From NCBI RefSeq assembly GCF_007830355.1, contig NZ_VLKO01000002.1, forward strand, positions 248,001-312,000: a DNA stretch of 64,000 nucleotides, in the 5' to 3' direction. A model generated the notes under the pieces. The model did no database searches. It was not told the origin of the DNA and worked only from the letters and a program-made list of their open reading frames with translations. The position numbers and the translations under genes were made by a program. This DNA is from Flavobacterium tiangeerense. Its GTDB lineage: Bacteria > Bacteroidota > Bacteroidia > Flavobacteriales > Flavobacteriaceae. Positions within the stretch are counted from its first letter, which is position 1, and each line of letters starts with the position of its first letter. Positions 1 to 64,000 of this stretch are shown piece by piece.

Positions 1-150
1 TCCTTGAGTGGTTGACGAAACATCAAGTACTGAACTTGCATGAGGAGTAATAGTTCCTACACCTACTTGTGCAAAAGTATTTGCTGCTAGTATCAAGAAA
101 AATAATAGAGCAACTTGAAACACTCTTTTTGTAAAATAATTTTCTTTCAT
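1..150 (-). CDS. Secreted protein, N-terminal part only (cut by window edge)
   Basis: Reading leftwards from an ATG at 148-150, the frame stays open to the window edge and gives 50 residues. It begins MKENYFTKRVF, followed by a hydrophobic stretch ending LAANTFAQ, which looks like a Sec signal peptide cleaved after the Ala. The next residues (VGVGTITPHASSVLDV) resemble the start of large flavobacterial surface or cell-wall-associated proteins. The function cannot be told from this fragment. It is divergent from polA across a 291-bp gap. Confidence 0.7.
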   Translation of the reverse strand, partial: MKENYFTKRVFQVALLFFLILAANTFAQVGVGTITPHASSVLDVSSTTQG

Positions 151-201
151 GATCAAAATGTATTTAAGATATTAAAAAACTACAACATTGTTTGGTTTTA
201 A

Positions 202-300
202 ACTTATTGTAAATATAAAAATAAAATATCGATTAAATGCATTTTTAACCGACTAAATACATTATTATCTCATTTAAAAGTAATAAATCTTACAATAAGT
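202..300. repeat. Inverted repeat enclosing two direct repeats, upstream of polA
   Basis: An 11-bp perfect inverted repeat, ACTTATTGTAA at 202-212 and TTACAATAAGT at 290-300, brackets two near-identical words, CGATTAAATGCATT (230-243) and CGACTAAATACATT (250-263). The words start exactly 20 bp apart, about two helical turns. The block sits in the 151-441 gap between a divergent secreted-protein gene and polA. A regulator-binding site is possible but not shown. Confidence 0.4.
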
Positions 301-413
301 GAGTAGCATTTTTATTTTTAAAGTTATTTATCCTAAAAATTCTAGCCAAGGTGTAATAAAATACAAATCCATAAAAATTAAAAAAGCTAAGGTTCATACT
401 CATTCAAGTTTTG

Positions 414-421
414 TACTTTTG
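414..421 (+). promoter_or_regulatory. Probable polA -7 box
   Basis: TACTTTTG at 414-421 matches the Bacteroidota -7 consensus TAnnTTTG and lies 20 bases before the polA ATG, so the leader would be short. No clear TTTG is seen at the expected -33 position. Confidence 0.45.
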
Positions 422-441
422 AACTTTACAAAAAAACTACT

Positions 442-3282
442 ATGTCTCAACAAAAACGTCTTTTTTTACTTGATGCTTACGCATTAATATTTCGTGGATA
501 CTATGCTTTTATCAAAAACCCACGTATTAACTCAAAAGGTATGGACACATCAGCCATTATGGGTTTTATGAATTCATTGATGGATGTTATAAAACGTGAA
601 AAACCAGATCACCTTGCTGTAGCATTTGATAAGGGAGGAAGCGCTTTAAGAAATGACCTTTTCCCAGAATACAAAGCCAACAGAGATGCTACTCCCGAAG
701 CGATAAAAATTGCCGTACCTTATATTCAAGAATTACTCAAGGCCATGCACATACCTATTATAGAGGTGAGTGGTTATGAAGCCGATGATTTAATAGGAAC
801 AATTGCTAAGCAAGCTGAAAAAGAGAATTACCAGGTCTTTATGGTTACACCTGATAAGGATTTTGCACAACTAGTTTCTGAAAACATTTTTATGTACAAG
901 CCAGCCCGAATGGGAAACGGTATTGAAATTTGGGGTGTACCCGAAGTCTTGGCTAAGTTTGAAATTGAAAGACCTGAACAAGTTATTGATTTTCTTGGCA
1001 TGATGGGCGATACTGCCGATAACATTCCTGGTTTACCAGGCGTAGGTGAAGTGACAGCAAAAAAACTTTTGAAAGAATTTGGCAGCATGGAAAACCTTTT
1101 AGCAAATACAGACAAGCTAAAAGGAAAAATGAAAGAGAATATTGAAGCCAATAAAGAAAAAGGATTGTTATCTAAAACATTAGCAACTATATTACTGGAT
1201 TGCCCAGTGGTTTTTAATGAAAATGACTATGAGCTCTCTAAGCCCGATGTAGAAAAAACAGACGCCTTATTCAATGAACTGGAATTTAGAAGAATGGCTG
1301 AGCAATTTGATGCTATTTTTAAAAGTCCATCTCCGCTTGCACAAAATAACGGAGCCGAAACAGATGCCAAACTTTATAAGAAGCCAACAAAGAATGATGA
1401 TCAATTTGATCTTTTTGGATCGAATGATCAAGACGGTACTTCAGATGAGAATAGAAATCAATTTTACAGTACGCTAACAAATACTGAGCATTCCTATCAA
1501 ATTATTCAAGGTGATTTAGGCCTAAAATTACTGTTGCAAAATTTACAAAAACAAACTTCAGTATGTTTTGACACCGAAACTACTGGTCTTGATGCACTGC
1601 ATGCAGAACTAGTGGGAATTTCTTTTTCATATGAAAAAGGGAAAGGATTTTATGTTCCGTTTCCAGAAAATCAAGAAGAAGCACAAGCTTTGATAGATAA
1701 ATTCATTCCATTTTTTGAAAATGAAAGTATTGAAAAAATTGGTCAGAATTTAAAATACGACTTGAAAATTTTATCAAATTATAAGGTAGAAGTAAAAGGA
1801 AATTTATTTGACACCATGATTGCGCACTATCTAATTAATCCTGATATGCGTCATAATATGGATATCTTATCCGAGACTTATTTAAAATATTCGCCACAAT
1901 CTATCGAGGCTCTTATTGGAAAAAAAGGGAAGAATCAAAAATCAATGCGTGACGTAGCTCTCGAAGAAATTAAAGAATACGCCGTTGAAGATGCTGATGT
2001 CACTTGGCAACTTAAAAATATTTTCACCCAAGAACTAGAACAAACCGAAACCAAAAAACTTTTTGAAGAAATTGAAATCCCATTGGTAAAAGTACTTGCC
2101 GATATGGAAAAAGAAGGTATTCGGGTTGATGTAGATTTCCTTAAGTCGCTTTCTAAAACACTTGATGAGGATATCAAAATATTAGAAGCGAGCATTTATG
2201 AAACTGCAGGTGAAAAATTCAATTTGGCATCACCGAAACAATTAGGAGATATTTTATTTGACAAATTAAAAATTGGTGGAGTTAAACAAAAGAAAACCAA
2301 AACAGGGCAATATGCTACTGGCGAGGAAATACTCAGCTATCTTGCCCCAGAAAACCAAATTGTAAAGGACATTCTAGAGTGGAGACAATTGATTAAACTG
2401 CAAAACACATACGTAGATGCCTTGCCGAACCAAGTAGATGCCGTTACTAAACGCATCCATACAGATTATATGCAAACCGTTGCAGCTACTGGACGATTGA
2501 GTTCTAATAACCCTAATTTACAAAACATCCCAATACGTACCGAACGTGGTCGCCAAATTAGGAAAGCATTTGTTGCCAGAGATGAAAATCACACCCTAGT
2601 ATCTGCCGATTATTCACAAATTGAATTGCGCGTCATTGCAGCTTTGTGTGGAGAAGAAAATATGATAAAAGCGTTTCAAAACAACGAAGACATTCATAAA
2701 TCAACGGCATCAAAAGTATTTAACGTTCCACTTGAAGAAGTAACTCGCGAACAAAGAAGTCATGCCAAAACCGTAAATTTTGGGATTGTTTATGGTGTAT
2801 CAGCATTTGGACTCAGCAACCAAACTAGTCTGTCCCGTAAAGAAAGTGCCGAATTGATTGAAGCGTATTACCAAACCTATCCAAAATTAAAATCGTATAT
2901 ACAGGATCAAGTAGACTTTGCTAGAGATCATGGTTATGTACAAACCATTTTGGGACGTCGTAGGTATTTAAAAGATATCAACTCTCAAAACGCCATAGTG
3001 CGTGGTGGTGCGGAACGAAATGCCGTAAACGCTCCTATTCAAGGAAGTGCTGCCGATATTATCAAAATTGCAATGATCAATATTCATAAAAGGTTGAAAA
3101 GTGAAAATTGGAAAAGCAAAATGTTATTGCAAGTACATGATGAACTTGTGTTTGATGTGCATAATGATGAGCTAGAAAAAATACAGCCCATGATTAAACA
3201 TGAAATGGAAAATGCCTTCCAACTTGTTGTGCCACTGGAAGTAGAAATTGGCACCGGTAAAGACTGGCTAGAAGCACATTAA
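442..3282 (+). CDS. polA: DNA polymerase I
   Basis: This 946-residue protein is a full-length DNA polymerase I, which removes RNA primers and fills gaps in replication and excision repair. Residues 1 to about 290 form the 5'-nuclease domain, with the helix-hairpin-helix near residue 193 (DNIPGLPGVGEVTAKK). The 3'-5' exonuclease domain follows and looks active, because it keeps D377 and E379 in FDTET. The polymerase domain has motif A at D723 (DYSQIELR) and motif C at H899-D900-E901. The ATG at 442 gives the usual MSQQKRLFLLDA start. The gene is monocistronic, with a -7 box 20 bases upstream and a hairpin terminator right after the stop. Confidence 0.97.
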   Translation: MSQQKRLFLLDAYALIFRGYYAFIKNPRINSKGMDTSAIMGFMNSLMDVIKREKPDHLAVAFDKGGSALRNDLFPEYKANRDATPEAIKIAVPYIQELLKAMHIPIIEVSGYEADDLIGTIAKQAEKENYQVFMVTPDKDFAQLVSENIFMYKPARMGNGIEIWGVPEVLAKFEIERPEQVIDFLGMMGDTADNIPGLPGVGEVTAKKLLKEFGSMENLLANTDKLKGKMKENIEANKEKGLLSKTLATILLDCPVVFNENDYELSKPDVEKTDALFNELEFRRMAEQFDAIFKSPSPLAQNNGAETDAKLYKKPTKNDDQFDLFGSNDQDGTSDENRNQFYSTLTNTEHSYQIIQGDLGLKLLLQNLQKQTSVCFDTETTGLDALHAELVGISFSYEKGKGFYVPFPENQEEAQALIDKFIPFFENESIEKIGQNLKYDLKILSNYKVEVKGNLFDTMIAHYLINPDMRHNMDILSETYLKYSPQSIEALIGKKGKNQKSMRDVALEEIKEYAVEDADVTWQLKNIFTQELEQTETKKLFEEIEIPLVKVLADMEKEGIRVDVDFLKSLSKTLDEDIKILEASIYETAGEKFNLASPKQLGDILFDKLKIGGVKQKKTKTGQYATGEEILSYLAPENQIVKDILEWRQLIKLQNTYVDALPNQVDAVTKRIHTDYMQTVAATGRLSSNNPNLQNIPIRTERGRQIRKAFVARDENHTLVSADYSQIELRVIAALCGEENMIKAFQNNEDIHKSTASKVFNVPLEEVTREQRSHAKTVNFGIVYGVSAFGLSNQTSLSRKESAELIEAYYQTYPKLKSYIQDQVDFARDHGYVQTILGRRRYLKDINSQNAIVRGGAERNAVNAPIQGSAADIIKIAMINIHKRLKSENWKSKMLLQVHDELVFDVHNDELEKIQPMIKHEMENAFQLVVPLEVEIGTGKDWLEAH

Positions 3283-3299
3283 TAAAATATACCGCAAAT

Positions 3300-3335
3300 A
3301 AAAAATCTCTAATTAAGCAATTAGAGATTTTTTTT
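3300..3335 (+). terminator. polA terminator
   Basis: A hairpin with 14-base arms (3301-3314 and 3319-3332) and an AAGC loop leads into eight T residues, 18 bases after the polA stop. A near-identical copy lies at 6586-6622. Confidence 0.8.
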
Positions 3336-3392
3336 GAGGTTTATAATGTAATATTCGTTTTTAAGGAACACTTAAAAATTATAATGAGCTTT

Positions 3393-3596
3393 CTAAATTG
3401 CGACAGCTTTTTTATTGCTTAAAATTTTGTACAACCAGAAAGCTAATAGACCCAATGGTTGTAAAACAATTAGCGAAAGAATAAGAAGCATTTTAGTTAC
3501 TGAAGAAACTGTTGTTAAGTTTATAACCGTATACAAGGAGTATATCCAGAATACAAAATAAAAAACCACGAGAATCATAAAAAGAATTTCTACCAT
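3393..3596 (-). CDS. Small two-helix membrane protein
   Basis: This 67-residue frame contains two hydrophobic segments, about residues 2-25 and 35-58, followed by a short basic tail (KILSNKKAVAI). The second segment, with a central PLGLLAFWLY, resembles the PLDc_N type of two-helix membrane domain, but this is a weak likeness. It ends about 60 bases from the polA terminator and lies just downstream of the lipoprotein gene at 3614-4375 on the same strand (17-base gap), so the two may be co-transcribed. The function is unknown. Confidence 0.5.
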   Translation of the reverse strand: MVEILFMILVVFYFVFWIYSLYTVINLTTVSSVTKMLLILSLIVLQPLGLLAFWLYKILSNKKAVAI

Positions 3597-3613
3597 AATA
3601 TTTTATATTTAAA

Positions 3614-4375
3614 TTAGTTCCACCAACTACACGAACTAGAACAGGCCATTGTTACAGTTGTAACACAAACATGACTATCTATAGCACACGAAGTATCTGA
3701 TCCAATAGCTGTACAATCACTATTACCGTCACTGATATATTCTTTTGCATCAAGGCTAGCTCTCAATTTAGAGGCTGTTGCTGTCGCACCTAGAGCTGAT
3801 TCAAACTTTAAACAAGAACTTACCGATTTCCCAGCTATTAAGTTGGCAACTTTTTTTGTAGCATTAGAATTTAAGCGTGTAGCATTATTATCATAAAGCT
3901 CAATAAAAATTGAAACTAATTTGTTCAAAACATCATCATCTTCTTTGCTTATAGATTGAAAAAATAAATCATCTAGTAAAAATACTTGATCTTTAACTTG
4001 AAAAGAAGCCTCGTTTTTAATATCATTTTTTATAAATTTATAAAACTTTCCATTTACATTTGTCTCTAATGCAACAGAATTTTTTGTCAATGTTATAAAA
4101 TAATTATTTTTTAAGGTTTTATTTACAGTTGACAAATCATAACTTTCAGTAATTACCTTATATTTATTTGCTTCAAGTATAGATAGTGAAATATTATAAA
4201 TTGCATGGTTGGCTGCAAAGTTTGTTAAACTTGTTTTTTTGGAAAATTCATCAAGTCGATATTTACTAGAAATTATCTCCTCATCTTTATTAATTTCAGA
4301 AGTACAAGAAAACAAAAATGATAAACTTACAGCGATAGTAGTCGCTAATACAATAGTTATTTTATTTTTTTTCAT
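3614..4375 (-). CDS. Lipoprotein with Cys/Ser/Thr-rich C-terminal tail, unknown function
   Basis: Starting at the ATG at 4373-4375, this gives a 253-residue protein whose first 24 residues (MKKNKITIVLATT... LFSC) are a lipoprotein signal with the modified Cys at position 24. A further ATG upstream at 4414 would add 13 residues before the signal and is less likely. The body is charged and Asn/Lys-rich without a recognised domain. The last 35 or so residues are quite different, with six cysteines among Ser, Thr and Asp and the ending SSSCSWWN. The family was not recognised. It lies in a low-GC segment with a dead transposase, which suggests accessory DNA. Confidence 0.7.
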   Translation of the reverse strand: MKKNKITIVLATTIAVSLSFLFSCTSEINKDEEIISSKYRLDEFSKKTSLTNFAANHAIYNISLSILEANKYKVITESYDLSTVNKTLKNNYFITLTKNSVALETNVNGKFYKFIKNDIKNEASFQVKDQVFLLDDLFFQSISKEDDDVLNKLVSIFIELYDNNATRLNSNATKKVANLIAGKSVSSCLKFESALGATATASKLRASLDAKEYISDGNSDCTAIGSDTSCAIDSHVCVTTVTMACSSSCSWWN

Positions 4376-5381
4376 TTTAAAATTAGTTACTTTTTGAGTA
4401 ATAAACAACCCCATTTATGGACGAAAACTTTAAGAATTTAGTTTAAGTTAATTTGTTCCGCCCCATTAATTTTACTTCCTCTTTACAACATCCTTGCAAG
4501 GCTGGCTTAATATTATTATTTCTATATTATGCCAATGTTAATATCGATTTGTAAATCTTCATAAAAATCTAAAAATGATTCTTAAGAAATTCTATATGCC
4601 AAAACTACAACTGAAGTTTAGCGAAGTTTTACACTTAAAGTGTAAATAAAGTTAAATATCAAAAAATCCTCCATACAATTATTTTACACAGAATTAATTG
4701 CATTAATTGCTACAAAATCTAACATTAATTACATTAGAAATTATAACTAAAGACTTTTGGATTCCTAAAAAAAAGATAACTATTCATCGTAACAATACGA
4801 CAAAATTTGCAAGGAGATTATGATATTATTTTAGTTTGTTAAAAGGTATAAAACAAACTGTATCTATTTTGAATGAAAAAATGCAACTCCTTTTAACTGA
4901 TATGCTATTTAAAAAAGACACACCATTTGTTTGGAGCTGGTCAAATAGTTTCATGAATTCATTTAATATGATATACTAATATTAGGTCTATAAATGAATG
5001 TTCAATAGCAACTTAGCTTTATTTTGATTTTACATTAAGAATCAACGTAATACGAATTCCGAATAATTTTAATATTTATAGTTGCCAAAATAAATGATAT
5101 AAAAAATCTGATCAACATTATCTTGTAAGAAAATGGAATTTTAGCAAAAAAATATGGAGAGGATATTATGGAAAAATTAGAAACTGTAACAATAATTGAA
5201 GTTTAAATTCGAGGGGAAATGATAAATAAAACAATTAAAAATAAAATCTACATTATTAGATCATATATGAAATACAGCTTTGTTAGTTAATAATGAGGTT
5301 GGATAATAAATGGAAAAAACACATGAAATACCGTATTATGTTTCCAGGTTATTTAAAAAAATATTGATTGTCCGTTTTCTG
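4376..5381. other. AT-rich gene-free stretch
   Basis: About 1 kb with no convincing gene on either strand. Only short frames are present, for example a 32-codon one from the ATG at 4883. One perfect palindrome is visible, TTTACACTT-A-AAGTGTAAA at 4628-4646, which could be a binding site or a remnant of an element. The stretch probably belongs to the same accessory segment as the flanking lipoprotein and dead transposase. Confidence 0.6.
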
Positions 5382-6287
5382 TCATAATCCTGTAATACCA
5401 GCAATTACTAGCCTGTCGAATAGTTTTTCTTCAAAATACCTTCTATTAAGCTTATAAACAAACTCATTTAGATACAATTGAAAATATTTGCCTTTTATTT
5501 TATGGTAATTTCCAAGAAAATTGCGTTTTGCATTACTAATTGCTATGTGAACCCATCTTAAAGTTTCTGTTGTAGTTTCTTTATTTGATTTTTCTGTTAT
5601 GTGTATTTCAACATAGTCTGCAATATCAATATAAGAAGTGCTTTTGTCTGTAAAAAGAATACTTTTTTCAGAGATAGATTCTACAATCGTTTCATTTATC
5701 TGTTCAGAAGTATGATCCTTCAAAACTTTTGCTTTAAAACATCTACATTGATTTGATTTTTCTCTAGTTTCAACATCTTCTAAAACAGTTGATTCGGCCA
5801 TAATTGCCACGTTAGATTTCCCCACTGCGCCACGACCACGAAGACCTTTTTCTTGCTCTATTTCTGATGATTCAACAGTGAAATATCCTTCGTCAAATTC
5901 TATCATTCCTTCTAAAGTATAACGTGCATCTCTATTACCCATTGCTTTTCGCAATTTATGAACCATTGCCCAAACTAGTTCGTATCCCTTTAGTCCAAGT
6001 TGTTTTTGAATTTCTTTACTTGAAAAACCTTTTTTAGTTGCAGTCATTAAAAACATAGTTTTGTACCAAATCAAAAATGATAAGTTGGAACTTTGCATTA
6101 TTGTTCCGCCTCTTTAAGAAATTCTACTTCTACATTTCTTACATTCATAAATCCACACACTTTTTATCCAAAAATGCTCTTTGCTTCCGCATTTGCATTG
6201 AACGCCTTGTTTGTCTCTTTCTTCTTTAAAATGAAGCCTACAAGATTCTTCACTGCCAAAATTTGCTGTAAAACTGAATAAAATCAT
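5382..6287 (-). pseudogene. IS1595-family (ISXO2-like) transposase with one nonsense codon
   Basis: Read from the ATG at 6285-6287, the frame is 302 codons long and is broken only by a TAA at 6114-6116. The part before the stop contains the Cys-rich N-terminal zinc ribbon (CKCGSKEHFW, CKKC). The part after it has the LIWYKTMFLMTATKKGFSSK helix-turn-helix region and the DDE-type core (IEFDEGYF, TDKSTSYID, YLNEFVYKLNRR). Related transposases usually read Ser-Leu-Arg where this one has Ser-stop-Arg, so one T-to-A change (TTA to TAA) explains the break. An internal ATG at 6098 could give only a 238-residue product without the zinc ribbon. No clear terminal inverted repeats were found. Confidence 0.8.
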
Positions 6288-6644
6288 TTGCTTTTTTTAT
6301 CAAATATAATAGTTTTTCTTTTAATTGCAGGTAATTACTGACAATATAAATAATAAACTTTTAAGAATATCTAAAATATAAAACACAAAACAAATAAAAA
6401 AATTAACATTTTTTTTAACAAGTTTAAAATTTCAAAATGAAGAATAAACATATTTTAAAACAAACTGCTTATTAAGTCCATAATTTACAACTAAATTAAA
6501 AAAAATCTAATTAACATTTAATTAGAACACAATTTAGGGTCCAGGACAGAAAAGCAAGAAGCTCATTAAAAAGATAGACTACAAATGAAAAAATCTGTAA
6601 TTAAGCAATTAGAGATTTTTTATTTAAGTTTAAAATATATCAAT
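6288..6644. other. AT-rich gap between dead IS and LacI-type gene
   Basis: No gene is seen here. The left part presumably holds the right end of the insertion sequence, but its boundary is not visible. The right end holds the terminator of the LacI-type gene at 6586-6622. Confidence 0.5.
6586..6622 (-). terminator. Terminator of the LacI-type gene, copy of the polA terminator
   Basis: The sequence is nearly the same as 3295-3335, with a single-base difference in the left arm (CTGTAATT for CTCTAATT) and the same AAGC loop. Read leftwards it gives a hairpin followed by six T residues, 23 bases after the stop of the LacI-type gene. Confidence 0.7.
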
Positions 6645-7667
6645 CTACACCACACGTGTCGACTCTCTTTCTTTTAATTTGGTTTTAATCACCTTTGTTA
6701 CATAAGGAAGATGCTCTTCCTCTGATTCCAACCTCTTAATAAGCAACTTGGCTGCTACTTCGCCTATTTCTATACCGTGTTGACTAACTGTAGTTAAACT
6801 TGGCGAAAGCCTTCTTGATGCTAAAATACCATCAGCAAAACCAATGATAGAAATGTCTTCGGGTACTTTAAATCCTTTTTTTAACGCAACTCTTAATGCT
6901 GCAACTGAATCATTCTCATCCAATGCAAAAATTCCATCAATTGGATTTTCAAATATAGAATCAATTTTATTTTTAAGATCAAGTTCTGAGTCTGTTCTAA
7001 TCATAATATCAGGATTGACAGCTATACCGTTATTAGATAGTGCTTTTAAATAGCCATCAGTTCTTAATTTACCCACACTCAAATTATCAATAGAAGAAAG
7101 TAAGGCAATATTTTTACAACCCAAGTTCAAAAGTTGTTGTGTTGCATGAAGTGCCGAATCAAAATCATCTACAATTACCTTATCACAGTCTACCCCATCC
7201 GCAATTCGATCAAACATTACAATAGGAGTTCCGTCATTAATTATGGTAGTGAAATGCTGATAATCTTGAGCTTTTTGAGCTTCCTCAGATACAGACACTA
7301 TAAAACCATCAATAGTACCGTTACTTAACATTTCTAGAGTATGTGCTTCTTTATCCAAAGATTCATTAGAAATACACATGATCACATTATACCCTTTTTC
7401 ATCAGCTATTTTCTCAATACCACTAAATACTTTGGCAAAAAAAGAATTAAGAATGTTAGGTATGATAACGCCTATAGTCTTTGTCTTTCTATTTTTAAGA
7501 TTCAACCCAATAATATTTGGCTTGTAGTTTTTAAGCTTCGCATATTCCTTTATTTTAACCTTCGTTAGCTCACTAATTTCTGGACTATCGTTTAATGCCT
7601 TAGACACGGTAGAAACAGAAACGTTAAGTTCCTTCGCGATTTGTTTTAAAGTTGCTTTGGCTTTCAT
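6645..7667 (-). CDS. LacI-family transcriptional regulator
   Basis: The 340-residue protein has the LacI/GalR layout. Residues 6-27 form the helix-turn-helix (TLKQIAKELNVSVSTVSKAL), residues about 45-60 the hinge, and residues 62-335 a periplasmic-binding-protein-like sensor domain that begins TKTIGVIIPNILNSFF. Such proteins repress sugar-utilisation genes until a sugar binds. No sugar transporter or glycosidase lies beside it here, so its target and ligand cannot be inferred from context. It is divergent from rplM across 319 bases and is followed by its own terminator. Confidence 0.93.
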   Translation of the reverse strand: MKAKATLKQIAKELNVSVSTVSKALNDSPEISELTKVKIKEYAKLKNYKPNIIGLNLKNRKTKTIGVIIPNILNSFFAKVFSGIEKIADEKGYNVIMCISNESLDKEAHTLEMLSNGTIDGFIVSVSEEAQKAQDYQHFTTIINDGTPIVMFDRIADGVDCDKVIVDDFDSALHATQQLLNLGCKNIALLSSIDNLSVGKLRTDGYLKALSNNGIAVNPDIMIRTDSELDLKNKIDSIFENPIDGIFALDENDSVAALRVALKKGFKVPEDISIIGFADGILASRRLSPSLTTVSQHGIEIGEVAAKLLIKRLESEEEHLPYVTKVIKTKLKERESTRVV

Positions 7668-7912
7668 ATTAAAAATTCAGTATAAAGTTAAAGTACAAGA
7701 TAGTATAATTTGTAAAAAATTCAATCTATTGACAAAAATAACGCATTAAGTTCAAAAAAGTAATTGTAACAACAAAAAAAATGCACCAATAAAGAACAAT
7801 AAATAGAAGAATAAAACCAATTTAAAAAAGATGAATTATAAAACGCAAAAAAAATATTAATATACATTTGATAATCAGTACTAAGCACACAACAAAATAA
7901 TCTTTTAAGGTA

Positions 7913-7960
7913 TTTGTATTTAAAATAATTAATTGTACTTTTGCAACCCCTTTATTGGGG
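7913..7960 (+). promoter_or_regulatory. rplM promoter and short leader hairpin
   Basis: TTTG at 7913-7916, a 19-base spacer and TACTTTTG at 7936-7943 form a textbook Bacteroidota promoter. The transcript would start just before a small hairpin, CCCC (7947-7950) with GGGG (7957-7960), which lies about 26 bases before the rplM ATG. The hairpin could be part of ribosomal-protein autoregulation. Confidence 0.8.
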
Positions 7961-7986
7961 ATGGAATGTTTAATTAAAAAAATATT

Positions 7987-8442
7987 ATGGACGCATTAAG
8001 CTACAAGACACAGTCAGCAAGCAAAGCCACAGTTACAAAAGAGTGGATTGTTGTAGATGCAGATGGTCACAACTTAGGACGTCTTGCTTCAAAAGTCGCA
8101 ATGATTTTAAGAGGTAAGTACAAGCCAAGTTACACACCACATGTGGACTGCGGAGATAACGTAATTGTTATCAACTCAGAAAAAATTAACCTTACAGGTA
8201 ACAAAATGGATGAAAAAACATACATCCGTCACACTGGTTACCCAGGAGGTCAAAGAACTTTAACTGCTAAAGTTTTGCAATCTAAAAACCCTGCATTATT
8301 AGTTGAAAAAGCTGTAAAAGGGATGTTGCCTAAAAACAAATTAGGAGCAGAGCTTTTTAGAAATTTAAATGTTGTTGTAGGTTCAGAGCACAAACAAGGC
8401 GCTCAAAAACCGAAAACAGTTAACCTTAACGATCTTAAGTAA
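7987..8442 (+). CDS. rplM: 50S ribosomal protein L13
   Basis: This 151-residue protein is ribosomal protein uL13, an early-binding component of the large subunit. Characteristic stretches are EWIVVDADGHNLGRLAS, a central HVDCGDNVIVINSEK, and RHTGYPGG. It is slightly longer than the E. coli protein at the N terminus (MDALSYKTQSASKA). The stop codon overlaps the rpsI start by one base (TAATG), so the two are translated as one transcript, the standard rplM-rpsI operon. The promoter at 7913-7943 drives it. Confidence 0.98.
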   Translation: MDALSYKTQSASKATVTKEWIVVDADGHNLGRLASKVAMILRGKYKPSYTPHVDCGDNVIVINSEKINLTGNKMDEKTYIRHTGYPGGQRTLTAKVLQSKNPALLVEKAVKGMLPKNKLGAELFRNLNVVVGSEHKQGAQKPKTVNLNDLK

Positions 8443-8828
8443 TGGGAGTTATTCACAAAATCGGTAGAAGAAAAACCGCTGTTGCACGTGTATACGTTTC
8501 AGAAGGAACAGGAGTAATCACGGTAAACAAAAAAGCATTTGAAACTTACTTCCCAACTGCAACTTTACAGTACAAAGTATTACAACCAATGTCTATGACA
8601 GAAAATGTAAGCAACTTTGACGTAAAAGTTAATGTTTACGGAGGTGGTTCAACAGGACAAGCAGAGGCTGTAAGAATGGCATTAGCACGTGCAATGTGCG
8701 AAGTTGATGCTGAAAACAGAGGAATCCTTAAACCACAAGGTTTATTAACAAGAGATCCAAGAATGGTTGAACGTAAGAAATTCGGTCAGAAGAAAGCTCG
8801 TAAGAGATTCCAATTCTCTAAGCGTTAA
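8442..8828 (+). CDS. rpsI: 30S ribosomal protein S9
   Basis: The 128-residue protein is uS9 of the small subunit, whose C-terminal tail reaches the peptidyl-tRNA site. It begins MGVIHKIGRRKTAVARVYV and ends in the conserved basic tail KKARKRFQFSKR, in which the final Lys-Arg normally contacts tRNA. It follows rplM with a one-base overlap of stop and start. No strong terminator follows. A weak hairpin (AATCTG...CAGATT) lies at about 8833-8853. Confidence 0.98.
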   Translation: MGVIHKIGRRKTAVARVYVSEGTGVITVNKKAFETYFPTATLQYKVLQPMSMTENVSNFDVKVNVYGGGSTGQAEAVRMALARAMCEVDAENRGILKPQGLLTRDPRMVERKKFGQKKARKRFQFSKR

Positions 8829-8944
8829 TATTCAATCTGGTTATTTTTCAGATTATCAAGTTCAAACGCTGGTATTATTATCAGCTTAAACTGAAATATG
8901 TTAAAATAAATTTAACATAAAAATTTAAAAACACAGTTGTTGTT

Positions 8945-9011
8945 GCTCTCCTACCGAGGTAGGAAATAGTTTAGCATCTAAATAAGTCGAAAGTCTTAAA
9001 GGCAAAAGCCT
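8945..9011 (+). promoter_or_regulatory. Structured leader of rpsB-tsf
   Basis: The 237-base gap before rpsB holds at least two GC-richer hairpins in otherwise AT-rich DNA: CCTAC-CGAG-GTAGG at 8950-8963 and AGGC-AAAA-GCCT at 9000-9011. An AAGTC word recurs around the second. This looks like a 5' leader able to bind S2 or another regulator. No known family could be matched by eye. Confidence 0.45.
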
Positions 9012-9065
9012 AAAGTCGTATCAAAGAAGCTTATTGCTAATCAACAGAACGTAAACTAGAACAAA

Positions 9066-9845
9066 ATGGCAAACAAAATAGAAGTTAAAGACTTACTAGA
9101 AGCAGGTGTACACTTTGGACACATGACTAGAAAATGGGACCCAAACATGGCTCCTTACATCTATATGGAACGTAATGGTATTCACATTATCAATCTATAT
9201 AAAACTGCAGCAAAAATTGAAGAAGCTAATGAAGCTTTGAAAAAAATCGCTGCATCAGGTAGAAAAATATTATTTGTTGCTACCAAAAAACAAGCAAAAG
9301 ACATCGTTGCTGAAAAAGCAAAAGCTGCAAACATGCCTTACATCACTGAAAGATGGCCTGGTGGAATGCTAACTAACTTTGTAACTATCCGTAAAGCTGT
9401 TAAAAAAATGGCTACTATTGATAAAATGAAGAAAGATGGTACTTTCATGACTTTATCTAAAAAAGAGCGTTTGCAAGTAGATCGTCTTCGTGCTAAATTA
9501 GAGAAAAACTTAGGTTCAATCGCTGACATGTCTAGACTACCGGCTGCATTGTTCGTAGTAGATATCAAAGCAGAACACATCGCTATAAAAGAAGCTCAAA
9601 AATTAAACATTCCAGTTTTCGCAATGGTTGATACTAACTCTGATCCACGTGAAGTAGAGTATGTAATTCCTGCAAATGATGATGCTTCTAAATCAATTGA
9701 TAAAATTTTAACTTTAGTTACATCTGCAATTATCGAAGGACTTTCTGATAGAGGTACTGAAAAAGAAACTGAAGCTACTGCTGAAGTTGCTGCTCCAGTT
9801 GCTGAAACTACAGAAGCTCCAGCTGCAACTGCAACTGAAGAATAA
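9066..9845 (+). CDS. rpsB: 30S ribosomal protein S2
   Basis: The 259-residue protein is uS2, a late-assembling protein of the small subunit that helps dock S1 in organisms that have it. Conserved stretches are LLEAGVHFGHMTRKWDPNM, ERWPGGMLTNF and FAMVDTNSDPREVEYVIPANDDA. The last 30 residues are a low-complexity Ala/Glu/Thr tail (EVAAPVAETTEAPAATATEE), a common lineage-specific extension. It is followed by tsf, the usual pairing, and is preceded by a hairpin-rich leader. Confidence 0.98.
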   Translation: MANKIEVKDLLEAGVHFGHMTRKWDPNMAPYIYMERNGIHIINLYKTAAKIEEANEALKKIAASGRKILFVATKKQAKDIVAEKAKAANMPYITERWPGGMLTNFVTIRKAVKKMATIDKMKKDGTFMTLSKKERLQVDRLRAKLEKNLGSIADMSRLPAALFVVDIKAEHIAIKEAQKLNIPVFAMVDTNSDPREVEYVIPANDDASKSIDKILTLVTSAIIEGLSDRGTEKETEATAEVAAPVAETTEAPAATATEE

Positions 9846-9950
9846 ATCAAATTTTGAATTCCAAATTTTGAATTCCAAATTCCAAAATCAGAAAATAACT
9901 ATCTGATAACATTGGAATTTGGGATTTAAAGATTGGAATTTTTACTTTTA
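9846..9950. repeat. Short-word repeat between rpsB and tsf
   Basis: The word AAATTTTGAATTCC occurs twice in tandem and is followed by AAATTCC. Its reverse complement words (TTGGAATTTGGGATTT, then TTGGAATTTTT) follow about 40 bases later, so the region can fold into an imperfect hairpin. The same TTGGAATTTGG word forms the hairpin at 20382-20429. Confidence 0.6.
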
Positions 9951-9970
9951 ACATTAAAAATCAAAATATT

Positions 9971-10933
9971 ATGGCAACAATTACTGCTGCAGACGTAAAT
10001 AAATTAAGACAAACTACAGGTGCCGGAATGATGGACTGTAAAAAAGCTTTAGTTGAAGCTGATGGAGATTTCGATAAAGCAATCCAAAACCTTAGAGAAA
10101 AAGGACAAAAAGTTGCTGCTAACCGTTCTGACCGTGAGTCTTCTGAAGGAGCTGCTGTATCTTTTATCAATGCTGATAAAACTAAAGGTGCTATCATTAC
10201 TTTAAACTGCGAAACAGATTTCGTAGGTAAAAATGAATCTTTCGTAACTTTAGCTAAAGAATTAGTTGAAAAAGCAATTAACTTCTCTTCTAAAGAAGAG
10301 TTCTTAGCGTCAGATTTCAACGGAATGACTGTTGCTGAAAAATTGATTGAGCAAACTGGTGTTATCGGTGAAAAAATCGAAATCGGTGGTTTTGAAATTT
10401 TAGAAGGTGCTTTTGTTGGATCTTATGTTCACGTTAACAAAATTGCTGCATTAACTGCTATTTCTGCTGCTGTACCAAATGCAGAAGTTCTTACTAAAGA
10501 TATCTCTATGCAAGTAGCATCAATGGGAGCTGATACTTTATCTTACAAAGATTTTGATCCTGCTTTTGTTGATTCTGAATTAGCTGCTCGTATTGCAATA
10601 ATCGAAAAAGAAAATGAAGAAGCAAAACGTTTAGGAAAAACTTTAAAAAATGTTCCTAAATATATTTCTTTCTCTCAATTAACTGAAGAAGTTATCAAAC
10701 AAGCTGAAGAAGATGCAAAAGCAGAATTAAAAGCTGAAGGTAAACCAGAACAAATTTGGGATAAAATTATTCCAGGTAAAATTCAACGTTTTATCTCTGA
10801 CAACACTACTTTAGATCAAGAAAAAGCTTTGCTAGATCAAAATTTCATCAAAGATGATAGTAAAAAAGTTGGTGATTACGTTAAAGATTTCAATGTTGAA
10901 ATTACAGGTTTCAAAAGAGCTGCATTAGGATAG
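9971..10933 (+). CDS. tsf: Elongation factor Ts
   Basis: The 320-residue protein is EF-Ts, which recycles EF-Tu by driving GDP release. The N-terminal UBA-like domain carries the signature LRQTTGAGMMDCKKAL at about residues 11-27. The core has ITLNCETDFVGKNESF, which includes the Asp-Phe that inserts near the EF-Tu magnesium site. It is co-directional with rpsB, 125 bases downstream, and ends in a strong terminator. Confidence 0.98.
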   Translation: MATITAADVNKLRQTTGAGMMDCKKALVEADGDFDKAIQNLREKGQKVAANRSDRESSEGAAVSFINADKTKGAIITLNCETDFVGKNESFVTLAKELVEKAINFSSKEEFLASDFNGMTVAEKLIEQTGVIGEKIEIGGFEILEGAFVGSYVHVNKIAALTAISAAVPNAEVLTKDISMQVASMGADTLSYKDFDPAFVDSELAARIAIIEKENEEAKRLGKTLKNVPKYISFSQLTEEVIKQAEEDAKAELKAEGKPEQIWDKIIPGKIQRFISDNTTLDQEKALLDQNFIKDDSKKVGDYVKDFNVEITGFKRAALG

Positions 10934-10985
10934 CCACATTTTGATTTCAAATAATTGCTATTTGATTTCATTTTTTAATACAAAG

Positions 10986-11018
10986 CCCCATTTCAATTTT
11001 GTTGGAATGGGGTTTTTT
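10986..11018 (+). terminator. rpsB-tsf terminator
   Basis: CCCCATTTCAA (10986-10996) pairs with TTGGAATGGGG (11002-11012), with one G-U pair, and runs into six T residues. Confidence 0.88.
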
Positions 11019-11080
11019 ATTTGAAATTACCTTCAGCTAAAATTTCAATAAAATGACTAAATTTGGAAAAAGCTTATTCT

Positions 11081-11734
11081 ATGTTTAAAACCAAAAAAGA
11101 AGTTGTCTTTATCATCCTTTCTGGAATATTTATCACTAATGCCGTCACTGCTGAATTGATTGGTGGAAAACTGATACAAATAGGTCCGTTTGTAATGAGT
11201 ATCGGTATTTTGCCTTGGCCGATTGTCTTTTTAACTACGGATTTAATTAACGATTATTTTGGCGAAAAAGGAGTGAAAAAATTATCCCTAATCACAGCTG
11301 GATTAATTGCGTATTCGTTTATTATTTTACTGCTGGCCATGAGTATTCCAGCAGCCAAAGGAATTAGCCCTGTGAACGATACTCAATTTACCGCCGTTTT
11401 CGGTCAAAGTATGTGGATTATTGTGGGCAGTATCATTGCTTTTCTTATATCACAATTAATAGACGTTACTGTTTTTTGGTTTTTTAAAAACCGAACCGGA
11501 AATAAAAAAATATGGCTTAGAGCTACGGGTTCCACCATAATTTCGCAACTGTTTGATTCTTTTATCGTATTGGGAATTGCATTTTGGTTGCCCGGCAAAA
11601 TCAACTTTGAAACCTTCCTAACCTCAGCCTTAACTGGCTATACCTTTAAGCTAGGCACAGCCATACTCTTAACTCCCTTAATTTACCTAGGTCACTGCAC
11701 TATTAAAAAATATTTAGCCACCGAAAAAGAATGA
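11081..11734 (+). CDS. Queuosine precursor transporter (YhhQ/VUT family)
   Basis: From the ATG at 11081 this is a 217-residue integral membrane protein with about six hydrophobic helices. It matches the YhhQ (DUF165) family, which imports the queuosine precursors preQ0 or preQ1. Family-like stretches are ITNAVTAELIGGK near the N terminus, LTTDLINDYFGEKG, and SQLFDSFIVLGIAF towards the C terminus. A TTG at 11063 could add six residues but an ATG is preferred. The stop overlaps the tag start by four bases (ATGA), so the two genes are translationally coupled. Confidence 0.9.
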   Translation: MFKTKKEVVFIILSGIFITNAVTAELIGGKLIQIGPFVMSIGILPWPIVFLTTDLINDYFGEKGVKKLSLITAGLIAYSFIILLLAMSIPAAKGISPVNDTQFTAVFGQSMWIIVGSIIAFLISQLIDVTVFWFFKNRTGNKKIWLRATGSTIISQLFDSFIVLGIAFWLPGKINFETFLTSALTGYTFKLGTAILLTPLIYLGHCTIKKYLATEKE

Positions 11735-12300
11735 TTATAACTGATAAAATACGTTGCGGCTGGTGTCATTCCAGTGATTTATACATGAAATACCATGACG
11801 AAGAATGGGGTGTTCCCGTATATGATGACACTACTCTATTTGAATTTTTACTGCTAGAAACCTTTCAAGCAGGCCTAAGTTGGATTACTATCTTGAACAA
11901 AAGAGAAAATTTCTACAATGCTTTTGATGCTTTTGATTATAAAAAAATCGCCCAGTATTCTGATGATAAAATTCAAGAATTATTACAAGATGCAGGTATC
12001 ATTCGCAACAAACTCAAAGTTTATTCGGCTGTGACCAACGCTCAAAATTTCATTACAATCCAAGAAGAATTTGGAAGTTTTTCACAATACATTTGGGCTT
12101 TTGTAAATCACACACCCGTTAACAACTCCCCAAGAAACTTAAAAGAAGTCCCTGCCACAACGCCACTTTCGGATGCAATAAGTAAGGATTTAAAAAAACG
12201 GGGTTTTAAATTTGTAGGTTCCACCGTTATGTATGCCTTTATGCAGGCCACAGGCATGATTAATGACCATGTAGAAAATTGTTGGAAACGAAATTCATAA
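11731..12300 (+). CDS. tag: DNA-3-methyladenine glycosylase I
   Basis: The 189-residue protein is a Tag-type glycosylase, which cuts 3-methyladenine out of alkylated DNA. It keeps the four zinc ligands with family spacing: C9 and H22 near the N terminus (CGWCHSSDLYMKYHDEEWG) and H180 and C184 near the C terminus (DHVENC). The ETFQAGLSWITILNKRENF helix-hairpin-helix region and GFKFVGSTVMYAFMQATGM are also typical. It overlaps the upstream transporter gene by four bases. The thiamine riboswitch starts shortly after its stop. Confidence 0.96.
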   Translation: MIITDKIRCGWCHSSDLYMKYHDEEWGVPVYDDTTLFEFLLLETFQAGLSWITILNKRENFYNAFDAFDYKKIAQYSDDKIQELLQDAGIIRNKLKVYSAVTNAQNFITIQEEFGSFSQYIWAFVNHTPVNNSPRNLKEVPATTPLSDAISKDLKKRGFKFVGSTVMYAFMQATGMINDHVENCWKRNS

Positions 12301-12328
12301 TTTATAATTTATAATTCATAATTTTCAT

Positions 12329-12336
12329 TACATTTG
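12329..12336 (+). promoter_or_regulatory. Probable -7 box of the thiamine operon
   Basis: TACATTTG matches TAnnTTTG and lies about 10 bases before the riboswitch aptamer, the right distance for a transcript starting at its 5' edge. No TTTG is seen at the -33 position, which is filled by AT-rich repeated words (TTATAATTTATAATTCATAA). Confidence 0.6.
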
Positions 12337-12342
12337 CTTCAC

Positions 12343-12425
12343 ACTTTAGGGGTGTCTACCACGGTAGGCTGAGATTTTACCCTCTGAACCTGATCTAGTT
12401 CATACTAGCGTAGGGAAAAGTAAGA
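12343..12425 (+). promoter_or_regulatory. TPP riboswitch (THI element) of thiSC operon
   Basis: The aptamer shows the THI-box signatures in order: AGGGGTG at 12348-12354, the paired CTACCACGGTAG arm, CTGAGA at 12369-12374, ACCCTCTGAACCTGATCTAG at 12379-12398, and GCGTAGGGAA at about 12408-12417. It precedes thiS, as expected for an element that shuts thiamine synthesis genes when TPP is plentiful. Confidence 0.95.
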
Positions 12426-12435
12426 TGACTTCATT

Positions 12436-12503
12436 GTACCATATTTGGGTACCTTCGTAGCCATTCCTAAAGTATACCTATATACTAAACTCAACAGGAA
12501 TGG
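12436..12503 (+). promoter_or_regulatory. Expression platform hiding the thiS start codon
   Basis: CCATTCCT at 12461-12468 is perfectly complementary to AGGAATGG at 12496-12503, which contains the thiS ATG (12500-12502). A second hairpin, GTACC (12436-12440) with GGTAC (12448-12452), lies between aptamer and start. This points to translational control by masking the start codon. No T-run typical of a transcription terminator is present. Confidence 0.7.
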
Positions 12504-12706
12504 AACTAAAAATCAACAACCAAACAAAACATTTTGCCGCCAAGAGCCTAACGGTTCAAGCACTTCTTGACTTAGAAATTCCCGTAAAACAAAACGGAAT
12601 TGCTGTGGCCATAAACAATACCGTCATTCCAAAATCCGATTGGAATTTGCATCCCATACAGGAAACCGACACCATTCTTATCATCTCCGCAACTCAAGGT
12701 GGATAA
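12500..12706 (+). CDS. thiS: Sulfur carrier protein ThiS
   Basis: The 68-residue protein is the ubiquitin-like sulfur carrier for thiazole synthesis. It ends in the required Gly-Gly (TQGG), whose C terminus is adenylated by ThiF and then loaded with sulfur for ThiG. The middle (VQALLDLEIPVKQNGIAVAINNTVIPKSDW) fits the beta-grasp fold. It is the first gene of the thiamine operon and its ATG lies inside the riboswitch expression-platform hairpin. Confidence 0.96.
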   Translation: MELKINNQTKHFAAKSLTVQALLDLEIPVKQNGIAVAINNTVIPKSDWNLHPIQETDTILIISATQGG

Positions 12707-14695
<1,989 letters not shown>

Positions 14696-14698
14696 GAC

Positions 14699-14765
14699 GA
14701 GAGAATAGACAAAAGAATATAGAGAATAGACCTAAATCACAGTCTATTTTCTATATTCTCTACTC
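14699..14765. repeat. Short-word inverted repeat after thiC
   Basis: The left half repeats GAGAATAGAC twice, around AAAAGAATATA. The right half carries the reverse-complement words GTCTATTTTCTATATTCTCT. Together they form an imperfect hairpin covering most of the gap between thiC and the next gene. Confidence 0.6.
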
Positions 14766-14792
14766 TTTTTCCTTTTCAGAATCTAATCAAAA

Positions 14793-15383
14793 ATGATAGT
14801 CATTTCCAATCCAACTGCAATAGCAAACGAAATCAACACCATACACACTCTCTTTGAGAATGGATTGGAGTTGCTTCATATCAGAAAACCTGATTTTTCA
14901 GAAACAGAAATGAAAACATTTGTATCGAAAATAAAAACTGCTTTCAGACACCGATTGGTGTTGCATAGTCATCATCAATTAGCGCTAGAATTTGGAATTG
15001 ATCGCATTCATTTTACAGAAAAAAACAGAGTCGCAACATCCCAAGAAAGTTTAGAAAACTGGAAAAAAAGCGGATATACTCTATCCACCTCTATTCATCA
15101 AATGTCGGATTTTGAAGCGCTGTCAAGTGTTTTTGATTATGCATTTTTTGGACCTGTTTTCAAAAGTATTTCAAAACCCAATTATGTTTCAAATCTGGAT
15201 TTCAAAAAAGAATTAGAACAAAGAAAAAATAACAAAACAGCATTGATTGCTCTGGGAGGAATTACATCCGAAAATATCAAAACTGCATTAGCATTTGGTT
15301 TTGATGATGTAGCACTTTTAGGAAGTATTTGGAACGACAACCATTCAATAGAAAATTTTAAACTATGTCACGACCTTTTGTAG
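14793..15383 (+). CDS. ThiE/TenI-like protein, second thiamine-phosphate-synthase paralogue
   Basis: The 196-residue protein has a TIM-barrel fold of the ThiE/TenI family: GLELLHIRKPDFSE near residue 25, FFGPVFKSISKPNY in the middle and LIALGGITSENIKTALAFGFDDVALLGSIW near the end. The operon also encodes a canonical ThiE at 16107-16739, and this one is shorter and has a less conserved substrate loop. A TenI-like role as thiazole tautomerase is therefore plausible, but a second ThiE activity cannot be excluded. It overlaps thiD by 19 bases. Confidence 0.85.
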   Translation: MIVISNPTAIANEINTIHTLFENGLELLHIRKPDFSETEMKTFVSKIKTAFRHRLVLHSHHQLALEFGIDRIHFTEKNRVATSQESLENWKKSGYTLSTSIHQMSDFEALSSVFDYAFFGPVFKSISKPNYVSNLDFKKELEQRKNNKTALIALGGITSENIKTALAFGFDDVALLGSIWNDNHSIENFKLCHDLL

Positions 15384-16117
15384 TAAGCATTGCAGGCTTC
15401 GATCCTTCAGCAGGAGCGGGAGTTTTGGCAGATGTAAAGACGTTCGAACAACATCAAGTGTATGGCTTTGCAATTAGTACGGCAAACACTATTCAAACCG
15501 AAAATGAATTTGTAGCAATACAATGGACGGATTTGGATTTTGTTTTGCAATCTGTTCAAACAATATTTAATACTTACGATATAAAAGCCGTAAAAATTGG
15601 AATTGTACCTTCTTTGGCATTTTTAAAAATAGTTGTTTTTCTGATAAAAAAGATTTCGCCAGAAACAAAAATAGTTTGGGACACCGTTTTAAAATCGACA
15701 ACAGAATTCGATTTTTTAACGATTAAAAACCAAACTACTTTGATTGAAATACTGAAAGAAATTGATTTGATCACTCCCAATTACAATGAGATTTTACAAT
15801 TATCTTCTAAAGGATTTAATGCAGAAACAACAGCCATTTTACTTTCGAAACATTGCCCCGTTTTGTTAAAAGGCGGTCACAATCCAGACGAAATTGGCTC
15901 TGATTATTTGTATTTAGAAAATGAATATTTCAATCTGGAACCAAATAGTACTACTATTTTCGACAAACACGGGTCAGGTTGCGTGTTATCATCGGCCATT
16001 ACAGCTCATTTAGCTTTGGGACAAGAACTAAAAACGGCTTGTGCCAATGCCAAAAAATATATAGAAGCCTACTTACAATCTAACCCCACAAAACTAGGAT
16101 ATCATTATGTACAATAA
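15365..16117 (+). CDS. thiD: Hydroxymethylpyrimidine/phosphomethylpyrimidine kinase
   Basis: The 250-residue protein is a ribokinase-fold kinase that phosphorylates HMP and HMP phosphate to HMP diphosphate. Family features are the N-terminal SIAGFDPSAGAGVLADVKTF, the VLLKGGH strand, and the catalytic anion-hole motif KHGSGCVLSSAI near residue 201. It overlaps the preceding ThiE-like gene by 19 bases and the following thiE by 11, showing tight coupling in the thiamine operon. Confidence 0.95.
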   Translation: MSRPFVVSIAGFDPSAGAGVLADVKTFEQHQVYGFAISTANTIQTENEFVAIQWTDLDFVLQSVQTIFNTYDIKAVKIGIVPSLAFLKIVVFLIKKISPETKIVWDTVLKSTTEFDFLTIKNQTTLIEILKEIDLITPNYNEILQLSSKGFNAETTAILLSKHCPVLLKGGHNPDEIGSDYLYLENEYFNLEPNSTTIFDKHGSGCVLSSAITAHLALGQELKTACANAKKYIEAYLQSNPTKLGYHYVQ

Positions 16118-16739
16118 ACTGCAATATATTTCTCAAGGAAACACCGTCGAAGAACAATTGTTAAATATTCGCAATGCGCTTGACAACGGTTGTGAGTGGA
16201 TTCAGTTGCGTTTCAAAAATGCTTCCACCGCCGAACTTTTTGATGTTGCAGAAACTGCAAAAATTTTGTGCGATGTTTTTTCTGCGTATTTAATCATCAA
16301 TGACAATGTGCACCTAGCACAGCAATTAGATGCGGATGGAGTTCATGTAGGTTTAACCGATATGAATGTAGCAGCGGCGAGAACTATTTTAGGTCGTGAA
16401 AAAATTATCGGAGCAACTGCGAATACTTTTGAAGATATTCGAAATCATTTTGAAAATGGCTGTAATTACATTGGTTTAGGGCCGTTCCAATTTACAGCAA
16501 CAAAAGAAAAATTAAGTCCCATTCTAGGGGTAGAAGGTTACCGCAGCATTATCGAAAAGATGAAAGCTAAAAAAATACAATTTCCCATTTATGCTATCGG
16601 AGGAATCCAACTTACAAACGTTGAAAGCATAATGGAAACTGGCATTCACGGGATTGCAGTTTCGGGTTTAATTACCCAAAGCGAAAATCCATCCGAATTA
16701 ATCACGCAACTAAACGAAAAACTATATGTTACCATTTAA
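16107..16739 (+). CDS. thiE: Thiamine-phosphate synthase
   Basis: The 210-residue TIM-barrel enzyme joins HMP diphosphate and thiazole phosphate to make thiamine phosphate. It shows EWIQLRFKN, the pyrophosphate-binding [33 protein letters not shown] and [11 protein letters not shown], all family hallmarks. It overlaps thiD by 11 bases and thiG by 14. Its match to ThiE is clearly better than that of the paralogue at 14793-15383. Confidence 0.95.
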
Positions 16740-17496
16740 AATAGGAGATAAAACCTTTGGATCGCGCTTGTTTTTGGGAACAGGGAAATTCGGTTCCAAC
16801 CAACAAATGGAAGAAGCTATTTTGGCATCCGGAAGTGAATTGGTTACCGTAGCCCTAAAACGTATCGATTTAGAAACCGAAACTGATGCGATTTTAGCCC
16901 ACCTCAAACATCCACGTATTAATTTATTACCCAACACTTCGGGTGCACGCAATGCAAAAGAAGCCATTTTTGCAGCACAATTAGCCAGAGAAGCTTTGGA
17001 AACTAATTGGCTCAAGCTCGAAATCCATCCCGATCCAAGGTACTTGTTACCCGACCCGATTGAAACTTTGAAAGCAACAGAAGAACTAGCTAAATTAGGT
17101 TTTATTGTTTTGCCATACATTCATGCCGATCCTGTTTTATGCAAACGTTTGGAAGATGCCGGAACATCTGCCGTAATGCCATTAGGATCTCCTATTGGAA
17201 GTAACAAAGGCCTAAAAACCATCGATTTTTTAGAGATTATTATCGAACAATCTAAAGTCCCTGTCATCATCGACGCAGGAATTGGAGCCCCTTCTGATGC
17301 CGCAAAAGCAATGGAAATAGGTGCCGATGCTGTTTTGGTAAACACCGCTATTGCTGTTGCTGGAAATCCAAAACTGATGGCTGAAGCTTTTAAGGAAGCG
17401 GTAATTGCAGGACGAAAAGCATACGAAGCACTATTGGCACAAAAGGAAAATCGTGCGGTGGCTTCAAGTCCTTTGACGGCATTTTTATATGAATAA
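16726..17496 (+). CDS. thiG: Thiazole synthase
   Basis: The 256-residue protein is ThiG, which condenses DXP, dehydroglycine and the ThiS thiocarboxylate into thiazole phosphate. The Schiff-base lysine is K97 in [10 protein letters not shown]. Phosphate-binding and barrel motifs [26 protein letters not shown] and [28 protein letters not shown] are present across the protein. It overlaps thiE by 14 bases and precedes thiH, its partner that supplies dehydroglycine. Confidence 0.97.
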
Positions 17497-17502
17497 TAAT
17501 TT

Positions 17503-17582
17503 ACCACAAAGTTCACAAAGCGAACGCAAAGCACACTATGCTTTGTGTCTCTTGTGAAATAACTTTGTGCGCTTTGTGTTTA
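17503..17582. repeat. CACAAAG / CTTTGTG short-word hairpin
   Basis: The gap between thiG and thiH contains CCACAAAG, CACAAAG and GCAAAGCACA, followed by the reverse-complement words TGCTTTGTGT, CTTTGTGCG and CTTTGTG. It can fold into a long imperfect hairpin in the thiamine operon mRNA. Confidence 0.6.
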
Positions 17583-17593
17583 AAAAACAAATA

Positions 17594-18715
17594 ATGACAA
17601 ATTTTAAATCGGTTTTTGAACAATACGACTGGGATACAATTCAAACCAAGATCTATCAGACAACTACCATAGAAGTCGAGCAAGCTTTAGCCAAAACCAA
17701 ACGCAATCTGGATGATTTTCTAGCTTTGATTTCGCCTGCTGCCCAACCTTATTTGGAACAAATGGCGCAAATAAGTCACGAATTAACCAAAAAGCGTTTT
17801 GGCAAAACCATCCAAATGTATGCGCCTTTGTATTTGAGCAACGAATGCCAAAATATTTGTACCTATTGCGGCTTTAGTATGGACAACAAAATCAAACGAA
17901 AAACCCTAACCGAAAGCGAAATCACACTCGAAGTTGAAGCCCTAAAAAAAGCAGGATTTGACCACGTTTTATTAGTAACTGGCGAAGCCAATTATACGGT
18001 AAACATCAATTATTTTCTAAAGTCTGTAACTCAAATAAAAAATGATTTTTCGACAATTTCTGTGGAAGTGCAACCTTTATCTACAGAAGAATACAAACAA
18101 TTGCACCAAGCTGGAGTGTATTCCGTTTTAGTTTATCAGGAAACCTATCATCGGGATGTTTACAAGCAATACCACACCAAAGGAAAAAAATCCAATTTTG
18201 ATTTTCGTTTAGAAACTCCAGATCGAGTTGGAACCGCTGGAATTCATAAAATAGGTTTGGGCGTTTTGTTAGGATTAGAAGATTGGCGCACTGATAGTTT
18301 TTTCAATGCTTTACACTTGGATTATCTCCAAAAAACGTATTGGAAAACCAAATACACGGTTTCTTTTCCACGATTGCGTCCTGCGGAAGGAGTGATTCAA
18401 CCCAACTTTATTATGGATGACAAAGATTTGACGCAGTTGATTTGTGCTTATCGGTTATGGAATGAGGATTTAGAGATTTCTATATCGACTCGCGAGAATG
18501 AAAAATTCAGAAATAATATTATTCCGCTTGGGACAACAAGTATGAGTGCTGGCTCCAAAACCAATCCTGGTGGTTATGTAGTGGATCCGCAATCTTTGGA
18601 ACAATTTGAGATTAGTGATGAGCGTTCAGCATCGGAAATTGCCGCTCTTATTTCTAGCCAAGGCTACGAACCTGTTTGGAAAGACTGGGATAAAACATTT
18701 AGTCAAATTTCATAA
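17594..18715 (+). CDS. thiH: 2-iminoacetate (dehydroglycine) synthase ThiH
   Basis: The 373-residue radical-SAM enzyme cleaves tyrosine to give dehydroglycine for ThiG. The cluster motif C-X3-C-X2-C is at C85, C89 and C92 (CQNICTYCG). The protein continues with HVLLVTGEANYTV and ends with GTTSMSAGSKTNPGGY and the GYEPVWKDWD tail, typical of ThiH. The start at 17594 (MTNFKSVFEQYDW) is chosen over an upstream in-frame ATG that would translate part of the repeat hairpin. Confidence 0.96.
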   Translation: MTNFKSVFEQYDWDTIQTKIYQTTTIEVEQALAKTKRNLDDFLALISPAAQPYLEQMAQISHELTKKRFGKTIQMYAPLYLSNECQNICTYCGFSMDNKIKRKTLTESEITLEVEALKKAGFDHVLLVTGEANYTVNINYFLKSVTQIKNDFSTISVEVQPLSTEEYKQLHQAGVYSVLVYQETYHRDVYKQYHTKGKKSNFDFRLETPDRVGTAGIHKIGLGVLLGLEDWRTDSFFNALHLDYLQKTYWKTKYTVSFPRLRPAEGVIQPNFIMDDKDLTQLICAYRLWNEDLEISISTRENEKFRNNIIPLGTTSMSAGSKTNPGGYVVDPQSLEQFEISDERSASEIAALISSQGYEPVWKDWDKTFSQIS

Positions 18716-18742
18716 AGTCGAATGTCATAAGTACTCGACTTT
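18714..18742. repeat. Hairpin AAAGTCGA / TCGACTTT after thiH
   Basis: AAAGTCGA (18714-18721) is the exact reverse complement of TCGACTTT (18735-18742). The related words GACTTT and CTTTT continue to about 18775, filling most of the thiH-thiF gap. There is no T-run, so it is probably not a terminator. Confidence 0.55.
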
Positions 18743-18803
18743 ACTTGGTAGTTTAGCTTTTGACTTTCCAGTATAAGATTTTCAAACTTTAAGACACAAT
18801 AAA

Positions 18804-19514
18804 ATGAGTGTAATACAAGAATTTTTACGATACAATAGACAAACAATGTTACCCGAAATAGGTGATTCAGGACAAGAAAAACTCAAGCAAGCAAGAGTTT
18901 TGGTCATTGGTGCTGGCGGTTTGGGCTGTCCTATTTTGCAATATATTTCGACCGCAGGAGTGGGAACTATCGGGATTGTTGATTTCGATAAAATAGAAAT
19001 TCACAACTTGCACAGACAAATTTTGTACACCGAAGATCAAGTGGGCTTACCAAAAGCTTTGATAGCCAAAGAAAAATTAGAAGCGTTGAATCCTTTGATT
19101 AAAGTAGCAGCTTTTGAAGCGAAACTAACTATGGAAAACGCTGTTCTATTCATTCAAGATTTTGATGTGATTGTGGATGGATCAGATAATTTTGCCACTC
19201 GTTATTTAATAAATGATACTTGTGTAGTTTTGGGTAAACCCTTGGTTTATGGAAGTATTTTAGGTTTTGAAGGTCAAATTGCTGTGTTTAACCACCAAGG
19301 AAGTAAAAATCTTCGGGATTTATTTCAAGAGCCTCCCAATCCAAAAGATGTTCCAAATTGCAGTTTGAATGGCGTGCTGGGCACTTTACCAGGTATGATA
19401 GGAACGATGATGGCACACGAAACCTTAAAATTAATTATGGGTTTACCAACTTTAAAAAATGAATTGGTCCTGTATCAAACTTTAGATTGGAGTTTTACCA
19501 AGTTGCAATTCTAG
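18804..19514 (+). CDS. thiF: ThiS adenylyltransferase (ThiF/MoeB/HesA family)
   Basis: The 236-residue protein is an E1-like enzyme that adenylates the C-terminal glycine of ThiS. The nucleotide site is G36-AGGLGC, followed by VDFDKIEIHNLHRQILYT and the DGSDNFATRYLIND metal/ATP loop. It lacks the paired CxxC zinc motifs seen in E. coli ThiF; its few cysteines are isolated. As last gene of the thiamine operon it most likely serves ThiS, although the same family serves MoaD. Confidence 0.92.
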   Translation: MSVIQEFLRYNRQTMLPEIGDSGQEKLKQARVLVIGAGGLGCPILQYISTAGVGTIGIVDFDKIEIHNLHRQILYTEDQVGLPKALIAKEKLEALNPLIKVAAFEAKLTMENAVLFIQDFDVIVDGSDNFATRYLINDTCVVLGKPLVYGSILGFEGQIAVFNHQGSKNLRDLFQEPPNPKDVPNCSLNGVLGTLPGMIGTMMAHETLKLIMGLPTLKNELVLYQTLDWSFTKLQF

Positions 19515-19558
19515 TTGTTTGCAGCAAACCATAAAGTACTGAAAAAATCAGGCGGTTT

Positions 19559-19692
19559 GCCCCAGATGGACGTGAAAAGCCCGGACTGAAAAGACTATTT
19601 TTTCGAGACAGCAAAGAGCGACCGGCAGGAAGCTCCTTTGATGGCTTTAGAAAAAATAAGACTTTGAAGGAGGACTTGTAACAAACAGCTGG
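19559..19692 (-). repeat. Dispersed hairpin element, copy A
   Basis: Read on the minus strand this begins CCAGCTGTTTGTTACAAG and ends CTTTTCACGTCCATCTGGGG. The ends match copy E at 61788-61868 (CCAGCTATTCGTTACAAT ... TTTTCACTTCTATCTGGG) and carry complementary CCAG/CTGG termini. The element fills most of the gap between thiF and the aat pseudogene. Confidence 0.65.
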
Positions 19693-19701
19693 AAATAGGC
19701 C

Positions 19702-20340
19702 CTACTGCTGCTGCAAAATTCGCATAAACTCGTTTCGAGGAATTTCTCGGCAACCCAAACTTTCGAGATGTGGATTGTAAACTTGACAATCGAGCAGCTT
19801 ATAGTTTTCTTTTTTTAAGTGGTTTACCAAGGCAATAAACGCCACTTTGGAAGCATTAGAAACTAACGAAAACATGCTTTCTCCGCAAAAAATATGACCC
19901 AAATCAACGCCATACAAACCGCCAACTAAGTTATCATCTTGCCAAACTTCTACAGATTTTGCAATGCCTAAGTCGTCCAATTTGCAATAGGCCTCAATCA
20001 TGTCATTAGTAATCCAAGTACCGTTTTGACCGTCGCGTTTTACTTTTTGACAGTAGGAAATCACATCTCTAAAATTTTGATTGAAGGTAACCGAAAATTC
20101 ACCTTTATTGAGAATATTGCGCATGCTTTTGGAGATTTTCAGCTCCTCAAGAAACAAAACCATTCTAGGATTTGGCGACCACCAAAGGATAGGATCACCG
20201 ACTTCAAACCACGGAAAAATGCCGCTTTTATAGGCTAACTACAAGCGTTCTGGAGATAAATCACCACCAATAGCAAGAATTCCATCTCGATTGGCTTGGT
20301 TCACTTCGGGAAAATCTAAAATATCAGAAAGGTAATGCAT
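19702..20340 (-). pseudogene. aat: Leucyl/phenylalanyl-tRNA-protein transferase with nonsense codon 34
   Basis: From the ATG at 20338-20340 the frame reads MHYLSDILDFPEVNQANRDG and on through the conserved GGDLSPERL, then hits TAG at 20239-20241 (codon 34), where homologues have Leu. It then continues LAYKSGIFPWFEVGDP and WWSPNPRMVLF to a normal C terminus. One T-to-A change (TTG to TAG) accounts for the break. Aat attaches Leu or Phe to N-terminal Arg/Lys for ClpS/ClpA degradation. A restart at the ATG at 20161-20163 would lose the N-terminal domain and the WWSPNPR motif. Without the stop the product would be 212 residues, a normal size. Confidence 0.88.
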
Positions 20341-20374
20341 GATGAATAAATTATAAAGAAAACGGCAGGAATGC

Positions 20375-20429
20375 TCAAAAAAAATCCAAATTCCAATATG
20401 AAGAAAGCTTCAACTTGGAATTTGGATTT
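20375..20429 (-). terminator. Terminator after DUF3127 gene
   Basis: AAATCCAAATTCCAA (20382-20396) and TTGGAATTTGGATTT (20415-20429) are exact 15-base complements. On the minus strand the stem is followed by eight T residues. The stem word is shared with the repeat at 9846-9950. Confidence 0.75.
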
Positions 20430-20449
20430 ATATACTTTAGAATTTTATT

Positions 20450-20830
20450 TTAGAACGGTAAATCGTCTGCTTCCTCTTCGTTAAAACTAGTTGCTGGTGC
20501 AAATGTTTCTGCAGATGGCATAGGTGGCATTTGCTGAGCAGAAGGACTTTCTGCTTGTAATTTCCCTATTCTCCATCCCTGGATTGTGTTAAAATAAACC
20601 GTTTCACCTTGTGCATTTGTCCACTCTCTTCCTCTCAAGTTAATGTCAATTTTTACAGCTTCACCTACTTGAAAATTATTCAACAAATCACATTTATCTT
20701 GAACAAACTGAACCGAAATATGTTGCGGATATTGCTCATCAGTTGTTACTACAACATCTCTTTTTTTGAAACCTCCAGATCCAACTTCTTTAGTTTGATC
20801 GATCATTTTAATTTTTCCTGTTACTTCCAT
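20450..20830 (-). CDS. DUF3127 protein with SSB-like acidic tail
   Basis: The 126-residue protein matches DUF3127, a small family largely confined to Bacteroidota with an OB-fold-like core. Family-like stretches are MEVTGKIKMIDQTKEVGSGGFKKRDVVV and VKIDINLRGREW. The Pro/Met/Ala-rich linker and acidic tip EEEADDLPF resemble the C-terminal protein-docking tail of single-stranded DNA-binding protein, so a nucleic-acid role is possible but unproven. It lies 24 bases downstream of the flavin reductase gene on the same strand and is followed by a strong terminator. Confidence 0.88.
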   Translation of the reverse strand: MEVTGKIKMIDQTKEVGSGGFKKRDVVVTTDEQYPQHISVQFVQDKCDLLNNFQVGEAVKIDINLRGREWTNAQGETVYFNTIQGWRIGKLQAESPSAQQMPPMPSAETFAPATSFNEEEADDLPF

Positions 20831-20854
20831 CTTCTCTATATTTATTGTTATGCT

Positions 20855-21736
20855 CTATTTTAAAGTATCGGCTAAAAGGACCTTCCATGCCGAGACTACA
20901 TCATTATCGTTAAGGTATTTTTTTGCCGTAAGATGCACTTTTTCAGTATCATCTGAACTCAAAACCGCTTTAACTGCAAAATTTTGCTGTACAAATATAC
21001 TAACTTCTTCGGTTGTAGGCAAGGCCTCAACATTTCCTAAAATTCCTAAATCGTTTCCATTAAACACCTTACTTTCTTTTATAAAATTTGGAATAGCATC
21101 TACTCCAATTCCTAAGGTAGCTAGTGGTTTTGGTACTTCAAAAAGGCCCTGATTGGATCTGGAATACCAGTTACCACCCAATCTAGAAACCAGATCGATT
21201 TTGTATTGATCAATCGCTCCATTTTCGTCTAAAACCGATTCGTTTATATGAATTCGGAGTACTTCACAAAGCACTAGATTCCCAGCTCCGCCTTCGGTTC
21301 CCAATGGAATAATCTGAGTGACTTTGCACTCAAATTGTACAGGAGATTCCTTTACTCTATAAGGCTTTACAACCTCTGATGGTATTGGCGTCAAGCCTGA
21401 TTTTACAAACTCATCTACGCCATCAGCATACTCTGTACTAGCCAACGAGATTTGCTGTACAATGTCATAATTCACCACATTGATCACTACTTCTCTGGTA
21501 GCTTCGGCATTAATCAAAGTGTGTTTTATTGAGTTGTCTCGCACGCGGCGTGCCGGTGAGAAAATAAGAATAGGTGGATTAGCACTAAAAACATTAAAAA
21601 AACTAAACGGAGAAACATTGGCATTGCCATTTTCATCCATCGTACTGGCAAATGCAATAGGTCTTGGGCCTACTGAGCTTTGCAAGTAGCCTTGTAATTT
21701 TGCCGTATCGATAGTTTTTGGGTCAATTGTGATCAT
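20855..21736 (-). CDS. Flavin reductase-like (FMN split-barrel) protein
   Basis: The 293-residue protein carries a flavin reductase domain over roughly residues 15-200, shown by SSVGPRPIAFASTMDENGNANVSPFSFFNVFSANPP and the WYSR segment near residue 190. Members bind FMN and reduce flavin or act as oxidoreductases with unknown substrate. The C-terminal 90 residues are less conserved. It is the first gene of a pair with DUF3127. Confidence 0.9.
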   Translation of the reverse strand: MITIDPKTIDTAKLQGYLQSSVGPRPIAFASTMDENGNANVSPFSFFNVFSANPPILIFSPARRVRDNSIKHTLINAEATREVVINVVNYDIVQQISLASTEYADGVDEFVKSGLTPIPSEVVKPYRVKESPVQFECKVTQIIPLGTEGGAGNLVLCEVLRIHINESVLDENGAIDQYKIDLVSRLGGNWYSRSNQGLFEVPKPLATLGIGVDAIPNFIKESKVFNGNDLGILGNVEALPTTEEVSIFVQQNFAVKAVLSSDDTEKVHLTAKKYLNDNDVVSAWKVLLADTLK

Positions 21737-21906
21737 AATTCAAGTTACATTTGAGATACAAAAATAAGCAAATCGATTGAGTTATGAACTTTATACTCTA
21801 AAATAGCATAACAAAAAGCAGGATGAATGTCTCGAAAAAAAATCTGAAAAAAAACTAAAATACAAGCGCATTTATTTCGTTATATTTAGCACTAAAATCC
21901 ATTAGT

Positions 21907-23055
21907 ATGCAGTTTTCCGAAAGAAGAGTTAACACCCGTTGGGTAATTATTTTCGCATCGTTTTTTATCATTAGTTTAATTCTCTGGAATACCTATACTT
22001 TTTTTCAAATTTTCAAGAATGAAGAGCGCTTGAAAATGAATCTTTGGGCTCAGGCCCAAAAAACATTAATTAACGCCGATGAAAATACTGAGGTTGAATT
22101 GCCATTACAAATTTTTAGCAATAACACATCAATCCCAATTATGCTAACCGAAAATGACAGTATTATCAATACGGTTAATATTGACGAGGAAAATTTGTTA
22201 AAAAGCAAAAAGGCTATCACGATACTAAACACCTTAAAATCAGAAAATGATCCCATTGTTATAGAATATGTTCCTGGGAAGTTTCAAAAACTATATTACG
22301 GCAACTCTTCCCTATTAAACAAACTAAAGTATTATCCCCTTGCGCTGGTATTAATAATTGTTCTTTTTGGGGGATTAGTGTACAATTACTACCGCAGCAC
22401 AAAAATGGCAACTCAAAACAAATTGTGGGCTGGAATGGCAAAGGAAACAGCACATCAAATAGGTACGCCATTATCTTCTCTTATTGGCTGGGTTGAAATT
22501 TTAAAATCTGAAAATATTGCTGAAAGCACTACCCAAGAAATAGAAAAAGATATTGAACGTCTGCAAACTATTACAGATCGTTTTTCAAAAATTGGTTCTG
22601 AACCCAAACTAGAGCTTACAGATATTGTGCATGAAACCCAACAATCTTATGATTATTTGCAATCTCGATTTTCAAAACAAATTCAGTTTTCATTTAGTGC
22701 TCCTCAAGCAACTATTAAGGTCATGCTAAACCCAATTTTATACAGCTGGACTATTGAAAACCTGGTAAAAAATGCTATTGATGCCATGAAAGGTAAAGGA
22801 AATTTACACCTTGAAATCACAACTGATCTAGAAGTAGTAAAAATCAACATTACTGATACCGGAAGCGGCATCCCTAAAAAACAGTTTCAAACTATTTTTG
22901 AACCGGGTTTTACTACAAAAAAAAGAGGTTGGGGACTAGGACTGTCGTTAACAAAAAGAATTGTAGAAGAATATCATAAAGGAAACATAAAAGTATTACA
23001 GTCTGAAATAGGCAAAGGCACCACGATGCAAGTGAGTTTAAAAAAATTAATTTAG
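21907..23055 (+). CDS. Sensor histidine kinase, orphan
   Basis: The 382-residue protein has one transmembrane helix at about residues 13-33, an extracytoplasmic sensor region of about 105 residues, and a second helix at about 142-162. The phospho-accepting His is H183 in KETAHQIGTPLSSLIGW. The ATPase domain has the N box ENLVKNAIDAM, the G1 box DTGSGIP and the G2 box RGWGLGLSL. No response regulator is adjacent, so its partner is encoded elsewhere. It converges with the transglutaminase-like gene, overlapping by four bases. Confidence 0.94.
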   Translation: MQFSERRVNTRWVIIFASFFIISLILWNTYTFFQIFKNEERLKMNLWAQAQKTLINADENTEVELPLQIFSNNTSIPIMLTENDSIINTVNIDEENLLKSKKAITILNTLKSENDPIVIEYVPGKFQKLYYGNSSLLNKLKYYPLALVLIIVLFGGLVYNYYRSTKMATQNKLWAGMAKETAHQIGTPLSSLIGWVEILKSENIAESTTQEIEKDIERLQTITDRFSKIGSEPKLELTDIVHETQQSYDYLQSRFSKQIQFSFSAPQATIKVMLNPILYSWTIENLVKNAIDAMKGKGNLHLEITTDLEVVKINITDTGSGIPKKQFQTIFEPGFTTKKRGWGLGLSLTKRIVEEYHKGNIKVLQSEIGKGTTMQVSLKKLI

Positions 23056-24224
23056 TTTAACGGAACGCCGAACCAGGTAACTTTAGAGAACATTGTTTTT
23101 CTGACTATTTTAGACTTACTCAAATAATTTTTTACAAACATGGAGTGTTCCTCGGCTTGTGCCAAAGCTACTCCAATTGATTTTTTAATTGATTCCAAGT
23201 TAGATGTATTTTGACTACCAACAGATCCCAGGCTGTAAATATTGTTCTGGCAATTGAGTAGTTTCTCTTTTGGTGTTTCAATCATGCTGCTAATTTCAGC
23301 ATCTGACAAAGCTGGCTTAAACTTATTATTTCTGTAATAAATAAAATCATTCAATAGAAGAACTGCCAGATTCATTTCATTCACAATAGAATTCAATTTT
23401 TCAATATTTGTATTTTGTCGCAAATAAGTCAACTGTTGTTTTTTTCCTTCATAACGCTGCAAAATCATGGCGTTTTTCAATCCATTTTTCTCTATTCTTT
23501 CTGCCGATGTAAATAATTTATCCGCTTCAGATAATGCATTATATTTGGTAATTTCATTCTCAAAATCAAAGTATTTCTTGGTTTTATTGATTTGAATTTT
23601 CCCTTCATAAAACTCATTAATGGTAATGGGATAATTCGAAAATTGCCACAAATAATCAAATGGAATGTGGGAAGCAATTATTGTAGAAGGACCTGCCTTA
23701 AAATAATAATTGTTTAATTTTTTTGAAAACCTACCATTATTTACAAAACCAGAACCCCAGGTTGGATCAAATATATACCACTTTTTATCAACTTTTGCAG
23801 CGATCCAAGCGTGGGCTAAATCACTTATTTTTCCGTTTTGCTTTGTATAACCTTCAATGATATAGGATTGAATTCCTGTTTTTTGCGAAAGCTCATTAAA
23901 AACCACTGCATAATGAATACAAACCCCTTTTTTAGTTCTTAACGTCTTTGCGATTTGTTCCTGTTCGGTTTCATTAAAATTTACGGTAAACATATTGGCC
24001 ACATCATAGCTGATATTGGATGTAGTCCAATAAAAAACAGCTCTGATTTTATCCGTTTCTGTTTTGAAATTAGCGTTGATGTAGTTTGCAATAGCTTGCG
24101 TAGAAGTTGTTGCTTTAGAAGGAATTGCCGCCATTTTAGCATCAACCACAGCATATCCAGAATTTGCTTGTCCAAAACTCAACAAGGAGAAAAAGAAAAA
24201 AAATAACAAAAAAATGTTTTTCAT
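23052..24224 (-). CDS. Secreted transglutaminase-like protein
   Basis: The start at 24222-24224 gives 390 residues beginning with a signal peptide (MKNIFLLFFFFFSLLSFGQ). An upstream in-frame ATG at 24270-24272 lies inside the preceding terminator and is rejected. The papain-like triad of the transglutaminase-core family is intact: C102 in KKGVCIHYA, H138 in LAHAWIAAK and D153 in FDPTWGSG. Bacterial members are usually proteases or peptide crosslinkers, and the substrate here is unknown. The C-terminal 200 residues are helical and not recognised. Confidence 0.88.
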   Translation of the reverse strand: MKNIFLLFFFFFSLLSFGQANSGYAVVDAKMAAIPSKATTSTQAIANYINANFKTETDKIRAVFYWTTSNISYDVANMFTVNFNETEQEQIAKTLRTKKGVCIHYAVVFNELSQKTGIQSYIIEGYTKQNGKISDLAHAWIAAKVDKKWYIFDPTWGSGFVNNGRFSKKLNNYYFKAGPSTIIASHIPFDYLWQFSNYPITINEFYEGKIQINKTKKYFDFENEITKYNALSEADKLFTSAERIEKNGLKNAMILQRYEGKKQQLTYLRQNTNIEKLNSIVNEMNLAVLLLNDFIYYRNNKFKPALSDAEISSMIETPKEKLLNCQNNIYSLGSVGSQNTSNLESIKKSIGVALAQAEEHSMFVKNYLSKSKIVRKTMFSKVTWFGVPLN

Positions 24225-24250
24225 AGTATATAATGTAGGCATCATAAAAT

Positions 24251-24282
24251 AAAAAAGAGAACAGGTTTGCACCTATTCTCTA
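24251..24282 (-). terminator. greA-HIT operon terminator
   Basis: On the minus strand AGAGAATAGGT pairs with ACCTGTTCTCT around a GCAA loop with one mismatch, followed by six T residues. It lies just after the HIT gene and just before the start of the transglutaminase-like gene. Confidence 0.8.
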
Positions 24283-24323
24283 TTAAACGAAAAGCATACC
24301 AAATTATTCTATTGATACAACTA

Positions 24324-24713
24324 TTATAAATAGGTTTTTATGCTTGCTACCAAAGCTTCAAATTCATCTTTGGATAAAGTTACTTTATTTTGAAAACGCA
24401 TTTCATCCATTTCATTCAATGGAATCAAATGAACATGAGCATGAGGTACTTCAAGTCCTACAACTGCCATCCCAATGCGTTTACAAGGAACTGTTTTCTC
24501 TAAAGCAACCGCAATTTTTTTAGAAAACTGCATTAAGCCAATATATAAATCGTCATCTATTTCAAAGATTTTGTCAATTTCTTGTTTTGGAACGCAAAGT
24601 GTATGTCCTTTTGCATTAGGGTTTACGTCTAAAAAAGCTATGAAATTTTCATCCTCTGCTATCTTGTAGCAAGGAATTTCTCCGTTAATTATTTTGGTAA
24701 AAATACTTGGCAT
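24324..24713 (-). CDS. HIT-family nucleotide hydrolase
   Basis: The 129-residue protein is a histidine-triad protein of the Hint branch, which hydrolyses AMP-lysine-type or other nucleoside phosphoramidates. The triad H91-x-H93-x-H95 is complete (HAHVHLIPL). The N-terminal PSIFTKIINGEIPCYKIAEDENFIAFLDVNP is also characteristic. It follows greA by 41 bases on the same strand and the pair ends in a strong terminator. Confidence 0.95.
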   Translation of the reverse strand: MPSIFTKIINGEIPCYKIAEDENFIAFLDVNPNAKGHTLCVPKQEIDKIFEIDDDLYIGLMQFSKKIAVALEKTVPCKRIGMAVVGLEVPHAHVHLIPLNEMDEMRFQNKVTLSKDEFEALVASIKTYL

Positions 24714-24754
24714 CGTTGCAATTTAATGTATTAGAACTAAACTATTATTTAAAA

Positions 24755-25231
24755 TTAGTCTCTTGAAATTTCAAGAATTTCAAACTTCAAAACTCCGTTT
24801 GGCACCGTAATTTCAGCAACTTCACCTACTGATTTCCCCAGTAAACCTTTCCCAATAGGTGAAGTAACGGATATTTTTCCAGTTTTAAGGTCGGCTTCGC
24901 TTTCTGCTACTAATGTGTATTTCATTTCCATTCCGTTGGTTTGGTTTTTAATTTTCACATTCGATAAAACTAGCACTTTAGAAAGATCTAAATGGGATTC
25001 ATCAATTAATCGAGCGTTTGAGTGTACTTCTTCTAATTTAGCAATACGCATCTCAAGCATACCTTGTGCTTCTTTGGCTGCATCATACTCAGCATTCTCA
25101 GATAAATCTCCTTTGTCTCTAGCCTCTGCAATATCTGCTGATGCTTTAGGACGCATCACGCTTTTTAGATAATCTAATTCTTCTCTTAATTTCTTTAATC
25201 CTTCTGCGGTGTAATACGATACTGTACTCAT
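24755..25231 (-). CDS. greA: Transcription elongation factor GreA
   Basis: The 158-residue protein has the GreA layout. An N-terminal coiled coil (residues 8-75) includes the acidic tip region RDKGDLSENAEYDAAKEAQG, which stimulates transcript cleavage in stalled RNA polymerase. A C-terminal domain ends ISVTSPIGKGLLGKSVGEVAEITVPNG. It is first in an operon with the HIT gene. Its leader contains a terminator-like hairpin. Confidence 0.97.
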   Translation of the reverse strand: MSTVSYYTAEGLKKLREELDYLKSVMRPKASADIAEARDKGDLSENAEYDAAKEAQGMLEMRIAKLEEVHSNARLIDESHLDLSKVLVLSNVKIKNQTNGMEMKYTLVAESEADLKTGKISVTSPIGKGLLGKSVGEVAEITVPNGVLKFEILEISRD

Positions 25232-25252
25232 AATTTCATTAATTATATAAAT

Positions 25253-25294
25253 AGAAAAAATCCCATCAGGACGGGATTTCTTTCCACAAAGATA
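25253..25294 (-). promoter_or_regulatory. greA -7 box and terminator-like leader hairpin
   Basis: On the minus strand, TATCTTTG (25287-25294) matches TAnnTTTG. Just downstream AAATCCC pairs with GGGATTT (25258-25264 with 25273-25279) and is followed by six T residues (25255-25260), still about 20 bases before the greA ATG. The hairpin lies between promoter and gene, the position of an attenuator. Confidence 0.55.
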
Positions 25295-25392
25295 CTACTA
25301 TTTTTTTTCGTCTATAAATATATGTTAATCATATATAAGTCAAAGTTAAATAAATTAAATTTGTTTCACTAATACTTTGACACTATTTTAAA

Positions 25393-25806
25393 ATGAAAAA
25401 AATTCATCTCTTATTCGCATTGATTCCATTGTTTTTTTCTTGCAGTGATTCAGGCGTTAACAACAACAATCCCTTTGTTCCTAACTATACTTTCAGCATG
25501 GACCTCAACATGAATTTACCCACCTACTCCAACCTAAAATTTGTGAGTAATGCAGTTTATGTGCCTAATATTGGAGCAAGAGGAGTTATTGTTTTTAATA
25601 CTGGTAGTGGCTACAACGCCTTTGATGCAGCTTGTCCTAATCAAGCCATTAGTACGTGCTCTACCATGACCATCAACGGAATTAATGCGGTTTGTGGATG
25701 TGATAATGTTACCTATAGCTTGTTTACCGGTCAAAGCAATTTACAATATCCTATGAAGCAATACCGAGTTCAAGTGAACGGAGATATTTTGAGAGTTTTT
25801 AATTAA
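25393..25806 (+). CDS. Rieske-like lipoprotein lacking the cluster histidines
   Basis: The 137-residue protein has a lipoprotein signal (LFFSC, Cys at position 17). Its remaining part follows the Rieske pattern: YNAFDAACPN, then VCGCDNVTYSLFTG, then YPMKQYRVQVNGDILRVFN. The histidine of the first motif is replaced by N83 (C81-P-N83) and that of the second by D104 (C101-G-C103-D104), so a normal 2Fe-2S Rieske centre is unlikely. It is convergent with the outer-membrane gene, which ends at the next base. Its function is unknown. Confidence 0.8.
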   Translation: MKKIHLLFALIPLFFSCSDSGVNNNNPFVPNYTFSMDLNMNLPTYSNLKFVSNAVYVPNIGARGVIVFNTGSGYNAFDAACPNQAISTCSTMTINGINAVCGCDNVTYSLFTGQSNLQYPMKQYRVQVNGDILRVFN

Positions 25807-28476
25807 TTACAGCTTATAACTTACAGATAGCATAAAAACTCTTGGTAAGACAAAAGTGGTGCGCTGACTGATGACATAATCCGAGAAGGAAAAATCATTT
25901 TTCACCTTGTTATCAAAAAGGTTGTTAGCCATTAACTCAAAACCAAAAGGACTGTTCTTTTTTTGATAACGCAACGAAGTATTGGCGATGTCGTAAAAAT
26001 TACTCTGCTTGTTACTGTTAGTGTTTTTCAGGTTTTCGTAACTGCATTTGAAAGTCCAAAACTTTGCGATGGTAATGTCAAAATCAGATGTAATTGCATC
26101 GGTTTGAAACTGAGATTGGGTCAAGCCCGAAAACTGACTAAATCCTTTGTTGTATCCTACGCTAAAACCCGGCCATTTTTTGTGTGCCGTACGAAGTACT
26201 ACTCCCAACCTTTGATTGTTTCTATTGTTTAAAGTTTCGGTATTATTTAGTGTTTGGAAATAAGTAAACCAACTAAAATTAGTATTGAACCTCAAGTTAA
26301 AACGATATATCTTTTTGCTAAAAGAACCGTTTACATTGTAATTCGTCTCGGGGTTATCGCTTAAAATTGGGGTATTGAACTGATTGATACCGTCTAATTG
26401 AATTTCGTTGCGGATCGTTCTTACTTTTTGATTCCAACTCGCCATGGCGTTCCAAGTGATACCACGATACAAGTTGGTTTTCGTGTAACGCAGGTTGGCG
26501 TTGTGGTAGCGCTCGTTTTGCAATAAAGCATTTCCTTTGTAAACCAAGTTATAATTTTGCAAGGTAAACTGCTCCGCTAATTGGGTTACTTGCGGAAAAC
26601 TATTTTCTAATTTATAAACAAAATTTAAAGATTCTGATTTGTTGAACTCATAATCGCTGTTCCACTGTGGTTGTAAAAGTGTTCTAGTAAGTACTCGCTC
26701 TCCTGACTTTTGCTCTGTAGTTAAATGATACCAATGCGCGTACAAGCCGGGTTTATTGGTCCATTTTCCAAATCTAAATTTGTACTCTAAACCTACATAC
26801 GCATCATTCAATTGGTATTTTACTGCGTTGCCAAAACCAGCCAAAGCAAAATCATTCACGTTCCCATTGGTAAGTAATTGCTGCTCTGTAGTTTCTAAAC
26901 GGGAATTACCGTAGTTATTCCCCACATTGGTGTACAAGTGATTGAAATTATTGATAATCCAGTAATGTTTAAAAAGCGCATCAACGCTATTGGTTTTTAC
27001 CTTTTTTACTTGTTCAATGCGGTACGCGCTATCCTCTTGCAACGGAATTAGTCCAGCGAGGAAAGGCTGATCAGTGAACCAATTGGTTCGTGGCGTGTTG
27101 TAATCGTATGCTTGATTGATTACTAAAGTGGTAGTGTGTTTTAGATTGTAACTTTTGTGCCACTCGATGTATTGTTTTATGGCGGTATTATCGGCTTTGT
27201 TGAGTGTTTCAAAAATACTCGCATTGACATTAGTAATCGAGTTGATGGCGTTTGAAATAGAATTATTACTCGACTGGTACTGTCCGTTATAATACCATTT
27301 TTCTTTGGCGCTAGGCGAATAATCGAGTTTGATATTGCCAATTCCTAAAACAGCGCGATTGGTACCTTCTTGCAGTCGGTTTTCAAAAGCAATGGCACTG
27401 TTTTGCAAATACTCATTTTTACTTTCGGTTTGTGATGCCGTCAACACTTTCGAAAAAATAGAAAAGCCAGAAATAGAAAGTTTTGACGAGGTATCATGGC
27501 TAAAGTTAAACGCGCCAAATTGAGACACATTCTGCACCACATCTTGGTTGTCATTGGCAAAGGAATACAAATTAGTAAGTGATTTTCGACCCGATAAAAA
27601 GGTGCTCATTCCACCACCAAAACGCATTAAATCATCAAAAGTAAAGGTGCGTTTACCAATGTTGTTTAAATCGCCTATAAAACTTAGGTCTGTTTTAGGA
27701 GCATAATAAAACAAAGCGGCATGAGCAAGATAAAAACCATTATCGGCATTACCAACCTCGGCACCAGCCTCAACATCACCAAAAACAAATTTCTTTTTAT
27801 CGGCTTTGAGTTTTACATTCATGGCCAGTTCATCACTATCCGAAACCTGCTTTATAAAACCCACTTCGTTAAAGTGGTCAATGACTTCAATTTTATCAAG
27901 TGCATCAGCCGGAATATTTTCAACTGCTAGTTTAGAGCCTCCTCCAAAAAAAGACTTGCCCTCTACCAGCATTTTAGTAACTTTTTTACCTTGTACGGTA
28001 ACGCCTCCGTTTTTATCGACTTCAACGCCAGGAAGTTTTTCAAGGACTTCTTTCATTTTACGTTCGTTGCCGTTGGCAAAACTTTTAACGTTAAACGTCA
28101 TGGTATCCTTTTTAATTTCGATGGGCTTGAACTCGTGTTTGATTACAATTTCTTTGAGTTGTTCTCCGGTAGGTTTTAATTTAAAATCGTGTGAAGTCAC
28201 CACAGCATCAGCCTCAAGAATAAATACTTCCTCTACAAACCCAATGTACGAAACCGTAATTTCATACTTCACTGTTTTTTCCAGCTCTAAGCGGTAGCGT
28301 CCTTTATTATCAGCAATAGCAAATTTTAAGCTTGCTTTTTCTTGTAAGGGTTTTGCAATAACGTTTGCAGACTCTAATGGTTTGTTGTTATCCTCAACCA
28401 CCACACCAGTAATGGAGCGGGATTGAGAAAAACTTAGGGTTGTGAAAAAAAGAAAATAGAAGAGTATTTTGTGCAT
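25807..28476 (-). CDS. TonB-dependent-receptor-like outer membrane protein with CarboxypepD_reg domain
   Basis: The 889-residue protein starts with a signal peptide (MHKILFYFLFFTTLSFSQ). A carboxypeptidase-regulatory-like beta-sandwich follows (SITGVVVEDNNKPLESANV, residues about 20-105). A plug-like region has LEKLPGVEVDKNGGVTVQGKKVTKMLVEG, then comes a long beta-barrel ending in an aromatic residue-rich strand (VLPRVFMLSVSYKL). No TonB box was recognised. The GLPGLI gene upstream ends exactly one base before its start codon, so the two are almost certainly co-translated, an association common for GLPGLI proteins. The transported or displayed substrate is unknown. Confidence 0.9.
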   Translation of the reverse strand: MHKILFYFLFFTTLSFSQSRSITGVVVEDNNKPLESANVIAKPLQEKASLKFAIADNKGRYRLELEKTVKYEITVSYIGFVEEVFILEADAVVTSHDFKLKPTGEQLKEIVIKHEFKPIEIKKDTMTFNVKSFANGNERKMKEVLEKLPGVEVDKNGGVTVQGKKVTKMLVEGKSFFGGGSKLAVENIPADALDKIEVIDHFNEVGFIKQVSDSDELAMNVKLKADKKKFVFGDVEAGAEVGNADNGFYLAHAALFYYAPKTDLSFIGDLNNIGKRTFTFDDLMRFGGGMSTFLSGRKSLTNLYSFANDNQDVVQNVSQFGAFNFSHDTSSKLSISGFSIFSKVLTASQTESKNEYLQNSAIAFENRLQEGTNRAVLGIGNIKLDYSPSAKEKWYYNGQYQSSNNSISNAINSITNVNASIFETLNKADNTAIKQYIEWHKSYNLKHTTTLVINQAYDYNTPRTNWFTDQPFLAGLIPLQEDSAYRIEQVKKVKTNSVDALFKHYWIINNFNHLYTNVGNNYGNSRLETTEQQLLTNGNVNDFALAGFGNAVKYQLNDAYVGLEYKFRFGKWTNKPGLYAHWYHLTTEQKSGERVLTRTLLQPQWNSDYEFNKSESLNFVYKLENSFPQVTQLAEQFTLQNYNLVYKGNALLQNERYHNANLRYTKTNLYRGITWNAMASWNQKVRTIRNEIQLDGINQFNTPILSDNPETNYNVNGSFSKKIYRFNLRFNTNFSWFTYFQTLNNTETLNNRNNQRLGVVLRTAHKKWPGFSVGYNKGFSQFSGLTQSQFQTDAITSDFDITIAKFWTFKCSYENLKNTNSNKQSNFYDIANTSLRYQKKNSPFGFELMANNLFDNKVKNDFSFSDYVISQRTTFVLPRVFMLSVSYKL

Positions 28477-29175
28477 TTAATTATTTTTATAAAATACGCC
28501 TGAAGAGGTTTTACTCATATACTCATCCATTGAAATAGCTTCGCTTTTCGGGAATTTTATGAATATCTCATCTTTTTTAATTTCAATTTTGGAGACAAAA
28601 ACTTTAATATTTTTATTACTATCTTCTAGTTCTAATATTAATCCAGGAAGTCCATTATATCCTTTTGGTCCAAAAGGATATGGTAATGAAGGTGCAAACC
28701 ATGCAGTAATTATCTTTGTTTTATTTACTCCCCTACTTTTATAAATCTCTGTATATTCGGCTTTATAACATTTATAATCGTCAATTAATTTACTCTCAGT
28801 TGTAACAACCCAGTCTTTATTAGGGTTGTCATCTTTTATATAAATGCCATGCATACCAGCGTTTATACTTGTATTTTTTTCTTTATCATAATAGTTAGAA
28901 CCTCCAATCAATACAGATATAATTTTACTAGAACTAGTATTAATAGCTGATTCATCCTGTATCATTTCATTTAAATAAAAATGAGATTGATTAGCGTTAA
29001 ATTCTAAAATATATTCTTGTTTCTCGCTCTTTTCTTTGATTTCTTTTAGCAACATCTCAGCCTTGAGGTTTGGGCTAATTTTAGTGTCAGGCATTTTTAC
29101 TTTATAAGTTATAACGCCTGAGTTCTGTGAAAATAAAACAGTTGTAAAGAATAGGAAATAAAAAATAAATCTCAT
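28477..29175 (-). CDS. GLPGLI family protein
   Basis: The 232-residue exported protein has a signal peptide (MRFIFYFLFFTTVLFSQ) and the family signature PYPFGPKGYNGLPGLILELED near residue 170. GLPGLI proteins are a Bacteroidota family of unknown function, usually next to outer-membrane barrels. An SGVITYKVKMP start and a WFAPSLPYPFGP segment are also typical. It abuts the outer-membrane protein gene with no gap. Confidence 0.93.
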   Translation of the reverse strand: MRFIFYFLFFTTVLFSQNSGVITYKVKMPDTKISPNLKAEMLLKEIKEKSEKQEYILEFNANQSHFYLNEMIQDESAINTSSSKIISVLIGGSNYYDKEKNTSINAGMHGIYIKDDNPNKDWVVTTESKLIDDYKCYKAEYTEIYKSRGVNKTKIITAWFAPSLPYPFGPKGYNGLPGLILELEDSNKNIKVFVSKIEIKKDEIFIKFPKSEAISMDEYMSKTSSGVFYKNN

Positions 29176-29240
29176 GTTATTTGTTTAAAAAAGGGACAAC
29201 GAATTGTCCCTCTTGTTATTACTAAAAAAAGGCATTCAAA

Positions 29241-29486
29241 CTAGCAATCTGCTATTAGAATTTGCCATATCTGTTCATTGATAACATCGTCATCAATGTC
29301 AAGAAAATCGATGAAATTCATAGCATTATCCATGCATTTGTTATCTTCATCTTCAACTAATTTTGAAGGTACCTCAACTTTTAATTTGTCGCTTACCACA
29401 ACATCTTCCTTAACCTCTCCCGTTTTCGCCATTGCAGCGCCACTAAATGCTACCACTGCTAGAGCGGTGAATACTAATTTTTTCAT
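29241..29486 (-). CDS. Small exported protein, unknown
   Basis: The 81-residue product begins with a good signal peptide, MKKLVFTALAVVAFSGAAMA, probably cleaved after residue 20. The mature 61 residues are acidic (EDEDNK, FLDIDDDVINEQ) and contain two cysteines, C51 and C81, the last being the C-terminal residue. No family was recognised. It sits between two GLPGLI genes on the same strand, so it may belong to the same exported system. Confidence 0.65.
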   Translation of the reverse strand: MKKLVFTALAVVAFSGAAMAKTGEVKEDVVVSDKLKVEVPSKLVEDEDNKCMDNAMNFIDFLDIDDDVINEQIWQILIADC

Positions 29487-29540
29487 TCTTAAAATTTTTA
29501 AATTAATTAATAGTTTTTTTGGTTAACCAAATCAAATATC

Positions 29541-29556
29541 AAAAAAAAAAAAAAAA
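29541..29556. repeat. A16 homopolymer
   Basis: Sixteen consecutive A residues lie about 55 bases upstream of the small exported protein gene. On that gene's strand this is a T16 tract in the promoter region, a potential slippage site. Confidence 0.8.
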
Positions 29557-29710
29557 CTATTTAAAAGAATTTACTTCATTTTTTAACTAAACTTTAACAA
29601 GTTTATACTCTTAATAAATTTAACAACTAGTTCAAAATAAATGTTTTACAATAAATAGTATTTAGAGACTTAACTTTACAAAATGAAAAACGCAATAATC
29701 AATAAAATGA

Positions 29711-30481
29711 CTAATTTAAGAGTGCTTTTTTGGGTATTGCGTTTGATTGAGAGTTTTTATCTTTTTCTCTTTTTTTGCTTAAAATTACTCCTCCCATACT
29801 TGATTCAAGACGCTTTTCGTAATCTTCTTTAGAAATTGTTTTCCCCTTTGGAAAATCTATTTCTAATTCTTGATCAGATAATTTAATTTTTGACACCACA
29901 AAAGTTTTGTGGCTCTCAATAAGTTCTAAAATCAAGCCTGGTAATCCGTAAAACTTCTTTGGACCGAGTGAGAATGGCAAACTAGGTGCAAAATAAGCTA
30001 TAGCTTCTTTAACTTTCGATTCTCCATATCTGTTGGTAAACGGAACTTTCAAAATGGCTTTATAGCAAAGATAGCCTCCTATTTCTTTTGTATCTGCTGT
30101 AATTTCCCATTTTAAATCCTCATTTTTACTTTCAACCAATGTTCCATCACTCATGATTTCAACTTGTCGTCCATTAGCAAAATCGCTGAAGATATCATGT
30201 GAGGTAAATCCCGCTCTAGCCACATTTCCTAATTTTTGATCGAAATCGGATACTGGAGTAAGACTTTCTATTTGTACAAATTGTGTTTTTGTTTTATTAA
30301 AAGTCAAGTTAAATACCTGCTGATTGGCAATATCTATATTTTTTTTAGCAAAGTCTTTAGTCTGCGGTTTTTTTGCATCCTCTAAGATATTTACGGTATG
30401 AAAGCTATAGCTTACCGTGCCTGATGACTGAGAATAAACAATAGAACAGAGCAAGAAAATGCTGATATAAATTATTTTCAT
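29711..30481 (-). CDS. GLPGLI family protein, second copy
   Basis: The 256-residue exported protein starts MKIIYISIFLLCSIVYSQ, then SGTVSYSFHTVN, and carries the family signature SLGPKKFYGLPGLILELIESH near residue 180. It is clearly a paralogue of 28477-29175 but quite diverged. The C-terminal 40 residues are basic (SKKREKDKNSQSNAIPKK). It is 224 bases upstream of the small exported protein gene on the same strand. Confidence 0.92.
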   Translation of the reverse strand: MKIIYISIFLLCSIVYSQSSGTVSYSFHTVNILEDAKKPQTKDFAKKNIDIANQQVFNLTFNKTKTQFVQIESLTPVSDFDQKLGNVARAGFTSHDIFSDFANGRQVEIMSDGTLVESKNEDLKWEITADTKEIGGYLCYKAILKVPFTNRYGESKVKEAIAYFAPSLPFSLGPKKFYGLPGLILELIESHKTFVVSKIKLSDQELEIDFPKGKTISKEDYEKRLESSMGGVILSKKREKDKNSQSNAIPKKALLN

Positions 30482-30515
30482 ACGATAACAATTAAGTATT
30501 AAAATTTATTTAAAT

Positions 30516-30725
30516 TCAAAAAATGCTGTATTTCTTTTTAAAAAGCAAATCCTCAAATTCCTGTTCAGAAACTATTTTATTTGCTATACGCTTTGGCACT
30601 ACAATCTTTTTATCCATTTGTAAATCTACTGTTTTAACACCAAACAAAATATTTCTAATTTGCAATACTAAGATTAAACCTTGTAATCCTCCGTATCCAT
30701 TTGGCCGATCAGAACAGAAGCTCGT
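30516..30725 (-). pseudogene. 3' remnant of a third GLPGLI gene
   Basis: On the minus strand an open frame without a start codon encodes RPNGYGGLQGLILVLQIRN, then a lysine-rich stretch and a stop at 30516-30518. GYGGLQGLILVLQ is a diverged GLPGLI signature followed by a family-like C terminus. Upstream, stops occur in all nearby frames and no signal peptide is found, so the 5' two thirds are lost. Confidence 0.75.
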
Positions 30726-30807
30726 TTAAAACTACCAAACACAAGGATACCTCTTTTTCAAAGCTTCTACAATACCCCCTTTTAGTGATATTTCCTCCTA
30801 TCAATAA

Positions 30808-30840
30808 CTAAAAAATCCTGACAGCGAACCATCAGGATTT
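30808..30840 (-). terminator. Terminator of the TPP-regulated TonB receptor gene
   Basis: On the minus strand AAATCCTGA (30832-30840) pairs with TCAGGATTT (30813-30821), followed by T residues, 27 bases after the receptor stop. Confidence 0.8.
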
Positions 30841-30866
30841 CATCCAATAACAAACAATTCAATTCA

Positions 30867-33086
30867 TTAAAATTTCAAAGTCATTCCAACTAAGAAATTA
30901 ATTCCTGCTTGAGGATAATAACCCGCTCCTTCAATTGTTATTACTGATGGAGGATTTGAATAATCATCATCAAACGTATAAAAATACCCATTTGATATGT
31001 ATTTGTAATCGAAAATATTATTTACCAAACCATTTATCATAACCGATTTAAAAACCGATTTAGGTTTCCATTCATACGACAAATTCAAGTCATTTACGAA
31101 ATACGATCTCAATTTAGACTTTTCTGAATCTATGTTACCCATGTACTGCTCGCCAACAAATTTTGACAAAAACGAAACTTGTAAATTACTCACAGGCACA
31201 AACGTGATGATATTCCCGGCAATAAAATCAGGCGAGTAAGCAATATTTGTATTTCCTAAAGATGTCAAAACTCCATCTCTACTAAAAAAGAAATCCTTAT
31301 TCTTATTCGTACTAATGGTCATATTAGGCCTAATAATTAAGTTGTCTAAAACTGCTATTGTAGCATCGAGTTCCAGACCTAACCGATAACTATCACCACT
31401 ATTTTTACGAATAGGCGCCCCCACATCGTCCAAGGCTCCTGTTAATATCAATTGGTCTTTGTATACCATATAATACACATTGGCATTCAGTTTTACCTTT
31501 ACTGTATTGTGACGTAATCCCAACTCAAAATCATTCAATTTCTCTGGTTTTGGGCTTCCGTTTTCATAATCGGTTCTATTCGGCTCACGATTGGCTCTCG
31601 CATAAGAAGCATACAATTGATTGTTGTCGTCAATCTCAAAACTCAAACCCGCTTTTGGGTTAAAAAAATTAAAATTATCATTCACTAAACCAGTTTCTGT
31701 AGCATTAGCTTTGTAGTGTACATTACGCAATTGCAAGTCTCCAAATAAGCTAAGTTTATCTGCAACTTGATAATTTGCTTTAGCAAAAATATTTCCATCT
31801 GTTTTTGTTGCAAAATCATCATAATAACGGTCCCCTAATTCAGATGTTGATGCATAACGCGCCCAAATTACGTTACCAAAGTGACTGCCTTCGTATTTAT
31901 TATAGCCTCCGCCAAGAATCACGTCCCATTTGTCCTGCTTATAATTAGCCGAAAAGGTAGTCCCGTAAAAATCATTATCCAACCATTTTTGACGAATCAA
32001 ATCAGTTTTATTGATCGTGGTTCCTCCTATTAAAATAGGTGTCAATCCGTACTCAGCAAACTTGGCGTTTTCTTTATAGTTTTCATAATAGCCTTTCCCT
32101 TTAGAATAAAAGACAGCTAAATTGGTATTCCATGATGCCGATACTTTTTCGTTCCAATGCAGCTGAAAATGATCTTGCTGGTAATTATCGGTTTCATTAT
32201 CATAAAACCTAGTATTCCCAAATTCATCAGTATACATCCCAGCGGTATTAAAAGTTCTATCGTTTTTTAAAACATCCAGATCCTCTAATCCGTTCCATGA
32301 TTGATAGGTTTTTTCATTTCCTCCAAAAGCCAACGCTTTAATCAAAGTAGTTTTACCTACATAAGTTCCTTGCAAGAAAAAAGATTTTAAATCAGATGAA
32401 GCTCTGTCAACGTATCCATCAGACTTCAGTGCGGAAACTCTACCAGCTAATTCAAAATGATCGTTTAATAAACCCGTACTGAATTTCACTGTGTGTTTGC
32501 GAGTATTAAAACTTCCAAAAGAATTCGATATCTCACCATTGCTTGCGTTAGCATAACTATCAGTCAGCATATTTAGGCTTGCGCCAAAGGCACCTGAACC
32601 ATTTGTAGAAGTTCCTACACCGCGCTGCAGTTGCAAACTTTCAACTGATGAAGCAAAATCAGGCATGTTAACCCAATACGTTCCATGACTTTCGGAGTCG
32701 TTATAGGGAATTCCGTTGATGGTTACATTTACACGAGTAGCATCACTACCACGCACTCGTATACCGGTGTAACCTACTCCATTTCCCGCATCAGATGTAG
32801 TGACTACAGATGGAAGGTAATTCATTAAAATAGGTATGTCTTGCCCTAAATTTCTAAACTTAATTTCTTTTTTGTTGAGATTGCTAAAACTTACCGGTGT
32901 TTTTGTTGTGACGCGAACCGCTGATACCAAAACGGCATCAAGCTGATTAACTTTAGTAGTGTCTTTTACTTGAGAAAAAGTGAAAAGTGAAAAGTGAAAC
33001 GCACAAAGAGTAAAAAATAGCTTTACGTTTCGTTTCTGGCCATAGGCCCTTGGCTCTTGGCCATTTTGGTGAAATAAAGTTTTCAT
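30867..33086 (-). CDS. TonB-dependent receptor, probably thiamine uptake
   Basis: The 739-residue outer-membrane receptor has a plug domain (residues about 50-165) with QDIPILMNYLPSVVTTSDAGNGVGYTGIRVRGSD and a 22-stranded-type barrel ending INFLVGMTLKF. A TPP riboswitch lies in its leader, so the cargo is most likely thiamine or a phosphate or precursor of it. This is an inference from regulation, not from the protein itself. The N terminus is odd: before the hydrophobic core it has NGQEPRAYGQKRN, encoded by the repeated word GGCCAAGAGCCAAGGGCCTA, and the core itself (FHFSLFTFS) is encoded by repeats of CACTTTTCA. Confidence 0.93.
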   Translation of the reverse strand: MKTLFHQNGQEPRAYGQKRNVKLFFTLCAFHFSLFTFSQVKDTTKVNQLDAVLVSAVRVTTKTPVSFSNLNKKEIKFRNLGQDIPILMNYLPSVVTTSDAGNGVGYTGIRVRGSDATRVNVTINGIPYNDSESHGTYWVNMPDFASSVESLQLQRGVGTSTNGSGAFGASLNMLTDSYANASNGEISNSFGSFNTRKHTVKFSTGLLNDHFELAGRVSALKSDGYVDRASSDLKSFFLQGTYVGKTTLIKALAFGGNEKTYQSWNGLEDLDVLKNDRTFNTAGMYTDEFGNTRFYDNETDNYQQDHFQLHWNEKVSASWNTNLAVFYSKGKGYYENYKENAKFAEYGLTPILIGGTTINKTDLIRQKWLDNDFYGTTFSANYKQDKWDVILGGGYNKYEGSHFGNVIWARYASTSELGDRYYDDFATKTDGNIFAKANYQVADKLSLFGDLQLRNVHYKANATETGLVNDNFNFFNPKAGLSFEIDDNNQLYASYARANREPNRTDYENGSPKPEKLNDFELGLRHNTVKVKLNANVYYMVYKDQLILTGALDDVGAPIRKNSGDSYRLGLELDATIAVLDNLIIRPNMTISTNKNKDFFFSRDGVLTSLGNTNIAYSPDFIAGNIITFVPVSNLQVSFLSKFVGEQYMGNIDSEKSKLRSYFVNDLNLSYEWKPKSVFKSVMINGLVNNIFDYKYISNGYFYTFDDDYSNPPSVITIEGAGYYPQAGINFLVGMTLKF

Positions 33087-33192
33087 CCGTAATAGATTAC
33101 GAATAAAAGGGGGAATTATTCTTTTGTTAGATTAAAAAAATTGATTGTTTCCTATGACAAATAAGTAGCTTATAAACTAGTAATGTTGTCAT

Positions 33193-33268
33193 TTTTTCCC
33201 TTAACAGCATTACCTGTTCAGGTTCGTTGGGTATAATCTCAGCTCGTTATTTAGAGCACCCCTTTGAG
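33193..33268 (-). promoter_or_regulatory. TPP riboswitch (THI element) of TonB receptor gene
   Basis: On the minus strand the aptamer reads CAAAGGGGTG, a GCTC...GAGC arm, CTGAGA, ATACCC, GAACCTGAACAGGTAATGC and TTAAGGGAA, matching the THI box in order. It lies directly downstream of a Bacteroidota promoter and about 105 bases before the receptor ATG. The control mechanism (terminator or start masking) could not be decided. Confidence 0.93.
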
Positions 33269-33274
33269 ACGATG

Positions 33275-33304
33275 CAAAACTAATTATAAATTGTGGATAA
33301 CAAA
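33275..33304 (-). promoter_or_regulatory. Promoter of riboswitch-TonB receptor transcript
   Basis: On the minus strand TTTG (33301-33304), an 18-base spacer and TAGTTTTG (33275-33282) match the Bacteroidota consensus. The predicted start lies at the riboswitch 5' edge. Confidence 0.8.
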
Positions 33305-33379
33305 TTATGAATTGGAATAAATTTTAAAAATCGGGATTTTCTATGATTTTTTTGGTGCGAATTGCCATTAAAATCAACA

Positions 33380-33781
33380 CTACAGCTCTGGTTTCTTTCG
33401 GTTTTTTTTAATTTCAGAAGTGCTTTTTTTATCCTTAATTCTCTTTCTAATGACTGATTTTGGGACTCTTGTAGCTTTCCGTTCCTTTGGCACAAACAAC
33501 GCATCAGCAATTAGATTCAAGAAACGCTTGGTTACAATATCTTTGTTTCTAATTTGGCTTCGATCCTCATCACAGTTCAATATCAAAATTCCGTCTACCG
33601 TCAATCGTGATTTTAAATTTTCAGCTACAAGCAGTTTCTCTTCTGCAGTTAATGCTGTAGATTGCATCATATTAAATGAAAGCACCACTTTTGACGATAC
33701 TTTATTTACATTCTGTCCACCCGCACCACTACTACGTACTGCTTTGTAACTCAATTCCGCTATTATTTGTTGCTTATCCAT
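33380..33781 (-). CDS. arfB: Peptidyl-tRNA hydrolase ArfB (ribosome rescue)
   Basis: The 133-residue protein is ArfB (YaeJ), which enters the empty A site of stalled ribosomes and hydrolyses peptidyl-tRNA. The catalytic GGQ is in RSSGAGGQNVNKV at about residues 17-29. The positively charged C-terminal tail needed for binding the mRNA channel is present (RKRIKDKKSTSEIKKNRKKPEL). It lies 11 bases downstream of the NadR-like/DUF4301 gene and before the riboswitch of the receptor gene. Confidence 0.95.
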   Translation of the reverse strand: MDKQQIIAELSYKAVRSSGAGGQNVNKVSSKVVLSFNMMQSTALTAEEKLLVAENLKSRLTVDGILILNCDEDRSQIRNKDIVTKRFLNLIADALFVPKERKATRVPKSVIRKRIKDKKSTSEIKKNRKKPEL

Positions 33782-33792
33782 TACTTGAGAGC

Positions 33793-35913
33793 TTAAGGCT
33801 GATGTAAGGGTTTCAATAAATCATTTACCGTTTTAACAGGATTAAAAGTGATCAAAGGTACTTGAACAAAAACAGTTAGCCAGTTAGCCATGGCTCCGTT
33901 CCACAAACCCGGTAACTCATATCCTTTGATAGTTATACCTGCTGCATTTTTTTCGACAACAAAACCGCTATTTGGATCGACAAATTGAGTCAAATCAAAT
34001 TTTTCGTTCTTATAATTCTTAATTCCGCACACTAAATCAACAGGGTTAAAATGAGTAGCTGCTTGTGCAATGTTTCTTTGTTGTGCATTATTCAAATCAA
34101 CTTGAGAGCTCTCTACAATTTGTAAAGAAATCCCACCTTCATTGTCCCTAACCCAAAAAGGTCCTCCGCCTGGCTCTCCTTCGTTTTTGACCATACCACA
34201 AACCCGAATTGGCTTGTTCAAAATGGCTTTTAACACCTCTATTTTACGTTCTGGAATTTCGTTATAAAAACCTGTAATCATGGTAATATTCAACTTTTCA
34301 GTGATAAAAAGCACCATATTTTGCAAAACTTCTTCTGCAACAGAAGCTTCCTCTAAAACTCTCAAATATTTAAAAATATCTTGCTGTAAGGCTAATAAAA
34401 TACCTCCTAATCCTTTTTTATAAAGGGCAATTTTATCAATGTTATTTTGAATAACATTATCTATATTTTTTATAAAAACAATGTCAGCCTCTAAATAATT
34501 CAAATTTTCAATTAAAGCCCCATGTCCTCCAGGCCTAAAAACCAATTGACCTGCTGCGTCCCTGAATGGTTTGTTATCAATAGTTACCGCAATGGTATCC
34601 GTGCTTTTATTTTGATAAGAATAACTTACATCGATGGCCGTATCAGAAAGCTTTTCGACTCTAACTTTACTGAAAGCTGCAGTTGTTTCAAAGTAATGTT
34701 GGTGCGATTCTGAAACTGTAAAATGCAAACTAGAACCTTTATTTGAGCTCGAATAATGCGTACACTCCAATAAATGCTCCTCAATAGGAGTTGCGACATG
34801 CGTTTTGTAATCGTGAAAAGGAAGAACGCCTTTTGGCTTGTTTGCAAAATCAAAATCATCTGAGGACAAGAGAACTTTAACAAAATAGTAGTTTTTTAAA
34901 CTGCGATCCAAAGAATCAAAATTTTCAAATTCCTCTTTTAATTTGGCATCAACTGCTTCGAAAAAAGGAAATTTCTCCATTCCTACTATAAAAATAGATA
35001 GTTCACTAGCTTTTTTACGGTTGATATAGGCGTTAATAGATTCATTTTTATAATCAAAGTCGTTTAAAAATTCATTCAAAAATTTAAACATTCTACTGGC
35101 TGCACCTGATGCAGGAACAAACTTATTTAGACTTAAATTTGTTTTATGCGCATCAAAAAAAGCAGCTTTTTCTTGAAACTCTATATCTGATAATTTCAAA
35201 ATACCGCGAGATAATTCTGCTGGGCTCACTAAATCTATCGGCGCAATGCCGTTACGGAAAAAATTTAATTGAGCTTGAATATTTTGAATGGCTATTCCAT
35301 GCTGGTATATTTGTACAAAATCAGCTGTTGAAAAACCCATTGATTTAGCTAATCTCAAATCATCAATAATACGGATTGCCTTATTTAGCCTTAATTCTTG
35401 ATCTCCTGATAGCGTTATAAAAGGTTTTTTGTGCTCAAGCAAGGCTTGTTTAAAGACCGCAAAGACCGATTCTCTGCCCTGAGGTTTATCTCTTAAATCA
35501 TCTTTTTCCCAAGGCACATCAATGTCTGTGAGAAAAATAAGTTCGTATTCATGTTGGCATGCCGCTTGGTGCAATACAGGATCACAATAATTATAGTACA
35601 CCTCCGAAAAAACCTTAGTAACCATCAAATTAGTATCACAAAAAAGATATGTATTTGCTTTTAGCGCAAGTTCATTTTCTAATTGAACTTGGCCAACTGC
35701 AATAGGAATCATGTCTTCAAGGTCACAAATTTGTTGTTTTTCGTCCCATTTTTGCTGCAAATAATCTCGGGCAAACTCAGGCACCCATTCTGTTTTATAA
35801 TATGCAGCAAGTTGCCTCGCCAATGTAGTTTTACCAGTACTTTCAGGACCAAATAAAGCTACCTTGCTTATTTCTGTAGCTCCGTTTGAGCGTTGTTTGA
35901 GATTTTCTTCCAT
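33793..35913 (-). CDS. NadR-like kinase fused to DUF4301
   Basis: The 706-residue protein has two parts. Residues 1-190 form a P-loop kinase like the ribosylnicotinamide kinase domain of NadR, with Walker A GPESTGKT at 22-29 and VPEFARDYL. Residues about 192-706 match DUF4301, with KFVPASGAASRMFK, FRPGGHGALIENLN and FIKNIDNV, reminiscent of sugar-nucleotide transferases but of unknown function. The junction runs straight into MGFSTADF, where a separate DUF4301 protein would begin (ATG at 35338-35340). It may therefore be a real fusion, or two products may be made. It overlaps the PnuC gene by 46 bases. The kinase may trap the vitamin brought in by PnuC. Confidence 0.85.
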   Translation of the reverse strand: MEENLKQRSNGATEISKVALFGPESTGKTTLARQLAAYYKTEWVPEFARDYLQQKWDEKQQICDLEDMIPIAVGQVQLENELALKANTYLFCDTNLMVTKVFSEVYYNYCDPVLHQAACQHEYELIFLTDIDVPWEKDDLRDKPQGRESVFAVFKQALLEHKKPFITLSGDQELRLNKAIRIIDDLRLAKSMGFSTADFVQIYQHGIAIQNIQAQLNFFRNGIAPIDLVSPAELSRGILKLSDIEFQEKAAFFDAHKTNLSLNKFVPASGAASRMFKFLNEFLNDFDYKNESINAYINRKKASELSIFIVGMEKFPFFEAVDAKLKEEFENFDSLDRSLKNYYFVKVLLSSDDFDFANKPKGVLPFHDYKTHVATPIEEHLLECTHYSSSNKGSSLHFTVSESHQHYFETTAAFSKVRVEKLSDTAIDVSYSYQNKSTDTIAVTIDNKPFRDAAGQLVFRPGGHGALIENLNYLEADIVFIKNIDNVIQNNIDKIALYKKGLGGILLALQQDIFKYLRVLEEASVAEEVLQNMVLFITEKLNITMITGFYNEIPERKIEVLKAILNKPIRVCGMVKNEGEPGGGPFWVRDNEGGISLQIVESSQVDLNNAQQRNIAQAATHFNPVDLVCGIKNYKNEKFDLTQFVDPNSGFVVEKNAAGITIKGYELPGLWNGAMANWLTVFVQVPLITFNPVKTVNDLLKPLHQP

Positions 35914-36497
35914 TCTAAATAGCCAAAAATGGCAACTACTGTAAATACTAAATATTGAAAACTAGTAAAAGTATATCCTTTTGCAAAATACAACGGAATC
36001 GAAATTAGATCCCCAATAATCCAAAAAATCCAATTCTCTACTTTTCTTTTGGCCATAAGCCACATTCCTACAAAGAAAATTCCAGTGATAAACGTGTCTA
36101 CATAAGCGTACCATGTAGTAAATTTATCAAAAAAATAGTACACTAATGTTACAAAAGCCACTGTAAATATAAAAAGAATAATGGCAATTCGTTTTTCAGA
36201 GCGTGAAATTTTTGAAATTGGGAAAGCAACAGTTTCCCCTTCTTTTCTCGACCAATGATACCACCCGTATATGCTCATTATAAAATAGTAGCCATTGATC
36301 ATCATATCGCCCCAAAGAACCCATTTCCATAATAAATACACAAATATTGAGGTACTTATTAAACCCGTTGGGAAAACCCAAATATTATCTTTCTTAGCAT
36401 ACCACACACTTAACAAGCCAAAAACAACAGCAACAATTTCTAGAAATATATCTAATGTTGGGTACTCTCGATACTGAGAAAAAAAATAATCTACCAT
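35868..36497 (-). CDS. PnuC/PnuT vitamin permease
   Basis: The 209-residue membrane protein has about seven hydrophobic helices and the substrate-clamping WxxW motif at W79-W82 (YGWYHW) of the PnuC family. PnuC imports nicotinamide riboside and PnuT imports thiamine; both need a cytoplasmic kinase to trap the vitamin. Next to it are a NadR-like kinase and, a little further on, a TPP-controlled receptor, so either vitamin is possible, with thiamine favoured by the riboswitch. It begins four bases after the GGGP synthase stop. Confidence 0.9.
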   Translation of the reverse strand: MVDYFFSQYREYPTLDIFLEIVAVVFGLLSVWYAKKDNIWVFPTGLISTSIFVYLLWKWVLWGDMMINGYYFIMSIYGWYHWSRKEGETVAFPISKISRSEKRIAIILFIFTVAFVTLVYYFFDKFTTWYAYVDTFITGIFFVGMWLMAKRKVENWIFWIIGDLISIPLYFAKGYTFTSFQYLVFTVVAIFGYLEWKKISNNAQTELQK

Positions 36498-36500
36498 TGA

Positions 36501-37217
36501 CTAAGGATTAAAAAAATTCAAATCATTTTCAAAAGCGGTTCCAATGACCACCAAATCTGCACCAGCGTTGTAAGCACGTTGAATTCCATGCAAATCTATA
36601 ATTCCTCCTCCAACTAGCAATGGAATCTCAATTTTTTGTGCTACTTTTTTTATCATTTCCATCGGCACGGGAAGTTCTGCCCCGCTTCCTGCCTCTAGAT
36701 AAATGAGTTTACTACCAAGCATTTCACCTGCTAGAGCGGTATTCACTGCTAGATCTAAATCATGACGATCCAAAGGCTTAGTTTTGCTAACGCGTTCTAC
36801 GGCGGTTTCATTTCCACTTTCAATCAAAATATAACCCGTAGATATGATTTCGAGCTGGGTTTGTTTCAAAATTGGTGCTGCAGTAACTTGATGTCCTATC
36901 AAATAATCCGGGTTGCGACCCGACAGTAAGGATAGAAACAAAATAGCATCTGCTTTATCTGAAATCTGCGAGGGATTACCGGGAAAAACAACAATTGGAA
37001 GAGTACAATCTTGTTTAATCCTAACTATCAATTCATCAATGATATTATGATGAACAAGGCTTCCGCCAATGAAGATATGAGTTGCTGGTGATTGATTGAT
37101 TTTTGATATTAAAATCGCCACTGTGTTCCAATCCATTTTATCAGGATCAATAAGGATCGCTAATAATTTTTGATTTTGAGTTTTGGCTTTTTTGATTTGT
37201 GTGTACAAGTTCTCCAT
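36501..37217 (-). CDS. Geranylgeranylglyceryl phosphate synthase (group II, PcrB-type)
   Basis: The 238-residue TIM-barrel prenyltransferase joins a polyprenyl diphosphate to glycerol-1-phosphate, an archaeal-type ether-lipid reaction also found in Bacteroidota. Family features are LLAILIDPDKMDW, THIFIGGSLVHHN, LPIVVFPGNPSQIS, YLEAGSGAELPVP and LLVGGGIIDLHGI. The bacterial product and its lipid role are little known. It lies 36 bases after the phosphopantetheinyl transferase gene and four before pnuC/pnuT. Confidence 0.94.
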   Translation of the reverse strand: MENLYTQIKKAKTQNQKLLAILIDPDKMDWNTVAILISKINQSPATHIFIGGSLVHHNIIDELIVRIKQDCTLPIVVFPGNPSQISDKADAILFLSLLSGRNPDYLIGHQVTAAPILKQTQLEIISTGYILIESGNETAVERVSKTKPLDRHDLDLAVNTALAGEMLGSKLIYLEAGSGAELPVPMEMIKKVAQKIEIPLLVGGGIIDLHGIQRAYNAGADLVVIGTAFENDLNFFNP

Positions 37218-37253
37218 AAGTTATACCTCTAATTCGCTATTTTACGGCTTGTT

Positions 37254-37883
37254 TTAATTTTCAAATGCATAAACTAAAGTAAAGTTATCTATCTCTTCAA
37301 AACAGATTTTGAAATCTTGAATCACATTATCAAAATGCAATTGTGCTTTAGCCTGCTTATTTTCTAACTCAAAAGGATTTACCTGAATATGATTCTTGAA
37401 ACTGATCCCTTTTTCATTTCTAATTTTAAAAATAGCTTCTTTTACACCCCAAATAACAGTTAATTTCCTAATGTATGCTGCGTCGTCCTGATTCAAAAAC
37501 TGAAACTCTGTTTCACAAAACTTATTTGCAATACGTGGTATTTTATCTCTTTGCAATTCAATGTCAACACCTACAGCTTCATCACTTACAATGATGGCCG
37601 AAAAATGATGCGAATGAGTAATAGATATAAATTTTCCATCGTGTAAATGCGGCTTCCCAAAAGTGTCATAATACAAATCAAAATCTGAATAACCTGCTTG
37701 CTGTAACAACTTACGAACACTAAGAAAGGCACGTTGCTGCACCTCAGACTTCATTGCGTTTAACCGCATCTGATTATTTTCATTGAGAAGAACCTCTTGA
37801 TCCAATTCGGCAAAAGATTCTGTGATTTTCCAAACTAAAATTTTAGTGTTAGAATTTAAACTCGTGATTTTAAATAATGGCAT
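37254..37883 (-). CDS. 4'-phosphopantetheinyl transferase (Sfp type)
   Basis: The 209-residue protein moves phosphopantetheine from CoA onto carrier proteins. The Mg/CoA-binding residues are in AVGVDIELQ and in WGVKEAIFKIRNEKG, and SITHSHHFSAIIVS lies between. It is probably the cell's ACP or secondary-metabolite carrier transferase. It is first in a likely operon with GGGP synthase, PnuC/PnuT, the kinase-DUF4301 protein and ArfB. Confidence 0.92.
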   Translation of the reverse strand: MPLFKITSLNSNTKILVWKITESFAELDQEVLLNENNQMRLNAMKSEVQQRAFLSVRKLLQQAGYSDFDLYYDTFGKPHLHDGKFISITHSHHFSAIIVSDEAVGVDIELQRDKIPRIANKFCETEFQFLNQDDAAYIRKLTVIWGVKEAIFKIRNEKGISFKNHIQVNPFELENKQAKAQLHFDNVIQDFKICFEEIDNFTLVYAFEN

Positions 37884-38095
37884 GTTAGTATCTTGATTTT
37901 TAGCCCCGATTGCAATGAAAATCCTTTTTTGAATCGCCCTTGCGAGAAAAAAAGATTGTAATGTAAAGCGGGAAATAGCTCCTAAAAACTAAAACAGTTG
38001 CAACTTTACTGTATATTTTATTGATTTTTAAAAGATTACACCACTAAACATTTCATAAATAGGAGTGAATGTTTTTATAATCATAAGTTATTATG

Positions 38096-38140
38096 TAAAT
38101 TTGCAAAAAATTTTCACCCGATGCTCTACAGCAACCGGAC
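38096..38140 (+). promoter_or_regulatory. ahcY -7 box and short leader hairpin
   Basis: TAAATTTG at 38096-38103 fits TAnnTTTG. The following leader contains CACCCGATGCTCTACAGC, then AACCGG, in which CCG/CGG and GCT/AGC pairs can form a small stem. The rest of the 281-base gap (37884-38164) shows no gene. Confidence 0.45.
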
Positions 38141-38164
38141 GAAGTAATTACAAATATACTATAA

Positions 38165-39481
38165 ATGAGTACAGCAACTATGCCTTTCGTGGCTTTCAAG
38201 GTTAAAGACATTTCCCTAGCGGCTTGGGGAAGAAAAGAAATTGAATTAGCAGAAGCTGAAATGCCAGGTTTAATGGCGCTTCGTGCAGAATATAAAGACG
38301 AACAACCTTTAAAAGGTGCTCGTATTGCAGGATGTTTACACATGACGATTCAAACTGCAGTTTTAATTGAAACTTTAATTGCACTTGGAGCTGAGGTAAC
38401 TTGGTCTTCTTGCAACATTTTCTCTACTCAAGATCAAGCTGCTGCTGCAATTGCTGCTGCTGGAATTCAAGTTTACGCTTGGAAAGGATTGAACGAAGAG
38501 GATTTTGACTGGTGTATTGAGCAAACTCTTTTCTTTGGTGAAGACAGACAGCCATTAAACATGATTCTTGATGATGGTGGAGATTTAACAAACATGGTTA
38601 TTGACCGTTACCCTCATTTAGTTGCTGGTATCAAAGGATTATCTGAAGAGACTACAACAGGAGTTCACAGATTGTACGAAAGAGTAAAAGCGGGAACATT
38701 ACCAATGCCTGCTATAAACGTTAATGACTCGGTTACTAAATCGAAATTTGACAATAAATACGGTTGTAAAGAATCTGCAGTTGATGCAGTTCGTCGTGCA
38801 ACTGATGTTATGCTTGCTGCAAAAAGAGTTGTAGTATGCGGATATGGTGACGTAGGTAAAGGAACTGCTGCTTCTTTTAGAGGTGCTGGATCTATTGTTA
38901 CAGTTACTGAAATCGACCCAATTTGTGCTTTACAAGCTGCAATGGACGGTTTTGAAGTTAAAAAATTAGACACAGTAATTGCTACTGCTGATATCATTAT
39001 CACAACAACAGGAAACAAAGACATCGTTTTAGGTTCTCACTTCGAGAAAATGAAAGATAAAACTATCGTTTGTAACATCGGACACTTTGATAACGAAATC
39101 GACATGGCTTGGTTAAACTCAAACCACGGAGCTTCAAAAGTTGAAATCAAACCACAAGTTGACAAATATACCATTGCTGGAAACGACATTATCGTTCTTG
39201 CCGAAGGTCGTTTGGTAAACCTTGGTTGTGCTACAGGTCATCCAAGTTTTGTAATGAGTAACTCATTTACAAACCAAACTTTGGCTCAAATCGAATTGTG
39301 GAAAAACAGTGCTGCTTACAACAATGAAGTGTACATGTTACCAAAACACCTTGATGAAAAAGTGGCTATGTTGCACCTTGCTAAATTAGGAGTAGAGCTT
39401 GAAACTTTACGTGACGATCAAGCAGCTTATATTGGTGTTGAAGTAGCTGGACCATTCAAACCAGAGTACTACAGATACTAG
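38165..39481 (+). CDS. ahcY: Adenosylhomocysteinase
   Basis: The 438-residue protein is S-adenosylhomocysteine hydrolase, which removes the product inhibitor of methyltransferases and recycles homocysteine. The NAD-binding glycine loop GYGDVGKG starts at G226. Other hallmarks are the substrate region [24 protein letters not shown], and the C-terminal PFKPEYYRY, in which Lys and Tyr reach the NAD site of the neighbouring subunit. Its own terminator follows. Confidence 0.98.
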
Positions 39482-39515
39482 TCTTATTTGTCATTCTGAC
39501 GATAGGAAGAATCTA

Positions 39516-39543
39516 AACCCTTGCAGCAATGCGAGGTTTTTTT
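39516..39543 (+). terminator. ahcY terminator
   Basis: AACCCTTGC pairs with GCGAGGTT with one bulged C around an AGCAAT loop, followed by seven T residues. Confidence 0.75.
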
Positions 39544-39549
39544 GTTTTT

Positions 39550-39645
39550 GGGCATGACCCTCCGTAAAAACTTCGGGTCGGGCTTTTCGCTATATCTTTT
39601 ATTACGCTGCGCTCCATAAAAGGATGCCGCTGCAATCCCTCATGC
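39550..39645 (+). repeat. Dispersed hairpin element, copy B
   Basis: Ends are GCATGA (39552-39557) and TCATGC (39640-39645), exact complements. Inside are TCGGGCTTTTCGCTATATCT and AAAAGGATGCCGCTGCAATC, which match the inner arms of copy D (CCGCTATAT and GATGCCGCTGCTATC). It follows the ahcY terminator directly. Confidence 0.65.
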
Positions 39646-39935
39646 TATTGAACTGTAATTACTAATTTTTACAATAAATTATTTAAAATTTTTTTATAAT
39701 TATTTATTTTAACTATTATTTTTATTTTTCTAATAGTTTTTTTCTATTTTTGTTTGAATCTAAAAATGGATTTTACAAAAAAAGAACTAATAAGTATTTT
39801 AAAAGAATAAACCTATTATTTTATTGTGCGTTTTCAAGGAAATGAAAGGGATTTTCTAGATTCGATCATTTAAAACCTAATGAAAGTCTAAAAAGTAATT
39901 AAATCAATATTAATATAACCCAAGAAAATAAATTT
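39646..39935. other. Very AT-rich stretch with a possible decayed mini-gene
   Basis: A TATTTTTG box at 39745-39752 precedes a 14-codon frame from the ATG at 39766 (MDFTKKELISILKE). Past its TAA, the same frame stays open for 20 more codons (TYYFIVRFQGNERDFLDSII). This may be a decayed gene start. Nothing else is seen. Confidence 0.35.
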
Positions 39936-40208
39936 ATGCTATATACCTACATAATTCTTAGAGGGAAATTTTCTCAAGACATATTTAACCAAAAAATAAA
40001 TGAAGCAAAAGAACATCTCTGTCAAATCAACAATTTAAGTGCTGATAATTTTATTCTAAAAAGAAAATCGAATGAGATTTCATATTCTGTAAATCTAGAA
40101 TTCTTTACAGGTAAATATCTAGAATTTGAGATTACGAAGGACAAAAATATTATTGGCTCATTAAGCTGCTTTATGAGTGAAAATTTTAACTACATAAATA
40201 TTACGTAA
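39936..40208 (+). CDS. Hypothetical protein, 90 residues
   Basis: This small protein (MLYTYIILRGKFSQDIFNQK...) has no signal peptide, membrane helix or recognised motif. It is rich in Asn, Ile, Lys and Phe, as expected from its low GC. It stands 44 bases upstream of the retropepsin-like gene on the same strand and may be co-transcribed. Its standing as a gene rests on frame length alone. Confidence 0.45.
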   Translation: MLYTYIILRGKFSQDIFNQKINEAKEHLCQINNLSADNFILKRKSNEISYSVNLEFFTGKYLEFEITKDKNIIGSLSCFMSENFNYINIT

Positions 40209-40252
40209 TAATTTACAAGTATATTTGTACGTATAATTTTTTAAATAAAAAG

Positions 40253-41140
40253 ATGAGAAAAATATTATTTATTTTCGTTACGATAACTTTATTTATAAAT
40301 TTTGGTTATTCTCAACAAATAATTGAAATGGAAAAAATCAATGGAACTTACCAAATCCCATGCAAAGTCAATGGTATCCCAATGAAATTCATTTTTGATA
40401 CTGGAGCAACTGATGTAACAATTTCAGTTATAGAAGCAAAATTTCTACTGAAACAAGGATTAATAACGAAAGAAGATTTTATAGAAAACACAAACTATAA
40501 AATTGCAAATGGAGACATAATTGAAGGAACAAAAATTTATTTAAAAACAATTGATATCGACGGAATAATCCTAAGAAATATTCAAGCTTCAATAATTTTT
40601 CAGCAAAATGCACCTTTATTATTAGGACAATCCGCAATTGAGCAATTAGGAAAGTATTCGATTGACAGAAATAAATTAATTATTGAAAATCCCTCTTCAA
40701 AAAATGAACAACAACACCCAGAGGTACTAGAAACTATAAATTGGATTAATGAACAATTCGAGAATAATATAGCAATTCCGGGCTCAAAATATTTTTTAAA
40801 AAATATCATGTTTATAAAAAACCAACCCTTTATAATATTAGGTAGTGAAGAGGACTTCTGTGGCGAACCCTGTGAAATTCCTATAAAAAAAATAAAAACT
40901 GTAACTTTTCAAGAAATGCGTCATAATTCAGGCGATATAGTTCAACAACAACTAAGATTCGAAACAAAAAACAATGAAGAAATTATTTGGTTTAAGAATG
41001 AAGAATCAAACTGTGGCCAAGAAGGAACATATATGTTTATAAATCTTAACAACTCAGTTAATAACAATAACTTAATTTATAAAATTAAAGAGGCATTTAC
41101 CCGTATAATGATGATTTATGGCAATGATGGTAAGGAATGA
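40253..41140 (+). CDS. Exported retropepsin-like aspartic protease
   Basis: The 295-residue protein starts with a signal peptide (MRKILFIFVTITLFINFGYSQ). A retroviral-type aspartic protease domain follows, with the catalytic D49 in FIFDTGATDVTIS, a flap-like ANGDIIEGTKIYLKTIDIDG and the closing LLLGQSAIEQLG. One such domain must pair with itself to be active. The C-terminal half (residues about 160-295), which has four cysteines, was not recognised. It lies in an AT-rich island and the target is unknown. Confidence 0.85.
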   Translation: MRKILFIFVTITLFINFGYSQQIIEMEKINGTYQIPCKVNGIPMKFIFDTGATDVTISVIEAKFLLKQGLITKEDFIENTNYKIANGDIIEGTKIYLKTIDIDGIILRNIQASIIFQQNAPLLLGQSAIEQLGKYSIDRNKLIIENPSSKNEQQHPEVLETINWINEQFENNIAIPGSKYFLKNIMFIKNQPFIILGSEEDFCGEPCEIPIKKIKTVTFQEMRHNSGDIVQQQLRFETKNNEEIIWFKNEESNCGQEGTYMFINLNNSVNNNNLIYKIKEAFTRIMMIYGNDGKE

Positions 41141-41165
41141 AACATAAGAAAAGAAAAAAACCATT

Positions 41166-41774
41166 ATGACTACCATCAAGCCTTACTTAGTTATACTTTT
41201 AATATTTGCTTTTCAAAGCTTAGCAGCACAAGATAATGATCGAAGCGCCTACCAAACTCAGCTGTATAAATTAGCAATAAAAACGAGTGAGACCGGTGAT
41301 TATTTAGAAGCAATAAGAACTTTTGCAATTAGCAACAATATCAATCCTAAAGCAGAAATTGCAGCGTTTGCAGTTAAAAAAGGTGATTCCTTAAAAAGAA
41401 TATTGCGACAGAACAAAATCAACGAATTAATTGGAAAATGGAAATGGATCCCCAAAGAAGGTAATTGGGCAATACGAGAAGATAATTTGGTTGGCAAGAT
41501 GATTCATATTACTACAGAAGAAATTCAGTTTTTTGAATTGTATAAAAATGCCAAAGAATGGCAACTAACACAAACCGACAAGATCCGATTTTCAGAAAAT
41601 CCAGAATCTTATTCCTTTACAGAATTTTTGAATTCTAATAATGAAATTTGGGATTATAATATTAATTCAACTACCGGCGAATTAAAAGCATATTATATAG
41701 GCGAAAAAATAGACAATAATTATACTGAATTAGTATGCGGAAATCCAGAATTATTTTATTTTAAATTACAATAG
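41166..41774 (+). CDS. Exported hypothetical protein
   Basis: The 202-residue product has a signal peptide (MTTIKPYLVILLIFAFQSLAAQ). A short helical section resembling a single tetratricopeptide unit comes next (YKLAIKTSETGDYLEAIRTFAISNNINPKAE). A beta-rich part begins IGKWKWIPKEGNW. This last segment recalls lipocalin-like extracellular domains, but only loosely. It follows the retropepsin gene by 25 bases. The function is unknown. Confidence 0.65.
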   Translation: MTTIKPYLVILLIFAFQSLAAQDNDRSAYQTQLYKLAIKTSETGDYLEAIRTFAISNNINPKAEIAAFAVKKGDSLKRILRQNKINELIGKWKWIPKEGNWAIREDNLVGKMIHITTEEIQFFELYKNAKEWQLTQTDKIRFSENPESYSFTEFLNSNNEIWDYNINSTTGELKAYYIGEKIDNNYTELVCGNPELFYFKLQ

Positions 41775-41952
41775 TTAAAAACCTTATGACTAAAAGAAAA
41801 AACAATCAAACACAACATCTTTTTCTATTGTAGATTTCAGTTCTTGGCTTCTTGCCTTCAAAAGGTCAAAAACGTTATATTAATTAAATTTTAAACCAAG
41901 TTATACACCCGATTTACATTTATATAGCATTTAATACAATCAAGCTAAAAAC

Positions 41953-41986
41953 AAAAAAAACCATTTCTTTCGAAATGGTTTTTTTT
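41953..41986. terminator. Bidirectional terminator, rpmA side
   Basis: AACCATTTC (41959-41967) and GAAATGGTT (41972-41980) pair around TTTC, with an A-run before and a T-run after. It can therefore end transcripts from both rpmA (minus) and the upstream exported-protein gene (plus). Confidence 0.8.
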
Positions 41987-42005
41987 AAATAATTGAGAAA
42001 ATCAA

Positions 42006-42272
42006 TTATGCTTCAACTTCAAATGGAAGGATAGAAACATAAGATTTGTTATCTCTTTTCTTTTGGAAGAAAACAACTCCATCTACTCTTGCGTGTAGTG
42101 TGTGATCTTTACTGATGTAAACATTAGCACCTGGATTATGTTTTGAACCTCTTTGTCTTACGATGATGTTCCCAGCAATAGCAGCTTGACCACCAAAAAT
42201 CTTTACGCCTAAACGTTTTGATTCTGATTCTCTACCATTCTTAGAACTACCGACACCTTTCTTGTGAGCCAT
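42006..42272 (-). CDS. rpmA: 50S ribosomal protein L27
   Basis: The 88-residue protein is bL27, whose N terminus reaches the peptidyl-transferase centre. It shows [29 protein letters not shown] and [25 protein letters not shown]. There is no Firmicutes-type N-terminal extension needing cleavage. It follows rplU by 23 bases, the standard pair. Confidence 0.98.
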
Positions 42273-42295
42273 GACGTATTAGTTTTATGTTGTTA

Positions 42296-42718
42296 TTATT
42301 CTTGAGTATCTTCTTTTTTAGCTTTTGAAGCTTTTTTCTTTGGAGCTTCTACTTCTTCAGTAGTAGCTTCTGCTGCTGCTTTTTTAGGAGTTGCTTTTTT
42401 TGCACCTACACCAGTAATACCTTCAATTACAATTTGAGTAAGATATTGTCTGTGACCGTTTCTCTTTTTGTATCCTTTTCTTCTTTTCTTTTTGAAAATG
42501 ATAACTTTATCTCCTTTTAAGTGTTGTAACACTTTAGCTTCTACTGAAGCACCTTCTATAGCTGGGGCGCCTAAAGTGATTGCTCCGTTATCATCTAATA
42601 AAAGAACTTTATCAAAAGAAACTTTTGATCCTTCTTCATTAGACAAACGGTTTACATAAACCTTTAAGTCTTTGCTTACTTTAAATTGTTGCCCTGCTAT
42701 CTCTACGATTGCATACAT
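42296..42718 (-). CDS. rplU: 50S ribosomal protein L21
   Basis: The 140-residue protein is bL21, with MYAIVEIAGQQFKVSKDLKVYV at the start and FKKKRRKGYKKRNGHRQ in the middle. The last 35 or so residues are a Lys/Ala/Glu low-complexity extension (KKATPKKAAAEATTEEVEAP), longer than in E. coli (about 103 residues). It is first in the rplU-rpmA operon with a clear promoter upstream. Confidence 0.98.
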   Translation of the reverse strand: MYAIVEIAGQQFKVSKDLKVYVNRLSNEEGSKVSFDKVLLLDDNGAITLGAPAIEGASVEAKVLQHLKGDKVIIFKKKRRKGYKKRNGHRQYLTQIVIEGITGVGAKKATPKKAAAEATTEEVEAPKKKASKAKKEDTQE

Positions 42719-42748
42719 ACTGAATTGTTTTAATAATTTTTAAGGTTG

Positions 42749-42778
42749 CAAATATACACTTTATTTTTTATCCTGCAA
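42749..42778 (-). promoter_or_regulatory. rplU-rpmA promoter
   Basis: On the minus strand TTG (42776-42778), a 19-base spacer and TATATTTG (42749-42756) fit the Bacteroidota promoter, 31 bases before the rplU ATG. Confidence 0.75.
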
Positions 42779-42953
42779 TTCGTACTCTAAAAAAATATTA
42801 CAACCCTCTAAACACCTGATTTACTTTTCTTTTCAAGGTCATAATCTCTATTATAAATCAAACAGATGTTAAAGTTTATTTGGGTCGCATTTTTACTGTA
42901 ACAAAATAAATACCTTCACTACTAATTGTCATATTAATAAAATTATTAACCTT

Positions 42954-44279
42954 ATGAAAAATTCATTAATGGCTTTAGGTGCTTTGTTTATGCTAGGAGG
43001 AGTCGCTTCTGCGCAGAAAGTAGCTTTTGAGGAATACAAATTAGACAACGGCTTACATGTAATTTTACACAATGACCCATCTGCACCTACAGTGATTACA
43101 TCTGTGATGTACCATGTGGGAGCCAAAGACGAAAATCCAGAACGCACTGGTTTTGCTCACTTTTTTGAACACTTATTATTTGAAGGAACCGAAAATATTA
43201 AACGTGGTGAATGGTTTAAAATTGTAACTGGAAATGGAGGGGTTAATAACGCCAATACTACAGATGACAGAACGTATTACTATGAAGTTTTCCCATCAAA
43301 CAACTTAGAATTAGGTTTATGGATGGAAGCTGAGAGAATGTTACATCCTGTTATTAATCAAATAGGTGTTGATACTCAAAACGAAGTAGTAAAAGAAGAA
43401 AAGAGACTACGAGTGGACAACCAGCCTTACGGTAACTTCTTAGCAGAGGTAAAAAAGAACATTTTTACAAAACACCCTTACCGTTGGGCGACTATTGGTT
43501 CTATGAGTCATTTAGATGCTGCTACACTGGAGGAATTCCAAGCTTTTAATAAGAAATACTACATTCCTAATAATGCGGTTTTAATTGTAGCAGGAGATTT
43601 CAAAAAAGAACAAGCAAAAGAATGGATTAAAAAATATTTTGGACCAATTCAAAAAGGAGCTCCAATACAAAGAGAAACATTCGTTGAAGAGCCAATTACA
43701 CAAACTATAAAAGCAAAATACGAGGATGCAAACATCCAAATCCCTGCTATAGTTGCTGCCTACAGAACGCCATCTATGAAAACTAGAGATGCAAGAGTAT
43801 TAGATATGATTTCATCAATATTAAGCGATGGAAAAAGCTCTAGATTGTATAAGAAAATTGTAGACGACAAGAAAATGGCTTTGCAAATAGGTGCTTTTAG
43901 TAATAATCAAGAAGACTACGGAAGCTACATTATTTACGGCCTGCCACAAGCACCAAATACTGTTGAAAATATTCTTACTGAAATTGATGCAGAGATTGTA
44001 AAACTTCAAACTGAATTGATCTCTGAAAAGGATTTACAAAAACTACAAAACAAGTTCGAAAATCAATACGTAAACAGCAATTCAACAATTGATGGTATTG
44101 CAGATAATCTTGCAACCTACTATTTATTGTACGGCGATGTTAACTTGATCAACACCGAGATAGAAATTTACCAATCTATTACTCGTGAGGAAATAAGAGA
44201 TGTTGCAAAAAAATATTTGAATCCAAACCAAAGGTTAGTTTTGGATTATGTTCCATCTAAAGACAAAGCTCAAAACTAA
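42954..44279 (+). CDS. M16-family zinc protease, catalytic partner
   Basis: The 441-residue exported protein (signal MKNSLMALGALFMLGGVASA) is a pitrilysin-type peptidase. The inverted zinc motif H69-FF-E72-H73 is intact, and the downstream glutamate region (NEVVKEEKRLRVDN) that completes the zinc site is present. It lacks the R/Y pair found in its neighbour, so the two products probably form one periplasmic heterodimer. The next gene starts 11 bases later. Confidence 0.94.
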   Translation: MKNSLMALGALFMLGGVASAQKVAFEEYKLDNGLHVILHNDPSAPTVITSVMYHVGAKDENPERTGFAHFFEHLLFEGTENIKRGEWFKIVTGNGGVNNANTTDDRTYYYEVFPSNNLELGLWMEAERMLHPVINQIGVDTQNEVVKEEKRLRVDNQPYGNFLAEVKKNIFTKHPYRWATIGSMSHLDAATLEEFQAFNKKYYIPNNAVLIVAGDFKKEQAKEWIKKYFGPIQKGAPIQRETFVEEPITQTIKAKYEDANIQIPAIVAAYRTPSMKTRDARVLDMISSILSDGKSSRLYKKIVDDKKMALQIGAFSNNQEDYGSYIIYGLPQAPNTVENILTEIDAEIVKLQTELISEKDLQKLQNKFENQYVNSNSTIDGIADNLATYYLLYGDVNLINTEIEIYQSITREEIRDVAKKYLNPNQRLVLDYVPSKDKAQN

Positions 44280-44290
44280 GATATCTCATT

Positions 44291-46339
44291 ATGAAAAAAT
44301 CAATATTAATTATATCAAGCTTGTTCTTAACCATAATTATGCAAGGACAAATCATCCCACAGCCAAAACCTGGAGTAGCTCCATCCATCAAAATTGGAAA
44401 ACCACAAACATTTGAATTAAAAAATGGTTTAAAAGTTATGGTCGTTGAGAACCATAAACTACCACGTGTATCCTTTAGTCTTACCTTAGATAACGACCCT
44501 TATACTGAGGGTGATAAAAAAGGTGTGTCTGAAATGACAAGTGCTTTGATAGGCAGCGGAACTTCAAAAATTTCTAAAACAGCTTTTAACGAAGAAGTTG
44601 ATTTTCTTGGAGCAAACATCAATTTTAGTTCTAATGGAGCATCAGCAAGTTCTCTTTCAAAATACGCAGGACGCGTATTAGAGTTAATGGCTGACGGAGC
44701 CTTGAATCCTGTTTTTACTCAAGAGGAATTTGACAAAGAAAAGGCAAAATTTATTGAAGGGCTAAAGTCGAATGAAAAAAGCGTTTCAGCAGTAGCTGGA
44801 AGAGTTGTAAATGTTTTAACATACGGTAAAAATCATCCAGCTGGTGAATTTGTAAGCGAAACTACGCTAAAAAATGTAACACTAGAGGATGTAAAAACAA
44901 ATTACAACACCTATTTTGTTCCTAGTAACGCTTATCTTATTATTGTTGGAGACGTAAAGTTTAGCGAGACTAAAAAAATGGTTGAGAAATTCTTTAGCAA
45001 CTGGAAAAAAGCTGTTGCGCCATCAATATCATATACTGATCCAAAGGATGTTCCTCAAACACAAATTAACTTTATTGACATGCCAAACGCAGTTCAATCA
45101 GAAGTTGCTGTGGTGAATATGTCTAAACTTAAAATGACAGATCCTGATTATTTTGCTGTTTTAATTGCAAACCAAATTTTAGGGGGTGATTTTAATAGTT
45201 ACATAAACATGAACTTGAGAGAAGCTCATGGATGGACTTATGGTGCTAGAAGTAGCATTTATGGAGACAAAAGAGTTGGAACTTTCAATGCTTCTACTCA
45301 AGTACGTAACGCTGTTACAGACAGTACAGTAGTTGAAATTTTCAAAGAATTAAAAAAGATTAGAACTGAAAAAGTATCTGAGGAAATGCTAGCAAGCGTA
45401 AAAGCGGGTTACATCGGTAGGTTTGTAATGCAAATTGAAAAACCTCAAACTGTTGCTGGTTATGCTTTAAGAATCCAATCACAAGGTTTACCTGCTGATT
45501 TCTACGAAAACTATATTAAAAACATCAGTGCCGTAACTGCCGATGACGTTCTTCGTGTAGCTAACAAATATTTCTTAGCTGATAATAGCCGTATCGTTAT
45601 AGTAGGTAAAGCTGCTGATGTTGCTGCTGGATTAGAAAAACTAAAATATCCAGTACAATATTTTGATAAATATGGTAATCCAACTGCAAAACCAGAGTTA
45701 AAGAAAGCTATTCCTGCAGGAGTTACAGTAAAAAGTGTTCTTGACAATTACATCAAAGCTATTGGCGGACTTCAAGCAGCACAAGCAGTAAAAACTATTG
45801 TGATGAACGGAAGTACTACAATTCCACAAGCTCCAGCTCCACTAAGTTTTGTTTCAAAAACCGATTCAAAAGGAATGTTAATAGTAGAGTTAACCATGGG
45901 AACGATGAGCTTGATGAAGCAAGTGGTAAATGAAAAAGGAGGCTATGTGATGCAACAAGGGCAAAAACAAATTCTTGAAGGCGAAATGTTGAACGATATG
46001 AAAGCAGAAGCTACTCCATTCAAAGAATTAACACTAGCTACAAAAGAAGGTGTTACATTGGTAAATATTGAAACAATTAATGGTAAAGATGCGTACGCAA
46101 TTAAAAATGGTAAAACTACATTGTTCTATGATGTGGCTTCAGGTTTAAAAGTAGCCGATTCAGTTGTACTAGAGCAAGGTGGCAAGAGTATGACTAAAAC
46201 TACTTCATACAGTGATTATAGAGAAGTAAAAGGCGTTAAAGTTCCTTTTAACATGATTCAAAATGTAGGTTTTGATCTTGATATTAAAATAAGCGATGTT
46301 AAAATTAACGAAGGAGTACTTGCTACTGATTTTCAATAA
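44291..46339 (+). CDS. M16-family protease, non-catalytic partner with C-terminal extension
   Basis: The 682-residue exported protein belongs to M16 but has no HxxEH; the equivalent region reads KKGVSEMTSALIGSG. It does carry the substrate-binding R/Y segment (NLREAHGWTYGARSS near residue 310), the mark of the inactive partner in two-chain M16 enzymes. The last 200 residues (from about IKAIGGLQAAQAVKT) form a beta-rich lipoprotein-carrier-like domain common in Bacteroidota partners. It is followed by a terminator. Confidence 0.92.
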   Translation: MKKSILIISSLFLTIIMQGQIIPQPKPGVAPSIKIGKPQTFELKNGLKVMVVENHKLPRVSFSLTLDNDPYTEGDKKGVSEMTSALIGSGTSKISKTAFNEEVDFLGANINFSSNGASASSLSKYAGRVLELMADGALNPVFTQEEFDKEKAKFIEGLKSNEKSVSAVAGRVVNVLTYGKNHPAGEFVSETTLKNVTLEDVKTNYNTYFVPSNAYLIIVGDVKFSETKKMVEKFFSNWKKAVAPSISYTDPKDVPQTQINFIDMPNAVQSEVAVVNMSKLKMTDPDYFAVLIANQILGGDFNSYINMNLREAHGWTYGARSSIYGDKRVGTFNASTQVRNAVTDSTVVEIFKELKKIRTEKVSEEMLASVKAGYIGRFVMQIEKPQTVAGYALRIQSQGLPADFYENYIKNISAVTADDVLRVANKYFLADNSRIVIVGKAADVAAGLEKLKYPVQYFDKYGNPTAKPELKKAIPAGVTVKSVLDNYIKAIGGLQAAQAVKTIVMNGSTTIPQAPAPLSFVSKTDSKGMLIVELTMGTMSLMKQVVNEKGGYVMQQGQKQILEGEMLNDMKAEATPFKELTLATKEGVTLVNIETINGKDAYAIKNGKTTLFYDVASGLKVADSVVLEQGGKSMTKTTSYSDYREVKGVKVPFNMIQNVGFDLDIKISDVKINEGVLATDFQ

Positions 46340-46360
46340 ACAAACAGCGCATAAATAATA

Positions 46361-46388
46361 AAGGTTGTCTAGCAATAGGCAACCTTTT
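46361..46388 (+). terminator. Terminator of M16 operon
   Basis: AAGGTTGTCTA pairs with TAGGCAACCTT around a GCAA tetraloop, with one G-U pair, followed by seven T residues. Confidence 0.88.
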
Positions 46389-46406
46389 TTTGATTAAAAA
46401 TTTCTT

Positions 46407-46520
46407 GGGCGTGACCCCATAAAAAAAGGGACCTACTCAGCAATACCGGCTAGTTGGTCCCTTTTTTTATGCTGTCGGGCAATACGCGCTACTTCGGTAG
46501 CTTGCTGCTTTCCCTCACGC
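46407..46520 (+). repeat. Dispersed hairpin element, copy C
   Basis: The ends GCGTGA (46409-46414) and TCACGC (46515-46520) are exact complements. Inside, AAAAAAAGGGACC pairs with GGTCCCTTTTTTT (about 46421-46470). The ends match copy B with one compensatory change per arm (GCATGA/TCATGC there). Confidence 0.65.
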
Positions 46521-46539
46521 AAAACCGTCACAAGAGTAT

Positions 46540-47406
46540 TTATTTCTTTGCAGACAAATACACTCCTATTAAAACAATAAAAGCACCAAAAAGCTGCACG
46601 GGTGTCAACATTTCATTGTCTAACAATCCCCAACAAAAAGCAACAACAGGAATTAAATACGTTACTGATGTAGCAAAAACAGGTGAAGACATTTGAATCA
46701 ATTTAAAGAAAAGAATATTTGCAATTCCTGTCCCTACAACCCCTAAAACCATAATAAACAAGATCGACTCTTGTACTTTAAGTTCGCCTACTTGCGAAAA
46801 GAAATTCGTAAACAGTAAAACGGTAAAAGCAGGCACCAAAAGCACGATGAAATTTCCAGTTGTAATACTCAACGGACTCAAATCATGTAAGTACTTCTTG
46901 ATTAGATTTACATTTACTGCATAACATATTGACGCTATCAAAACTAAAATAGCGTAGTAATAATTTTGCTCAGGATGATGAAAAGCACCATTCAAAATCA
47001 ACAAAGCACTTCCTATAAGTCCTATTAATATCCCAAAGGTTTGATTTCTTTTAAACTGCAAACCAAAAACGAGTGCACCAATAACAAGCGTATTCAAAGG
47101 CGTTAAAGAATTCAATATAGAACTCACAGAACTATCAATTTCTGTTTGTGCAATTGCAAATAAATAGGCTGGAATAAAAGTACCAAACAAAGAAGTTAGC
47201 GCAATATACTTCCATTTGAACGAAGGTATTTTAGCAGCACTTTTAAAACCAATAATAATTAAAAAAATGGAGGCAAATATAATTCGGAGCGAACCTAATT
47301 GCATGGCTGTTAACCCTACCAATCCTTTCTTGATCAAAATAAAAGAACTCCCCCACACAAGCGCGAGAACAACAAGATACACCCACTTTAACTGCTTTGA
47401 TTCCAT
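46540..47406 (-). CDS. EamA/DMT-family transporter
   Basis: The 288-residue membrane protein has ten predicted helices in two EamA repeats. It starts LKWVYLVVLALVWGSSFILIKKGL and shows SSVSSILNSLTPLNTLVIGALVF and SPVFATSVTYLIPVVAFCWGLLDNE, both typical of RhaT/DMT carriers. Members export amino acids or metabolites; the substrate cannot be predicted here. It is divergent from the HMA lipoprotein gene. Confidence 0.93.
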   Translation of the reverse strand: MESKQLKWVYLVVLALVWGSSFILIKKGLVGLTAMQLGSLRIIFASIFLIIIGFKSAAKIPSFKWKYIALTSLFGTFIPAYLFAIAQTEIDSSVSSILNSLTPLNTLVIGALVFGLQFKRNQTFGILIGLIGSALLILNGAFHHPEQNYYYAILVLIASICYAVNVNLIKKYLHDLSPLSITTGNFIVLLVPAFTVLLFTNFFSQVGELKVQESILFIMVLGVVGTGIANILFFKLIQMSSPVFATSVTYLIPVVAFCWGLLDNEMLTPVQLFGAFIVLIGVYLSAKK

Positions 47407-47511
47407 ATAGATAATTTTACTCCAAAATTGTACTTTTTTTATGAATTACGCCTTCATTTTTTAATTAATTTTGTGAACACATTTAGAAAATAAACTTTTA
47501 ATAATAACGTC

Positions 47512-47904
47512 ATGAATTTCAATAAATCAATACTTGCATTATTGTTTGCTTGCACCCTTTTTGTGGGATGTAAAGAATCAGAAAACAAAAAACCAGGAAC
47601 TGAAATTGCTGCTGATGCTGAAGGCAAAAAAAATCCAAACGCAAAACCAAAGAAAATTGCTGCAGCAAATTTACAAACGGCAAACTTTGCAGTAGAAGGA
47701 ATGACCTGTGCTATAGGTTGCGCCAAAACCATTCAAGAAGACTTAACCCAACTTGAAGGCGTTCAAGAAGCCACCGTAAACTTTGAGACAAAACAAGCCA
47801 AAGTAACTTTTGACAAAACCATTCAGTCACCTGAAAAACTAACCAAAGTGGTTGAGGCAGCCGCTGATGGTAAAACGTACAAGGTAAAAGATATGAAATC
47901 TTAA
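47512..47904 (+). CDS. Lipoprotein with heavy-metal-associated domain
   Basis: The 130-residue protein has a lipoprotein signal (LFVGC, Cys at position 20), a Lys/Ala/Asn-rich linker and an HMA domain from about residue 55 to the end. The metal loop is GMTCAIGC, with C66 and C70. The spacing is C-X3-C rather than the usual C-X2-C, so metal binding may differ from copper chaperones such as CopZ. It is alone between EamA and a terminator, with no copper ATPase nearby. Confidence 0.9.
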   Translation: MNFNKSILALLFACTLFVGCKESENKKPGTEIAADAEGKKNPNAKPKKIAAANLQTANFAVEGMTCAIGCAKTIQEDLTQLEGVQEATVNFETKQAKVTFDKTIQSPEKLTKVVEAAADGKTYKVKDMKS

Positions 47905-47922
47905 ACGTTGCATATTAAAACG

Positions 47923-47952
47923 AAAAAATCCTCATAAAGAGGATTTTTTTTG
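47923..47952 (+). terminator. Terminator of HMA lipoprotein gene
   Basis: AAAATCCTC pairs with GAGGATTTT around ATAAA, with a run of eight T residues. Confidence 0.85.
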
Positions 47953-47999
47953 TTGATAGAGGTTACGCTTTTTTTGATATTATCAGTATAACCTAACTG

Positions 48000-48566
48000 T
48001 TATTTCCATTTTAAAGTTTCCATGAGGCGCTGCATATCATTTTTTATATAACTGGCTGCAGGCATAATTGAATCAAAATTGGGCTTGGCATAAAAATATA
48101 CGGATCCCGTTACAAAATGTCTCGTACTGTCTGTTACATAAAATTGTGAGTTTGTAGCAGCATTCCCGTCCACTTGATAAAACATACCGAACACTTTTTT
48201 ATCTGGATTCAAGTACGGCTGCTCCAAGATATCATCTGCTTTTATAACGTGTTTAAAAGTTAGTGTTTGCGCATCTCGCAACAACGCGTTTATGTTGTTT
48301 CGAACAGGATTATAGGTCAAAAAAATGGTCGCTTTCATTTTAGGATACGTAATAGTAAAACCACAATTTTTTTCTTTTTTAATGATTGCCTCCGAGTTCA
48401 TCTCAAATCCAAAAGGACATTCATTGGCAAAATTCACATAAGTAGCCTCAGGATAATCCAATCGTAAAAAGCCTGCCGGTTTTGGCAATAACTCCTCTTT
48501 ACAGCTAAATAAAACTGTAACCAATAGTATTAACGTGATGCTAATTTTTATTTTTTTTAAAATCAT
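48000..48566 (-). CDS. gldD: Gliding motility lipoprotein GldD
   Basis: The 188-residue lipoprotein (LFSC, Cys at position 22) matches GldD, needed for gliding and type IX secretion function in Flavobacterium. It reads KPAGFLRLDYPEATYVNF, then NNINALLRDAQTLTFKH and GMFYQVDGNAATNSQFYVTDS. It follows ssb by 41 bases. In F. johnsoniae, as recalled, gldE lies between ssb and gldD, but here there is no room for it. Confidence 0.93.
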   Translation of the reverse strand: MILKKIKISITLILLVTVLFSCKEELLPKPAGFLRLDYPEATYVNFANECPFGFEMNSEAIIKKEKNCGFTITYPKMKATIFLTYNPVRNNINALLRDAQTLTFKHVIKADDILEQPYLNPDKKVFGMFYQVDGNAATNSQFYVTDSTRHFVTGSVYFYAKPNFDSIMPAASYIKNDMQRLMETLKWK

Positions 48567-48607
48567 TTTCGAAATTTATTTAAAAGAAACTATCCTATTT
48601 TATTTTC

Positions 48608-49048
48608 TCAAAACGGCAAGTCATTAATATGTAGCGTCTTATTTTCGGGTTCAAAATTAGTGTTTTTTGAATCAGCACCCGCAGCTGTAGATTTATTGTT
48701 TTCACTTTCTTTTTTTGTAGTAAGAAAAGTGAATTCAGTCACTTGAATTTCCATGGTTTGCTTTGTACTTCCGTCTTCTGCTTGCCATTGTCGTGATTTA
48801 ATTCTGCCTTCAACATAAATTTTATCTCCCTTAGAAAGGTATTTTTCACAAAGTTCAGCGGCTTTGTTACGCACTACAAGATTGTGCCATTCCGTTGAAG
48901 TTATTTTTTCATTGGTAGTTTTATTGATGTACACTTCATTAGTAGCTAGCTGAAACCTGCCTATGCAATTGCCTCCCTCAAAGTAGTGCATCTTGATGGC
49001 GTCACCAAGATAGCCTATAAGCATGACTTTATTTAATGTTCCGTTCAT
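48608..49048 (-). CDS. ssb: Single-stranded DNA-binding protein
   Basis: The 146-residue protein has an OB fold over residues 1-110 (MNGTLNKVMLIGYLGDAIKMHYF, TEWHNLVVRNKAAELCEKYLSKGDKIYVEG). After a Ser/Lys/Asn linker comes the acidic, docking C terminus LHINDLPF. It differs from many SSBs in having DLPF as the exact end. It has its own -7 box and is followed by gldD. Confidence 0.96.
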   Translation of the reverse strand: MNGTLNKVMLIGYLGDAIKMHYFEGGNCIGRFQLATNEVYINKTTNEKITSTEWHNLVVRNKAAELCEKYLSKGDKIYVEGRIKSRQWQAEDGSTKQTMEIQVTEFTFLTTKKESENNKSTAAGADSKNTNFEPENKTLHINDLPF

Positions 49049-49067
49049 TGTGATTTGTGGTATGTAT

Positions 49068-49075
49068 CAAAGGTA
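49068..49075 (-). promoter_or_regulatory. ssb -7 box
   Basis: On the minus strand TACCTTTG fits TAnnTTTG and lies 19 bases before the ssb ATG, separating it from mutY. Confidence 0.6.
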
Positions 49076-49094
49076 CATTTTTTTTGGAAACGGT

Positions 49095-50135
49095 TTAAAA
49101 CAATTCTTTTTCAATAAAATTATGAATAACAATTGGGAACGGAAAACTTCGCAAAGTTTCAATATCTATTGCGTTTTCTAAAGTTTCTTCTACTTGAACC
49201 TTCCAAAACCTAATGTATAAATGCTGGTGGGACAATTTGTGCAATACACTCTTTGTGTTGTACTCATATATAATAGGTTTCGATTCCTCTTTACCATATA
49301 CTTCTTGAACATATTCATTCACACAATCAAAACCTTCCTCTTTATCGGTTTCTAAAACTGGAAACTCATATAGGTTGTGCCAAATTCCTTTATCAGTACG
49401 TTTTTGAACTAAAGCATTACTGTTAGCATCTTCAAAAACTAAATAATTAAAGTAGCGATTTCGTACTTTGAGCTTTTTTGACTTTACAGGCAATTGATCG
49501 ACTTTGTTTTTCTGCAAAGCCATGCAGCTATCATTAAAAACACAACCGCCACAATCAGGACTTTTAGGTACGCATTGCAAGGCACCAAACTCCATTATGG
49601 CTTGATTAAAAATTGCAGGATTGTCCTTTGGCATCAGTTCAAAAGCCAAAGCAGAAAATTCATTTTTGGCTGCTGCCTGAGCAATATCTGTTTCCACATC
49701 AAAATAACGAGCCAAAACCCGAAAAACATTTCCATCAACTACTGGAACGGCTTCATTATAGGCAAATGATGCAATTGCTGCAGCTGTATACGTACCTACT
49801 CCTTTTAGTTTTAAAAGCTCATTATAGTTTTCTGGAAATACACCTGACAGTTCAGTAGCTATGTATTGGGCCGTTTTGTGCAAATTACGTGCTCTAGAAT
49901 AATACCCTAAACCTTGCCATAATTTTAAGACTTGTTCTTCACTTGCAGCGGCCAAATCAAAAACGGTGGGAAATGCTGTAGTAAAAGCAAAAAAATAGGG
50001 CATTCCTTGCGCCACACGTGTTTGTTGTAACATGATTTCTGAGAGCCAAATCTCGTATGGATTTGTGGTATGACGCCATGGCAAATCACGTTTGTTTTGT
50101 AAATACCAATCTGTCAGTGTTTTATAAAAAATCAT
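49095..50135 (-). CDS. mutY: A/G-specific adenine glycosylase MutY
   Basis: The 346-residue enzyme removes adenine mispaired with 8-oxoguanine. The helix-hairpin-helix LKGVGTYTAAAIASFAYNEAVPVVDGNVFRV includes the catalytic Asp. The iron-sulfur loop C-X6-C-X2-C-X5-C is intact (CVPKSPDCGGCVFNDSC). A NUDIX-like C-terminal domain that recognises 8-oxoG follows. It is divergent from HU. Confidence 0.97.
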   Translation of the reverse strand: MIFYKTLTDWYLQNKRDLPWRHTTNPYEIWLSEIMLQQTRVAQGMPYFFAFTTAFPTVFDLAAASEEQVLKLWQGLGYYSRARNLHKTAQYIATELSGVFPENYNELLKLKGVGTYTAAAIASFAYNEAVPVVDGNVFRVLARYFDVETDIAQAAAKNEFSALAFELMPKDNPAIFNQAIMEFGALQCVPKSPDCGGCVFNDSCMALQKNKVDQLPVKSKKLKVRNRYFNYLVFEDANSNALVQKRTDKGIWHNLYEFPVLETDKEEGFDCVNEYVQEVYGKEESKPIIYEYNTKSVLHKLSHQHLYIRFWKVQVEETLENAIDIETLRSFPFPIVIHNFIEKELF

Positions 50136-50153
50136 GTTTTAATTATTTGTTAG

Positions 50154-50226
50154 CAAAAGTAAAAGTTTATGTAATTAAAATTTAATGAATTAGCTTGAAT
50201 TATTGTTTTTTAAATTCCTATATTTG
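50154..50226. promoter_or_regulatory. Divergent promoters of mutY and HU
   Basis: TACTTTTG on the minus strand (50154-50161) faces mutY, 19 bases before its ATG. TATATTTG on the plus strand (50219-50226) faces HU, 42 bases before its ATG. Both match TAnnTTTG. Confidence 0.7.
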
Positions 50227-50268
50227 CAAACTCAAAAAAATAGTACAACATTATAAATAGGAAAGAAA

Positions 50269-50559
50269 ATGACGAAAGCAGATATCGTAGCAAAAATTTC
50301 AGAAAAATTAGGTCTTGAAAAAGGAGATGTACAAGCAACTGTAGAGACCTTTATGAATGAAGTTAAAAATTCATTAGAAACTGGCGACAATGTATATTTA
50401 AGAGGTTTTGGAAGTTTTATAGTGAAGACTAGAGCTGAGAAAACAGGTAGAAATATCTCAAAAAATACAACTATTAAGATTCCTGCACATAACATTCCTG
50501 CATTCAAACCTGCAAAAGTTTTTGTAGAAGGAGTGAAAACAAATAACGAAGCAAAATAA
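50269..50559 (+). CDS. DNA-binding protein HU/IHF family
   Basis: The 96-residue protein is a dimeric DNA-bending protein of the HU family. It has the two N-terminal helices (MTKADIVAKISEKLGLEKGDVQATVETFMNEV), the core LRGFGSFIVKTRAEKTGRN and the beta-arm with the DNA-intercalating Pro in IPAHNIPAFKPAK. It is followed 27 bases later by the small basic protein gene. Confidence 0.96.
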   Translation: MTKADIVAKISEKLGLEKGDVQATVETFMNEVKNSLETGDNVYLRGFGSFIVKTRAEKTGRNISKNTTIKIPAHNIPAFKPAKVFVEGVKTNNEAK

Positions 50560-50586
50560 TAATATTAATCATAAAATCGACAAGAC

Positions 50587-50679
50587 ATGCCAAGTGGTAA
50601 AAAAAGAAAGAGACATAAGGTAGCAACGCACAAACGTAAAAAAAGAGCGAGAGCTAACCGTCACAAGAAGAAAAAGTAG
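50587..50679 (+). CDS. 30-residue very basic protein
   Basis: The ATG at 50587 opens a frame of 30 codons, MPSGKKRKRHKVATHKRKKR then ARANRHKKKK, in which 19 of 30 residues are Lys, Arg or His. It sits between HU and RNase G, has few alternatives to coding, and closely resembles small basic peptides I recall in other Bacteroidota at the same place. Ribosomal or other RNA binding is the obvious guess, unproven here. The stop overlaps the terminator hairpin. Confidence 0.8.
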   Translation: MPSGKKRKRHKVATHKRKKRARANRHKKKK

Positions 50680-50696
50680 TTTTAAACTACTTTTTT
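50671..50696 (+). terminator. Terminator of HU and small basic protein genes
   Basis: AAGTAGT pairs with ACTACTT around TTTAA, followed by T residues; it overlaps the preceding stop codon. Confidence 0.7.
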
Positions 50697-50733
50697 CTTT
50701 TTAAACGTTCATTGAAATTGAAAATCCAGTCAG

Positions 50734-50920
50734 CAATATACAGTCTCCGTCAGCACTTCAGCTAAAAACTGAAACTGTATATTGTAAACTGAAATTTTCT
50801 CCGGGTACAATACCTGTTAAATTATTGTTTAATCCATCCTTACAGCCAGTTATGGGTTATGAGTTATGAGTTATGAGTTGCAATACTTTTGACTTTCGAC
50901 TTTTGACTTTCGACTTAAAG
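50734..50920. repeat. Short-word repeats before RNase G gene
   Basis: CAATATACAGT (50734-50744) is the exact complement of ACTGTATATTG (50774-50784), with nested CAGTTT words. Further on, TTATGAG is repeated three times (about 50854-50875) and ACTTTCGACTTTTG-like words are repeated to 50920. The 260-base gap holds no gene. Confidence 0.6.
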
Positions 50921-50939
50921 TCAGGATAAAAATTTACAA

Positions 50940-52484
50940 ATGAATAAAGAATTAATCATTAGATCTAGTTCTGAAGCCGTAGATTTTGCCTTATTAAAAG
51001 ATGGAAAACTAATTGAATTACACAAAGAAGAAGAAAAAAGCAACTTCCAAGTAGGCGATATTTTTATTGCTAAAATCAGGAAACCAGTTGCTGGACTCAA
51101 TGCTGCTTTTGTAAACGTAGGCTTTGAAAAAGATGCCTTTTTACATTATCATGATTTAGGACCTAACCTATCTTCTCAACTGAAATTCATAAAACTTGTA
51201 AGCGCAGGTAAAATAAAAGATTTCTCCCTAAAAAACTTTCAGTTTGAAAAAGAAATAGACAAAGATGGCACCATTACTGATGTTTTGAATGCCAATCAAT
51301 CTGTTTTAGTACAAGTCGTCAAAGAACCTATATCCACAAAAGGACCAAGGATAAGCGCTGAGCTTTCTCTTGCCGGAAGATTTATAGTTTTGGTTCCGTT
51401 TTCTGACCGCGTTTCTATTTCACAAAAAATAGAAGACAAAAAAGAAAAGGAACGCTTGAAACGATTAGTGCAATCTGTCAAACCAAAAGGATTTGGTGTT
51501 ATTGTTCGCACAGTAGCCGAAGGCAAAAGCACAGTAGAATTAGAAAAAGATTTGCAGAACCTGCTAAGCAGATGGACTGCAATGTGTAAAAAATTACCAA
51601 CTGCTCATCATCCGTCAAAAGTACTTGGAGAGCTCAACAGAGCTTCATCAATACTTCGAGACGTGTTTAATGATACCTTTAGCGGTATTCAAATAGATGA
51701 TGAAGAGTTGTACAACCAAACAAAGGATTACTTGCAAGAAATTGCACCATCCAAACAATCAATTGTAAAGTTCTATCAATCAAAAGACACACCTATTTTT
51801 GAGAAATACAACATAGAGCGACAAATCAAGACTTCATTTGGGAAAACAGTTTCCATGAGTAAAGGAGCTTACCTAATTATAGAACACACCGAAGCGTTGC
51901 ACGTTATAGACGTAAACAGCGGAAACCGTTCTAACAAAGCTACCAACCAAGAAGATACTGCCATGGAAGTCAATATGATTGCTGCTGCCGAAATTGCTAG
52001 ACAATTACGTCTGCGAGATATGGGCGGTATCATTGTAGTTGATTTTATCGATATGTCAAATCCTGAAAATCGCAAAGTGTTGTTCGATTTCTTAAAAGAA
52101 GAAATGAGCGATGATAAAGCCAAACACAAAATCTTACCTCCTAGTAAATTTGGTTTAGTCCAAATTACAAGACAAAGAGTAAGACCAGAAGTTAATATTA
52201 AAACTAGAGAAGAAGATCCAAACAATGTAGAAGGCGAAATTGAAGCGCCAATCCAAATCATTGATAAAATAGCTTTTGACCTAGAAAGAGTATTAAAAAA
52301 CCACAATCAAGTAGTTCTTAATGTACATCCGTTTGTGGCCGCATACCTTACCAAAGGTTTTCCATCATTGCGTTCAAGATGGTTTCTTGAACACAAAAAA
52401 TGGGTGAAAATTATACCTCGTGATGCTTACACGTACCTAGAATATCACTTTTATGACAAAAAAGAAAATGCTGTCATAGAATAA
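50940..52484 (+). CDS. rng: Ribonuclease G/E
   Basis: The 514-residue protein is an RNase E/G endonuclease for rRNA maturation and mRNA decay. An S1 domain covers about residues 35-125. The catalytic Mg ligands are D324 (HVIDVNSGNRS) and D368 (VVDFIDM). The zinc-link CPxCxGxG that joins subunits in E. coli enzymes is absent: the position reads RPEVNIKTREEDPNN without cysteine. The C-terminal small domain (VVLNVHPFVAAYLTKG) is present, so the length is normal. Confidence 0.95.
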   Translation: MNKELIIRSSSEAVDFALLKDGKLIELHKEEEKSNFQVGDIFIAKIRKPVAGLNAAFVNVGFEKDAFLHYHDLGPNLSSQLKFIKLVSAGKIKDFSLKNFQFEKEIDKDGTITDVLNANQSVLVQVVKEPISTKGPRISAELSLAGRFIVLVPFSDRVSISQKIEDKKEKERLKRLVQSVKPKGFGVIVRTVAEGKSTVELEKDLQNLLSRWTAMCKKLPTAHHPSKVLGELNRASSILRDVFNDTFSGIQIDDEELYNQTKDYLQEIAPSKQSIVKFYQSKDTPIFEKYNIERQIKTSFGKTVSMSKGAYLIIEHTEALHVIDVNSGNRSNKATNQEDTAMEVNMIAAAEIARQLRLRDMGGIIVVDFIDMSNPENRKVLFDFLKEEMSDDKAKHKILPPSKFGLVQITRQRVRPEVNIKTREEDPNNVEGEIEAPIQIIDKIAFDLERVLKNHNQVVLNVHPFVAAYLTKGFPSLRSRWFLEHKKWVKIIPRDAYTYLEYHFYDKKENAVIE

Positions 52485-52489
52485 AACAA

Positions 52490-52519
52490 ACTCCTCAAGA
52501 AATTGGGGAGTTTTTTTTT
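52490..52519 (+). terminator. rng terminator
   Basis: CTCCTCAA pairs with TTGGGGAG (one G-U) around GAAA, followed by nine T residues. Confidence 0.85.
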
Positions 52520-52541
52520 GCTCTTTTTTTAGTAGCTACTT

Positions 52542-52632
52542 CCAGCTATCCGCTATATTCCCGATCAAAAAAACTACGACCGAAAAAGCCTTGTTTTTTA
52601 AGATCGGGAGATGCCGCTGCTATCTGGGCTAA
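52542..52632 (+). repeat. Dispersed hairpin element, copy D
   Basis: CCAG (52542-52545) and CTGG (52624-52627) mark the ends. CCAGCTATCCGCTATATT starts the element and GATGCCGCTGCTATCTGGGC ends it. CCCGATC (52560-52566) and GATCGGG (52602-52608) form an internal stem. It follows the rng terminator directly. Confidence 0.65.
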
Positions 52633-52688
52633 GAGAATCAATTTCAAAAGAAGATTCTCTATTAAAAAGATATTCAGAATTCAAAAAA

Positions 52689-55064
52689 TCATTCCCTAAC
52701 AATTTCAATCTTCCTCCTAATTTCGTTTCCAAATTCATCTACCACAGTGATATAATGAAACCCTGTTGTTGCCGAGATTGGCATTTCATGAAAAGTTTTC
52801 GTACTGCCTTTAAACACTTGGTCAACATACCAAAAAAGTTTACTATCTCTTTGCGAATGCGCTACTTTTAAAATCACAGGCTGAACTTCGCTATTAAAAT
52901 TCTTAGTCAGGTAGATTTTGCTATTTGTTTTCGGATAAATAAAATCCATTGTTGCGGTTTGTGTACCCATACAATCACTCCTAAACGGTGGCAATGGCAA
53001 ATATTCAATATGCTGACTTTTGTAATACCAAGCCATTACGGGTGGCAAAATGAACCAGTTCTTAGTGACTATATTTTCAATGTTTTCGCAACTACTGTTC
53101 ACTTGAAATTGCAGTAAATTATCCAAATGCACGGTTTTGTGATACGGACAAATCGAAGTGTTTTTCCCTTTTTTTGGAACGAGCTGTTTTATTGTTGGGC
53201 AACCGTCTTTGGCCAAATGACCACTCAAACTGCACACCTCAACTTCTTCTAAATCCTTAAATGGGGTATCAAACCATCGTTGTCTAGACAACAAATTAAA
53301 AACATCAAATAAAATTGGTGCCGCACTAGTGACACCCGTCAAGGTAGGTCTACCTTCTCCTGTCGCGTTACCCACCCATACACCTACCACATATCTCGCA
53401 TTGGTACCTATCGCCCACGCATCACGATTCCCGAAACTTGTTCCCGTTTTCCAAGCAATCTTGAGTGAACTATCATAAAATTTCCAAGCCTCATCACCTT
53501 CGGGACGATTGACTTGTTCCATTGCGTTATAAGTGAGCCAAATTGATCCTGCACCCAAGATGTTCTTTTGCTTGGTTTCGTCGCCAAAATCAACTTGAAC
53601 ATCATCCTGATAGTTTAATTCTGCAAATTCATTGGTTCTGTAGTTTCCTTGATTTTTATTGAAAAAATTTAAAGTTGAAGACAAACCAGCATAGGTTCGG
53701 CACAGATCCCATAAATTACTTTCGGCACCACCCAAAATAAGTGACAAACCGTAATGATCAGGCGGTTTTGAAATATCCCGTAATTTAAATCGCTGCAATT
53801 CTTCGTAAAATTTATTCACTCCAAAATCCTGTAACATCAATACAGATGGGATGTTCAAGGATCGTGCTAATGCCCGATGCGCTGGAACGGCTCCATCAAA
53901 TGTCAGGTTGAAATTCTGAGGCGTATAACCCGCAATCTGCGTTGGTATATCTGCCACTAATGTATTCGGCAACAACTCTCCATCATCTAGCATACCGGCG
54001 TATAAAAGCGGTTTCAGAATACTTCCTGTACTTCTTGGCGCATCAATAATATCGACATCTTTTTGATGATTCCCATCCGTAGGCGAGTTACCCACATAGC
54101 TCATCACTTTTCTATTCGAGACGTCAATTACCAAAATAGCCAAATTATGCACTTCATTTTGCTTGTATTGGTTGTAATAATACTTTGCAATTTGATTGAC
54201 CCTGTTTTGCAACCCAATCTCTACTGTCGTTTTCACCCGAGTTCCATCTTGATTCTTAGCTACTCTTTGCAATAAATGAGGTGCAATTTGTGGTAAATCA
54301 TACGGTTTTTGAGGCAAAGGTTCGTCTATAGAAAGTTTGTAAGTTTGCTTGTCAATTACACCTTCTTGGTTTAATTTCAACAACAGTCGGTTGCGTTTAC
54401 TCAATAATTTAACTTGGTTTTTTCCGGGATAAATTAAACTGGGCGCATTAGGTAAAACAGCTAAAGTTGCACTCTCGGCCCATGACAATTGATGGGATTG
54501 GACGCCAAAATACCGCCAAGAAGCCATTTCGAGACCCACTACATTCCCGCCAAAAGGAGCGTGCGCAGCATACAGTTCCAAAATTTCGTTTTTAGAATAG
54601 CCCAATTCTAATCGGGTGGCAAGAATGAGTTCGATTATTTTTTCAAAATAAGTTCGCCTTTTCCCGTTTCTGGATAAGCGAATAACTTGTTGCGTCAGCG
54701 TGCTTCCGCCCCGAACGACTTTGCCTGCTTTTCTATTTTGCTGGACAGCATTGACCATCGCCATAGGATTGAATCCGGGGTGTTTATAGAAATATTCGTC
54801 TTCAAAATAAACAATACATTTTTTGAACTTATCTGGAACGCTGTCTTGAGAAGGAAATCGCCATTGCCCATCGAGAGCAATTTTGGCACCAAGCAATTCG
54901 CCTTCTTTACTTTCAATCACCGTCGAATAAGGTTCTTGAAACAATGTTCCTGGCAATGAAAAATAATAAACCACCAACAGCAAAAAGGCTATTGATGATT
55001 TAATTTTATTTCTTTTTATCCAATTTTTGATGCGTTGCAAGAACGCTAATAGTTTATTTTTCAA
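52689..55064 (-). CDS. pbpC: Penicillin-binding protein 1C
   Basis: The 791-residue protein has one N-terminal membrane helix (about residues 22-40), a glycosyltransferase 51 domain (ECIVYFEDEYFYKHPGFNP-like region, then GGSTLTQQVIRL), a transpeptidase domain and the BiPBP C-terminal domain. The active Ser is S348 in GSILKP, with KTGTSFGNRDAW further on. It would build or repair peptidoglycan. Its partner alpha-2-macroglobulin gene lies upstream but is separated by the RAYT/REP unit. Confidence 0.96.
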   Translation of the reverse strand: MKNKLLAFLQRIKNWIKRNKIKSSIAFLLLVVYYFSLPGTLFQEPYSTVIESKEGELLGAKIALDGQWRFPSQDSVPDKFKKCIVYFEDEYFYKHPGFNPMAMVNAVQQNRKAGKVVRGGSTLTQQVIRLSRNGKRRTYFEKIIELILATRLELGYSKNEILELYAAHAPFGGNVVGLEMASWRYFGVQSHQLSWAESATLAVLPNAPSLIYPGKNQVKLLSKRNRLLLKLNQEGVIDKQTYKLSIDEPLPQKPYDLPQIAPHLLQRVAKNQDGTRVKTTVEIGLQNRVNQIAKYYYNQYKQNEVHNLAILVIDVSNRKVMSYVGNSPTDGNHQKDVDIIDAPRSTGSILKPLLYAGMLDDGELLPNTLVADIPTQIAGYTPQNFNLTFDGAVPAHRALARSLNIPSVLMLQDFGVNKFYEELQRFKLRDISKPPDHYGLSLILGGAESNLWDLCRTYAGLSSTLNFFNKNQGNYRTNEFAELNYQDDVQVDFGDETKQKNILGAGSIWLTYNAMEQVNRPEGDEAWKFYDSSLKIAWKTGTSFGNRDAWAIGTNARYVVGVWVGNATGEGRPTLTGVTSAAPILFDVFNLLSRQRWFDTPFKDLEEVEVCSLSGHLAKDGCPTIKQLVPKKGKNTSICPYHKTVHLDNLLQFQVNSSCENIENIVTKNWFILPPVMAWYYKSQHIEYLPLPPFRSDCMGTQTATMDFIYPKTNSKIYLTKNFNSEVQPVILKVAHSQRDSKLFWYVDQVFKGSTKTFHEMPISATTGFHYITVVDEFGNEIRRKIEIVRE

Positions 55065-55087
55065 AGTGAAGTTTGTTTGTTTCTCTT

Positions 55088-55188
55088 CCTAACAGGTTTC
55101 TTTTAACCTGTTAGGTATGCTTTGACAATCCTAAAATAAAAATTAGTTTAACATAATAATACCTAACAGGTTTTAGAAACCTGTTAGG
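55088..55188. repeat. REP pair 1 (downstream of RAYT gene)
   Basis: Two palindromes sharing the arms CCTAACAGGTT / AACCTGTTAGG lie at 55088-55115 and 55162-55188, separated by a 46-base AT-rich spacer. The spacer aligns with that of REP pair 2 (TAT..TTT.CA.TCTA.AAATAAAAA..TTTAA..TAATA). Confidence 0.92.
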
Positions 55189-55197
55189 ATAAGTAAT

Positions 55198-55788
55198 CTA
55201 GTCATCCATTTTATAAATCGAATCAATTACGCCCTCATAAACCAATCTGTTTTCGTCGTGATAAAATTTAAAATTCTCTAAACCTCCAAATAGTTCAAGA
55301 ATAAAATCCCTAGCAATACTTGTTTCTTTATTTGACAAATAAGAGCGATAGGATGAACGTGAATACGTTTCGAATGATTTGGTAAATTTATGTTTAACAG
55401 GGTTTAAATGGGTATAAACTATCAATTGCTTCAAATAAGCTTCATTTTCGATTCTATTTCTTTGTAAATGTTCTTGAAATAAACTTCCTGTTCGATTATA
55501 AACGGTATTTATACTTTTGGCATACGAATTAAAAAAGTTAGAAAAAGGCAAATGAATTCTCTCTTTAAATTTTTCTGGCAACTCTTCCTTGTCTTTAATT
55601 CTTAACACAATATGAAAATGATTCTTGAGTAAACAGTAAGCATAAACATCCGCAATTGGTAAAAGATATTTCTTCATTTTCTCAAGAAAATAATTATAGT
55701 TTTTCTCCTCAATAAAAATATTCTCCTTGTTATTTCCTCTATTGTATATGTGATAATATTGACCTGATTCGAAAATATCTTTTTCCAT
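55198..55788 (-). CDS. REP-associated tyrosine transposase (RAYT, Y1 HUH family)
   Basis: The 196-residue protein is a Y1-type single-strand transposase of the RAYT branch. The HUH motif is H57-F-H59 in LLKNHFHIVLR, preceded by H13 in YYHIYNRGNNKENIF. The likely nucleophile is Y125 in QLIVYTHLNPVKH, the family's Y-x3-NPV segment. The gene is flanked on both sides by palindrome pairs (55088-55188 and 55811-55909), the substrates such enzymes cut. It looks intact. It is inserted between the alpha-2-macroglobulin gene and pbpC. Confidence 0.93.
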   Translation of the reverse strand: MEKDIFESGQYYHIYNRGNNKENIFIEEKNYNYFLEKMKKYLLPIADVYAYCLLKNHFHIVLRIKDKEELPEKFKERIHLPFSNFFNSYAKSINTVYNRTGSLFQEHLQRNRIENEAYLKQLIVYTHLNPVKHKFTKSFETYSRSSYRSYLSNKETSIARDFILELFGGLENFKFYHDENRLVYEGVIDSIYKMDD

Positions 55789-55810
55789 AGCTAATACCCT
55801 TTTTTATCAT

Positions 55811-55909
55811 CCTAATAGGTTTTGTAAACCTGTTAGGTATAATTTCATTCTAAAAATAAAAACCCTTTAAACTTTTGTAATACCTAACAGGTTTTAGAAA
55901 CCTGTTAGG
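55811..55909. repeat. REP pair 2 (upstream of RAYT gene)
   Basis: Palindromes at 55811-55837 (left arm with one change, CCTAATAGG) and 55883-55909 share the CCTAACAGGTT / AACCTGTTAGG arms. They are separated by a 45-base spacer homologous to that of pair 1 and in the same orientation. The right palindrome ends eight bases before the alpha-2-macroglobulin stop codon. Confidence 0.92.
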
Positions 55910-55916
55910 ATAGATA

Positions 55917-58900
55917 CTACTTCACAACCTGAACCCAAAAACCTTTAGTCCTTGCCAAAAATGTATTGTCATACATTGCTTCACATTGCAATCCAGGCAG
56001 ATAATAGGTTCCAAGATAAGAAGCATTCAGTAATATTCTAAACGTTTTGGTTTCACCCGATTTTAATCCAAAATAGAAATTGGTTCTATCATCACGAATA
56101 TCAATATAATCCGCAACGTTATTGGTAGCGTCTCCATAATCCGTGAAACGGGTATTTACAATTTCGAAACCAGAAGGCAAAATTTGTGACAAAGCCACAT
56201 TTTCTACACGTTCATTTTTTAGGTTTTTCACTGTTACCTCAGCAACAAATTCAGTTCCTTGATTGATTTTAGACACATCGATAACGCCTCCTTTTCTGTT
56301 TTTGAAAACAATCGAAGCCGAAACATTACTCTGAATCGCCTTTTCTTGTCCAATTGGAAGAATTCCTGTGTTCAGCACACGAACATACAATCTATTCTTT
56401 CTATTGTTTTTTAAAGTCACACTATTCGAACCCGTTTTGACAACCAAACTTCGGTCTGCAATGGTTTTTGTTGTTTTTACTGATTGTGCTTTTCCGTCTT
56501 TACTGAACTGGACATCGATTCCTTTTGGACCATTGCTTACAGAAAATTTAGCCATAGCATACAATCCATACGCCGTAGTTTGCGTACTCATCCATTGGTC
56601 ACTTGACATATCTTTGGCCAATTTTGTTGCCATTGCAAATGCTTTTTGCTTTTGCCCAAGCAATAACAATGTTTCTAGAGCCATGGCACGATTCCTATCA
56701 GCAGATCCGTAATAGTAATAATTATAATTCGAATTATCATCTATAGAAGTATTCAGCAACAACGATAAACCTGCCGATTTTTGTCCTGCCAATACGTAAG
56801 CCGAGGCCAAACGCAATTTACTTTCGTTCGAAATTCCTTTGGTTTCGCGCAATCTGTTCATCGAAGACAAATCGGGAGCTCCTGCCAACGCTAATGTGTA
56901 TAAGCGATACGATTGCGCCAAATCATTTCCATAACTCGGCATAAATCGCCATTGTTTGGCTTCTTTTTGCTGATACGAAATCCATTTTGATTTGAAATTG
57001 ATCGGCAAGAAATACCCTTTTTTCTCAGCTTCAATCATAAAATGTCCTGCATACGAAGAACCCCAATCATCGGCAACGGTTCCTCCTTGCCAGTATGCCA
57101 TTCCACCATTCGATAATTGAAAACCTCCCAAACGAGTAATTCCTGCGGTCACATTTTTTTGAATTAATTGCTGACGCGTAACATCCAAATCGACAATCTC
57201 ATTCAGATACAATTGTGGAAAAACAGACGAAGTCGTTTGCTCTACACAACCGTGAGGATATTGAATCAGATATTGTAATCGCCCGTTTAAATTGATCGTT
57301 GGCATCGAGGAAACCTCCAATTTTGCTTTATTACTTCCCGAAACACCAAATGTTTTCCAAAAAATAGTTTTAGTGCTATTCGGTTCCAAAATCACATCAG
57401 TAAATGTATTGGTCACTGGATTCGGATTGGTCATATCGATCTCTACATCATACACTGATTTTTCCTTTCCGGAAGTCGCTATAATTTGCACTTTCCCTAT
57501 TCCGGTAACAGAACCCACGGCCAAATTGAAATAGGCCATTTTTTCGTCAGGCTGAGGCAAAGTTAATTTTTGAGTGGCACTTCCAATAACTTTTAATCCG
57601 TTATTCGTTTTAATCTGAACCGTTACATTTTTGATGTTTTTCTCCATGGCAAAAATGGTCACTGGAATCGTCACTCTCTCGGATGGACTAATTTTTCTTG
57701 GCAACGAAGCCAAAACCATCAAAGGACTACGAACCGGAGTTGCTTTTTCGGCACTTCCATACGCACTTGAAGTTGCATCGCCAGCCACGATCATTGTTTT
57801 TACGGAGCCAATGTACTTCGGTAATTTTACTTGATGGGTTTTGGTTTGTCCTTTTTCTAATTTAAAAGGTCCCATATAAATTACAACCGGTTTGAAACGA
57901 TTGGCTTTTTTGGCTTTTCCACCACCCAAATCTTGGTCACCACCAATACTGAAAATCTGATTTACTTTTCCGCCATATGCTCCAATCACATCATCATAAA
58001 TATCCCAGGTTTTTACGCCCAAAGCTTCACGAACATAAAAACTATCCCAGGCATTTGGCGCTTTGAAACGGGTTAAATCCAATAATCCTTCGTCAACAAT
58101 GGCAATGGTGTAGGTCATTGCTTTTCCGGATTGTTCACTCACTTTTATAGCGAATGATTGCTCCGGACGCAACACATCAGGCATTACTAATTTGGGAGCT
58201 AAAATGGTGTTTTTATCAACCACTTCAATAGGCACAATTCCATACATTCGGATTGGCAAATCATTTTTGGTGGAAGCGTGTGGTTGTAAAAGCGTAATAT
58301 TAAAATACACATTTGGAGCCATAGCAGCCGTAATCGGAATGGTAACTTTGGTTTCTCCTTTTTGGGTCTTTGCCCAAAGTGTTTGTACTACTTTCGAACC
58401 ATTTTCAATAGAAATAAAAGCTCGTCCTCCTGCACTAGATGGGAACGAAATTTGAGCATTTTCACCCACAGCATACTTCTCCTTATCGGTTGAAAACACT
58501 AACATATTGGCCGTAGCAGCATCTGTATTTCTAGTTTTTCCAGACCACATTGGCCAATCGATATTTACCGTTAAAGCCGTTGCGTGTCCGCCAACAGCAT
58601 CAGAAACCCGAATCATATAACGTCCCCATTCTTCATCCGTCAAGGCAAAACGGACATTTCCTTTTCCGTTAGCATCGGTATTAATTGTAAAAGTTTTGTA
58701 CGAAGTCGTAGCATTATCCGAGTTATAATTCGATAAATTATCACTAGATGCATCCCACCACCAGCGCCATTCTACTTTATACACTTTTACTTCCAGGTTT
58801 TTAACCGACTTTGGTCTTCCGTTTTCATCGACCGTAACCACATCAAATTGGTTCGTAGTACGGGTTTCTAGCATTCCGTATTTGTTAGGCTCAGGTGACT

Positions 58901-61586
58901 TAATCCCCACATAAGTAGGGTACGGCGAGTAGGTCGTCGCTATAACATCAGTACTAAAATCGCCACCTTCTTCATACACTTTGGTAATAAACGACGCTTT
59001 CAACATTCCAGGTGCTTCTCCTTGTATTTTCGGGTCTATAGTAGCATTCGCTTTTCCAGTGACATCTAATTTACCTGAGAAAACGGTAACTTCTTCGGTG
59101 CTGAATTTTCGAACTAAATCATCAAAAATATACTTGTCATAATTTTTGAAAGTCGTTATTTGTTGCGAAAATTTGGCTTGCATTTCAACGTTCAAATTTT
59201 TGGCCACAGCGCCATGAAGCCAAGCCACTTCAAGGTTGCTAGTGTTTGGATAAGCCGAAGAAAGTATTGCTCGTTTGAAAGTGTTTTTGATTTTCAAACG
59301 ATTGGGTTTGATGGTTTCAATCTTGATGCTTTTGTAAAACTTCGCACCACCCACGCTAACCATTGCCTCCCAATTTCCTGTAGGCGCATCATTTGCTGTT
59401 GGAACTGTAAATGCAAAATGATTCCATTCATTCGATTTTTGAACCGTTTGATAGGTTACTTTTCCATTTGGATCAGCTAGTCTAAATTTTATAGGGTGTC
59501 CTAGTGGAATTTTATTTGAAGCATCATTCAAAATGAAAGACAAATACAAATTATCCCCAGGACGCCAAACGCCTCGTTCTCCATAAATGAATCCTTTGAG
59601 TCCTTTTTGTAAAGTCTCGCCAGACACATTAAAATTACTCACTGACAGTGAATTCCCGTCGTCTAATTTAACATAAGTAGACTCCGTACCTTGCGTTACA
59701 ATAGCAAAATAGGCAAATTTATCCAACTGAAAAGTCGCAATTCCATCGCTATTGGTAGTTCCTGTCGTTATTTTTTGCTGCTGAAAAGTATACAAATCTA
59801 CTCTTGCATTTGAAACTGGCTCTGTGGTGACAATATTATTTACGGCAAACAAATACGATTTGTTTTCGCCTCTTTTAGCAATTACACCCAAATCAGTAGC
59901 TAGAATATTAGTTGCTATTTTGGCATTATAAAAATACGAACTTGAGCAAGGATCCTGACTTTCTCTCCATTCGTAATCATCGTAGTAATAATCATCGTAA
60001 GAGTTTCCGCTGTAATTAACATCACTCTCATCAACCTCTTCTTCCTCTTCGGCTGTATCCTCATCAGCGGTTTCGCATTTGTACAAAGAATATTTTTTCT
60101 TGTAAACAAACTCTACTCTATAAATCGCACCTGGTTCAGGAGTAATAATTTTAGATAAATCCAAAGCAAAAGTGTTCCACTTACTTAGATTTAGTAATGT
60201 ATTTTCTTTTAAATTCAGAGTTGATTTGGCAATAGGTTGCGCCACTCTTTTTAGGTTTTGACTGCCATTGAGTTCGTTGTATTGCAAAAATTGCATGATG
60301 TTGTTTTTGTAAATTTTATACACTTTTACATCAACAGCACTCAGGTTTACAGCCTCAAAATTGAGTTTTAAGTTATTAGAACTTGGCAGAATTGTTCCGT
60401 TTTTTATAAAACGAATGCTTGGCTTTATTTCATCAAAGGATATTTTCTCGGTATAATTCTCATTTAACTTTCCACCGTATTCACTTTCTATTCCCTGAAA
60501 AACTTCTAACAACAGTTCTCCGGTAAGCTTTTGCAAATCCACAACTGGCTCAGGCTCAACAATAGCAACTTCTTCGGGTTCCTCAACCACAGCGCTATCA
60601 ACGGCCACGGCCGAAGTATCAACAGTTACAACTGCTTCCACTGGTTCAACTGGTTCTGGAGCCACTTCAACAGGTTTTTGAACGGGTACTTCATTACTAA
60701 AATAAACTTTCAACACATTTCCTTGTGCAGAAAACTTTAAATTATTGGTGTTCTGAATGGCGACTAATCCTTTAAAATCTTGTCCTTTTTCTAAGGGTTC
60801 CGAAAAATTAATAGACAAGGTTTGACTATCCCCTTCTTGAATTTCGGTCTTAACCACTTTAAACTCTTTCAATGACGTGATTGGGAAATCGATAGTCCCT
60901 TTTTGATCGATATCAAAATCACTTCCGTCGTATTTTATCTCCAAATTGCTTTTAGATTCCAATCGTTGAATGCTGTCAATTCTGAACTTGAATTCTTTTC
61001 CAACTGCATTCGTTTTTTCGAAAACAATTTTCAAATCATCTCCGTTATGCTCGGCTTCAATCAATTTTTTAGCGGTTTCCAAATCAATATTGTCTGCGGT
61101 TTTGAGTACCGCATTCAAGTATTGGTATTCTGGGCTGTAGGACTGCAAATCCAGCGTATTGACCACAAAATCTTGCTTAATCGTTTTTACCGTAAAGTTA
61201 AAATTGGAAAGTATTTTATCTTTTTCGGCAACCTTTGGATTCAGTTGGTCCAAATGCAAAGTCACCTGATATTCCGTACCTGATTCCAGCTTTTTTTCAG
61301 GAATAAAAGCAATCGTATTGCTCGAAAGCGCAATTACTTTTCCGTCTACATTAGGAGAAATAGTGAACAAATCGTTATCTAAAACCTCATTGACTTTCCA
61401 TTCTTTTTTATCAAAAGCCAAAACTACCCTAATATCCGATTCTGAAGAGACAATTCCTCCCGTAAAACTCACGATAAACTCTTTGAATAAGGAGAAATCT
61501 GAATTAAAATCGGCGGCAGATTTTCTACCACACGCTTGAAACAAAAAAAACACACAAAACACATAAATTAATCCTTTTGTTTTCAC
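55917..61586 (-). CDS. Alpha-2-macroglobulin family lipoprotein
   Basis: The 1889-residue protein has a lipoprotein-like signal (FLFQAC). An MG-domain region fills the N-terminal two thirds, with an acidic Pro/Val/Glu-rich linker near residues 310-350 and another acidic Asp/Tyr patch near 520. The thioester motif C1447-VEQ1450 (HGCVEQTTSSV) is intact, so it can covalently trap attacking proteases. Bacterial forms work at the outer membrane with PBP1C to protect cells when peptidoglycan is breached. pbpC lies downstream on the same strand, beyond the RAYT/REP unit. Confidence 0.96.
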   Translation of the reverse strand: MKTKGLIYVFCVFFLFQACGRKSAADFNSDFSLFKEFIVSFTGGIVSSESDIRVVLAFDKKEWKVNEVLDNDLFTISPNVDGKVIALSSNTIAFIPEKKLESGTEYQVTLHLDQLNPKVAEKDKILSNFNFTVKTIKQDFVVNTLDLQSYSPEYQYLNAVLKTADNIDLETAKKLIEAEHNGDDLKIVFEKTNAVGKEFKFRIDSIQRLESKSNLEIKYDGSDFDIDQKGTIDFPITSLKEFKVVKTEIQEGDSQTLSINFSEPLEKGQDFKGLVAIQNTNNLKFSAQGNVLKVYFSNEVPVQKPVEVAPEPVEPVEAVVTVDTSAVAVDSAVVEEPEEVAIVEPEPVVDLQKLTGELLLEVFQGIESEYGGKLNENYTEKISFDEIKPSIRFIKNGTILPSSNNLKLNFEAVNLSAVDVKVYKIYKNNIMQFLQYNELNGSQNLKRVAQPIAKSTLNLKENTLLNLSKWNTFALDLSKIITPEPGAIYRVEFVYKKKYSLYKCETADEDTAEEEEEVDESDVNYSGNSYDDYYYDDYEWRESQDPCSSSYFYNAKIATNILATDLGVIAKRGENKSYLFAVNNIVTTEPVSNARVDLYTFQQQKITTGTTNSDGIATFQLDKFAYFAIVTQGTESTYVKLDDGNSLSVSNFNVSGETLQKGLKGFIYGERGVWRPGDNLYLSFILNDASNKIPLGHPIKFRLADPNGKVTYQTVQKSNEWNHFAFTVPTANDAPTGNWEAMVSVGGAKFYKSIKIETIKPNRLKIKNTFKRAILSSAYPNTSNLEVAWLHGAVAKNLNVEMQAKFSQQITTFKNYDKYIFDDLVRKFSTEEVTVFSGKLDVTGKANATIDPKIQGEAPGMLKASFITKVYEEGGDFSTDVIATTYSPYPTYVGIKSPEPNKYGMLETRTTNQFDVVTVDENGRPKSVKNLEVKVYKVEWRWWWDASSDNLSNYNSDNATTSYKTFTINTDANGKGNVRFALTDEEWGRYMIRVSDAVGGHATALTVNIDWPMWSGKTRNTDAATANMLVFSTDKEKYAVGENAQISFPSSAGGRAFISIENGSKVVQTLWAKTQKGETKVTIPITAAMAPNVYFNITLLQPHASTKNDLPIRMYGIVPIEVVDKNTILAPKLVMPDVLRPEQSFAIKVSEQSGKAMTYTIAIVDEGLLDLTRFKAPNAWDSFYVREALGVKTWDIYDDVIGAYGGKVNQIFSIGGDQDLGGGKAKKANRFKPVVIYMGPFKLEKGQTKTHQVKLPKYIGSVKTMIVAGDATSSAYGSAEKATPVRSPLMVLASLPRKISPSERVTIPVTIFAMEKNIKNVTVQIKTNNGLKVIGSATQKLTLPQPDEKMAYFNLAVGSVTGIGKVQIIATSGKEKSVYDVEIDMTNPNPVTNTFTDVILEPNSTKTIFWKTFGVSGSNKAKLEVSSMPTINLNGRLQYLIQYPHGCVEQTTSSVFPQLYLNEIVDLDVTRQQLIQKNVTAGITRLGGFQLSNGGMAYWQGGTVADDWGSSYAGHFMIEAEKKGYFLPINFKSKWISYQQKEAKQWRFMPSYGNDLAQSYRLYTLALAGAPDLSSMNRLRETKGISNESKLRLASAYVLAGQKSAGLSLLLNTSIDDNSNYNYYYYGSADRNRAMALETLLLLGQKQKAFAMATKLAKDMSSDQWMSTQTTAYGLYAMAKFSVSNGPKGIDVQFSKDGKAQSVKTTKTIADRSLVVKTGSNSVTLKNNRKNRLYVRVLNTGILPIGQEKAIQSNVSASIVFKNRKGGVIDVSKINQGTEFVAEVTVKNLKNERVENVALSQILPSGFEIVNTRFTDYGDATNNVADYIDIRDDRTNFYFGLKSGETKTFRILLNASYLGTYYLPGLQCEAMYDNTFLARTKGFWVQVVK

Positions 61587-61787
61587 TTTTAGCTAGAGTT
61601 AATGGGTTATAAATAAAATTATTGCAACATCTCACAAGTAACACAATAACTAGATAGTTACCGTAATATTGTAGTAAATGTAGAATAATTAATTTATTAT
61701 TTTAAGAAGAAAATTCTTTGAGCAGAAATTATTTTTTAAAGGTGTTTTTCAGGAGCTTTTTGCTTCGCCAGTTCGTTTCACTCGTGT

Positions 61788-61868
61788 CCAGCTATTCGTT
61801 ACAATCTTATATGCCGTCCCGAAGTTTCGGGATTGGCATATAAGGATTTTCACTTCTATCTGGGCTAG
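61788..61868 (+). repeat. Dispersed hairpin element, copy E
   Basis: CCAG (61788-61791) and CTGG (61860-61863) mark the ends. CTTATATGCC (61806-61815) and GGCATATAAG (61835-61844) are exact complements, and TCCCGAA/TTCGGGA fills the centre. The ends CCAGCTATTCGTTACAAT and TTTTCACTTCTATCTGGG match copy A. Confidence 0.7.
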
Positions 61869-61885
61869 AATATATCTTGAATACC

Positions 61886-62329
61886 CTACTTCCTTCTCTC
61901 AGCAAAAAATCGTTTCATCAAATCAGCGGCTTCATTGGCCATGATTCCTTGTACAACAGTAGTTTTAGGATGCAGTTTTGTTCCAAGAGTGATGAAACCG
62001 CGTTGTTCATCACGAGCGCCAAAAACAATTTTAGAAATTTGACTCCAATACAAAGCGCCGGCACACATTTGGCAAGGCTCCAGTGTTACATAAAGCGTAC
62101 AACCTGTTAAATATTTTCCACCTAGATAATTTGCAGCAGCAGTGATGGATTGCATTTCGGCATGTGCAGTAACATCATGAAGTAATTCGGTTAAATTATG
62201 ACTTCGAGCAATGACTTTGTTACCAATGACAATTAGGGCACCAACAGGAATTTCGCCTTTTTCAAAAGCCATTTCAGCTTCCTGCAAAGCTTTTTTCATG
62301 AAATATTCGTCGGTGAATGGGTTTATCAT
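61886..62329 (-). CDS. tadA: tRNA-specific adenosine deaminase
   Basis: The 147-residue protein (start at 62327-62329, MINPFTDEYFMKKAL) is a zinc deaminase of the TadA type, which makes inosine at the wobble base of tRNA-Arg. The catalytic motif is H56-A-E58 (AHAEMQSI), with zinc ligands C86 and C89 in LEPCQMC. A longer start at 62383 lies upstream of the -7 box and would make the promoter part of the gene. The chosen start is only a few bases from the predicted transcription start. Confidence 0.93.
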   Translation of the reverse strand: MINPFTDEYFMKKALQEAEMAFEKGEIPVGALIVIGNKVIARSHNLTELLHDVTAHAEMQSITAAANYLGGKYLTGCTLYVTLEPCQMCAGALYWSQISKIVFGARDEQRGFITLGTKLHPKTTVVQGIMANEAADLMKRFFAERRK

Positions 62330-62333
62330 ACAG

Positions 62334-62341
62334 CAAAAGTA
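62334..62341 (-). promoter_or_regulatory. tadA -7 box
   Basis: On the minus strand TACTTTTG fits TAnnTTTG and ends five bases before the tadA ATG, suggesting a leaderless or nearly leaderless mRNA. Confidence 0.55.
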
Positions 62342-62388
62342 AGGATTTGAAATAAATTTCGTTAATTTTATATTCAGAAACACAAAGC

Positions 62389-63363
62389 ATGGAAAGGAAG
62401 TATAAAATCACAATTTCAGAACCTTGTCAAGAGGATTGGAACAAAATGACTCCAAATGACCAAGGTCGTTTTTGTATGAGTTGCGCTAAAACTGTTGTTG
62501 ATTTTACTGCAATGTTACCCGAAGAAGTGCAGCATTTTTTCATCCAAAATCAAAGCCAGAATATCTGTGGTAGAATGAAAAAATCGCAATTAGATTCGAT
62601 TACCATTCAAATCCCTAGTCACTTACTTTATAAGCAAACTCAGTATCACAAAATGTTTTTGTTAGCACTGTTCATCACAATGGGAAGTACTTTGTTTAGT
62701 TGTGCCGATAAAAACGGAAACAAACAAAAAATTGATGCTGTTGAGGTCGTTGAAAAACAGAGTAAAAGTATTAGTGTTAGTGTTAATAAATCAGTACTCC
62801 AAACATCTAAAGATTCGTTGAAAAATGTAATACAACCCACATCAAATGTAAATCAAATAAAATTTAAAAAACTTAGAGCGATTAAATGTGGGGAAGTAGC
62901 ATCAAAAAAAGAACAAGAAACTAAAAATGAAACAAACGTTATATATGAAGATCATACCGTGTATGGCGGTATGGGAATTAGTGTATATCCAGATTTTAAA
63001 GGCGGTATTTCTATGTTTTATTCTTTTATCAAAGACAATTTTAAAGTCCCTAAAAATGATAATAATTTACAAGGTGAAATTATTGCTTCTTTTAGTATTG
63101 AAAAAGATGGAAATTTGAAAGAAGTTAAAATAGTAAGAGGACTAGATGTTACAAGTAATGAGGAATTATCTAGGGTTTTAAAGTTATCCCCAAAATGGTA
63201 CCCTGGCGTAGACTACGGTAAACCAATAAATTGTGATTTTCAGTTATCACTAATACTCGTGCCAGACACCATTAAAAAGTCTTTTTTTAGAACTAAAGTT
63301 ATAACGAAGATTGACACTTTGTTCATTAAACGAATTACCAAGTTTGAAAGCGATAAGTTCTAA
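62389..63363 (+). CDS. TonB-like protein with N-terminal Cys-rich domain
   Basis: The 324-residue protein starts with a Cys-rich, cytoplasmic-looking domain (ISEPCQEDWNKM, RFCMSCAKTVVDF, NICGRM, residues about 9-63) and a single hydrophobic segment at about residues 87-106. A charged linker leads to a TonB C-terminal-like domain at about 215-295 (GEIIASFSIEKDGNLKEVKIVRGLD, SPKWYPGVDYGKPI). Such proteins are annotated as energy transducers but their role is not clear, and the pairing of the Cys-rich N terminus with TonB-C is a Bacteroidota feature. It is divergent from tadA. Confidence 0.82.
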   Translation: MERKYKITISEPCQEDWNKMTPNDQGRFCMSCAKTVVDFTAMLPEEVQHFFIQNQSQNICGRMKKSQLDSITIQIPSHLLYKQTQYHKMFLLALFITMGSTLFSCADKNGNKQKIDAVEVVEKQSKSISVSVNKSVLQTSKDSLKNVIQPTSNVNQIKFKKLRAIKCGEVASKKEQETKNETNVIYEDHTVYGGMGISVYPDFKGGISMFYSFIKDNFKVPKNDNNLQGEIIASFSIEKDGNLKEVKIVRGLDVTSNEELSRVLKLSPKWYPGVDYGKPINCDFQLSLILVPDTIKKSFFRTKVITKIDTLFIKRITKFESDKF

Positions 63364-63374
63364 CATTAAAAACG

Positions 63375-63382
63375 TAAATTTG
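63375..63382 (+). promoter_or_regulatory. dxs -7 box
   Basis: TAAATTTG fits TAnnTTTG and lies 14 bases before the dxs ATG. Confidence 0.6.
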
Positions 63383-63396
63383 CTTTTTATAAAACA

Positions 63397-64000
63397 ATGA
63401 AAAAAAGTTTACTTTCAAACATCAATAACCCAACCGATTTACGCTTGCTTGACGAAGCGCAACTTCCTCAAGTAGCCCAAGAATTACGCGATTTTATTAT
63501 CGATATTGTGGCCGTAAAAGAAGGTCATCTTGGCGCAAGCCTAGGTGTTATTGAATTGACAATTGCCTTGCATTATGTTTTTGACACCCCAAATGATTTA
63601 TTGATTTGGGATGTAGGGCATCAAGCCTATGGACATAAAATCCTAACCGGCCGAAGAGAAAATTTTCATACCAATCGTCAACTCGGCGGTATTTCTGGTT
63701 TCCCAAAAAGAAGCGAAAGCAATTACGACACCTTTGGCGTAGGCCATTCTTCCACTTCTATTTCGGCGGCACTCGGAATGGCAATAGCATCTAATTTGAA
63801 AGGCGATTTCAACAAACATCACATTGCTATTATTGGTGATGCTTCTATTGCCTCAGGTATGGCTTTTGAAGGATTGAATCACGCTGGAGTTACTGATGCT
63901 AATTTACTTGTAATTCTCAATGATAACGCTATTGGGATTGACCCAAGCGTTGGCGCCTTGAAACAGTACCTCACTGCGGTAAAAGAAGGAAAAAACCCAA
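63397..64000 (+). CDS. dxs: 1-deoxy-D-xylulose-5-phosphate synthase, N-terminal part (cut by window edge)
   Basis: The frame runs 201 codons to the window edge. It shows [19 protein letters not shown], the substrate-site [42 protein letters not shown] and the TPP/Mg motif [13 protein letters not shown] at G147-D148 with a downstream NDN. Dxs makes DXP from pyruvate and glyceraldehyde-3-phosphate, feeding isoprenoids and the thiazole half of thiamine, and it needs TPP as cofactor. The usual 590-residue protein continues beyond the window. Confidence 0.96.

Follow-up and report, generated by a model that had tools for sequence, protein, structure and literature searches.

A 64-kb stretch of the Flavobacterium tiangeerense genome, referred to here as the window, carries one RAYT-like gene with a pair of REP-like palindromes on each side. 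The question raised by this locus is whether the gene and its palindromes travel together as a mobile element, whether the palindromes are substrates that the encoded protein spreads, or whether they act locally beside a host gene. The best explanation, which we hold to be quite probable, is that of an anchored single-copy RAYT between a2M and pbpC, with one REPIN-like pair per side and, presumably, a mechanism resembling that of RAYTs studied elsewhere.

The RAYT open reading frame (55198–55788, reverse strand) is intact and encodes a protein of 196 amino acids. The neighbour downstream of it (52689–55064, reverse strand) is an open reading frame that we take to be pbpC, encoding penicillin-binding protein 1C, and the neighbour upstream (55917–61586, reverse strand) presumably encodes a member of the alpha-2-macroglobulin family (a2M, yfhM-like); both are found at 27 loci of the clade. 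On the pbpC side, the outer REP-like palindrome (palindrome 1, 55088–55115, forward strand) has perfect arms and a loop of 6, and is separated by a spacer (55116–55161, no strand assigned) from an inner one (palindrome 2, 55162–55188, reverse strand), which is perfect and inverted with respect to the first. On the a2M side, the REP-like palindrome by the RAYT gene start (palindrome 3, 55811–55837, forward strand) has one stem mismatch, and a second spacer (55838–55882, likewise without a strand) leads to the perfect outer palindrome (palindrome 4, 55883–55909, reverse strand). All four share the core CCTAACAGGTT/AACCTGTTAGG, one arm of palindrome 3 reading CCTAATAGGTT. Within each pair one palindrome is an inverted copy of the other, and the orientation is identical for both pairs. 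Four palindromes forming two same-orientation pairs around one intact HUH/Y1 gene had been reported in a first-pass annotation of this DNA, and this arrangement is confirmed; the spacers measure 46 bases on the pbpC side and 45 on the a2M side, as had been claimed.

The clustering of these repeats exceeds that in shuffled sequence. With at most one mismatch, the 11-base arm occurs nine times in the window, eight of them at the RAYT locus, while shuffled windows hold a mean of 0.87 and nine were reached in none of 100 shuffles. Each pair is able to fold as a single long hairpin (z −6.1 to −8.2, two strands), and is thus like a REPIN in consisting of two inverted REPs that form one hairpin. It had also been proposed that the pairs are near copies of each other. 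This is true of palindromes 2 and 4, which are alike at 35 of 35 bases, but hardly of the spacers, whose alignment is equalled by 74 of 2000 shuffles; the pbpC-side spacer is far closer to the pbpC-side spacer of F. turcicum (score 40) than to the a2M-side spacer of its own locus (13.5). Because the two spacers have diverged, the accompanying suggestion of recent activity or conversion between the pairs finds no support. Terminator-like matches fall on three of the four palindromes, with four matches in the region against 0.2 in shuffles. A promoter scan of the locus gave three candidates, with 5.7 in shuffles, and a plasmid search with the locus gave no match. By E-value, Rfam returned ten matches, all to microRNA precursor models; these were rejected, as they lie far below the gathering scores and any long hairpin can give such matches.

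The protein is a RAYT by its predicted fold. The predicted model has a mean pLDDT of 85, and a fold search against PDB chains places 4er8, the E. coli RAYT on a REP hairpin, at rank 1 (E 5.5e-8, probability 1.00), followed by the IS608 and ISDra2 transposases; a HUH motif with a single catalytic tyrosine thus sits in a TnpA-REP-like predicted fold. The motif is NHFH (H57, H59), the tyrosine is assigned by homology to Y125, and FQ at 104–105 and YTHLNP are also present. The residues H57-F58-H59 and Y125, to which attention had been drawn earlier, are invariant in 17 aligned sequences, the window protein included. Family models recover the protein below their thresholds (NCBIfam NF047646, REP_Tyr_transpos, 55.2 bits with a cut-off of 80; Pfam PF01797, Y1_Tnp, 15.7 bits with a cut-off of 23), and a sequence search of the PDB gave no meaningful hit (best E 0.21). 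Among named relatives, F. turcicum is the closest that was found, with a protein 92% identical. With dN/dS of 0.07–0.15 in seven pairs, the RAYT gene is, to judge from these comparisons, under purifying selection, and in every pair the values are lower in the neighbours (0.018–0.037 for pbpC and 0.012–0.090 for a2M). The gene is present as a single copy, since the genome holds one full match and otherwise only a partial one of 49 residues at 39%. Unlike IS200/IS605 elements, which have multiple near-identical copies scattered over a genome, it occurs once, at an address shared with relatives.

Relatives have the gene at the same address. All but one of the 28 rows in the RAYT clade of palindrome class A have both neighbours. 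Of these 27, the genus search supplied 12 and named records the other 15, of which one is titled [Flexibacter] and the rest Flavobacterium; four of these 15 have proteins already represented among the 12. The sole exception is L103, a Salinivirgaceae contig with 51% identity. RAYT, pbpC and a2M are co-directional in 12 of 12 genomes. RAYT protein distances correlate with those of pbpC (r 0.918) and a2M (0.905) about as the neighbours do with each other (0.915) over 21 of the 27 loci, L091 and L102 having been omitted along with L090, L097, L099 and L105, whose proteins are identical to kept rows. Over 19 close loci the same three correlations are 0.573, 0.656 and 0.652, and none of the correlations was reached in 999 permutations. 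The earlier idea that the pairs may be the ends of a mobile RAYT unit is not supported, given the single copy, the 27 of 28 common addresses and the correlations of 0.918 and 0.905 with the neighbours. Between L027 and L028, synonymous divergence is 0.24 in the RAYT gene against 0.51 and 0.50 in the flanking genes, a hint that this segment may have recombined between species.

Presence at the address is much less regular. The gene occurs there in 12 of 75 genomes with pbpC, and no RAYT was found at any of the 40 a2M/pbpC junctions read among the 63 other pbpC genomes. On a pbpC tree (200 residues) of 52 of the 75 genomes, comprising all 12 that carry the gene and 40 of the 63 that lack it, presence requires 12 changes, with a mean of 11.0 for shuffled labels, and well-supported branches force seven. 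RAYT distances follow those of the neighbours, as in vertical inheritance, yet presence on the pbpC tree is as scattered as random labels, which calls either for many losses or for exchange of this region among species. Palindrome remains occur at three of the 40 gene-less junctions: one pair in G049, the spacer of which looks homologous to the pbpC-side pair of G063, one hybrid palindrome carrying both outer flanks in G094, and a decayed pair in G099. The plain reading is of an old gene with one address and frequent loss, sometimes via deletion between palindromes; exchange of the a2M–pbpC region between species may also have played a part. Many of the gene-less junctions (L106–L145) hold other repeats, of the CAGATTTTGCAGAT type or the CTTTGCGAACTTTGCG type, or a AACTCTGTCAGAGTT palindrome, and the junction seems to be a collector of repeats.

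A search of the F. tiangeerense genome for a loop of 5, allowing three mismatches at most, found eight palindromes, three at the gene and five elsewhere (palindrome 1, with its longer loop, was found by a separate search). Those elsewhere are perfect on contigs C3, C9 and C10, with one mismatch on C4 and two on C1. All five have an A before the core and a T after it and lack the T/TA tag of the gene-side palindromes, and were rejected as copies of the gene-side pairs. Genome searches found no tagged palindrome away from the RAYT gene in this genome. F. turcicum is similar, with five exact-core palindromes, three at the gene and two untagged. Untagged palindromes or halves at L019:12261, L021:3810 and L024:2269 lie close to a longer repeat, which starts (A)GCCCCGATGGAAG and ends near AGCGGGAC.

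Other relatives do hold dispersed copies. In ten of them, each with a RAYT at least 68% identical, tagged palindromes number 22 (G102), 22 (G121), 20 (G056), 16 (G042), 12 (G077), 10 (G063), 8 (G057), 4 (G112), 2 (G054) and 1 (G040), gene-flanking ones included; by the same count F. tiangeerense has 3, and G097, with a RAYT 54% identical, has 0. Eight gene-less genomes, picked for having palindromes, have 13, 11, 7, 7, 7, 4, 2 and 1; the 20 genomes of this tagged count are a chosen set. Dispersed copies, as a REPIN has them, were thus not found in F. tiangeerense and are present in several relatives. The proposal in the first-pass annotation of a Bacteroidota RAYT in a REPtron-like arrangement is supported. 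All 20 dispersed units that were fetched lie outside any open reading frame of at least 100 amino acids. The GT[AG]G tetranucleotide at the hairpin foot of canonical REPs is absent, and TAT flanks are found instead, at the outer side of 65 and the inner side of 76 of the 83 oriented palindromes from 23 loci (three more palindromes are unoriented). It may be that the TAT flank serves as a strand mark or guide.

In 23 of 45 distinct pairs the loop of one palindrome matches that of its partner when inverted, where 6.6 are expected and none of 10000 shuffles gave as many; the pair therefore behaves as a unit. At orthologous sites the pair is kept in G006 and G057, reduced to a single hybrid palindrome in G015, G052 and, in decayed form, G096, missing in G109, G063 and G054, and in G053, G083 and G108 other palindromes are in its place. 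A joined-flank search in 21 chosen genomes resolved no clean insertion border or target duplication at orthologous sites, and no insertion point or duplication is claimed, because the borders are obscured by further repeats or differences in length. At L195 and L201, the spacer between two class A palindromes contains one of class C (AAACCCGACAGG..CCTGTCGGGTTT), as though it had inserted there. To the left of the L202 pair lies a stretch of about 150 bases belonging to another repeat family, of which contigs C53, C74, C77, C79 and C107 of G052 hold many neighbouring copies.

Across the genus, a match at E 1e-10 is present in 58 of 150 genomes. Seventy loci from the genus search were studied, and four partial places (G003, G116 and two in G125) were omitted, so that RAYT classes may be undercounted in the class-count comparison. 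Patterned palindromes lie within 330 bases on both sides of 73 of 87 RAYT loci, on one side of 11 and on neither side of three. On a RAYT tree of 85 rows, two of the 87 proteins being shorter than 140 amino acids and left out, the nine palindrome classes require 12 changes, against a minimum of 9 and 51.5 in shuffles, none of 200 being as low; the class patterns were written after the flanking palindromes had been inspected. Each of the classes B, C, E, G and H occupies one side of a branch, as does A apart from L163; this is not so for D, F and I. The class patterns probably misassign L163 and L154, which raises the number of changes. Palindrome class thus tracks the RAYT tree to a large extent, though not without exception.

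An address is not strictly tied to one class. When loci are linked by any shared open reading frame of at least 100 amino acids, not necessarily on both flanks, clusters of a single class comprise 27 loci for A, 14 and 4 for B, 7 for C, 6 for E, 5 for D, and 2 each for G and H. Two clusters are mixed, one with F, D and I (six loci) and one with F, G and L163 (five loci), and nine loci share no flanking open reading frame with others. Polar pairs occur in classes A and B, and the other classes have mostly single symmetric palindromes.

Palindrome counts go with the matching RAYT class. Class A palindromes are present in 12 of 12 genomes with a class A RAYT (median 17.5) and in 32 of 138 without (median 0; p 4e-11 for with versus without), and class B palindromes in 18 of 18 genomes with a class B RAYT (median 8.5) and 42 of 132 without, the full presence in both cases being partly by construction, because flanking palindromes are counted. 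A class B RAYT is no predictor of class A palindromes (p 0.42). Class B palindromes do accompany a class A RAYT (p 0.0016), for which common descent may be the reason. A phylogeny-paired test of class A RAYT against palindrome count, with seven supported pairs (average 3.2 in favour and 0.1 against), gave the expected direction and was not significant (median p 0.25). Orphan populations also occur: five of the 138 genomes without a class A RAYT hold 10–20 class A palindromes, and 14 genomes without a class B RAYT hold 8–62 class B palindromes. The highest of these numbers, 62, is that of G008, which has no match to the window RAYT family at E 1e-10.

The proposed mechanism borrows from RAYTs that have been studied (PMC8266576; PMC8049555), in which the protein recognises a single strand in its folded form, the tyrosine nicks it and pairs spread in trans. 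By homology with these, the window protein would bind the folded single-stranded palindrome, Y125 would nick it, and pairs would be excised or copied in trans into intergenic DNA. The RAYT gene itself would not be moved by transposition, but inherited with its neighbours and often lost. Comparison among genomes establishes, at the level of sequence, the co-diversification, the shared address, the dispersal in several relatives, the unit-like pairs and their collapse; the pairs are likely to be the substrate of the RAYT. For F. tiangeerense we infer that the dispersed pair population has died out, and the enzyme may be active there only at the flanks of its own gene, or may have some other role.

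Three other explanations were considered. The locus might be a mobile IS200-like element in which the RAYT gene and the flanking pairs, as ends, jump together, and the palindromes at both ends, the patchy presence at the site and the gene-less remains in G049, G094 and G099 could be read in this way. With one copy in the genome, both neighbours common to 27 of 28 clade rows (only L103, at 51% identity, lies elsewhere) and RAYT distances that track those of the neighbours, we regard such an element as very improbable. Even harder to credit is an unrelated repeat family that favours the intergenic site and is linked to the RAYT only by accident. Other repeats do occupy the same junction in gene-less genomes, and there are orphan palindrome populations, but against an accidental link stand classes B, C, E, G and H, and A bar L163, each keeping to one side of a RAYT-tree branch, and the 12 changes in place of 51.5 for all nine classes.

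A domesticated host gene, beside palindromes that act locally as terminators, at mRNA ends or in intergenic regulation and have no spreading role, is unlikely. It is in keeping with purifying selection, with the terminator-like matches on three of four palindromes, with the co-directional RAYT, pbpC and a2M in 12 of 12 genomes, and with the existence of palindromes in genomes without any matching RAYT; no tagged copies were found off-locus in F. tiangeerense, nor, among exact cores, in F. turcicum. However, the same tagged pairs are dispersed in several gene-bearing relatives, and genomes with a given RAYT class tend to have more of its palindromes, if not significantly when phylogeny-paired. 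The first-pass annotation had held that a lack of other copies, together with a conserved position shared by all relatives, would argue for a static, domesticated gene. As far as the genome was searched, no tagged copies were found elsewhere in it, and the position is shared, but relatives with the gene at the same position hold dispersed copies; "domesticated" therefore fits, and the absence of any link to palindrome spread does not follow. An anchored RAYT with the pairs as its likely substrate remains the preferred reading.

For the genus as a whole a broader picture can be sketched, tentatively and as one that could well prove wrong. Flavobacterium RAYT-REP systems might comprise about nine parallel nuclease/hairpin pairs, each lineage at its own address and with its own palindrome, with an A/T trinucleotide (TAT versus ATA) in place of GTAG marking the strand in the two polar-pair lineages. 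The RAYT would come and go as an alternative allele, through deletion bounded by palindromes or because species exchange the region; the palindrome population would rise with it and decay afterwards. That two flank-ORF clusters mix classes makes these parallel pairs less probable.

RAYTs and REPINs are already in print, as are the vertical inheritance of the former and, for Bacteroidetes, atypical structures flanking the gene; no description of this Flavobacterium palindrome family or of the RAYT addresses was found in the open-licence literature searched. In the relevant passages of PMC3116915 and PMC8049555, the Pseudomonas RAYT is described as single copy and vertically inherited and singlets as doublet remnants, and a REPIN, in PMC3116915, is an inverted palindrome doublet able to form one hairpin. 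The Flavobacterium family likewise has inverted intergenic doublets that form one hairpin, beside a RAYT. Unlike the Pseudomonas REPINs as presented there, it has TAT flanks, CCTAACAGG arms and no GTAG, and at most 22 tagged palindromes per counted genome, with none found off-gene in F. tiangeerense. The predicted fold (4er8), the HUH motif with one tyrosine and the gene-flanking palindromes are shared with E. coli TnpA-REP, going by the sections seen of PMC6006769 and PMC8266576. However, the window protein has NHFH and FQ where that of E. coli has DHLH and WE, and the window palindromes, unlike E. coli REPs, have stems without a bulge, perfect in three of the four, and no GT[AG]G at the foot.

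Among the TnpA-Y1 subclasses of PMC6006769, as far as its excerpts define them, subclass 2.6 of the Bacteroidetes has atypical flanking structures without GT[AG]G and copies elsewhere in the genome. The window RAYT resembles it in phylum and in such flanking structures, but the class A clade does not have the motifs of subclass 2.6 (NH[LIV]H, WQ and YIH[QN]NP). The motifs of subclass 2.1 (NH[YF]H, FQ and Y[IV]HLNP; PMC6006769) are closer, as NHFH and FQ fit, and in the third motif, which 23 of 29 class A rows fit, the YTHLNP of the window protein differs by one letter. Subclass 2.1 is described in the same paper as lacking REP-like sequences in the vicinity, with proteins of 238 amino acids in the median, whereas the window RAYT has palindromes nearby and a length of 196.

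RAYTs are characterised, in the part of PMC8049555 that bears on this, as bacterial transposases that have become domesticated, with no known use for the host. Flavobacterium, whose many RAYT lineages mostly keep to fixed addresses, have different palindromes and are absent here and there, offers a natural experiment on RAYT function, and also on the speed of palindrome decay without a RAYT. Several related protein/hairpin pairs without GTAG would, in addition, make the specificity of a single-strand HUH nuclease directly testable.

The F. tiangeerense genome has further Y1 genes. A second, very divergent one, read in two pieces, lies at L019:4298–4845 (about G000:C3:50298–50845), with repeats of the GCGCGGAATTGCATTCCGTGCCCAC type around it, and is perhaps another RAYT with its own repeat family. 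An intact Y1 gene at G000:C8:72419–72760 (L009, L025), presumably IS200-like, gives the strongest Y1 match of the genome, with 96.7 bits to PF01797.
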